Below the pieces are notes generated by a model. The model had not been told where the DNA came from. It saw only the letters and a program-made list of their open reading frames with translations, and made no database searches. Positions 1 through 32,303 of a DNA stretch of 32,303 nt are shown here, piece after piece. A program made the translations under genes and the position numbers. How positions within the stretch are numbered: position 1 is the stretch's first letter; every line of letters starts with the position of its first letter. This stretch comes from Anaerolineae bacterium. Its GTDB lineage: Bacteria > Chloroflexota > Anaerolineae > Promineifilales > Promineifilaceae. The stretch spans positions 1-32,303 of the forward strand of contig JANTHP010000012.1 of assembly GCA_024762395.1 (NCBI GenBank), read 5' to 3'.

Positions 1-14
1 ACCCAAAGAAAAAC

Positions 15-117
15 GTAACTATTCAGGTGTACCCTTAGATTTGTCAAATTTAGTCTGGTAAACGCCTGGTCATGCTGAAAAATTTGACAAATCTTCCTGG
101 CAGCGCTGTATAGTTAC
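15..117. repeat. ~100-bp inverted-repeat element (GTAACTA...TAGTTAC ends, internal AGATTTGTCAAATTT/AAATTTGACAAATCT arms)
   Basis: Arms visible directly; related copies at 17692-17780 and at 32260-32301 (partial). Confidence 0.65.
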
Positions 118-130
118 AGAAAAACAATAC

Positions 131-310
131 TTTTTTCGCATCGCCAAAGGTTCTGTGTACGAAGTGGTTAGTTTGATGGTGATGATGGGCAAACGCAACT
201 TTCTTAATAAAGATAGTTATCGAGAATACCGCCGTGAAGCCAACGAAATCGCCGCCATGCTCACAGCCTTATCAAACACGCCCTCTAGCTCTAGCTCCCG
301 CTCTAGCTAA
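131..310 (+). pseudogene. 5'-truncated four-helix-bundle (S23/23S rRNA intervening-sequence-protein-like) C-terminal fragment
   Basis: Frame from 131 reads FFRIAKGSVYEVVSLMVMMGKRNFLNKDSYREYRREANEIAAMLTALSNTPSSSSSRSS*, resembling the family C-terminus. Upstream in frame is the repeat at 15-117 and a stop at 59-61, with no start codon. Confidence 0.55.
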
Positions 311-323
311 TACCGGAGGTATT

Positions 324-1271
324 ATGAACGATAAAGTAGCCGTCATTGCAATTGGCGGCAATTCATTAATTCAAGATAAAGCGCACAAAAGTGTGCAAGA
401 CCAGTATGACGCGGCGAATGCTACAACAAAGCATATCGCCAAAATGATTAAGCAGGGCTGGAATGTAGCTATTGCGCATGGCAATGGGCCGCAAGTTGGC
501 TTTATTTTGCGGCGGTCGGAATTAGCGGCAAATGAACTGCATGAGGTTCCACTGGATGTGTGTGGTGCGGATACGCAAGGGGCAATTGGTTATGCCTTGC
601 AGCAGACGCTTTACAATCATTTTCAGGATATGGGTATTGATAAAGAGGTGACAACTGTCGTCACCCAGGTTGAGGTGGGCGCCGACGATCCGGCTTTTCA
701 AAATCCGACAAAGCCGATTGGTTCGTTTATGGACGAGGCGCAGGCAATGTCTCGCCGCGACAATGATGGCTGGGATGTGGTAGAAGACGCCGGACGCGGT
801 TGGCGCCGTGTAGTGGCTTCGCCGCTGCCAAAACGGATTGTTGAAGAAACGGCCGTCAAACATCTCATCTCGGCTGGCATCAGTGTCATCACCGTAGGCG
901 GCGGCGGTATCCCCGTTGTGGCTGAAAACGGCAAGCTCAAAGGCGTGCCGGCCGTGATTGACAAGGATTTCGCATCGGCCCTGTTAGCGAACCGGATTGG
1001 CGCGGATTTATTCGTCATCAGTACGGCCGTTGAGAAAGTCGCCCTCAACTTCGGCAAACCCAACGAACAGTGGCTGGATAAAATGAGTCTGGCCGAAGCC
1101 AAAGCGTATCTGGCCGAAGGCATCCACTTTGCCAAAGGCAGCATGGCCCCCAAAATCCAGGCCGCCATCAACTTCCTGGAGCGCGGTGGAACCCATGTCA
1201 TCATCACCGACCCGCAGAACATCGAACGGGCGCTGAACGGCGAAACAGGAACGCATATTGTAGTCGAATAG
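324..1271 (+). CDS. arcC: Carbamate kinase
   Basis: ATG at 324 preceded by GGAGG; MNDKVAVIAIGGNSLIQD..., AHGNGPQVG, VITVGGGGIPV, VIDKDFASALLA are carbamate kinase signatures. Confidence 0.93.
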   Translation: MNDKVAVIAIGGNSLIQDKAHKSVQDQYDAANATTKHIAKMIKQGWNVAIAHGNGPQVGFILRRSELAANELHEVPLDVCGADTQGAIGYALQQTLYNHFQDMGIDKEVTTVVTQVEVGADDPAFQNPTKPIGSFMDEAQAMSRRDNDGWDVVEDAGRGWRRVVASPLPKRIVEETAVKHLISAGISVITVGGGGIPVVAENGKLKGVPAVIDKDFASALLANRIGADLFVISTAVEKVALNFGKPNEQWLDKMSLAEAKAYLAEGIHFAKGSMAPKIQAAINFLERGGTHVIITDPQNIERALNGETGTHIVVE

Positions 1272-1350
1272 TCAGGTAGTCGGGTAGTCGGGTAGTCCGA
1301 CTACCCGGCCACATGACTACCAGACTGCGTAACTACAGGACTACACAACT
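1260..1350. repeat. GTAGTCGG octad array followed by its reverse-complement array (inverted array)
   Basis: gtagtcga-atagtcag-gtagtcgg-gtagtcgg-gtagtc then cgactaccc...gactacc...aactacaggactac; the first unit contains the arcC stop codon. Confidence 0.75.
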
Positions 1351-2610
1351 ATGGATCACGTAAAACATCTCAAATGCCTCATCTGCGGCAAGGAATACGC
1401 GACGGATGAGATTGAGTACATTTGCCCCGATCACGGCAACGAAGGCATTGTGGATGTACGTTACGATTACGACCTGATCAAGACGCGCATCAGCAAGGAA
1501 AGCCTGGCCGCCAATGATGATTACACCATCTGGCGCTACAAACCGCTGCTGCCCATCGAAGCAGACGCGGCCGTACCGCCGCTCTCTATCGGCTGGACGC
1601 CGCTGTATGACGCACCCCGCTTGGCCGAGAAGTTGGGATTGAAGCACGTGTGGGTGAAGGATGACGGCCGTCTCCCCACCGCCAGTTTCAAAGACCGGGC
1701 CAGCGCCATCGCGGTTGTTAAGGCACAAGAGCAAAACGCCGACATCATCACCACCGCCAGCACCGGCAACGCGGCGGCGGCTTTGAGCGGCATCTGCGCC
1801 AGCATGGAGCAGCCCAACGTCATTTTTGTACCTGAAGCCGCGCCCCCGGCCAAAATCGCCCAACTGCTGGTCTATGGATCAACGGTGATGCTGGTTAAAG
1901 GGACGTATGACGATGCTTTTGAGCTTTGCCTGGAAGCGGCGGCTGAGTATGGCTGGTACAACCGCAACACGGCCTACAATCCTTATATGACCGAGGGGAA
2001 GAAAACGGCCGTTTACGAAATCTGCGAACAACTCAACTGGAACGCCCCCGACGCCATCTTCGTCAGCGTAGGCGACGGCTGCATCATCGGCGGGCTGCAC
2101 AAAGGGCTGAAAGATTTGCTGGCGTTAGGTTGGATAGACCATATACCGCGCATCTACGGCGTACAGGCCGAAGGCAGCGCCTTCATGTACGAAGCGTGGC
2201 GCGATGGCGAAGATGTACTGACCAAAGCGCCCGTTTCCGGCAAAACCGTTGCCGACAGCATCAGCGCCGGATTGCCCAGGGATAGGATTAAGGCGTTAGC
2301 GGCCGTCACCGAAACCAACGGCGCCTACATCTGCGTCAGCGACGACGAAATCCTGACCGCCATCCCCAACCTGGCGCGCGGCGTCGGCGTCTTTGCCGAA
2401 CCGGCCGGGGCCGCCGCCTACGCCGGACTGGTCAAAGCGGCTGCCGACGGCCTCGTCAGCGCCGACGACCGCATCGTCGTCCTCAACACAGGCAATGGCC
2501 TCAAGGACATCAAAGGCGCGATGAAATCCGTCGAGATGGTCGGCACAACACCCAACCGCGTTGAAACCAATCTAGCTGACCTGAAACAGGTCATGCAAGA
2601 AATCAAATAA
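1351..2610 (+). CDS. Threonine synthase-like PLP-dependent enzyme
   Basis: N-terminal zinc-ribbon-like CLICGKEY...CPDHG; PLP lysine region PTASFKDRAS; STGNAAAALSG; fold-type II PLP enzyme. Confidence 0.85.
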   Translation: MDHVKHLKCLICGKEYATDEIEYICPDHGNEGIVDVRYDYDLIKTRISKESLAANDDYTIWRYKPLLPIEADAAVPPLSIGWTPLYDAPRLAEKLGLKHVWVKDDGRLPTASFKDRASAIAVVKAQEQNADIITTASTGNAAAALSGICASMEQPNVIFVPEAAPPAKIAQLLVYGSTVMLVKGTYDDAFELCLEAAAEYGWYNRNTAYNPYMTEGKKTAVYEICEQLNWNAPDAIFVSVGDGCIIGGLHKGLKDLLALGWIDHIPRIYGVQAEGSAFMYEAWRDGEDVLTKAPVSGKTVADSISAGLPRDRIKALAAVTETNGAYICVSDDEILTAIPNLARGVGVFAEPAGAAAYAGLVKAAADGLVSADDRIVVLNTGNGLKDIKGAMKSVEMVGTTPNRVETNLADLKQVMQEIK

Positions 2611-2612
2611 TT

Positions 2613-2677
2613 TAAGATTAAAGATTGACGATTGGATTGCATATTCAATCATTAATCTCTAATCGTCAATCTTTTTT
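2613..2677. repeat. Heptad-periodic inverted array (AAGATTGACGATTGGATT / AATCATTAATCTCTAATCGTCAATCTT)
   Basis: Inverted arms ending in TTTTTT; may act as a terminator. Confidence 0.65.
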
Positions 2678-2688
2678 AAGGAAATATT

Positions 2689-4182
2689 ATGAGCGATTTA
2701 ATTGATTTAACCATTCACAGCGAAGAAGCATTAGAACACGCCGTTCAGCGCGCGCGCGAACGCAACATCATCATCCCCACCTTCAAGCAGCAGCGTAACC
2801 CGGAACTCATTCCCGACGCGATCAAAGAAAAACTGGCCGACGTCGGCTTGTGGGACTTAAACCCGCTCAACCTGTTCCGCATCACCTGGCATAACGAACC
2901 CAAAGAAAAAGGCGGGAAATATGGCGGCGTCAACTACATCGTCTTCCCGCCCGAACTAACCGGCGTCAACGCCAAAATCGTCATGCTCATCGGCAAATGG
3001 TTCCCCACCGGAGCGCACAAAGTCGGCGCCGCCTTCGGCTGCCTCGTCCCGCGCCTCGTCACCGGCCAATTCGACCCCACCACGCAAAAAGCGGTCTGGC
3101 CCAGCACCGGCAACTACTGCCGCGGCGGCGCTTACGATTCCAACCTGCTGGCCTGCGAATCCATCGCCATTTTACCCGAAGGGATGAGCCAGGAACGGTT
3201 CGACTGGCTGGCCTCCGTTGCCGGCGAAACGATCAAAACCCCCGGCACCGAAAGCAACGTCAAAGAAATCTTCGACAAATGCTGGGAACTACGCGAATCA
3301 GGCGAAGATTTGGTCATCTTTAACCAGTTCGATGAATTTGGCAACTACCTGTGGCACTATGAAATTACCGGCCCGGCAATGATGGAAGTATTAGATAAGG
3401 TAATGGGACCAAACGACACCTTCCGCGCAACCGTCTCCAACACCGGCTCCGGCGGCACCATTGCCTGCGGCGATTACATGAAAGAACAATTCCCCACCAG
3501 CAAAGTCGTCGCCAGCGAAGCACTGCAATGCCCCACCCTGCTGCAAAACGGCTTCGGCGCGCACCGTATCGAAGGCATCGGCGACAAACATGTGCCCTGG
3601 ATTCACAACGTCCAGAACACCGACTTCATCACCGCCATTGACGACAACGATCCGATGGCCTTGATTCGCCTCTTCAACGAACCGGCGGGGCAGGAATACC
3701 TGGTTTCGCAAGGCGTCCCGGCCGATTTCGTGGAAAAATTGCCACTGTTGGGCATCTCCAGCGTCGCCAACCTGCTCGCTTCCATCAAAATCGCCAAATA
3801 CTACGAGATGACGGATGAAGATGTCATCATCACGGTGGCGACGGATTCGATGGAAATGTACGAAAGCCGTCTGGTTGAGTTGACCGAAGAAGAAGGCGAG
3901 TTCACGCCAATGAAAGCGGCGGCGGCGTTTGCCCGTAGTTTGCAGGGCATCAGCACCGATTACATGCAGGAATTGACTTTTGTGGACAAAAAACGGGTTC
4001 ACGACCTGAAATACTTCACCTGGGTGGAACAGCAGGGTAAAACCTACGAAGAAATCCAGGCGCAGTGGTATGACCGCAATTATTGGAAATCCATTCACGG
4101 CCATGTAGATGAGATGGATGCGTTGATTGATGCGTTTAATGAACGTGTCGGTCTGCTACAAAAGTTGTTGGACGAGGAATAA
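2689..4182 (+). CDS. PLP-dependent enzyme, cysteine synthase/threonine synthase-type fold
   Basis: GAHKVGAAFGCL lysine region, STGNYCRGGAYDSNLLA, SNTGSGGTIACGDYMKE glycine-rich loop. Confidence 0.8.
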   Translation: MSDLIDLTIHSEEALEHAVQRARERNIIIPTFKQQRNPELIPDAIKEKLADVGLWDLNPLNLFRITWHNEPKEKGGKYGGVNYIVFPPELTGVNAKIVMLIGKWFPTGAHKVGAAFGCLVPRLVTGQFDPTTQKAVWPSTGNYCRGGAYDSNLLACESIAILPEGMSQERFDWLASVAGETIKTPGTESNVKEIFDKCWELRESGEDLVIFNQFDEFGNYLWHYEITGPAMMEVLDKVMGPNDTFRATVSNTGSGGTIACGDYMKEQFPTSKVVASEALQCPTLLQNGFGAHRIEGIGDKHVPWIHNVQNTDFITAIDDNDPMALIRLFNEPAGQEYLVSQGVPADFVEKLPLLGISSVANLLASIKIAKYYEMTDEDVIITVATDSMEMYESRLVELTEEEGEFTPMKAAAAFARSLQGISTDYMQELTFVDKKRVHDLKYFTWVEQQGKTYEEIQAQWYDRNYWKSIHGHVDEMDALIDAFNERVGLLQKLLDEE

Positions 4183-4186
4183 TCGT

Positions 4187-4220
4187 AGATTGGTCAAATT
4201 TTTTCAAATTTGACCAATCT
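4187..4220. repeat. Post-stop hairpin AGATTGGTCAAATTT-TTTC-AAATTTGACCAATCT
   Basis: 15-bp perfect stem five bases after the stop of the preceding CDS. Confidence 0.75.
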
Positions 4221-4231
4221 TCTTGACAGTG

Positions 4232-4268
4232 AAAAAGGGCTGTGGAATGCTGTTCCACAGCCCTTTTT
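4232..4268. terminator. Bidirectional Rho-independent terminator between convergent genes
   Basis: AAAAA-GGGCTGTGGAA-TGCTG-TTCCACAGCCC-TTTTT; 11-bp perfect stem. Confidence 0.92.
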
Positions 4269-4277
4269 GTCTTTGCG

Positions 4278-5570
4278 TTACTCTTTCAAAAGCGCCGGCA
4301 GGAAGATATTCTCATTCAAAGGCGGCGGCGCATCCATGCCATGCGGGCCGCTGCCTGTCGGTTGGGTGGCATGGCAGACGGTGCAGGTTTCTAATGTACC
4401 GGCGTGTCCTTGCAAGCCGACAAACTTGATGCCGTCGCGCGGTTCGCGGCTGGGGGCGATGGCGTGGGGGCTGTCATGACACGCTTCGCAGTAGATGCCG
4501 CCATGCTCTTTGGACATGCGGTACAAGGGTTGATCCTGGTCATAAGCGCCGCTGTCGTGACAATCGTCGCAGCGGGGTTCGCTTAACCAGGGACTGTTGT
4601 TCTGTGAGACTTGTTCCATACCGCCGTGACAATCGTCGCATTCCATTCCGGACATGGACATTGTGCCGCGTAAACATTGGGTTTGCGGGCCTGGATGGCA
4701 GTTGTAACAACCGTCCAGGTTGTCGGTTACTTCGCCGGCGTGTTTGTTGTGGATGGCATTGGAGAGGCTGGGAATGCCGGGTAATCCGGGTTCACCCAGG
4801 GCATTGGATTCATGGCATTCGGCGCACAGGATGGGGCGGCGATCCATCAGGGGGCCTTCATGGCCGGGAGGATATTCGTCCATGTTTTCCATGTCGTGCA
4901 GGGTGAGGATATTGGTGTCTACGCGGCCGGTGGCGATGCCTTCGATGCCGCCGTCGTAATGGCAGTTGTCGCAGTTAAGTTCGGTGGAGACGGGGGCGAC
5001 GGTGGTGGTGCGGGCCAATTCGACGCCGGTTTCTACGTCATAGGCAATGACGGTGGCTAGCTGGTAGGGATCGCGGACGCCGGGCGCGCTGTCGCTGAAT
5101 TCGGTCAGGGGGATGCCTTCGGCTTCGAAATGGTCGCCGCGTAAATCCATTGTGTCGGCTAAGCCTTTGCCGGTTAAACCGACGTTTGGGGGCAGGTCTA
5201 CGCCGAATAGCTGCTGATCGTAGTCCCAAAAGTTGGATTTGCCGACGGAGTAGGTGTTGTCGGCGAATTCGTAGACGATTTCTACGCCTTCGGTGATGAT
5301 TTGGGGCGGGTCGCCGATTTGGACGAGCTGTGCCCAAAGGGTGTTGTAGGGGGGCAGGACGGCCAAGTCCTGAAAATCGGGGTTGTAGCAGTGCATGCCT
5401 AAATCGTTCCAACTGAGGATGATGTAGTCGCCGTCTGTTTGGGTGCTGGTGACGTCTGGCGGTTTGGCTTCGAGATCAGGTTGTGTGAGTACGGCCGTTC
5501 CCACTCCCACAACCACGATTATCATCAATGCCGCCATAAACCATTGTTTCCACTTCCTTAAATTTTCCAT
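4278..5570 (-). CDS. Secreted multiheme c-type cytochrome (7 CXXCH)
   Basis: Start MENLRKWKQW after GGAGGAAATTAAG; N-terminal hydrophobic signal; CDNCH, CAECH, CYNCH, CDDCH x2, CEACH, CTVCH; N-terminal LSWNDLGMHCYNPDFQ domain. Confidence 0.88.
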   Translation of the reverse strand: MENLRKWKQWFMAALMIIVVVGVGTAVLTQPDLEAKPPDVTSTQTDGDYIILSWNDLGMHCYNPDFQDLAVLPPYNTLWAQLVQIGDPPQIITEGVEIVYEFADNTYSVGKSNFWDYDQQLFGVDLPPNVGLTGKGLADTMDLRGDHFEAEGIPLTEFSDSAPGVRDPYQLATVIAYDVETGVELARTTTVAPVSTELNCDNCHYDGGIEGIATGRVDTNILTLHDMENMDEYPPGHEGPLMDRRPILCAECHESNALGEPGLPGIPSLSNAIHNKHAGEVTDNLDGCYNCHPGPQTQCLRGTMSMSGMECDDCHGGMEQVSQNNSPWLSEPRCDDCHDSGAYDQDQPLYRMSKEHGGIYCEACHDSPHAIAPSREPRDGIKFVGLQGHAGTLETCTVCHATQPTGSGPHGMDAPPPLNENIFLPALLKE

Positions 5571-5603
5571 CTTAATTTCCTCCAAAATCAATGCTGGACA
5601 CTA

Positions 5604-5687
5604 GCGTTTTGTATCTATACAAGTGATAATCACTTCTTCCAAAGGTATTAGCCAAAGCCATGATGTTGGTAAGTGACTGTCACCTCC
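5604..5687. promoter_or_regulatory. Inverted-repeat regulatory or mobile element with GTGAYWRTCAC dyads
   Basis: AGTGATAATCACTT ... AAGTGACTGTCACCT upstream of the 7-heme cytochrome start; related to 15667-15760. Confidence 0.5.
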
Positions 5688-5695
5688 GGTTACCA

Positions 5696-7405
5696 TCAAT
5701 CATCGTCCGGACTGTCACCATTGGCGTGACAAGCGACGCAGTTATGGGAATAGTTACTTACTTCGTCATGTTCTGCATCCTCTTCGGCATAGTTATGACA
5801 GGCTGTACAAGTGTAACTGGCCGTATCGCCGCCAGGATGGCAGGTGGCGCAATCGCCATTTGCTCCTTCGTGGTTAAGTGGAAATGTGTGATCAAATGAA
5901 GCGCCATCCCATGTATCGGTGTTGTGGCAATCGGAACATTGACCGGCGAAGTGGTTAGACGGCCGTGCATGGCAAGACTGACAATCTGTTAACCCATTAT
6001 GGCTAAAGTTCACATTATGGAAATTGCCCGTGTCAACATGACAGGCACTGCATGCACCGCCGTAGTGATTGGCCGGGGGCGTATGACAAGCCGAACAATC
6101 CGTGCCGCCAATGGTGGCGTGGTTGAAGGTGGCATTGCTAAAGTTGCTGGTATCGCTGTGACAAGCAGTGCATGCGCCGCCGTAATGATTGGCCGGAGGT
6201 GCATGACAAGCCGAACAATCCGTGCCGCCGATGGTGGCGTGGTTAAAGGTGGCATTGCTAAAGTTGCTGGTATCGCTGTGGCAGGCAGTGCATGCGCCGC
6301 TGTAATGGCCTGCCGGCGCTGTGTGACAGGCTGCGCAATCCGTGCCGCCGATAGTGGCATGGTTAAAAGTGGCGTTACGGAAGTTGCTGGTATCGCTGTG
6401 GCAGGCGCTGCAAGCGCCGCTGTAATGGCCTGCCGGCGCTGTGTGGCAGGCTGCGCAATCTGTGCCGCCGATGGTAGCGTGGTTAAAAGTAGCATTGGCG
6501 AAGTTTTCGGTGTCGGAATGGCAGGCGCGGCATTCGCCATCATAATGGTTGGCTGGCGGCGTGTGGCAAGCCGCACAGTCGTTATCGCCGATGAAGCTGT
6601 GGTCGTAGTTGACGTCTTGCCACCCGCTGATATTATGACAAGTGGCGCAGTCGGCGCCATAAAGGCCATTGTGGGAATCATCCTGGGTGTGACAAGTAAT
6701 ACAGGCTGTATCTGTCCCCTGATATGAGCCGCCGCTGTGGCAAGTTTCGCAACTTATCTCGGCATGACCACCGCTCAACGGGAAAAAGCTGTGATCAACG
6801 GAACCTTCAGGAAAGGGAACCATGCGGGAATCCGCCAGGCTGTTGGTTCCGGAGGCTGTGGAAACAGTTGAATTGTCTGCAACAATCGGCCGTTCGTTTT
6901 CCGGGGCAATGGCGCTGATGGCGGCAGTGGGGTTGGGAGCGGTTAAGGCTAACTGAATGGATTGGGATTTGGCGATAAAAGCGAGTACGGCCGTTTCCCC
7001 TTCCCCATCTTTAATTCCATCCGCCAACGCAATCGCCCGCTCCGTTAGCGCCATCAGCCTGGCTTGCAAAGCAGGCTGTGTTTCTGCCGGCGCTGCGGTA
7101 ACGGCCGTTACCGCATGATCCAACGCCCTATCGAGGTAAGTCAAAGCAATTAACTCATGTTCTGTGCCCAGCGACGCTTCTAAATCATCCAGGCGGCGTT
7201 CCAATAAATTAAGAAAAACCGCAGCCCGCTCAGCCGCGTCAACGTTAAAAGCCAATCCCCACTGCTGCTCTGACCATAATTGAGCCGGAAACAACCAACT
7301 TCCCGGCAAAAACGGGGCTTTCCCAGCCATGACGTAGGTTGCAGTCCCGCCAACAACGCCAACAAACAACAACAAAGCGAATGAAATCAAAAAAAATCGT
7401 CGCAT
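5696..7405 (-). CDS. 18-heme c-type cytochrome with N-terminal DUF5667-like helical region
   Basis: Signal MRRFFLISFALLLFVGVV; 18 CXXCH motifs; 40-aa repeats NATFNHATIGGTDCAACHTAPAGHYSGACSACHSDTS. Confidence 0.87.
   Translation of the reverse strand: MRRFFLISFALLLFVGVVGGTATYVMAGKAPFLPGSWLFPAQLWSEQQWGLAFNVDAAERAAVFLNLLERRLDDLEASLGTEHELIALTYLDRALDHAVTAVTAAPAETQPALQARLMALTERAIALADGIKDGEGETAVLAFIAKSQSIQLALTAPNPTAAISAIAPENERPIVADNSTVSTASGTNSLADSRMVPFPEGSVDHSFFPLSGGHAEISCETCHSGGSYQGTDTACITCHTQDDSHNGLYGADCATCHNISGWQDVNYDHSFIGDNDCAACHTPPANHYDGECRACHSDTENFANATFNHATIGGTDCAACHTAPAGHYSGACSACHSDTSNFRNATFNHATIGGTDCAACHTAPAGHYSGACTACHSDTSNFSNATFNHATIGGTDCSACHAPPANHYGGACTACHSDTSNFSNATFNHATIGGTDCSACHTPPANHYGGACSACHVDTGNFHNVNFSHNGLTDCQSCHARPSNHFAGQCSDCHNTDTWDGASFDHTFPLNHEGANGDCATCHPGGDTASYTCTACHNYAEEDAEHDEVSNYSHNCVACHANGDSPDDD
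6060..6600 (-). repeat. In-frame 120-bp (40-aa) tandem repeats within the cytochrome CDS
   Basis: Near-identical sequence recurs every 120 bp (alternate 60-bp lines), ~4-5 copies. Confidence 0.9.
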
Positions 7406-7420
7406 ATTCCCACCTTTGAA

Positions 7421-7465
7421 GTAACTGGTAAACGGTAATCGGATTACTGCTTACTGCTTACTTTT
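7421..7465. repeat. Heptad array GTAACTG-GTAAACG-GTAATCG-GATTACT-GCTTACT-GCTTACT
   Basis: Read directly; contains the stop codon of the minus-strand flavoprotein. Confidence 0.75.
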
Positions 7466-8808
7466 ACCGCCTGCTGTTTTTGATTCAATCCTATCCAGAA
7501 CTGTTGGATATTTTTCTTTAATGCCTGACCGCCAATAGAAAAATCAGGATGTACTTCGCGGAAATTAATTCGGTTTTCGATGATGTAACGCAGGGGATCG
7601 GCCGTGCTTTGGTCGCCAACGAGCAGCGCGCCTACCAGATAGTCGCCATCCATTACCAGCCGGACGGTATTGGCGCCATCTTCCGACCAGGCGCTGGCGT
7701 AATGGCGCGGGTAGGTGTACCAGACTTCGGATGAGCCGCGCGACAGGAATTGTAAAATCTCGGCCTCATCCGCATCGCCGTTACGCCGAGGATTGATTTG
7801 CCCCATTGTGGTGATATGAAGCCCGAAGAGCAGGCAGGCGTTGAACGGACTGCCTTTTTCATACTCGTGTTTCTCGCCGACCATGTTTAAGGCGGCCGCA
7901 TGTCCCTCGGCGACGGCGCTGGGCCATAAAATGTCGAGCATGTGCTGTTTTGTCCATGAGTCGTAGACTTGGGCGCAGTCGCCGGCGGCGTAGACGCCGC
8001 GCACGTTGCTCTGCATGGTTTGGTCTACCAGAATGGCCCGGTCGGTTTGGATGGGGGTGTTTTGAATGAGATCGAGTAACGGCCGTACCCCAATCGCTAC
8101 GCCCACAATGTTGCACTTAAATTCCTCCCCAGTTTTCAACCGCACTGCCCGCACCCGGCCGCGACGGTCGCCCAGAATCTCTGCAACTTCGGTGTTGTAA
8201 TGAATGGCGACGCCATGATGACGCATCCGCTCTTCCAAAATTTTGGCTTCCGTGTCGTTAAAAACCTTGCCCCACAGCCGGTCGCGGCGCAGGAAGTAGT
8301 GGGTGTCTACGCCATGATGGGCTAATCCCTCTGTCATTTCTAGCGCGGTGATGCCGCCGCCAATAACGATGGCGCGCCGCCGCCGTTTGGCCTGTTTCAT
8401 CAATGCTTTGGTTCCGTCCAGGGTGTCCAGGTAATGAACGCCTTTCAAATCTGCGCCGGGATAAGGGGGCGGTACGGCCCGCGCGCCGGTAGCGATGAGG
8501 AGGCGATCGTAGGGAAGGATACGGCCGTCTTTCAAACGCACTTCCTGCCTGTCCACATTGAGGGAAACGGCCGTGCCAAACAACAAATTCAACCGCATCT
8601 GCTGATACCACTCCGGCTGGCGGGCAAACACCTGCCGCCGGGGAATTTCATTGATGAAAAGATACGCCAAACCGGGTCGGGAATACATCGGATACGGCTC
8701 CGCGCTCACAATCGTCACGTCTCCAAACGGATCGTGTTGGCGAATGGTTTCCGCGGCCGTGACGCCGGCAGCGCCATTGCCAATGATTAAATAGCGAAGT
8801 GGTTGCAT
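7444..8808 (-). CDS. NAD(P)/FAD-dependent oxidoreductase
   Basis: YLIIGNGAAGVTAAETIR FAD motif, AIVIGGGITALEMTEGL second Rossmann motif, GVYAAGDCAQV. Confidence 0.9.
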   Translation of the reverse strand: MQPLRYLIIGNGAAGVTAAETIRQHDPFGDVTIVSAEPYPMYSRPGLAYLFINEIPRRQVFARQPEWYQQMRLNLLFGTAVSLNVDRQEVRLKDGRILPYDRLLIATGARAVPPPYPGADLKGVHYLDTLDGTKALMKQAKRRRRAIVIGGGITALEMTEGLAHHGVDTHYFLRRDRLWGKVFNDTEAKILEERMRHHGVAIHYNTEVAEILGDRRGRVRAVRLKTGEEFKCNIVGVAIGVRPLLDLIQNTPIQTDRAILVDQTMQSNVRGVYAAGDCAQVYDSWTKQHMLDILWPSAVAEGHAAALNMVGEKHEYEKGSPFNACLLFGLHITTMGQINPRRNGDADEAEILQFLSRGSSEVWYTYPRHYASAWSEDGANTVRLVMDGDYLVGALLVGDQSTADPLRYIIENRINFREVHPDFSIGGQALKKNIQQFWIGLNQKQQAVKVSSKQ

Positions 8809-8815
8809 ATTTTGG

Positions 8816-8877
8816 GGAAGATTGAAGATTGGAGACTGGTGATTTGAACCAATCTCTAATCTCTAATCTCCAGTTCC
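8816..8877. repeat. Heptad inverted array (GATTGGAGACTGGTGATT / AATCTCTAATCTCTAATCTCCAGTT)
   Basis: Read directly; encodes the C-terminus and stop of the ferredoxin CDS. Confidence 0.75.
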
Positions 8878-9189
8878 CTCCAATACGAATCGGTTTACCA
8901 ACAATGAATGCACCTGCGTTTCCCATCGCAGCGTACCACGCGGACAAACATTGATGCAGTTGCCGCAGGTGATGCAGGTTGGATCGTCAACCGGGAGGCC
9001 GCGATGGGCGTAATCGCGCACAGGAATGCCTACCGGGCAGTTATAGCCGCAGACGCCGCACTGCACGCAGCGGCTGGCGTCGGGAACAACACGCCCCAAC
9101 CGGGCCAATTCATCCTGGGAAAGGACTGGCCGATCAGAATCTGAGGTTGGCGCTTTGAATAATGAACGAAAAAAGCTTTCTTTTGCCAT
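8863..9189 (-). CDS. 4Fe-4S dicluster ferredoxin-like protein
   Basis: CVQCGVCGYNCPVG and CITCGNCINVCPRG motifs. Confidence 0.88.
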   Translation of the reverse strand: MAKESFFRSLFKAPTSDSDRPVLSQDELARLGRVVPDASRCVQCGVCGYNCPVGIPVRDYAHRGLPVDDPTCITCGNCINVCPRGTLRWETQVHSLLVNRFVLEGTGD

Positions 9190-9268
9190 ATTAGAGTCGT
9201 GTATCTTTTCTATAGTCGCTTAAAGAGAGAAAAGGTAACGGGGCAATCATGAATGTCCAGTCCCACTG

Positions 9269-9306
9269 AAGACCTGCGAGGTTTCTAGTATAAACCTCGC
9301 AGATCT
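9269..9306. repeat. Hairpin AGACCTGCGAGGTTT-ctagtat-AAACCTCGCAGATCT
   Basis: Near-perfect inverted repeat just downstream of the 9316-13026 CDS; no clear U-tract. Confidence 0.65.
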
Positions 9307-9315
9307 CAATCAAAA

Positions 9316-12300
9316 CTATGGTTTGATTATCACCGGCAAAAATACCATAAACTCTCCAACAGAGATGTTCACTGCGGCTCCAACAGCCGCGTAATCAATG
9401 CCATCAGAGCCATTCCAGTTAAAACTGGTCATACCTTTCCAATCAGTGTCGGGAGTGAAGGTTAACAGATCCAAGTCAGCAACTGGAATCTCCTGGTTAA
9501 TGGTAACGGCCGTTCCATCCAAAGCCAGAATCCCATTAGCCGGTAATGAACTGATTAACACCATCGCCAGACTATCACCATCTACATCGGCAAACGCCTC
9601 TTCAAAATCGGTCGCCGTAAACATAACGACCGTATTGGTTTCAACACTAACATTAAAATTGGTTACCGTCGGTAAATCCTGAAGGGGATTCACGGTAATG
9701 ATAAATGTTTGCGGATCGGAGGTGTCGCGGCCCCCGTGGGCCGTACCGCCGTCATCCGACAATGTAACCGTTACCGTTGCGCTGCCATTGGCATCATCGG
9801 CCGGAGTATAGGTCAAATCGCCAGTTACGGCATCAATCGCCGGCGCGACGGCAAACAAGTCCCCATTGTCATTAACGGTGTGGAAGGTTAGCGTTTGTCC
9901 CGCCTCTCCCGGTGAACCAGGATCTATTTCCGTTGCCCAACCGGGTACAGTTTGGAGGCCAGCATCCTCATCAACCATCTGATCCGGACCAACGGTAAAA
10001 GTAGGCGGGTCATTGATAAAAGTTACGGTGATAGTAAACATTTGCGGCGCAGATGTATCAAAACCGCCATTTGCTGTGCCGCCATCATCGCTTAACGTGG
10101 CCGTCACCATCGCCGAGTCGTCACTACCGCCTACGGCCGTAAAAGTTAAATCGCCGCTTATGGGATCAATAGTCGGCAAAACAACAAAAAGGGCATCATT
10201 ATCTGTGACAATATCAAAAGCCAACATTTGCCCGCTTTCGTTTGTCGGCCCGGCGCTGATGTTAGCTGCCCAGGCGGGCACAGTTGTGCCGCTGGCCGCA
10301 AATTCTTCATCTACAAAGACGTCTGGGCCGCCGGTGAAAGAGGGTGCATCGTTAACGGCCGTTACACTAATCACAAACATCTGTGGATCCGACGTATCAT
10401 CACCGCCAAAATCTATACCCCCATCATCCTGCATCACTACCGTCACCGTCGCGCTGCCATTGGCATCTTCCGCTGGCATGTAAGTTAAGTTGCCGTTGGG
10501 ATCAATGGTCGGTAGTGTCGCAAATAACTCATCATTATCAGTTGAGACATTAAATTGCCATGTCTGACCTGACTCATTCGCTGGCCCGGTAGACATATTC
10601 ATCGCCCATCCAGGCTCAGTTTGTGCCCCTGCGTCCTCCAACACCGCCAGACCCGGCCCCCCGGTAAAAGAGGGTGGATCATTTACAGGATTCACTGTAA
10701 GCGTAAACACAGTAGGCGCTGAGGTATCATCGCCGCCGCCATTATCCGAGAGCGTTACCGTCACTATCGCCGTGCCAAACAAATCTGGCCCAGGCGTAAA
10801 TGTCAAATCGCCGCTAATTTCGCTGACGGTTGGCGCTGAAGTGAATAAGGCCAGATTATCAGTCGTCACATCAAAAGAGATAGTTTGGCTCTCGAACGGG
10901 CCTGCGGAAATATCAGTCGCCCATCCAGAAATAGTCGTAGCCCCATTGTCTTCATTTACGGCCACATTGCCGCCGCCAGTGAAAGAAGGCGGGTCGTTTA
11001 CGGCACTGATAGTGATGGTGAACGTCTGCGGCGCTGATGTGTCCACACCTCCGTTATCTGTTCCACCGTCATCATGCGCCCGCACCGATACGGCAGCAGC
11101 GCCGAAGCGGTTGGGGGCGGGGGTGTAAGTCAGGGCGCCGTTACCGTCTATCGTTGGCTGTACAGCGAATAAAACTGTGTTGTCGTTAGTTACCAGGAAA
11201 TCAATGGTTTGCCCACCTTCGTTTGGTCCTGGATCTATACTGGCAACAAGGCCAACAACTGACTGCGCTCCTGCATCTTCCGACACAAATTGGTCAGGGT
11301 TGACCATGAAAGTGAATGATGGCGCATCGTTAATGTTGGCAATGGTAATGTTGACTGAGGCGTCTGTGAGCGCATAGTCCAAACCGTCAAATCCATTCCA
11401 GCTAAAACTATCGTCGCCAAACCAATCGCCGTCTGGGGTATAGGTTAGATTATTCAGATTTGCAGTTGCAATTTCTTGAGCGACTGCAACATCCACACCA
11501 TTTAGCTGCAAAGTACCGTTGGCCGGCAGCGATGTGATTTGTACCTGGACCAAGCTGTCGCCATTGCTATCATCAAAGTTATTTACAAAGTCAACGGCCG
11601 TAAAACTAACCGCGCTATCTTCATCTCCCGACTTGAGTATATCGGTAAGCGTGGGCGGCATATTATGCGATGCGTACTGGGCTGCGGCGAAATTCATATT
11701 GCCAAGCGTTAGGGGAACATCTGTCAGCCCAACAACGACAATTTTGTCATTGTAAACCGCCACGTCATACGCTTCATCCTGGCTGTTGTTGTTACCTGCT
11801 CCAACAATAGAACCAATATCGGTGATCACAAATCCACTTGCGCCAAATGCTGTGTCTAGAGAGCCGTCAGCGTTGTAACGAACCAATTGGAAATCTTCAT
11901 GGGTTGTTGGATCAACACGGAACCCCGCGACGACGATTTTGTCGGTAGGTTGAACGGCTATGCCATTTACCCAATCATCGCCAGCATTAGCCGTAATAAC
12001 TGTACCGCCGCTGCCAAATGCGGTATCTAATACCCCATCAGCGCTGAACCGGGCCAGGCCAATATCTACCGCATTGGTAACATGGCCTGTTTCCACAATA
12101 CCGGCCAATACCAGGCTGCCATCTGATTGTTCACCGAGCCCATACGCCAAATCGTTGATATTGAGGGTAGGATTAAGCGAAACGTCCACGGTAGCAACGC
12201 CGCCAGCGCCAAATGTCGTTGTGTCCAGGCTGCCGCTGCTGGTGTAGCGAGCCAGGGCGAAGTCCTGATGATTGCCAGCAATATCTTCCGCTGTTCCACC

Positions 12301-13026
12301 CAGCACAATGCTGCCAGTCGCCTGAATGACGACACCATGCGCTTCGTCGGCATTGCCGGCGCCGTTAATGTCTGTGGTGTTGTAGCCTACGCTGTTGAAG
12401 GATGTGTCTAACGCGCCGGTATTTGCATCCAGCCGCGCGACAGCAAAATCTTTATCAACCGTTCCAGCTATAATGATTTTACCGTCATTCTGGATGGCAA
12501 CGGCCGTTGCTTCTGCTTCTGTTCCGCCTAAATTATGAGAAAAAATACCACCCGATCCAAAATTTGTGTCCAACGAGCCATCGGCATTATAACGAACGGC
12601 AACAAAGGCAACGGGTAAACCGGCCCCATTTTCCCTAAATCCCACCACTACAATTTGCCCGTCCGGTTCAATGGCAACGGCTTGCGCTCTGTCACGATTG
12701 GCGCTAACGGCCGTTACTGCGATTCCATCCCCGCTGAATGAAACATCCAAACTGCCATCGCCATTATACCGGACAACGCCAAAATTATTTTCACTTTCGC
12801 CAACTGACACGACTTTACCATCGGATTGAACAGCAACGCCAAAAGCCATATCGTTTGTGACGCTAAAATCAGTGTAAGTCACACCATCGCCACTGAATGT
12901 CGTGTCGAGGTCCCCCGGCGAAGCGGCTTTAACGATGCTAAATAAACCAAGAACGATAATCCCTACAAACGCAAAAACAAGTACAGGGTACCGCTTCGTC
13001 CATTGAGCAAATAAATTGTGCTTCAT
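9316..13026 (-). CDS. Large secreted protein: delta-60 repeats plus tandem cadherin/Ig-like modules
   Basis: Signal peptide; repeated DGSLDTxFGxGG...; tandem ~110-aa modules with VNDPPSFTGGP...TFTITV pattern. Confidence 0.85.
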   Translation of the reverse strand: MKHNLFAQWTKRYPVLVFAFVGIIVLGLFSIVKAASPGDLDTTFSGDGVTYTDFSVTNDMAFGVAVQSDGKVVSVGESENNFGVVRYNGDGSLDVSFSGDGIAVTAVSANRDRAQAVAIEPDGQIVVVGFRENGAGLPVAFVAVRYNADGSLDTNFGSGGIFSHNLGGTEAEATAVAIQNDGKIIIAGTVDKDFAVARLDANTGALDTSFNSVGYNTTDINGAGNADEAHGVVIQATGSIVLGGTAEDIAGNHQDFALARYTSSGSLDTTTFGAGGVATVDVSLNPTLNINDLAYGLGEQSDGSLVLAGIVETGHVTNAVDIGLARFSADGVLDTAFGSGGTVITANAGDDWVNGIAVQPTDKIVVAGFRVDPTTHEDFQLVRYNADGSLDTAFGASGFVITDIGSIVGAGNNNSQDEAYDVAVYNDKIVVVGLTDVPLTLGNMNFAAAQYASHNMPPTLTDILKSGDEDSAVSFTAVDFVNNFDDSNGDSLVQVQITSLPANGTLQLNGVDVAVAQEIATANLNNLTYTPDGDWFGDDSFSWNGFDGLDYALTDASVNITIANINDAPSFTFMVNPDQFVSEDAGAQSVVGLVASIDPGPNEGGQTIDFLVTNDNTVLFAVQPTIDGNGALTYTPAPNRFGAAAVSVRAHDDGGTDNGGVDTSAPQTFTITISAVNDPPSFTGGGNVAVNEDNGATTISGWATDISAGPFESQTISFDVTTDNLALFTSAPTVSEISGDLTFTPGPDLFGTAIVTVTLSDNGGGDDTSAPTVFTLTVNPVNDPPSFTGGPGLAVLEDAGAQTEPGWAMNMSTGPANESGQTWQFNVSTDNDELFATLPTIDPNGNLTYMPAEDANGSATVTVVMQDDGGIDFGGDDTSDPQMFVISVTAVNDAPSFTGGPDVFVDEEFAASGTTVPAWAANISAGPTNESGQMLAFDIVTDNDALFVVLPTIDPISGDLTFTAVGGSDDSAMVTATLSDDGGTANGGFDTSAPQMFTITVTFINDPPTFTVGPDQMVDEDAGLQTVPGWATEIDPGSPGEAGQTLTFHTVNDNGDLFAVAPAIDAVTGDLTYTPADDANGSATVTVTLSDDGGTAHGGRDTSDPQTFIITVNPLQDLPTVTNFNVSVETNTVVMFTATDFEEAFADVDGDSLAMVLISSLPANGILALDGTAVTINQEIPVADLDLLTFTPDTDWKGMTSFNWNGSDGIDYAAVGAAVNISVGEFMVFLPVIIKP

Positions 13027-13080
13027 TTTTTCTCCTAGTTTTACTAAAAACGAGCATGGTTCAGTTCTTGAACAGCGTAT

Positions 13081-13186
13081 CTTTACAAATCACGAATACC
13101 GTGAATAAGCGAATAGCGCGAATTTCTCGATAAATAATTCGCTTTATTCGACCACTTGAGGCATTCGCGTTCAAAAATTTGTAAAG
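13081..13186. repeat. Inverted-repeat element CTTTACAAAT...ATTTGTAAAG with internal GCGAATA-type units
   Basis: Outer arms perfectly complementary; internal repeated GTGAATA/GCGAATA and AATTCGC/TTATTCG. Confidence 0.55.
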
Positions 13187-13201
13187 AACCAATAGTTGTC
13201 A

Positions 13202-14683
13202 TCAATCGCCCTCTTGACCGGTAGGATGACAAGCAGCGCAATCGGCAAGTTCCTCCAAGCTGATACTTTCTTCCAAATGTTTACGTTCTGTTTCAGCCGG
13301 ATCATGTTCGTGGCAGCCGTAGCAGGTGTACTGGGTATACGTGGCTGTGTGGCAGGTTTCGCAAGCCAATTCGCCCTGTTCACCATGATCAAGTGGGAAG
13401 CTGTGGTAGGTAAGTTGAGCCGGCTGCCAGGCAACGGCCGTATGACAATTTTCACACGTCAGGCCAAACAATCCGGCATGAATCGCCGGTTCATCATGAC
13501 AAGCGGCGCATTCACCCGATGTACCGGCAAACACCCGATCAACGTGGCACGCCGTGCATTCAATGGCGGCGTGCCGCCCGGCCAACGGCCATACAACCGC
13601 GTGATCAAAATTAGCCATCGCGCCCGTTCCATCATGGCAGCCCATACAATCATCGCCGAATTGAGCCGAGTGATTGGCAACAAATTGGGCGTCAGCCTGG
13701 GCATGACAATCGGCGCACTGGGCGTTGGTATGCTCAAACTGTTCGCCGCCATGATGACATGTCTGGCAAGTAAAAGGTGTGTTATCAAAGTTGGTTGTGT
13801 GTTTAACCAAACTAAAATTGGTCGTGATGGCATGATCAAACGGTTGACCGTCCATCATGGCCGGCAGCCAGCCGTCAGGCGTATGGCATTCCGCGCAGTT
13901 GGTCGTAAATAATCCTTGATGGGCTTCCGGCTCTTGATGACAGCCAACACATTCCTGAGGCGTTCCTTCAAATGTTCCATCCATATGACAGCTTTCGCAC
14001 GCTGTTTGTTGGTGGACGCCGGTGAGGGCAAAAATTTGCTCATGATCAGCCGGGGTAAACTGGGCCATTGTGTCTAAACCGTCATGGCAAGCCAAACAAT
14101 CGTCGCCATAAGCTGCGCGGTGACGGCTCATGAAGGGTTGATCGGCCGTTTGGTGGCAGTCGGCGCAGGCGGCCGGGGCGACGGTAAAATCGGTGTCGCT
14201 GACGTGGCATTCGGTACAATTGAGGGTCAATCCATCGTAATTACGTGTATGTTTGGCCAGGCTGAAGTGTGTTAGATCGTGGTTGAAACCATCCAGGGCG
14301 ATGGTTAGCAAGTTAAAATCGCGGCCCTGGTGGTCAAGATGACATTCGGCGCACATGTCGGCGGCCTGTAAACGGCCGTGTACCCCCTCCCCCATCTGCC
14401 TTTCCTGCTTCACAGATTCATGACATACCTCGCAGCGCGCCGCCTCAACCCCTTTGAACGGCGTGTGACAATAACTGCAATCACCGCCAAATTCAGCATG
14501 ATCGAAAAAACCGCCCGCCGGCTGACCGCTGTGATTAACCGCCGATAAATCACCCGGACTAAACGCCCGCCCGCCTGTTAAATAGACAACGACGGCCAAA
14601 ACGCCTGCCAAAATCAAAGTGGAAATAATCGCCACTGGCGAAAAAATTGGATGCTGTCGTTCAACAAGCGTGTGTTGTCTCAT
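13202..14683 (-). CDS. 18-heme c-type cytochrome with N-terminal membrane anchor
   Basis: Start MRQHTLVERQ; TM segment IISTLILAGVLAVVVYL; 18 CXXCH motifs; ATGA overlap with the upstream gene. Confidence 0.87.
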   Translation of the reverse strand: MRQHTLVERQHPIFSPVAIISTLILAGVLAVVVYLTGGRAFSPGDLSAVNHSGQPAGGFFDHAEFGGDCSYCHTPFKGVEAARCEVCHESVKQERQMGEGVHGRLQAADMCAECHLDHQGRDFNLLTIALDGFNHDLTHFSLAKHTRNYDGLTLNCTECHVSDTDFTVAPAACADCHQTADQPFMSRHRAAYGDDCLACHDGLDTMAQFTPADHEQIFALTGVHQQTACESCHMDGTFEGTPQECVGCHQEPEAHQGLFTTNCAECHTPDGWLPAMMDGQPFDHAITTNFSLVKHTTNFDNTPFTCQTCHHGGEQFEHTNAQCADCHAQADAQFVANHSAQFGDDCMGCHDGTGAMANFDHAVVWPLAGRHAAIECTACHVDRVFAGTSGECAACHDEPAIHAGLFGLTCENCHTAVAWQPAQLTYHSFPLDHGEQGELACETCHTATYTQYTCYGCHEHDPAETERKHLEESISLEELADCAACHPTGQEGD

Positions 14684-15546
14684 TGAAAAAGCCCCGCCCG
14701 AAAGTAAAACGTAGCCACAACATGAATGGTCGCGGAAAAGAAAAGCGTCAAGCCCACCGGTACATGCAAAATATGCCAGTAACGAAGCAGCCGTCGGGCG
14801 GCGTCCAGCATTTCCGCTTGACGATCCAGTTCTCGTTTTTGGCTGAGGAGTTGACTCAATTGGCGTCGCTGCGATTCTTCTATCTGGTCTAATTGCCGTA
14901 TGGCCCGGTTTAGCCGCCGCCGGTAACGCCATTGGTAATAGGAACGACCGAATACGGTCAAAAGCGGATTACGCCGGTCGTTACGCCGGCTTAGTTCGGC
15001 AATGGTTTGTTGAACTTGGGCCGATTTATGAGCCTGGAATTGGGAAACGGCCGTTTGCAATTTCCCTGCCTCCGCTGCAATCTGGCTGCGCGAAGCCGCC
15101 ACCCCCGTCAACGAACGCGGCAGCGCCGTGTACAAATACCGCCCCACAAATCCACTGCCCGCCACAATCACCGTCAACAACATACTCACCCCGGCCAGCC
15201 CCCGAAACTGCAGCCCCGTGTGCATCAACACCATAAACGGCCCCACAATTCCCGTAACAATGTGAAATGAAAGCCAATAGCGCACCGGTCCCGCCCAACT
15301 CAGCAGGCGGGTACGTTTACGCAAACTGTACAACACCTCCGTCATAACCATGAGGAGCATGCCGATAATGCCCAACCAATGTCCAAACGGGTGGCCGCCG
15401 CGCGGTTCGGCCAGCAGTTCATAAGCGATGTAAACACCACTGAGGACAAAGAGTACAAAAAAACTTATTTCCAATTCATAGGGTTTTTTCGCGCCGATGG
15501 CAGCCGGCTTGAATTCGGGGCGGTTTGAGAATAAGGATCGCGTCAT
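14680..15546 (-). CDS. Cytochrome b-like multi-TM membrane protein with coiled-coil insertion
   Basis: TM helices with histidines (FHIVTGIVGPFMVLMHTG, YWHILHVPVGLTLFFSATIHVV); start MTRSLF after an AGGCAGG-type RBS. Confidence 0.7.
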   Translation of the reverse strand: MTRSLFSNRPEFKPAAIGAKKPYELEISFFVLFVLSGVYIAYELLAEPRGGHPFGHWLGIIGMLLMVMTEVLYSLRKRTRLLSWAGPVRYWLSFHIVTGIVGPFMVLMHTGLQFRGLAGVSMLLTVIVAGSGFVGRYLYTALPRSLTGVAASRSQIAAEAGKLQTAVSQFQAHKSAQVQQTIAELSRRNDRRNPLLTVFGRSYYQWRYRRRLNRAIRQLDQIEESQRRQLSQLLSQKRELDRQAEMLDAARRLLRYWHILHVPVGLTLFFSATIHVVATFYFRAGLFQ

Positions 15547-15666
15547 TTTCCTGCCTTTCCGATGGTCTGAATCCATGCAACAATGGCCCATTCCGGGCGC
15601 ACTTTTTGTTTAGTCGCTTTAAGGGGGTAAAAAGTAACGATCTGGTTGGAAACTGCTTTCCCAAAC

Positions 15667-15760
15667 GTAACTACTAAGGTGACAGTCACTTTCTCCAGAG
15701 GCAATAGTCATAACAAATCGCTATATTAAGTGACTGTCACCTCTGAGACTTAGTAGTTAC
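15667..15760. repeat. ~94-bp nested inverted-repeat element: GTAACTACTAAGGTGACAGTCACTT ... AAGTGACTGTCACCT...TTAGTAGTTAC
   Basis: 15-bp perfect inner arms and 11-bp perfect outer arms. Confidence 0.75.
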
Positions 15761-15771
15761 TCCCAAACAAC

Positions 15772-15800
15772 AAAAAGGCGCAGACGATAAAGTCTGCGCC
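15772..15800 (-). terminator. Rho-independent terminator (minus strand)
   Basis: GGCGCAGAC-TTTATC-GTCTGCGCC-TTTTT on the minus strand, after the 15828-16088 CDS. Confidence 0.85.
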
Positions 15801-15827
15801 TCCGCAATTAGTAGATATGGTACAAAA

Positions 15828-16088
15828 TCAACGGCCGTTACCGATTAATCGTTCCCGGCGTTGGAGCGCCATACTTGCCATCACAAGCGTCATGCCGATG
15901 ACTACCAGCCCCAAAAGCAGCCAACTGCTCCCAGTCGCTGCCAATAATGGGTGGGAAACGGCCGTTGCCGCCGCCGGCCCTTCATCCACTCCCAACATAG
16001 TCTGCGGCGTCATGATGGGAATGAGCATACTAACAACAAACATCCAGATGAATAGAACAAATTTTGTGAATAGTGTATTGGCGTGCAT
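15828..16088 (-). CDS. Small two-TM membrane protein, function unknown
   Basis: Start MHANTLFTKFVLFIWMF preceded by an AGGAAG RBS; two hydrophobic segments; terminator downstream. Confidence 0.55.
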   Translation of the reverse strand: MHANTLFTKFVLFIWMFVVSMLIPIMTPQTMLGVDEGPAAATAVSHPLLAATGSSWLLLGLVVIGMTLVMASMALQRRERLIGNGR

Positions 16089-16256
16089 TTGATACTTCCT
16101 GCAATGAGATTTTGGTTGTTTTACCGGCTGCAACCAGCTGAAACCGGTTCCATTCGCTTCTGATTTATAATGTACTGGGAACGTGGGCAGAACTCAATAG
16201 AGTAAAAGTCCTAAACCGGTTTGTCCCCCGACTGTGAATCCGTTACACTGGCGGTT

Positions 16257-16745
16257 ATGGAAACAATCAACCAGTATTCAGCCGTTTTTGCGCTGATTTT
16301 TCCATTGGCGCTGTTAGGCATAAGCATCGCATGGCGGAAACGGCCGTTCCTCAGCCGAACCGCGCTCATCATAGGGCTGCTGCTGCTAATTGGCATCGGC
16401 TACTTTCTATTACAACCCGAAGCCAACAACACCGCGCCGGACCAGGCCCTTGCCCTGTTGGACACGCCGCCCGGCCAGCCTGTTTTCATCGAATTGTATT
16501 CTGATTATTGAGTGGCCTGCCTGCAGGCGCGGCCCATCGTGGATGGGCTGGAAGCAGAATGGGGCGAGGAAGTACAGGTTATGCGGCTAAATGTGCATGG
16601 CGCTGGGGTTGAACCGCTTTTGCAGCAGCTCAATTTCCGATTTACGCCCACGTTTGTTTTGCTGAGTGACGGCAGCGAGGTTTGGCGCAGTGTTGGTTCG
16701 CTGGACCCAGATGCAGTGAAACAAGCGGTTTCCGCACAGCCATAA
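16257..16745 (+). CDS. Membrane-anchored thioredoxin-like protein, candidate selenoprotein (TGA 16509-16511 read as Sec, UVAC motif)
   Basis: Frame continues across TGA: ...PVFIELYSDY-U-VACLQARPIVDGLEAEW...FRFTPTFVLLSDGSEVWR...*; the post-TGA part keeps the thioredoxin fold including TP (cis-Pro). Confidence 0.8.
16530..16550 (+). promoter_or_regulatory. Candidate bacterial SECIS hairpin
   Basis: GCCCATC-GTG-GATGGGC (16532-16548), 7 perfect pairs extendable by G-U and C-G; apical loop begins with GU, about 27 nt after the TGA. Confidence 0.7.
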
Positions 16746-16750
16746 CCGGC

Positions 16751-17701
16751 ATGTCTGAATCTTCAGTCTCCAATCTCCAATCGCCAACCGCGCGCCATGT
16801 CCACCTCTTTTTTATGGATGGCGTAGGGCTGGGCGGTTCTGATCCGGCGGTGAATCCGTTTGTCACGGCCGTTCTCCCCAATTTAACCGGTTTGCTGGGC
16901 GAGAATTGGTATTTAGACGGCCGTATCACCACCCACCGCGCCAGCCTCATCCCCACCGATGCCAATTTAGGCATGCCGGGCCGCCCCCAAAGCGCCACCG
17001 GGCAGGCCGCTATTCTTACCGGACGCAACGTCCCCCAGCTCGTGGGCGAACATTACGGGCCAAAACCGAATACGGCCGTTGCCAACATCATCCGCGAAGG
17101 CACACTTTTCCACGCTGTAACCGCCGCCGGTGGACAGGCCGCCCTCATCACCCCATACCCACAGCCCTATTTTGACGCCATCCACAGCGGCAAACGCCTC
17201 TATTCCAGCGTCCCCCTGGCGGCGGTCAGCGCCGGATTATCCTTGATGACGACGGATGATTTGCGCAACGGCCGTGCCGTCAGCCCCGGCTTTACCGGGC
17301 AAGGCTGGCATGATCATCTGGGTTACACCGACATCCCCCTCCTTACCCTACCCGAAGCCGGACAGCGCATCGCCGCCATCGCCCAAACCTACCATTTCAG
17401 CTTCTTTGAACATTGGCCCAGCGACCGCAGCGGCCATCGCGGCTCACTAGCGCAAGCCGTCAGCCACCTGGAAATGCTCGACGCCGCCATTGGCGGCCTG
17501 CTTGACGCCTGGGACGACAAACACGGCTTACTCATCATCACCAGCGATCATGGCAACATCGAAGACAAATCCCAACGCCAACATACGCGCAATCCGGTTC
17601 CCACCATCCTCATCGGCCAGGGACATGCCCAATACGCATCGCGCATCCAAACCCTGACCGACATCGCCCCCATTGTAAAAAATCACCTGAGGTTCCCTTA
17701 G
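16751..17701 (+). CDS. Alkaline phosphatase/phosphoglycerate mutase-superfamily metalloenzyme
   Basis: LFFMDGVGLGG, SATGQAAILTGRN, IITSDHGNIED metal/nucleophile motifs; start 5 nt after the thioredoxin stop. Confidence 0.8.
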   Translation: MSESSVSNLQSPTARHVHLFFMDGVGLGGSDPAVNPFVTAVLPNLTGLLGENWYLDGRITTHRASLIPTDANLGMPGRPQSATGQAAILTGRNVPQLVGEHYGPKPNTAVANIIREGTLFHAVTAAGGQAALITPYPQPYFDAIHSGKRLYSSVPLAAVSAGLSLMTTDDLRNGRAVSPGFTGQGWHDHLGYTDIPLLTLPEAGQRIAAIAQTYHFSFFEHWPSDRSGHRGSLAQAVSHLEMLDAAIGGLLDAWDDKHGLLIITSDHGNIEDKSQRQHTRNPVPTILIGQGHAQYASRIQTLTDIAPIVKNHLRFP

Positions 17702-17780
17702 ATTTGTCAAATTTAGCCCGTCAAACGCCTGGTCATGCCAAGAAATTTGACAAATCTTTTCGACAACGGTGTATAATTTC
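17692..17780. repeat. Inverted-repeat element AGATTTGTCAAATTT...AAATTTGACAAATCT with outward promoter-like TTGACA-N19-TATAAT
   Basis: Arms 17700-17714 and 17743-17757; -35-like 17747-17752 and -10-like 17772-17777; its TAG is the stop codon of the preceding gene. Confidence 0.65.
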
Positions 17781-17866
17781 AAACCACAAACTTGCCCGAC
17801 AAAAAAGAATCGCTTAAGCTTACACCATCACGCATGACAAATGACAAACCACACACGAGGTAAACA

Positions 17867-18355
17867 ATGAACATTGACACCGAAAATTTCCGCGACGCCC
17901 TCCGCCATTTTCCCGCCGGGGTGACGATTGTAACCGTAAAAACGCCCAACGAACCAGAACCGCATGGGCTGACCGTTTCCGCCTTCTCCTCCATTTCGCC
18001 TAATCCGCCGTTGGTCATGGTCACAATTGACCATCGCAACTATGCCCATACGCTGCTGCAACAAGAAGGCGCGACGTTTACCGTTAACTTTTTGGCCCAC
18101 GACCAGGAAGCATTGTCCAATCGGTTTGCCTGGGTAAAGGATGAGGATAGATTTGCAGAAGGGGATTGGGGAACGGCCGTAACCGGCGCCCCCATCCTAA
18201 AAAACGCCCTGGCCTGGCTCGATTGCACCATCCATGAACGGTACGAAGCCGGAACCAACACCATCTACATTGGCAAAATACAAGCCAGCGGCGTCCCCCG
18301 CCCCGACGAAAAGCCCCTCATCTACTGGAATCGAGGCTACAGGCAGCTTAAATAA
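17867..18355 (+). CDS. Flavin reductase family (FMN-binding split barrel) protein
   Basis: FRDALRHFPAGVTIVTV...GLTVSAFSSISPNPPLVMVTI...FTVNFL signature. Confidence 0.9.
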   Translation: MNIDTENFRDALRHFPAGVTIVTVKTPNEPEPHGLTVSAFSSISPNPPLVMVTIDHRNYAHTLLQQEGATFTVNFLAHDQEALSNRFAWVKDEDRFAEGDWGTAVTGAPILKNALAWLDCTIHERYEAGTNTIYIGKIQASGVPRPDEKPLIYWNRGYRQLK

Positions 18356-18863
18356 GTTGTTCCTCCTCCTCCAAGCCCACCGCCATCAAATACCCCCGCG
18401 CCCGCTCCGTTAACGGGTAGCGATTGACCAACTTCCAAAAACGCGGCCCATGATTCGCCTCCTTCAAATGGGCCAATTCATGCACAATCACATAATCCCG
18501 CACCCACTTAGGCATCGCCGCCAGCCGGTCGCTGATGCGAATCGTTCCCTGAGACGGCGTACAGCTTCCAAACCGTTTTGTTTGATTTTTAACATACCGG
18601 ATGGACTGCCACCGCAGCTTACCGCCAAAATGCCGTTCATTTAAGCGCCGCGCCGCTTTCTCCAGGTCATCATCCGTTTGCGGGATGGGCCGCGTCCGCC
18701 GCTGCAGCCGTTTTTTCAGCTTTTCAATGATGGGAGCCAATGCCTCATCACTCATCTGGGCCGGCGCGCGAACAACAAACGTGCCATTTTTCAATTCAGC
18801 GCTCACCGTTTTACGCCGCCGCGCGCTGCGGATAATTTCAATAGGCCACTCTTGGTTTTCCAT
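18348..18863 (-). CDS. YgjP/DUF45-like (SprT-type) zinc metallopeptidase
   Basis: VIVHELAHLKEANHGPRFWKLV, HExxH-like; SIRYVKNQTKRFGSC. Confidence 0.87.
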   Translation of the reverse strand: MENQEWPIEIIRSARRRKTVSAELKNGTFVVRAPAQMSDEALAPIIEKLKKRLQRRTRPIPQTDDDLEKAARRLNERHFGGKLRWQSIRYVKNQTKRFGSCTPSQGTIRISDRLAAMPKWVRDYVIVHELAHLKEANHGPRFWKLVNRYPLTERARGYLMAVGLEEEEQLI

Positions 18864-18936
18864 CGCACCCTTCTTGTGATTGGTTTTGAACGGCCGTCAT
18901 TATACCAAACCGCCTGAGATGCAAAAACGGGGCCGG

Positions 18937-18964
18937 TTGCCAGCGCTTTACCATGCAGTATAAT
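18937..18964 (+). promoter_or_regulatory. Candidate sigma-70-type promoter
   Basis: TTGCCA-N16-TATAAT upstream of the chelatase gene. Confidence 0.4.
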
Positions 18965-19031
18965 TTAGTTGCTGGTAACTGGCGGCTGGTCGCTAAGAAT
19001 CAACAACTAACCGCCAACAACTAACTACCAA
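18965..19031. repeat. Heptad-periodic inverted array (TAGTTGCTGGTAACTGGCGGCTGG / CAACAACTAACCGCCAACAACTAACTACCA)
   Basis: Read directly; lies in the leader of the chelatase gene. Confidence 0.7.
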
Positions 19032-19046
19032 TTTTCGGAGAAAACT

Positions 19047-20150
19047 ATGGCACGTCGAGCAGTATTTCCCTTCACAGCAATCGTAGGACAAGAGCGCATG
19101 AAACGAGCGTTGGTACTAAACGCCGTCAGCCCGCAAATCGGCGGCGTACTCATTCGCGGCGAACGCGGCACAGCCAAATCCACCGCCGCCCGCGCCCTGG
19201 CCGCCCTGCTGCCAGACATCGAAGTCATCGCCGGCTGCCGTTTCGGCTGCGCCCCCAGCCGCCCCAACGAATGGTGCGACGACTGCCGCCGCCTGCACAG
19301 CGACGGCAAATTTGAAGTCGCCACCCGCCGCACACCATTTGTAGACTTACCCGTCAGCGCTACCGAAGACCGGGTAGTCGGTACATTAGACATTGAACAG
19401 GCCATTCAAAAAGGGGAAAAACATTTTGAACCGGGCGTATTGGCCTCGGCGAATCGCGGTTTGTTATACGTAGATGAAGTAAACCTCCTCGACGACCACG
19501 TAGTAGATTTGCTGTTGGATTCGGCGGCGATGGGCGTGAATGTGGTAGAACGCGAAGGAATCAGCTTCACCCACCCGGCCAAATTCATCCTGGTGGGCAC
19601 AATGAACCCGGAAGAAGGGGACATTCGACCGCAGCTTTTAGATCGTTTTGCCTTTTCAGCCCATATCACCGGGTTGGCCGATACACAGCAGCGCGTCCAA
19701 ATCATGGAACGCCGCATCGCTTTTGAAATGGACCCTGATGGTTTCCGCGAGCAGTGGGCCGACCAGGAAAAGCAGCTTTCCGACCAGATTTACAATGCAC
19801 GTAAAATCTTGAATCGGGTTCGATACACCCGCCGCGACCTTATTTCAATCGCCGGTTTAACCTCTTCAATGAATGTAGACGGCCATCGCGCCGATTTGGT
19901 GATTTTACGCGGAGCGCAGGCGTTAGCAGCGCTGGACGGCCGTGAATACATCAACGATCAAGACATTATTCTGGCGGCTGAGTTGGCGCTGCCTCATCGG
20001 GTAAAGGGACGGCCGTTCCAAGACGCCAGCGTCAGCGCCTACGAACTGGAAGAACAACTCCAAGACGTGCAGCAAGAAATGGGCATCGGCGAAGAAGGCG
20101 AATCCACCGACGAGCAAATGGACGCCGAAAACGTAAAAAAAAAGCCCTAG
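19047..20150 (+). CDS. Metal (Mg/Co-type) chelatase AAA+ subunit, zero-frame product (ChlI/BchI-like)
   Basis: GVLIRGERGTAKSTAARALAALLP Walker A, LLYVDEVNLLDDH Walker B, FILVGTMNPEEGDIRPQLLDRF. Confidence 0.9.
   Translation: MARRAVFPFTAIVGQERMKRALVLNAVSPQIGGVLIRGERGTAKSTAARALAALLPDIEVIAGCRFGCAPSRPNEWCDDCRRLHSDGKFEVATRRTPFVDLPVSATEDRVVGTLDIEQAIQKGEKHFEPGVLASANRGLLYVDEVNLLDDHVVDLLLDSAAMGVNVVEREGISFTHPAKFILVGTMNPEEGDIRPQLLDRFAFSAHITGLADTQQRVQIMERRIAFEMDPDGFREQWADQEKQLSDQIYNARKILNRVRYTRRDLISIAGLTSSMNVDGHRADLVILRGAQALAALDGREYINDQDIILAAELALPHRVKGRPFQDASVSAYELEEQLQDVQQEMGIGEEGESTDEQMDAENVKKKP
20138..20144 (+). promoter_or_regulatory. Candidate -1 frameshift slippery heptamer A_AAA_AAG
   Basis: Within A9 at 20135-20143, followed by zero-frame CCC TAG. 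Confidence 0.75.
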
Positions 20151-21088
20151 ATTCTGAATCCAGCGAGGGGGCCGAAACGGCCCAAACCGAAGCCGGCCCC
20201 CAAACCATCCCCCACACCCCCCAAGAAGGGCATTGGTGGGAAGGCGGGCAAAAAGTCCAATCCACCCAGGAATTTACCGCCCGCCGCCTGGACACCCAGC
20301 TAGACAAACTTACCCGCAAACAAGCCGGCCGCCGCTCCCAAACCAAAACAGAGCGTAAACGCGGCCATTACATCCGCGCCCGCATCCCCCAAAAAGACAA
20401 AATCACCGATTTAGCCTTCGACGCCACCCTGCGCGCCGCCGCCCCCTACCAAAAACAGCGCGACCGCTCCCAACTGGCGCTCTCCCTCAAAAAGCAAGAT
20501 TTGCGCGAAAAAGTGCGCGTCCGCCGCTCCGCCAACCTCATTTTATTTGTCGTAGATGCCAGTTGGAGCATGGCCGTCGCCGAACGCATGGAAGCGACAA
20601 AGGGCGCCATCATGTCCCTGCTGACAGATGCGTACCAACGGCGCGACCGGGTGGGCTTGATTGTGTTTAACAAAAATGACGCTAAACTGGTTCTACCGCC
20701 GACCAATTCGGTTCAGTTGGCAAAAGATGCGCTGGTGGATGTGGCTGTAGGCGGCAAAACGCCCCTTTCGGCCGGATTGATGATGGCCTATGACGTATTC
20801 CGCAAAGAATCCTACACCCATCCCGATGTGATTCCGATGATGATTTTGCTGACCGACGGCGCAGGCAATGTGAGTTTATCAGATTTGCCGCCCCAGCAAG
20901 AAGCGCATCGCATCGCCCAACTCATCCGCGATGAAAATGTGCGCTCGGTGGTCATCAACATGGAACACGCCGCCTTCGATCAAGGGTTAGCGCAGCTCCT
21001 GGCCGATAACCTGGACGCCCCCTGCCATTCGCTGGCCGATTTACGCGCCGATACGTTGTACCAAACAGTAATTGATGAGATGGAGTGA
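20138..21088 (+). CDS. Transframe segment: ChlD/BchD-like C-terminal region with VWA domain, reached by predicted -1 frameshift
   Basis: Open in the -1 frame without its own ATG: ...KKALDSESSEGAETAQ...ITDLAFDATLRAAAPYQKQR...LILFVVDASWSMAVAERM (MIDAS). Confidence 0.8.
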   Translation, partial: KKALDSESSEGAETAQTEAGPQTIPHTPQEGHWWEGGQKVQSTQEFTARRLDTQLDKLTRKQAGRRSQTKTERKRGHYIRARIPQKDKITDLAFDATLRAAAPYQKQRDRSQLALSLKKQDLREKVRVRRSANLILFVVDASWSMAVAERMEATKGAIMSLLTDAYQRRDRVGLIVFNKNDAKLVLPPTNSVQLAKDALVDVAVGGKTPLSAGLMMAYDVFRKESYTHPDVIPMMILLTDGAGNVSLSDLPPQQEAHRIAQLIRDENVRSVVINMEHAAFDQGLAQLLADNLDAPCHSLADLRADTLYQTVIDEME

Positions 21089-21092
21089 ATAC

Positions 21093-21165
21093 TAAAGGCG
21101 AAAGGATGAAGGATGAAGGATGAAGAAGAATGATTTCAGCTTTCAGCTTTCAGCCTTCTTTTCCG
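21093..21165. repeat. Heptad array AGGATGA x3 facing TCAGCTT x3
   Basis: Read directly, between convergent genes; encodes the glycosyltransferase C-terminus and stop. Confidence 0.75.
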
Positions 21166-22101
21166 CCGCTGCCAAAGGCCGACGGGGTAGCCGAGCATTT
21201 TGGCAACATCGCCAACGAGGCGGATGATGGGGATGAGGGCGAGGGCGCGGGCGCGGGCGGGGGGACGCCAGCCCCAGGTGTTATTCCAAACGCGCTGGGC
21301 GGGGCGGCGGCTGTAAGCGCCAATGCCCAGCGCAAGCAGCAGCCATCCCCAGATTTTCTCGCGCCAAATGAGCCGCAAAATAACCGGTAAGCCGAGAAAG
21401 TAAGTGATGAAGCGGATGGCGTGTCGTTTGCGCCAGAGGTCGGCTTTGCCGTCGCCGCGGGCGTAGAGGTAGTATTGGCGGAAGAAGGCGCGCAGGCTGC
21501 CGCGTGGCCGAAAGTAGGCAACGGCCGTATCCACAAAGGCGAATTTGCCATATTTTTCCCGTAGGGCCAGGTCAAATATCAAATCTTCGCTGTAATCGAG
21601 CCATTCCGGGTAGCCGCCAACCGCTTCCCAGGCGCTTTTGAGAAAGGCGACAGAGCGGCTGGAGGGCAGGAATTTTTCCGGGTCAATATCCTGTCGGGCG
21701 GGGAGAACGGTGGAACCCATAACGACTTCGAAGTCAGTGTAGGGGTCAGACTCAAACCAGCCGCTGGCAACGGCCGTTTCTCCCGCTTCAATCGGCCTGA
21801 CCAAATCCTCCAGCCAGTACGGCGACAAAATCACCCCTGCATCCGTAGCGGCGATGATGGGGCCGGATGCGGCGGCGATGGCCCGGTTACGCCCCTGGCT
21901 GATGTTAGCGCCGGGGGCGACGATGATTTTTAACGGCAGCCATTGGGTGTATTCCGCCAACACATCCAGCGTGTTATCAGTCGAACCGCCATCGCAAATA
22001 ACAACCTCGTCGGGCAGCCGGGTTTGTTGGATAAGGGAATCGAGTAACGGCCGTATCGCCTCCCCTTCATTCATAACAGTGACAATCACAGAAGTAAGCA
22101 T
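21136..22101 (-). CDS. Family 2 glycosyltransferase
   Basis: SVIVTVMNEGEAIRPLLDSLIQQTRLPDEVVICDGGSTDNT. Confidence 0.88.
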   Translation of the reverse strand: MLTSVIVTVMNEGEAIRPLLDSLIQQTRLPDEVVICDGGSTDNTLDVLAEYTQWLPLKIIVAPGANISQGRNRAIAAASGPIIAATDAGVILSPYWLEDLVRPIEAGETAVASGWFESDPYTDFEVVMGSTVLPARQDIDPEKFLPSSRSVAFLKSAWEAVGGYPEWLDYSEDLIFDLALREKYGKFAFVDTAVAYFRPRGSLRAFFRQYYLYARGDGKADLWRKRHAIRFITYFLGLPVILRLIWREKIWGWLLLALGIGAYSRRPAQRVWNNTWGWRPPARARALALIPIIRLVGDVAKMLGYPVGLWQRRKRRLKAES

Positions 22102-22265
22102 ATCTTTGCACTATAACCCCGTATCATTTAATAAGCTACGGATTTCATGAGATTGCAGCAACTCCAATTCTAAACGATGTCTGATACCGATCCCAGAATT
22201 AGAATTGCTGCTCGCAGCGTCAGAAAATACCGACGCGCCGCCCAATATGTTATAATTTCCCGCTT

Positions 22266-23294
22266 ATGCTAAAGAACAAAAAGGTACGCGGCATCCTGCA
22301 AATACTTTTGAGTCTGGCCCTGTTAGCCTGGTTAATTCAGCGGGCGGGCTTAAAGGAAGTTTTGGACACTCTATCCACCATTCGGTGGAACTGGTACGCG
22401 CTTGCCTTTTCCCTTTTTTTGCTCAATGTCGTCATTCGCGCTTACCGCTGGTATGTTTTGCTGCATTCGTTGAATGATCGCCCCTCTTTCCGGCATCTGG
22501 TTTATCTATATTTTGTGGGCTTTTTTGCCAACAACTTCATTCCGTCCGGTTTTGGCGGCGATGTCATCAAGGTGATGGGGCTGCGCCAGGCGTATGGCCG
22601 AGGGGCGGAGGCGTTGAGTTCGGTTATGATGGACCGATTGACAGGCCTGCTTGGTTCTGCGCTCATCGCCCTGATCGCTTTAATCGGTAACAGCCTGGGA
22701 CATGTAACGGCCGTTTCCCTCCCCGGCGCATTGTGGGCCGCTATTGCCGTCATCAGCGGCGGCATCCCCATTAGTTTTTTAATCCTTCGTTGGACCAATC
22801 CATCCCACATCATTGCCAAACGGCTGCCGGCCCTTCAACGCCTACCAAAATATGACAAATTCGAGCAGTTGGTAGATACCGTCAACCGGTATCCCATCTC
22901 CGCCTTGACACAATCATTATTGACCAGTCTGCCATTTACAGTAAGTTTGATCATATTGCAATACAGCATTGCCCGCGCTCTGGACGTTCATCTCTCAATT
23001 TTCACCTTTGCCTTGTTCGTTCCCGTCATTTCAATCATCAACCTGCTGCCATTGTCATTTAACGGATTGGGCGTGCGTGAAGGCGTGTATCAATTTTTGT
23101 TCGTCCCCATTGGCGTACCCAATGCCACCGCGATTGCGATGTCGCTGGCTTTTTATCTTCTACGGTTTACCACGGGCTTGATTGGGGGCGTGATGTACGC
23201 CCTCCAGAGCATATTAAACCTCGCCCCTACCATGCAGCCCGATTTACAAACTGACATACAATCTCAAACGCCAGTTGAATCTGGTACAAAATAA
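22266..23294 (+). CDS. Lysylphosphatidylglycerol synthase TM/flippase-like (UPF0104) membrane protein
   Basis: Multi-TM; VIRAYRWYVLLHSL, FFANNFIPSGFGGDVIKVMGLR, LPLSFNGLGVREGVYQFLF. Confidence 0.85.
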   Translation: MLKNKKVRGILQILLSLALLAWLIQRAGLKEVLDTLSTIRWNWYALAFSLFLLNVVIRAYRWYVLLHSLNDRPSFRHLVYLYFVGFFANNFIPSGFGGDVIKVMGLRQAYGRGAEALSSVMMDRLTGLLGSALIALIALIGNSLGHVTAVSLPGALWAAIAVISGGIPISFLILRWTNPSHIIAKRLPALQRLPKYDKFEQLVDTVNRYPISALTQSLLTSLPFTVSLIILQYSIARALDVHLSIFTFALFVPVISIINLLPLSFNGLGVREGVYQFLFVPIGVPNATAIAMSLAFYLLRFTTGLIGGVMYALQSILNLAPTMQPDLQTDIQSQTPVESGTK

Positions 23295-24967
23295 TGAAAT
23301 CAGAACATTCAATTAAACGAAAAACGGCCGTTTTCGGCCTCGATGGTATTACATTTGATTTACTACAACCCTGGCTGGATGAAGGCCGAATGCCCAATCT
23401 GGCGAAATTATTGGCAGAAGGGGCCGATGCCCGTCTGCGCTCCACCATCCCCCCCGTTTCCGCCTCCGCCTGGGCCTCCTTCTCCACCGGCAGCAATCCG
23501 GGGCAGCACGGCCTGGTAGATTTCACCTACCCGGAAGCAAATGGCTATGGCGTTCAGGTGAGCAACGGCCGTACCCGTTCCGCCCCCGCCCTGTGGGAAA
23601 TTGTGGGCCAGGCCGGCGGCCAAACCGGCGTCGTCAGCCTGCCCATGACCTATCCGCCACAGCCCCTCGACGGCTTCATGCTCTGCTCCTTCCTTACCCC
23701 CAGCGCCGACAGCCGCTACACCTACCCCAACGAATTACAAGAAGAAATCACCGCCGCGGCAGGCGCCTTTCCATTGCACATGTCCGAAAAAGGGCGCGGC
23801 AGCGACCCGGCCAAATTTGTCCGCGCCTGTAAACAAATGGAAATAGACCGCGCCCGCGCCGTCAAATACATGCTGCAAAACAAACCCTGGGATTTATTCA
23901 TCTACGTCATCGAGACCACCGACAACTTACAGCATGAAGTGTGGCATTTGCTCGACGAAAGCCACCCCATGCACGATGCCCGGCAGGCGGCAGAGGTCTT
24001 GCCGGTCATTCTGGATTACTACGAAACGGTTGACAAGCTGCTGGGCGAGATGCTGGCTCTTGTTCCCGACGATGCGTTGGTAGCCGTCCTTTCCGATCAT
24101 GGATTTGGCCCCTTCCATAAATTTTTCCACATCAACAACTGGCTGGCGGCCAATGGCTGGCTCAAATTCAAACGAACGCCGTTGAGTTTACTCAAACGGC
24201 TGGCCTTCAAACTGGGCGTCACCCCCATCAACGCCCTGAAATGGGTGACGCGGTTCCGCATGAGCGGCTTGCGTAAAAATGTAAAGCGCGGGCGCGGCGG
24301 CGGCATGTTACGCCGCTTGTTCCTTTCTTTCCATGATGTGGATTGGACGCGGACGAAGGCGTTTTCGGTGGGGAATTTCGGGCAGGTGTATTTGAATGTG
24401 CAGGGGAAACGGCCGTCCGGCCCCGTTAGCCCCGCCGAATACGACTCATTGCGCGATGAAATCAGCAAAAAAGCATTGGAACTACGCGATCCGGTAGACG
24501 GCCGTGTCGTCAACCAGGTATACAAACGAGAAGAAGTCTTCCACGGTGTCAGCGCCGAACGGCTGCCCGACCTGGTACTGCACACCGACCGCGCCAAATT
24601 CGTCTCCTTCGGTCACGCCGATTTTGGCTCCAACAAAATTATTGAACCCAGTACCGGCCAAACCGGCCATCACCACATGGTCGGCGTTCTGGGCTTGCGC
24701 GGGCCGGACATCAAACAAACCACATTACCGGAGGCCAGTCTGATGGATTTGGCCCCGACTATTTTGCACTATATGGGCCTGCCAGTTCCCGACCACATGG
24801 ATGGCAAAGTGTTGACAAACGCTTTTACCGATGAATTTAATGCGGCTAATCCGGTTCAATTCGTCAAAAGCGATCTAACCGGCGGCGGCAGCGACGATTC
24901 AGTCTATGGGCCGGACGAGGAAGCGCTGGTGTTGGAAAAATTGCGCGGCATGGGGTATGTCGCTTAG
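23294..24967 (+). CDS. Type I phosphodiesterase/alkaline phosphatase-superfamily protein
   Basis: FGLDGITFDLLQPWLDEGRMPNLAKL...PVSASAWASFSTGSNPGQHG...LSDHGFGPFHKFFHINNWL; TAATG overlap with the upstream gene. Confidence 0.87.
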   Translation: MKSEHSIKRKTAVFGLDGITFDLLQPWLDEGRMPNLAKLLAEGADARLRSTIPPVSASAWASFSTGSNPGQHGLVDFTYPEANGYGVQVSNGRTRSAPALWEIVGQAGGQTGVVSLPMTYPPQPLDGFMLCSFLTPSADSRYTYPNELQEEITAAAGAFPLHMSEKGRGSDPAKFVRACKQMEIDRARAVKYMLQNKPWDLFIYVIETTDNLQHEVWHLLDESHPMHDARQAAEVLPVILDYYETVDKLLGEMLALVPDDALVAVLSDHGFGPFHKFFHINNWLAANGWLKFKRTPLSLLKRLAFKLGVTPINALKWVTRFRMSGLRKNVKRGRGGGMLRRLFLSFHDVDWTRTKAFSVGNFGQVYLNVQGKRPSGPVSPAEYDSLRDEISKKALELRDPVDGRVVNQVYKREEVFHGVSAERLPDLVLHTDRAKFVSFGHADFGSNKIIEPSTGQTGHHHMVGVLGLRGPDIKQTTLPEASLMDLAPTILHYMGLPVPDHMDGKVLTNAFTDEFNAANPVQFVKSDLTGGGSDDSVYGPDEEALVLEKLRGMGYVA

Positions 24968-24986
24968 GGCTGACTTGGAAATAAGT

Positions 24987-25967
24987 ATGCTAACAAAAGA
25001 GCTGAGTGTCGTTGTTCCCGTTTACAATGAAGTTGAAAATTTACGGCCGTTAACCGAAGAAATCACCGCCGCCCTGGCCAATCAAGGGCTGGATTACGAA
25101 ATCATTTTTGTAGATGATGGCAGCAGCGACGGCAGTTTTGAGTTGGTCCGGCAGTTGCATGAGGAAAACGGCCGTATCACCGCCATCCGCTTCCGTCGCA
25201 ACTTTGGGCAAACAGCCGCCTTCGCCGCCGGATTCGACCACGCCAAAGGGCGCATCATCGTCACCCTGGACGCCGACCGGCAAAACGACCCCGCCGACAT
25301 TCCTGCCTTACTCGCCAAATTGGAAGATGGCCCTTTTGATGTCGTAAACGGTTGGCGCGTGAACCGGCAAGACCCCTTTTTGTTTAGGAAAGTCCCTTCC
25401 AAAATCGCCAACGGCTTAATTGCCCGAAGCACCGGCGTCGGCCTGCATGACCGGGGCTGCTCGTTACGCGCTTTTCGCAATGAGGTCGTGCATGAATTCC
25501 ATTTGTACGGCGAAATGCACCGCTTTATCCCCGAAATGGTGCATTTTGCCGGATTCAGCATGGCGGAAGTGCCGGTCAACCACCGTCCGCGCGTGGCTGG
25601 CGATTCCAAATATGGCCTCTCGCGCACCTTCCGCGTTGTTTTGGATTTGATGACGGTGCTGTTTTTGCGCCGCTATGGCGACCGGCCCATGCACATTTTT
25701 GGTCAACTGGGTATCGCTTCCGGCGCGCTGGGCGTCCTGCTGGGCGGCTGGCTGACGGGAACGAAGCTTTGGGCGGGCATTACGGGCGGCATGGATGCGT
25801 TTCATGAAACTCAGATTGGGGAACGGCCGTTACTCCTCCTATCCGTTCTCCTCATGATTTTGGGCGTCCAATTCCTGGTCATGGGGCTGCTGGCCGAAAT
25901 GAATGTGCGCACTTATTACGAAAGCCAAAATAAACCCGTCTACCATGTCCGTGAAATAGTTAGTTGA
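24987..25967 (+). CDS. Family 2 glycosyltransferase (DPM1/GtrB-like) with C-terminal TMs
   Basis: LSVVVPVYNEVENLRPL...YEIIFVDDGSSDGSFELV...TLDADRQNDPADIP; two C-terminal TM helices. Confidence 0.9.
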   Translation: MLTKELSVVVPVYNEVENLRPLTEEITAALANQGLDYEIIFVDDGSSDGSFELVRQLHEENGRITAIRFRRNFGQTAAFAAGFDHAKGRIIVTLDADRQNDPADIPALLAKLEDGPFDVVNGWRVNRQDPFLFRKVPSKIANGLIARSTGVGLHDRGCSLRAFRNEVVHEFHLYGEMHRFIPEMVHFAGFSMAEVPVNHRPRVAGDSKYGLSRTFRVVLDLMTVLFLRRYGDRPMHIFGQLGIASGALGVLLGGWLTGTKLWAGITGGMDAFHETQIGERPLLLLSVLLMILGVQFLVMGLLAEMNVRTYYESQNKPVYHVREIVS

Positions 25968-25996
25968 TAGTTGGCAGTTGATAGTTGACGGCTGAC
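25957..25996. repeat. Heptad array TAGTTGA-TAGTTGG-CAGTTGA-TAGTTGA-CGGCTGA
   Basis: Read directly; overlaps the stop codon of the glycosyltransferase. Confidence 0.75.
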
Positions 25997-26007
25997 CATT
26001 ATTTGTT

Positions 26008-29000
26008 GTGAATAAATCCCGCTTCCAAACCATTTGGCATCTATTTCTCATTGCCCTCTTTGGTTTGCCGCTGGTGTCGCCGCTGCTGCGGATGACGGCC
26101 GTTCCCTGCACCCACGACGGCCATCTCCACTACCACCGCATCGCCGCCATGCGCTACGCCTGGGAGAACGGCCTCCATTTCACCCGCTGGCTGCCCGATT
26201 TAGCCTTCGGCTACGGCTACCCCTTCTTCGTCTACCGCGAACCAATCCCGCTTTACGCCGCCTTCTTCCCCCATTTGCTGGGCCTGCCGCTGCCCGCCGC
26301 CGAAAACCTCATCTACATTTTGGCGATTTTGGCCGGGGGCTGGTTCATGTATTTGTGGGTGCGCGATATTTTGGGGGCACGGGCGGGGCTGGTGTCGGCC
26401 GTCGCCTACATGGCCGCCCCCTACATTTTGATTGATGCCCTCATTCGCGGCAATTCCCCCGAATCGGTAGCCCTGCCCCTGTTTCCGCTGCTGCTTTGGC
26501 TGGGGCGGCGCTGGCTGCTAACCGGCACAGCCCGTTATTTCCTGCTTGCCGTTTTCAGCCTGGCCTTCCTCTCCCTCAGCCACAACATTTCCCTGCTGCT
26601 GTTTACGCCCACATTGGGCGTTTACCTGCTGCTCGTTGGCTGGCTGCATAAGCTGGATTGGCGGCAGATTGCGGGGCGGTTGGCGCTGCTCTTTGGTCTG
26701 GGGCTGGGGATGACGGCCTTTTATTCCGGCGGCGCGCTGCTGGAAATGGATCAGGTAACGCTGCAACAATCCACGACTACGCGCAACAATGATTTTCATT
26801 ACAATTTTGCCAGCCTGGGCGAAATTTTTGCCCCCGTCGCGTCCGAAGACCCCACGCTGCTCAATCCACCGCTGAAATTTCGGATAGGCTGGGTTCCGGC
26901 AGTGTTGGCAGTTTTGGGATTGGCGTTGTGGAGGAAAAAGGAGGCTGGAGATTTGAGATTTGAGACTAACGATCTTCCTCCAGGCTCAAATCTTCAATCT
27001 CCAATCTCTAATCGGGAACAACGCTGGCACATCATTATGATGGCGGCGGCAACGGCCGTTTTCCTCCTCCTCGCCCTGCCCATCACCCTACCCATCTGGG
27101 AAAATGTGCCGCTGATAGATTTTCTCCAATTCCCCTGGCGTATGGTGGGGCGGGCCGCGCTGCCAATAGCGTTTTTGGCAGGTGTACCCTTCGCAAGCGG
27201 CGCATGGCGCGCGCCAGGCAGCCAAAGGCTGCCTGGCAAGTATTCACGTTTCACGTTTCACGCATCACGTTTCACGTTTTACGCCGCTCTCACCCTCCTC
27301 ATCCTCGAAGCCATCCCCATGCTCTACCCGACTGCCTGCAAAGAAGACCCTTTTCCGACAATCCGGACGGTTCACACTTACGAACATGTGACGGGGCTGG
27401 TGGGCGTTGACCCGGAGGGCAGTTATTTCCCCAAAACGGTGGCGCGTCGTCCCAAAGAATCGGTTTTGGAGGCAGATTATCAGGCGGGGCGCACGCCGCA
27501 GCGGTTTGATGAAGCGGCTTTGCCGGATGGGGCGGTGACGATGGCTGAAGAGTACGGCCGTCTTTCCGCCACCATCCATCTCACCACTCCCGCGCCTTTC
27601 ACCGCCCGCTATTTCAGCTTTGCTTTTCCCGGCTGGACAGTTGAGGTAGACGGCCGTTCCATCCCCATCACTCCCAGCAGCCCCGACGGACTCATCACGT
27701 TCCCCGTTCCGGCCGGCGAACACAGCATCGTCGTCCGTTGGCGCTCCACCCCGCTGCGGACGGCCCTGTTGGGGTTTAGCATAATGGCGATGGCGGGCGT
27801 ATTGGTAACGGCCGTTATTCTGGCAGAAAAACAAGGCCGCAGCAATGCCAACGGGTCACACATCACACATCCCTTCGACAATGCCCAGGGCAGGCGCGCA
27901 GCACGCTTGAACCTTCCAGCCTTGTTCGCCCTCGGCTTGCTCCTGCTCGCCGGTAAGTTTTTCATTGTGGATCGCGTAGAAACGCCGCTGCGCCGGGCCG
28001 AAACGCCATCTGTCGCCCATCCTGCCGCCCTGCAAGCCGCCGAACTGCGCTTTGATGGCTACAATTTGAGCCAGACCACCGTCCCATCCGGCGCAACCTT
28101 TGATATTGACATGGCCTGGACGGCCGTCTCTCCCCCCACCGCCGACTACCAATCCAATATCTGGCTGGCCGGGCCGGACGGGCTGGTTTGGAGCGAAAAA
28201 GGGACCGAACGCCCTCGTCTCTATGAAGATGCGCCGCCTACCCGCCAGTGGCTGCCCGGCCAATGGGCCTGGGACAGCCGGGAGGTACGGGTATTTGACG
28301 GGACGCCGCCCGGCCAATATGACATTGTTCTGGTTTTGTTCGACAAGGCAACGCTCCAACCGTTGACACTGCTGGATGAGAATGGGGCAGCGGTGGGGCC
28401 AACGGCCGTTATCGGCCAAATAACCGTCACCCGCCCCGACCAACCGGCCCAATTTACCCCTCAATTCCCACTGGAAACGGCCGTTGCCGACCTCACACTC
28501 CTCGGTTACAACCAGGACCGGGCCGAAGCCGCCCCCGGCGACCCCGTTTTACTCACCCTCTTTTGGGAAAAGCCGCCGCCCCCACCCGGCGTTTCTTCTA
28601 TTTTCCAACTCAGATTGCTTAACGAAGAAAACGTCATGGTACAAATCTGGTCAATCAACCCGGTCAACGCCGACTATCCGCCCAGCGATTGGCAGCCCGG
28701 CGAACATCTGCGCGGTCAACACGTCCTGCGCCTGCCCGCCTATTTGGACAGCGGCAAGTATCAGTTCGATTTGAATGGGGTCCCACTCGGTGAAATAACC
28801 ATCCACGCCCCCGACCGCCTATTTGAACAGCCCCCCATCGAAAATACCGTTAACGTCTCCTTCCACAATGCTGACGGCATCCACCTGGCCACACTCATCG
28901 GCTACAACCGACAGCCAGCAGCCAACAACCAACAACCAATCACCCTTCTCTGGCAAGCTGCCGCTGAAACCCCCATCAGCTATCGCGTCTTCGTTCATCT

Positions 29001-29232
29001 AGTGGATGAAACCGGCGGGATAATTGCCCAAAGCGATGGCGAACCGGCCAATTGGACGCGCCCCACCACCGGCTGGGCCATTGGCGAATACATCCTCGAC
29101 CCCCACACCCTCACCCCCGCCCCACTCCCCAACGGCCCGCTCACCCTGCACGTCGGCCTCTACGACCCAACTACCGGACAGCGCTTACATACCCCCGCCG
29201 CCGATTTTGCTGAACTCATCATTTCAGATTAG
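26008..29232 (+). CDS. Large multi-TM membrane protein (6-pyruvoyl-tetrahydropterin-synthase-related/YfhO-like glycosyltransferase type)
   Basis: GTG start; many TM helices; HDGHLHYHRIAAMRYAWENGLHFTRWLPDLAFGYGYPFF; C-terminal beta-rich modules. Confidence 0.7.
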   Translation: MNKSRFQTIWHLFLIALFGLPLVSPLLRMTAVPCTHDGHLHYHRIAAMRYAWENGLHFTRWLPDLAFGYGYPFFVYREPIPLYAAFFPHLLGLPLPAAENLIYILAILAGGWFMYLWVRDILGARAGLVSAVAYMAAPYILIDALIRGNSPESVALPLFPLLLWLGRRWLLTGTARYFLLAVFSLAFLSLSHNISLLLFTPTLGVYLLLVGWLHKLDWRQIAGRLALLFGLGLGMTAFYSGGALLEMDQVTLQQSTTTRNNDFHYNFASLGEIFAPVASEDPTLLNPPLKFRIGWVPAVLAVLGLALWRKKEAGDLRFETNDLPPGSNLQSPISNREQRWHIIMMAAATAVFLLLALPITLPIWENVPLIDFLQFPWRMVGRAALPIAFLAGVPFASGAWRAPGSQRLPGKYSRFTFHASRFTFYAALTLLILEAIPMLYPTACKEDPFPTIRTVHTYEHVTGLVGVDPEGSYFPKTVARRPKESVLEADYQAGRTPQRFDEAALPDGAVTMAEEYGRLSATIHLTTPAPFTARYFSFAFPGWTVEVDGRSIPITPSSPDGLITFPVPAGEHSIVVRWRSTPLRTALLGFSIMAMAGVLVTAVILAEKQGRSNANGSHITHPFDNAQGRRAARLNLPALFALGLLLLAGKFFIVDRVETPLRRAETPSVAHPAALQAAELRFDGYNLSQTTVPSGATFDIDMAWTAVSPPTADYQSNIWLAGPDGLVWSEKGTERPRLYEDAPPTRQWLPGQWAWDSREVRVFDGTPPGQYDIVLVLFDKATLQPLTLLDENGAAVGPTAVIGQITVTRPDQPAQFTPQFPLETAVADLTLLGYNQDRAEAAPGDPVLLTLFWEKPPPPPGVSSIFQLRLLNEENVMVQIWSINPVNADYPPSDWQPGEHLRGQHVLRLPAYLDSGKYQFDLNGVPLGEITIHAPDRLFEQPPIENTVNVSFHNADGIHLATLIGYNRQPAANNQQPITLLWQAAAETPISYRVFVHLVDETGGIIAQSDGEPANWTRPTTGWAIGEYILDPHTLTPAPLPNGPLTLHVGLYDPTTGQRLHTPAADFAELIISD
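26943..27013. repeat. In-CDS heptad inverted array
   Basis: ctggagatttgagatttgagac...aggctcaaatcttcaatctccaatctctaatc, encoding EAGDLRFETNDLPPGSNLQSPISN. Confidence 0.7.
27213..27283. repeat. In-CDS hairpin plus heptad array
   Basis: GCCAGGCAGCC-AAA-GGCTGCCTGGC (27213-27237), then TCACGTT-TCACGTT-TCACGCA-TCACGTT-TCACGTT. Confidence 0.8.
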
Positions 29233-29263
29233 ATTGGTCCAATCTTGAAGATTGGACCAATCT
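29231..29263. repeat. Stop-overlapping hairpin AGATTGGTCCAATCT-TGA-AGATTGGACCAATCT
   Basis: 15-bp perfect stem directly after/overlapping the TAG stop of the preceding CDS. Confidence 0.8.
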
Positions 29264-29471
29264 CAATTGACAATTGGTGATTGTGTGGGGTAATATATGG
29301 ATAATTATCCACATATATGTATTGGGCGGTTGTTGAAACGCGCTTTTGAGTCTTCCGAAAAAACCGCAGATTTCGCCGATGACGCAGATTTTTCTCTCTG
29401 GGAATCAACATTAATCCGCATCCTTTTTTCGGTAAAGTCAATTTTCAACTCTCGCTCATCCTCTACCTGCT

Positions 29472-29711
29472 ATGAAAACCATCCAAATGACCATAAACGA
29501 ATCTTTGTTGCTTCAAGTTGATGAAGTTGTAAAAGCAGAAAAGATAAATCGTTCTGCATTTATACGCGAAGCGCTGGAAGCGGCGCTGCAAAAATACAAA
29601 ATCGCCCAACTAGAAAAACAGCATCGGGAAGGATATGCACGCATTCCCCAAAAACCCGAAGAGGCAGAAATCTGGTTGACAGAGCAGGTGTGGGATGATG
29701 AGACGTGGTGA
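29472..29711 (+). CDS. Ribbon-helix-helix antitoxin (MazE/CopG-like)
   Basis: MKTIQMTINESLLLQVDEVVKAEKINRSAFIREALEAAL. Confidence 0.85.
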   Translation: MKTIQMTINESLLLQVDEVVKAEKINRSAFIREALEAALQKYKIAQLEKQHREGYARIPQKPEEAEIWLTEQVWDDETW

Positions 29712-30018
29712 AGTACGCTGGTACACATTCAAATATCCAGATAAGCGTCGCCCCGTTGTGATACTAACCCGCGATGCGGTTATAAATTACATGCACAATC
29801 TAACAATTGCCCCTGTCACAACAACGATTCGTCATACGCCATCAGAAGTCACACTCACGCAGGAGGATGGTTTGCCGCGATTGAGCGTAGTTAACCTGGA
29901 CAATATACAAACGATGCCCAAAGCAAAAATTGGCGGACTGATTACAGTATTATCGCCAAAAAAGATGAAAGAAGTCGAGAGCGCACTATGCTTCGCTTTG
30001 GGGGTTGATTGGCGCTAA
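29695..30018 (+). CDS. MazF/PemK-family toxin
   Basis: RRGEVRWYTFKYPDKRRPVVILTRD...LTIAPVTTTIR; start overlaps the antitoxin stop. Confidence 0.88.
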   Translation: MMRRGEVRWYTFKYPDKRRPVVILTRDAVINYMHNLTIAPVTTTIRHTPSEVTLTQEDGLPRLSVVNLDNIQTMPKAKIGGLITVLSPKKMKEVESALCFALGVDWR

Positions 30019-30027
30019 AAATTTCTC

Positions 30028-30173
30028 CTAGCAGCTTGTCGGAGAAAGAATAATGGGACACGGATTTTACGGATAAACACAGATTTTTTAATGTTTTTAG
30101 CCTGAAAATCCGTGCCTATCTGTGTTAATCCGTGTTCTGTCAAGGTTCTCAAGACTTTTCCGACAGCCTGCTA
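30028..30173. repeat. ~146-bp nested inverted-repeat element (CTAGCAGCTTGTCGGA...TCCGACAGCCTGCTAG; inner ACACGGATT/AATCCGTGT arms)
   Basis: Outer and inner arms read directly; overlaps the 3' end of the next minus-strand CDS. Confidence 0.7.
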
Positions 30174-30637
30174 GTTAGAATGATAAGGCCCGCGCCCAAT
30201 CCCAAAATGAGCAGGATGGGAGCCAAAATGAACCAGCCGATGACGGGCGCGAGTAGGGCGGCGACTAAAACGGCCGCTGTGCGCGAAGTAGCCGCCAACA
30301 ACGTGTGCCCACTCTCTTCATGCGGCGGGTAAAAGCGTTGGCGCAACAGTAAAACCAGCCCTGTTAAGCCAATGAAGGCGATGCCCAGCAAAACCAGCAG
30401 GATGAGCAGCGCCAACAAACCGCCCGCATCGCCGCCCTGGCTGAAGAACAGCGCCACAATGCCAAAGAAGAGAGCGTTTACCAGCCCGATGATAAAGGTT
30501 CGACCGGGCCGGTTTACACTAATGTGCCGGGCGCGTTCGGCGCGGACGGGGATGAGGTAGACCAGGGTGGTGAGTACGGCCGTTAACGTCGCAAAGCCAG
30601 CCAGGGTTAATGCAATTATGCCGATTAGTTCAGTCAT
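30149..30637 (-). CDS. Multi-TM membrane protein, unknown function
   Basis: MTELIGIIALTLAGFATLTAVLTTLVYLIP...; several hydrophobic helices. Confidence 0.6.
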   Translation of the reverse strand: MTELIGIIALTLAGFATLTAVLTTLVYLIPVRAERARHISVNRPGRTFIIGLVNALFFGIVALFFSQGGDAGGLLALLILLVLLGIAFIGLTGLVLLLRQRFYPPHEESGHTLLAATSRTAAVLVAALLAPVIGWFILAPILLILGLGAGLIILTSRLSEKS

Positions 30638-30646
30638 GAAAATCTC

Positions 30647-30698
30647 CGTGAAACGTGATGCGTGAAATGCATCATTCCGCATTTATCATTCATCATTT
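30647..30698. repeat. Heptad array (GTGAAAC-GTGATGC-GTGAAAT-GCATCAT-TCCGCAT-TTATCAT-TCATCAT)
   Basis: Read directly; includes the anti-sigma stop codon. Confidence 0.75.
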
Positions 30699-31219
30699 AA
30701 TAAGAGTTGGTTGCCAGCGAGCCAGAGGACCAATGCCAGGATGATGAGCCATGTCCATTGAGCGTTGGCCAGAGGAATAGCGGGGCGGACGGATTGAATT
30801 TGTTGGGTAACGGCCGTTACCCACTCACCAATTTGCTCCCATAAAGCAGGTAAGGACAGGGTAAAATTGGTTTGGAGAAGGCGCACGGCCGTCTCCATTG
30901 TCAGCGCCCAATCTCGCAGCGTCGGCCACAACCAAACAGCCATGCCCAAAACAACGGCGGCCTGGATAAGCAGCAAAGGCCGCAGCCAGGGGGATGCATC
31001 CGGTTGTACCTGTAAATCAGCCAGCACTCGCGCTGATAAATCGGCCGTCAATTCAACCTCGGCCACCTCATCCAGGGCAAAAAAGACAGCCTGCAAATCA
31101 GCCAACGCTTCCCGGCAGCCGCCACAAGCCGCCAAATGAGCTTCGACCGCCTGCCGTTCCGCCTCGTTCAACGCTCCGTCCAGGTATTCGTTTAGTTGAA
31201 ATTCGGTTAAATGCACCAT
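30686..31219 (-). CDS. Zinc-finger anti-sigma factor-like membrane protein
   Basis: FQLNEYLDGALNEAERQAVEAHLAACGGCREALADL (HxxxCxxC), C-terminal TMs; downstream of the sigma gene. Confidence 0.87.
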   Translation of the reverse strand: MVHLTEFQLNEYLDGALNEAERQAVEAHLAACGGCREALADLQAVFFALDEVAEVELTADLSARVLADLQVQPDASPWLRPLLLIQAAVVLGMAVWLWPTLRDWALTMETAVRLLQTNFTLSLPALWEQIGEWVTAVTQQIQSVRPAIPLANAQWTWLIILALVLWLAGNQLLLNDE

Positions 31220-31225
31220 TTCTTA

Positions 31226-31288
31226 CAACTGGAGATTGGAGACTGGAGACCTGTGCCAGTCGTCAATCTCAAATCTCTAGTTTCCCAT
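31226..31288. repeat. Heptad inverted array (CTGGAGATTGGAGACTGGAGAC / GTCAATCTCAAATCTCTAG)
   Basis: Read directly; contains the sigma-factor stop codon. Confidence 0.72.
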
Positions 31289-31855
31289 CTCCTTTAACTT
31301 CTCCGCCAGCATCCTCCGCGCCCGAAACAGGTCGCTCTTGACGCCGGATAACGGCCGTTCCATCGCCGCCGCAATCTCATCATAGGCCATTTGCTGGAAA
31401 TGCCGCAGTTCAATCACTGCCCGATAACGGGGCGGCAAGACGGCGATGGCCGCCCGAACGCGCCCGACCTGCTCCTGCGCCAACAACGTTTGCTCCGGGC
31501 CGGGACTGTGATGCGCCCATTTGTCCATCGTAACGGCCTCTTCTCCCGGCATTGACAGGTCGGCGGCGGCGATGGCGGGCCGTATTTTGGCTGCTTCCAG
31601 CCGGTTCAGGCAGTGGTTGGCGGCGATGCGCTTGATCCAGGGGGCAAACGGCCGTTCCACATCAAACGTATCCAACGCCCGGAAGGCCCGCACAAACGCC
31701 TCCTGCGCCGCATCCTCCGCATCCTGCCGGCTGCCCATAAACCGGTAAGCGACATTGAAAACGGCCGTTTGATAGCGTTCAACCAATGCGGCAAATGCCG
31801 CTGCGTCGCCCTGCTGCGCTCGTACCAGCCATTCTCGCTCATCTGCCTGTACCAT
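31277..31855 (-). CDS. Sigma-70 family (ECF-type) RNA polymerase sigma factor
   Basis: Start MVQADEREWLVRAQQGDAAAFAALVERY; DAEDAAQEAFVRAFRAL; LPPRYRAVIELRHFQQMAYDEIAAAM. Confidence 0.93.
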   Translation of the reverse strand: MVQADEREWLVRAQQGDAAAFAALVERYQTAVFNVAYRFMGSRQDAEDAAQEAFVRAFRALDTFDVERPFAPWIKRIAANHCLNRLEAAKIRPAIAAADLSMPGEEAVTMDKWAHHSPGPEQTLLAQEQVGRVRAAIAVLPPRYRAVIELRHFQQMAYDEIAAAMERPLSGVKSDLFRARRMLAEKLKEMGN

Positions 31856-31908
31856 TGACGTAATCCTACATGGTAATACAGGAGACGGCGAGAAAAGTTG
31901 CAAAAAAC

Positions 31909-32195
31909 AGCGAGTTTGCGAGTGGCGAGTTTGCGAGTGGCAAGTTTGCGAGTGGCGAGTTTGCGAGTGGCAAGTTTGCAAGTGGCGAGTTTGCGAGTGG
32001 CGAGTTTGCGAGTGGCAAGTTTGCGAGTGGCGAGTTTGCGAGTGGCAAGTTTGCGAGTGGCGAGTTTGCGAGTGGATTTTCTACCCGCCACCCGCCACCT
32101 GCCACCCGCTACCCGCCACCTGCCACCCGCCACCCGCTACCCGCCACCCGCCACCCGCTACCCGCCACCTGCCACCCGCCACCCGCCACCACGTA
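31909..32195. repeat. Large compound minisatellite: (GCGAGTTTGCGAGTG)n 7+8-bp units, then (CCGCCAC/CCGCTAC/CTGCCAC)n heptads
   Basis: Periodicity read directly; about 165 bp and 115 bp arrays of partly complementary units. Confidence 0.92.
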
Positions 32196-32247
32196 AGAAA
32201 CATCCCCCCACATCGTCTCAAATCACGAAACAATTTTGCTTATTCGA

Positions 32248-32303
32248 TTTGTATCTATACAGGTGTACCCTTAGATTTGTCAAATTTAGTCTGGTAAACG
32301 CTT
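32248..32303. repeat. Second (partial) copy of the left-end repeat
   Basis: aggtgtacccttagatttgtcaaatttagtctggtaaacgc is identical to bases ~25-64. Confidence 0.85.

What the first reader, a model, noticed from the sequence alone, without database searches (positions are those of the whole stretch)
26943..28941. One membrane-protein gene carries four in-frame repeat insertions
The 26008-29232 CDS contains a heptad inverted array (26943-27013), a perfect 11-bp hairpin plus TCACGTT heptads (27213-27283), a TCACACA pair followed by CCCTTCGACAATGCCCAGGGCAGGCG (27855-27896), and CAGCCAG/CAACCAA heptads (28908-28941). All keep the reading frame and encode low-complexity peptides (LRFETNDLPPGSNLQSPISN, YSRFTFHASRFTFYA, HITHPFDNAQGRR, NRQPAANNQQP). 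Elements otherwise typical of intergenic space are adding peptide linkers to a protein.
Basis: partly seen in the sequence, partly recalled or inferred. Interest (0 to 1): 0.7.

Follow-up and report, generated by a model that had tools for sequence, protein, structure and literature searches.

The report
Heptad repeats repeatedly invade protein loops
In a lineage of uncultured Chloroflexota, short 7-base repeat arrays scattered through the genome also sit in frame inside conserved proteins, and the same surface loops carry arrays with different repeat units in related species, so a kind of junk DNA is repeatedly rewriting protein loops.

Summary
The 1074-aa PTPS_related/GT-C-like membrane protein (26008-29232) carries period-7 DNA arrays in frame: 4 at my threshold, against 0.002 expected when its codons are permuted. 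The units belong to a genome-wide class. TCACGTTTCACG occurs 345 times in the genome against 0 for the reversed control. Period-7 arrays run at 23 per 100 kb, four fifths of them outside genes.

The four sites are not strain-specific. In 17 orthologs, 25 of 31 period-7/8 arrays fall at these same four loops (about 11% of the protein), usually with different units. The units match each species' own genomic pool. Orthologs in array-free genomes lack them; in-gene arrays track genome-wide density (rho 0.73). The same happens at one beta-turn of shikimate dehydrogenase and one loop of diaminopimelate decarboxylase.

The best reading is a dispersed heptad-array class, often inverted, that repeatedly colonises or overwrites tolerant loops. 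It behaves like Rickettsia palindromic elements but is built like cyanobacterial heptanucleotide arrays. Net lengthening is clear at sites 1-2 only. How the arrays move is unknown.

The parts
26008..29232 (+). Host gene: 1074-aa multispanning membrane protein (PTPS_related PF10131 / PMT_2-like, GT-C-type) with a C-terminal beta-rich region
   Evidence: orthologs at 54-79% identity in the genus and family
26941..27013 (+). Site 1: inverted heptad array, purine-rich arm (TGAGATT)n, loop, pyrimidine-rich arm (AATCTCC)n; aa 312-336, loop between predicted helices 295-317 and 331-355
   Evidence: arrays at the same loop in L002, L003, L005, L012, L013
27213..27237 (+). Perfect 11-bp hairpin GCCAGGCAGCC-AAA-GGCTGCCTGGC beside site 2; unique in the genome
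27241..27284 (+). Site 2: TCACGTT/TCACGCA heptads; aa 412-425, loop between predicted helices 376-391 and 412-438
   Evidence: arrays at the same loop in L002, L007, L012, L017
27856..27871 (+). Site 3a: TCACACA pair (2.3 copies, weak alone); aa 617-622, loop between predicted helices 582-614 and 623-658
   Evidence: orthologs L002, L003, L005, L011, L017 carry clear arrays at this loop
27871..27896 (+). Site 3b: CCCTTCGACAATGCCCAGGGCAGGCG, low-copy member of a palindrome family (CCCTTCGAC N6 CAGGG) dispersed in other Anaerolineae
   Evidence: two hits allowing 2 mismatches; 3 in this genome; 38 of 120 class genomes, up to 48 copies
28904..28944 (+). Site 4: CAGCCAG/CAACCAA heptads; aa 966-979, turn between predicted strands 959-968 and 975-984
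   Evidence: arrays at the same turn in L002, L013, L017
25961..25989 (+). Intergenic heptad array (TAGTTGA)n just upstream of the host gene
8817..8874 (.). Intergenic inverted heptad array of the same unit family (GAAGATT ... AATCTCT)

Best explanation
The four segments are copies of a dispersed class of period-7 (sometimes period-8) tandem arrays, often two arms in inverted orientation with the purine-rich arm 5' and the pyrimidine-rich arm 3'. The class has multiplied in this lineage of Anaerolineae. Copies land in or overwrite sequence all over the genome and are kept mainly between genes. In coding sequence they survive where the added peptide is harmless: inter-helix loops, beta-turns and signal-peptide regions. 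A 7-base unit is coprime with the codon, so an array of three or more units reads the same in every frame and is either open in all frames or closed in all frames; the pyrimidine-rich strand is usually open. Copy number then drifts, and whole unit types are replaced from the species' own genomic pool, so orthologous loops carry different repeats. SHOWN: the genome-wide class, in-frame presence, recurrence at the same loops, match to the own-genome pool, correlation with genome load. INFERRED: that copies move by transposition or templated conversion rather than arising locally by slippage, and that they are neutral for the proteins.
For: Genome class: 78 exact period-7 runs against 1 in shuffles over 386 kb; TCACGTTTCACG 345 against 0 reversed controls; 59 intergenic, 13 gene-edge and 19 CDS arrays although about 79% of the DNA is coding. 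Recurrence: 25 of 31 ortholog arrays at the window's four loops, binomial P about 5e-19; 3-6 changes of state per site on the tree. Load: in-gene arrays against genome density, rho 0.73, P = 0.0008; G009, G017, G020, G021, G031 and G036 have no period-7 arrays in the sampled DNA and none in the gene. Pool: 12-mers of in-gene arrays average 13.3 copies/Mb in their own genome, 1.7 in other array-rich genomes, 0.12 in array-poor ones. Generality: the AroE turn VNTIVV...GYNTD holds unrelated arrays in 6 of 26 orthologs and LysA loop 333-345 in 3 of 16; both enzymes are recognised by equivalog models. Polarity: RY 48 against YR 4. No gene-orientation bias between genes (0.78/0.73/0.75 per kb). Loops.
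Against: No transposase or mobility signature was found; Y1_Tnp counts do not follow array load. Sites 3 and 4 show little or no net lengthening. The structure model is weak (mean pLDDT 58.9). Own-genome enrichment holds for only 22 of 34 arrays taken singly. The stop-codon filter on orientation is only a trend (15 of 19 open against 65 of 118, P = 0.08). The tree cannot tell gain from loss. Genome densities come from samples, some of only 12-40 kb.
Confidence: 0.7

Rival explanations
1. Local origin: loops under weak constraint generate period-7 repeats in place by polymerase slippage, with no transfer between loci.
For: Period 7 is over-represented in many bacteria and a polymerase-footprint explanation has been proposed (PMC4692102). 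Some arrays have almost no 12-mer matches elsewhere in the sampled genome (12 of 34 not above the other genomes).
Against: The same units recur at hundreds of places; inverted arms have a fixed purine-to-pyrimidine order (48 to 4); in-gene units on average follow the own-genome pool. Slippage alone makes direct, not inverted, arrays.
Confidence: 0.12
2. Ancient insertion: each loop received one array in a family ancestor, and the units have since diverged in place.
For: Three species of the genus share occupied sites; occupancy is clustered on the tree (3 changes against 6.3 in shuffles). Rickettsia RPE-4/6/7 were read this way (PMC3767692).
Against: Units within each array are homogeneous and on average match the current pool of their own genome, not one another; several changes of state are needed per site (3-6); some genomes have octads at the same loop.
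Confidence: 0.15
3. Functional module: the arrays are kept for a role (terminator, transcript hairpin, protein-binding site, or useful flexible linker).
For: The inverted array at site 1 folds strongly (z = -4.7); polarity is conserved.
Against: Equal density in convergent, divergent and co-directional gaps; units differ between species; related genomes do without them.
Confidence: 0.06
4. Ordinary variable loop sequence or an assembly artefact.
For: Loops are naturally variable; most genomes are MAGs.
Against: 4 arrays against 0.002 expected; the same pattern in independent assemblies, including a 3-contig genome, G025.
Confidence: 0.02

Closest known systems
Rickettsia palindromic elements (RPE, Ogata et al. 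2000; PMC3767692, PMC2229807) and Wolbachia WPE
   Same: Dispersed palindromic repeats found between genes and fused in frame into conserved protein genes at tolerated, solvent-exposed places; different groups at the same site in orthologs.
   Different: RPEs are 100-150 bp sequences with a family consensus; here the elements are about 20-140 bp arrays of 7- or 8-base units with many unit types. Different phylum.
Heptanucleotide stem-loops in the Nostoc tRNA-Leu intron P6b (PMC4476775)
   Same: Inverted heptad arrays in one loop; motif TDNGATT matches the site-1 unit TGAGATT; one repeat class independently replaces another at the same place.
   Different: In an RNA intron, not in protein-coding loops; two classes rather than many.
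Cyanobacterial STRR and Xanthomonas/Nostoc GGGAATC / GGGGATT heptads (PMC4692102)
   Same: Genome-wide heptad arrays, mostly intergenic, sometimes inverted.
   Different: G-rich unit; under-represented in coding regions; no recurrent occupation of protein loops in the passages read.
TAACTGA repeats of Beggiatoaceae and others (PMC4679880)
   Same: Heptad direct repeats with patchy distribution and a few in-ORF sets.
   Different: Single unit; in-ORF sets are mostly at protein ends or in hypothetical proteins; a role upstream of start codons is proposed.
REP elements with Y1_Tnp-type transposases
   Same: Short palindromic intergenic repeats; a CCCTTCGAC...CAGGG palindrome lies next to site 3.
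   Different: Heptad arrays have no REP consensus, and Y1_Tnp content does not follow array load.

Membership tests
Rickettsia palindromic elements | In-frame copies inside conserved protein genes as well as between genes | tested here: met
   arrays in AroE, LysA, a GT-C-like protein and others
Rickettsia palindromic elements | 100-150 bp sequence family with a shared consensus | tested here: not met
   Arrays 21-140 bp, many unit types
Rickettsia palindromic elements | Palindromic with terminal inverted repeats | tested here: inconclusive
   Many are inverted pairs (48 RY pairs) but many arrays are single-armed
Bacterial heptanucleotide arrays (STRR / GGGAATC type) | Tandem 7-base units dispersed through the genome | tested here: met
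Bacterial heptanucleotide arrays (STRR / GGGAATC type) | Preference for non-coding DNA | tested here: met
   72 of 91 arrays outside or at the edge of genes with about 79% coding DNA, P about 1e-32
Bacterial heptanucleotide arrays (STRR / GGGAATC type) | Known cyanobacterial or Xanthomonas unit sequences | tested here: inconclusive
   Site-1 TGAGATT fits Nostoc TDNGATT by inspection; most units (TCACGTT, CAACCAA) do not
REP elements mobilised by Y1_Tnp transposases | Transposase content goes with repeat load | tested here: not met
   PF01797 in array-poor G009 (3), G031 (7) and G048 (4) as often as in array-rich genomes
MITE | Target-site duplication and terminal inverted repeats of a parent transposon | not tested
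   No same-species empty/full site pair available

The most novel reading that the evidence does not exclude
Dispersed heptad/octad arrays form an actively moving or converting class of DNA in Anaerolineae that keeps overwriting the same protein loops with whatever unit is currently common in the genome. Loops of core enzymes would then be recurrently rewritten by selfish DNA, and each would record the repeat pool of its species.
Probability: 0.4. Interest if true: 0.8.

Novelty: new variant of a known kind. Interest (0 to 1): 0.62.

Why it matters
In-frame invasion of conserved proteins by repetitive DNA is known best from Rickettsia and Wolbachia. Here it occurs in a different phylum, with 7-base arrays of changing unit sequence instead of one element family. 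Because the same loops of AroE, LysA and a membrane protein are hit in several species, the system gives a natural map of loops that tolerate added peptide, and a way to ask whether heptad arrays move, convert or grow in place. It also warns annotators and structure predictors that species-specific peptides such as YSRFTFHASRFTFYA are repeat DNA.

Tried and rejected
REP transposase as driver: PF01797 counts do not follow array density. The GCCAGGCAGCC hairpin as a dispersed element: unique in the genome. A terminator or promoter role: no bias by gene orientation. My first density for G001 was inflated by runs of N; corrected by excluding N and cutting out the gene. A published account of heptad arrays in Chloroflexota proteins: none found in the held library; 'Satellites in the prokaryote world' lists Chloroflexus aurantiacus as satellite-rich but gives no such arrays in the passages read. 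Fold search was not run because the model is low-confidence.

Full report
THE OBSERVATION. The CDS 26008-29232 (1074 aa, GTG start) encodes a multispanning membrane protein matching PF10131 PTPS_related and, just under its cut-off, PF13231 PMT_2. It lies after an LPG_synthase_TM protein, a phosphodiesterase and a family-2 glycosyltransferase. Period-7 arrays in this CDS number 4 at my threshold (at least 12 matches in a 14-position window at lag 7), against a mean of 0.002 when its codons are permuted and 0.07 when synonymous codons are shuffled; periods 4-6 and 8-11 give none. The site-3 TCACACA pair falls under this threshold and is accepted only because the orthologs carry clear arrays at that loop.

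THE GENOME-WIDE CLASS. In 386 kb of the same genome, exact period-7 runs of at least 10 matches number 78 against 1 in a Markov shuffle, with echoes at 14, 21 and 28; period 8 (46, with echoes at 16 and 24) is the only other strong short period. One unit alone, TCACGTTTCACG, occurs 345 times in the genome, with 0 for the reversed control. Of 91 arrays in the sample, 59 are intergenic, 13 at gene edges and 19 within CDS, with about 79% of the DNA coding by my simple gene caller. Paired arms within 60 bp almost always run purine-rich then pyrimidine-rich (48 against 4 the other way, all sampled genomes). Heptads and octads can mix in one array, as in the AroE insert. The 19-mer TCACGTTTCACGTTTCACG is found in 27 of 120 genomes of the class, in patches, with up to 202 copies in one genome and 0 reversed controls.

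ORTHOLOGS. All 59 genomes searched have relatives of the protein. In the 17 closest orthologs, 25 of 31 period-7/8 arrays fall at the window's four loops, taken as the window's own limits plus 5 residues (11% of the protein; P about 5e-19). Two orthologs share a fifth loop near residue 220, and L013's off-site arrays may belong there too because its contig is cut. Units differ: at site 4 the window has CAACCAA, G001 has CCAATTA, G016 has AATCTCC and G025 has CTGCTCCC-type octads. Identity between the window protein and its same-genus relatives is 75-82% outside the sites and 25-40% inside. Orthologs in genomes without period-7 arrays in the sampled DNA (G009, G017, G020, G021, G031, G036) have none in the gene; over 17 genomes, in-gene arrays correlate with genome density (rho 0.73, P = 0.0008). 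The 12-mers of in-gene arrays average 13.3 per Mb in their own genome, 1.7 in other array-rich genomes and 0.12 in array-poor ones; the background for the same genes is 1.9. On a tree built without the loop columns, each site needs 3-6 changes of state.

LENGTH AND STRUCTURE. Against array-free orthologs the window's loop regions are 36 against a median of 19 residues (site 1), 32 against 22 (site 2), 29 against 23 (site 3) and 18 against 17 (site 4). So sites 1-2 are additions, while site 4 looks like replacement of existing loop sequence. An AlphaFold2 model (mean pLDDT 58.9, only six sequences, so weak) puts the sites between helices 295-317/331-355, 376-391/412-438 and 582-614/623-658, and between strands 959-968/975-984, with low confidence at sites 1-3.

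GENERALITY. Other G000 proteins with arrays include diaminopimelate decarboxylase, shikimate dehydrogenase, a kinase-like protein, a BTAD/AAA regulator-like protein, an FAD-linked oxidase-like protein, a second GT-C-like protein with four arrays, and three N-terminal signal regions (names other than LysA and AroE are my reading of the sequence). In AroE the array lies exactly between the two halves of the match to solved structures (2egg: query 1-76 and 93-284), at the short turn NTI-vv-DGRL-GYNTD. Six of 26 orthologs carry arrays there, of different units, and many of the rest keep a plain DGRL-type turn. In LysA, three of 16 carry different arrays in one loop.

HOW IT PROBABLY WORKS. A 7-base unit reads through all three frames, so an array of three or more units is open in every frame or in none. 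Between genes the pyrimidine-rich strand is open for 52 of 57 arrays and the purine-rich strand for 11 of 57. Arrays in CDS tend to lie with an open strand as sense (15 of 19), only a trend (P = 0.08). This property may explain why heptads can enter genes at all; that is inference. I infer that copies spread by an unknown copying or conversion process and are kept where proteins tolerate them. The lack of gene-orientation bias and the absence from related genomes argue against a needed function.

The perfect hairpin at 27213-27237 is unique in the genome. The CCCTTCGAC...CAGGG palindrome belongs to a family dispersed in other Anaerolineae (38 of 120 genomes) but has 3 copies here. The segments are not strain-specific insertions; the loops are recurrent targets.

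COMPARISON. RPEs show the same way of life (in-frame, exposed sites, different groups at or near the same site; PMC3767692, PMC2229807) but are 100-150 bp families with a consensus. The Nostoc tRNA-Leu intron P6b loop shows the same build and the same repeated replacement of one heptad class by another (PMC4476775), but in an RNA. Other heptad arrays are mostly kept out of genes (PMC4692102; PMC4679880). I found no report of such arrays in Chloroflexota proteins in the held library, which misses most subscription journals.

TAXON. The nearest named records are Anaerolineae/Chloroflexi MAGs: the same-genus relative is the contig of 7830 bases of 'Chloroflexi bacterium isolate Dive96_bin3.68'.

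VERDICT. A real, well-supported and general phenomenon; a new variant of a known kind. The movement mechanism is not shown.

Noticed in passing
sampled genomes G000, G026, G025; window 1260-1297: A second, period-8 array class (e.g. GTAGTCGG at window 1260-1297) with echoes at 16 and 24; sometimes fused to heptads in one array.
   Followed up: partly
L074 7561-8430 (AroE of G000): Core enzyme with a heptad-to-octad mixed array in its beta-turn; the same turn is occupied in five other orthologs.
   Followed up: yes
G000 C4:19606-19662, C4:20770-20823, C2:5814-5845: N-terminal regions before signal peptides or lipoprotein signals are made of heptad arrays, as if arrays near start codons were recruited as new N-termini.
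   Followed up: no
class Anaerolineae, pattern search: The same 19-mer of TCACGTT heptads is abundant in a few unrelated families (G143 202, G088 138, G138 60) and absent in most, suggesting repeated spread or horizontal transfer.
   Followed up: no
G085, G076, G111: CCCTTCGAC N6 CAGGG palindromes are numerous in some Anaerolineae (48 in G085, 27 in G076); in G111 some come in short tandem series about 24 bp apart.
   Followed up: no
window 31910-32190: Eleven copies of a 15-bp unit (GCGAGTTTGCGAGTG) followed by 15 copies of the heptad ACCCGCC: a long purine-then-pyrimidine array at the contig end.
   Followed up: no
window 29473-30018: A PemK/MazF-like toxin gene (29695-30018, PF02452) preceded by a short reading frame that looks like its antitoxin, next to the host gene.
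   Followed up: no
window 6039-6497: 3.8 copies of a 120-bp repeat (40 codons) within a long open reading frame.
   Followed up: no
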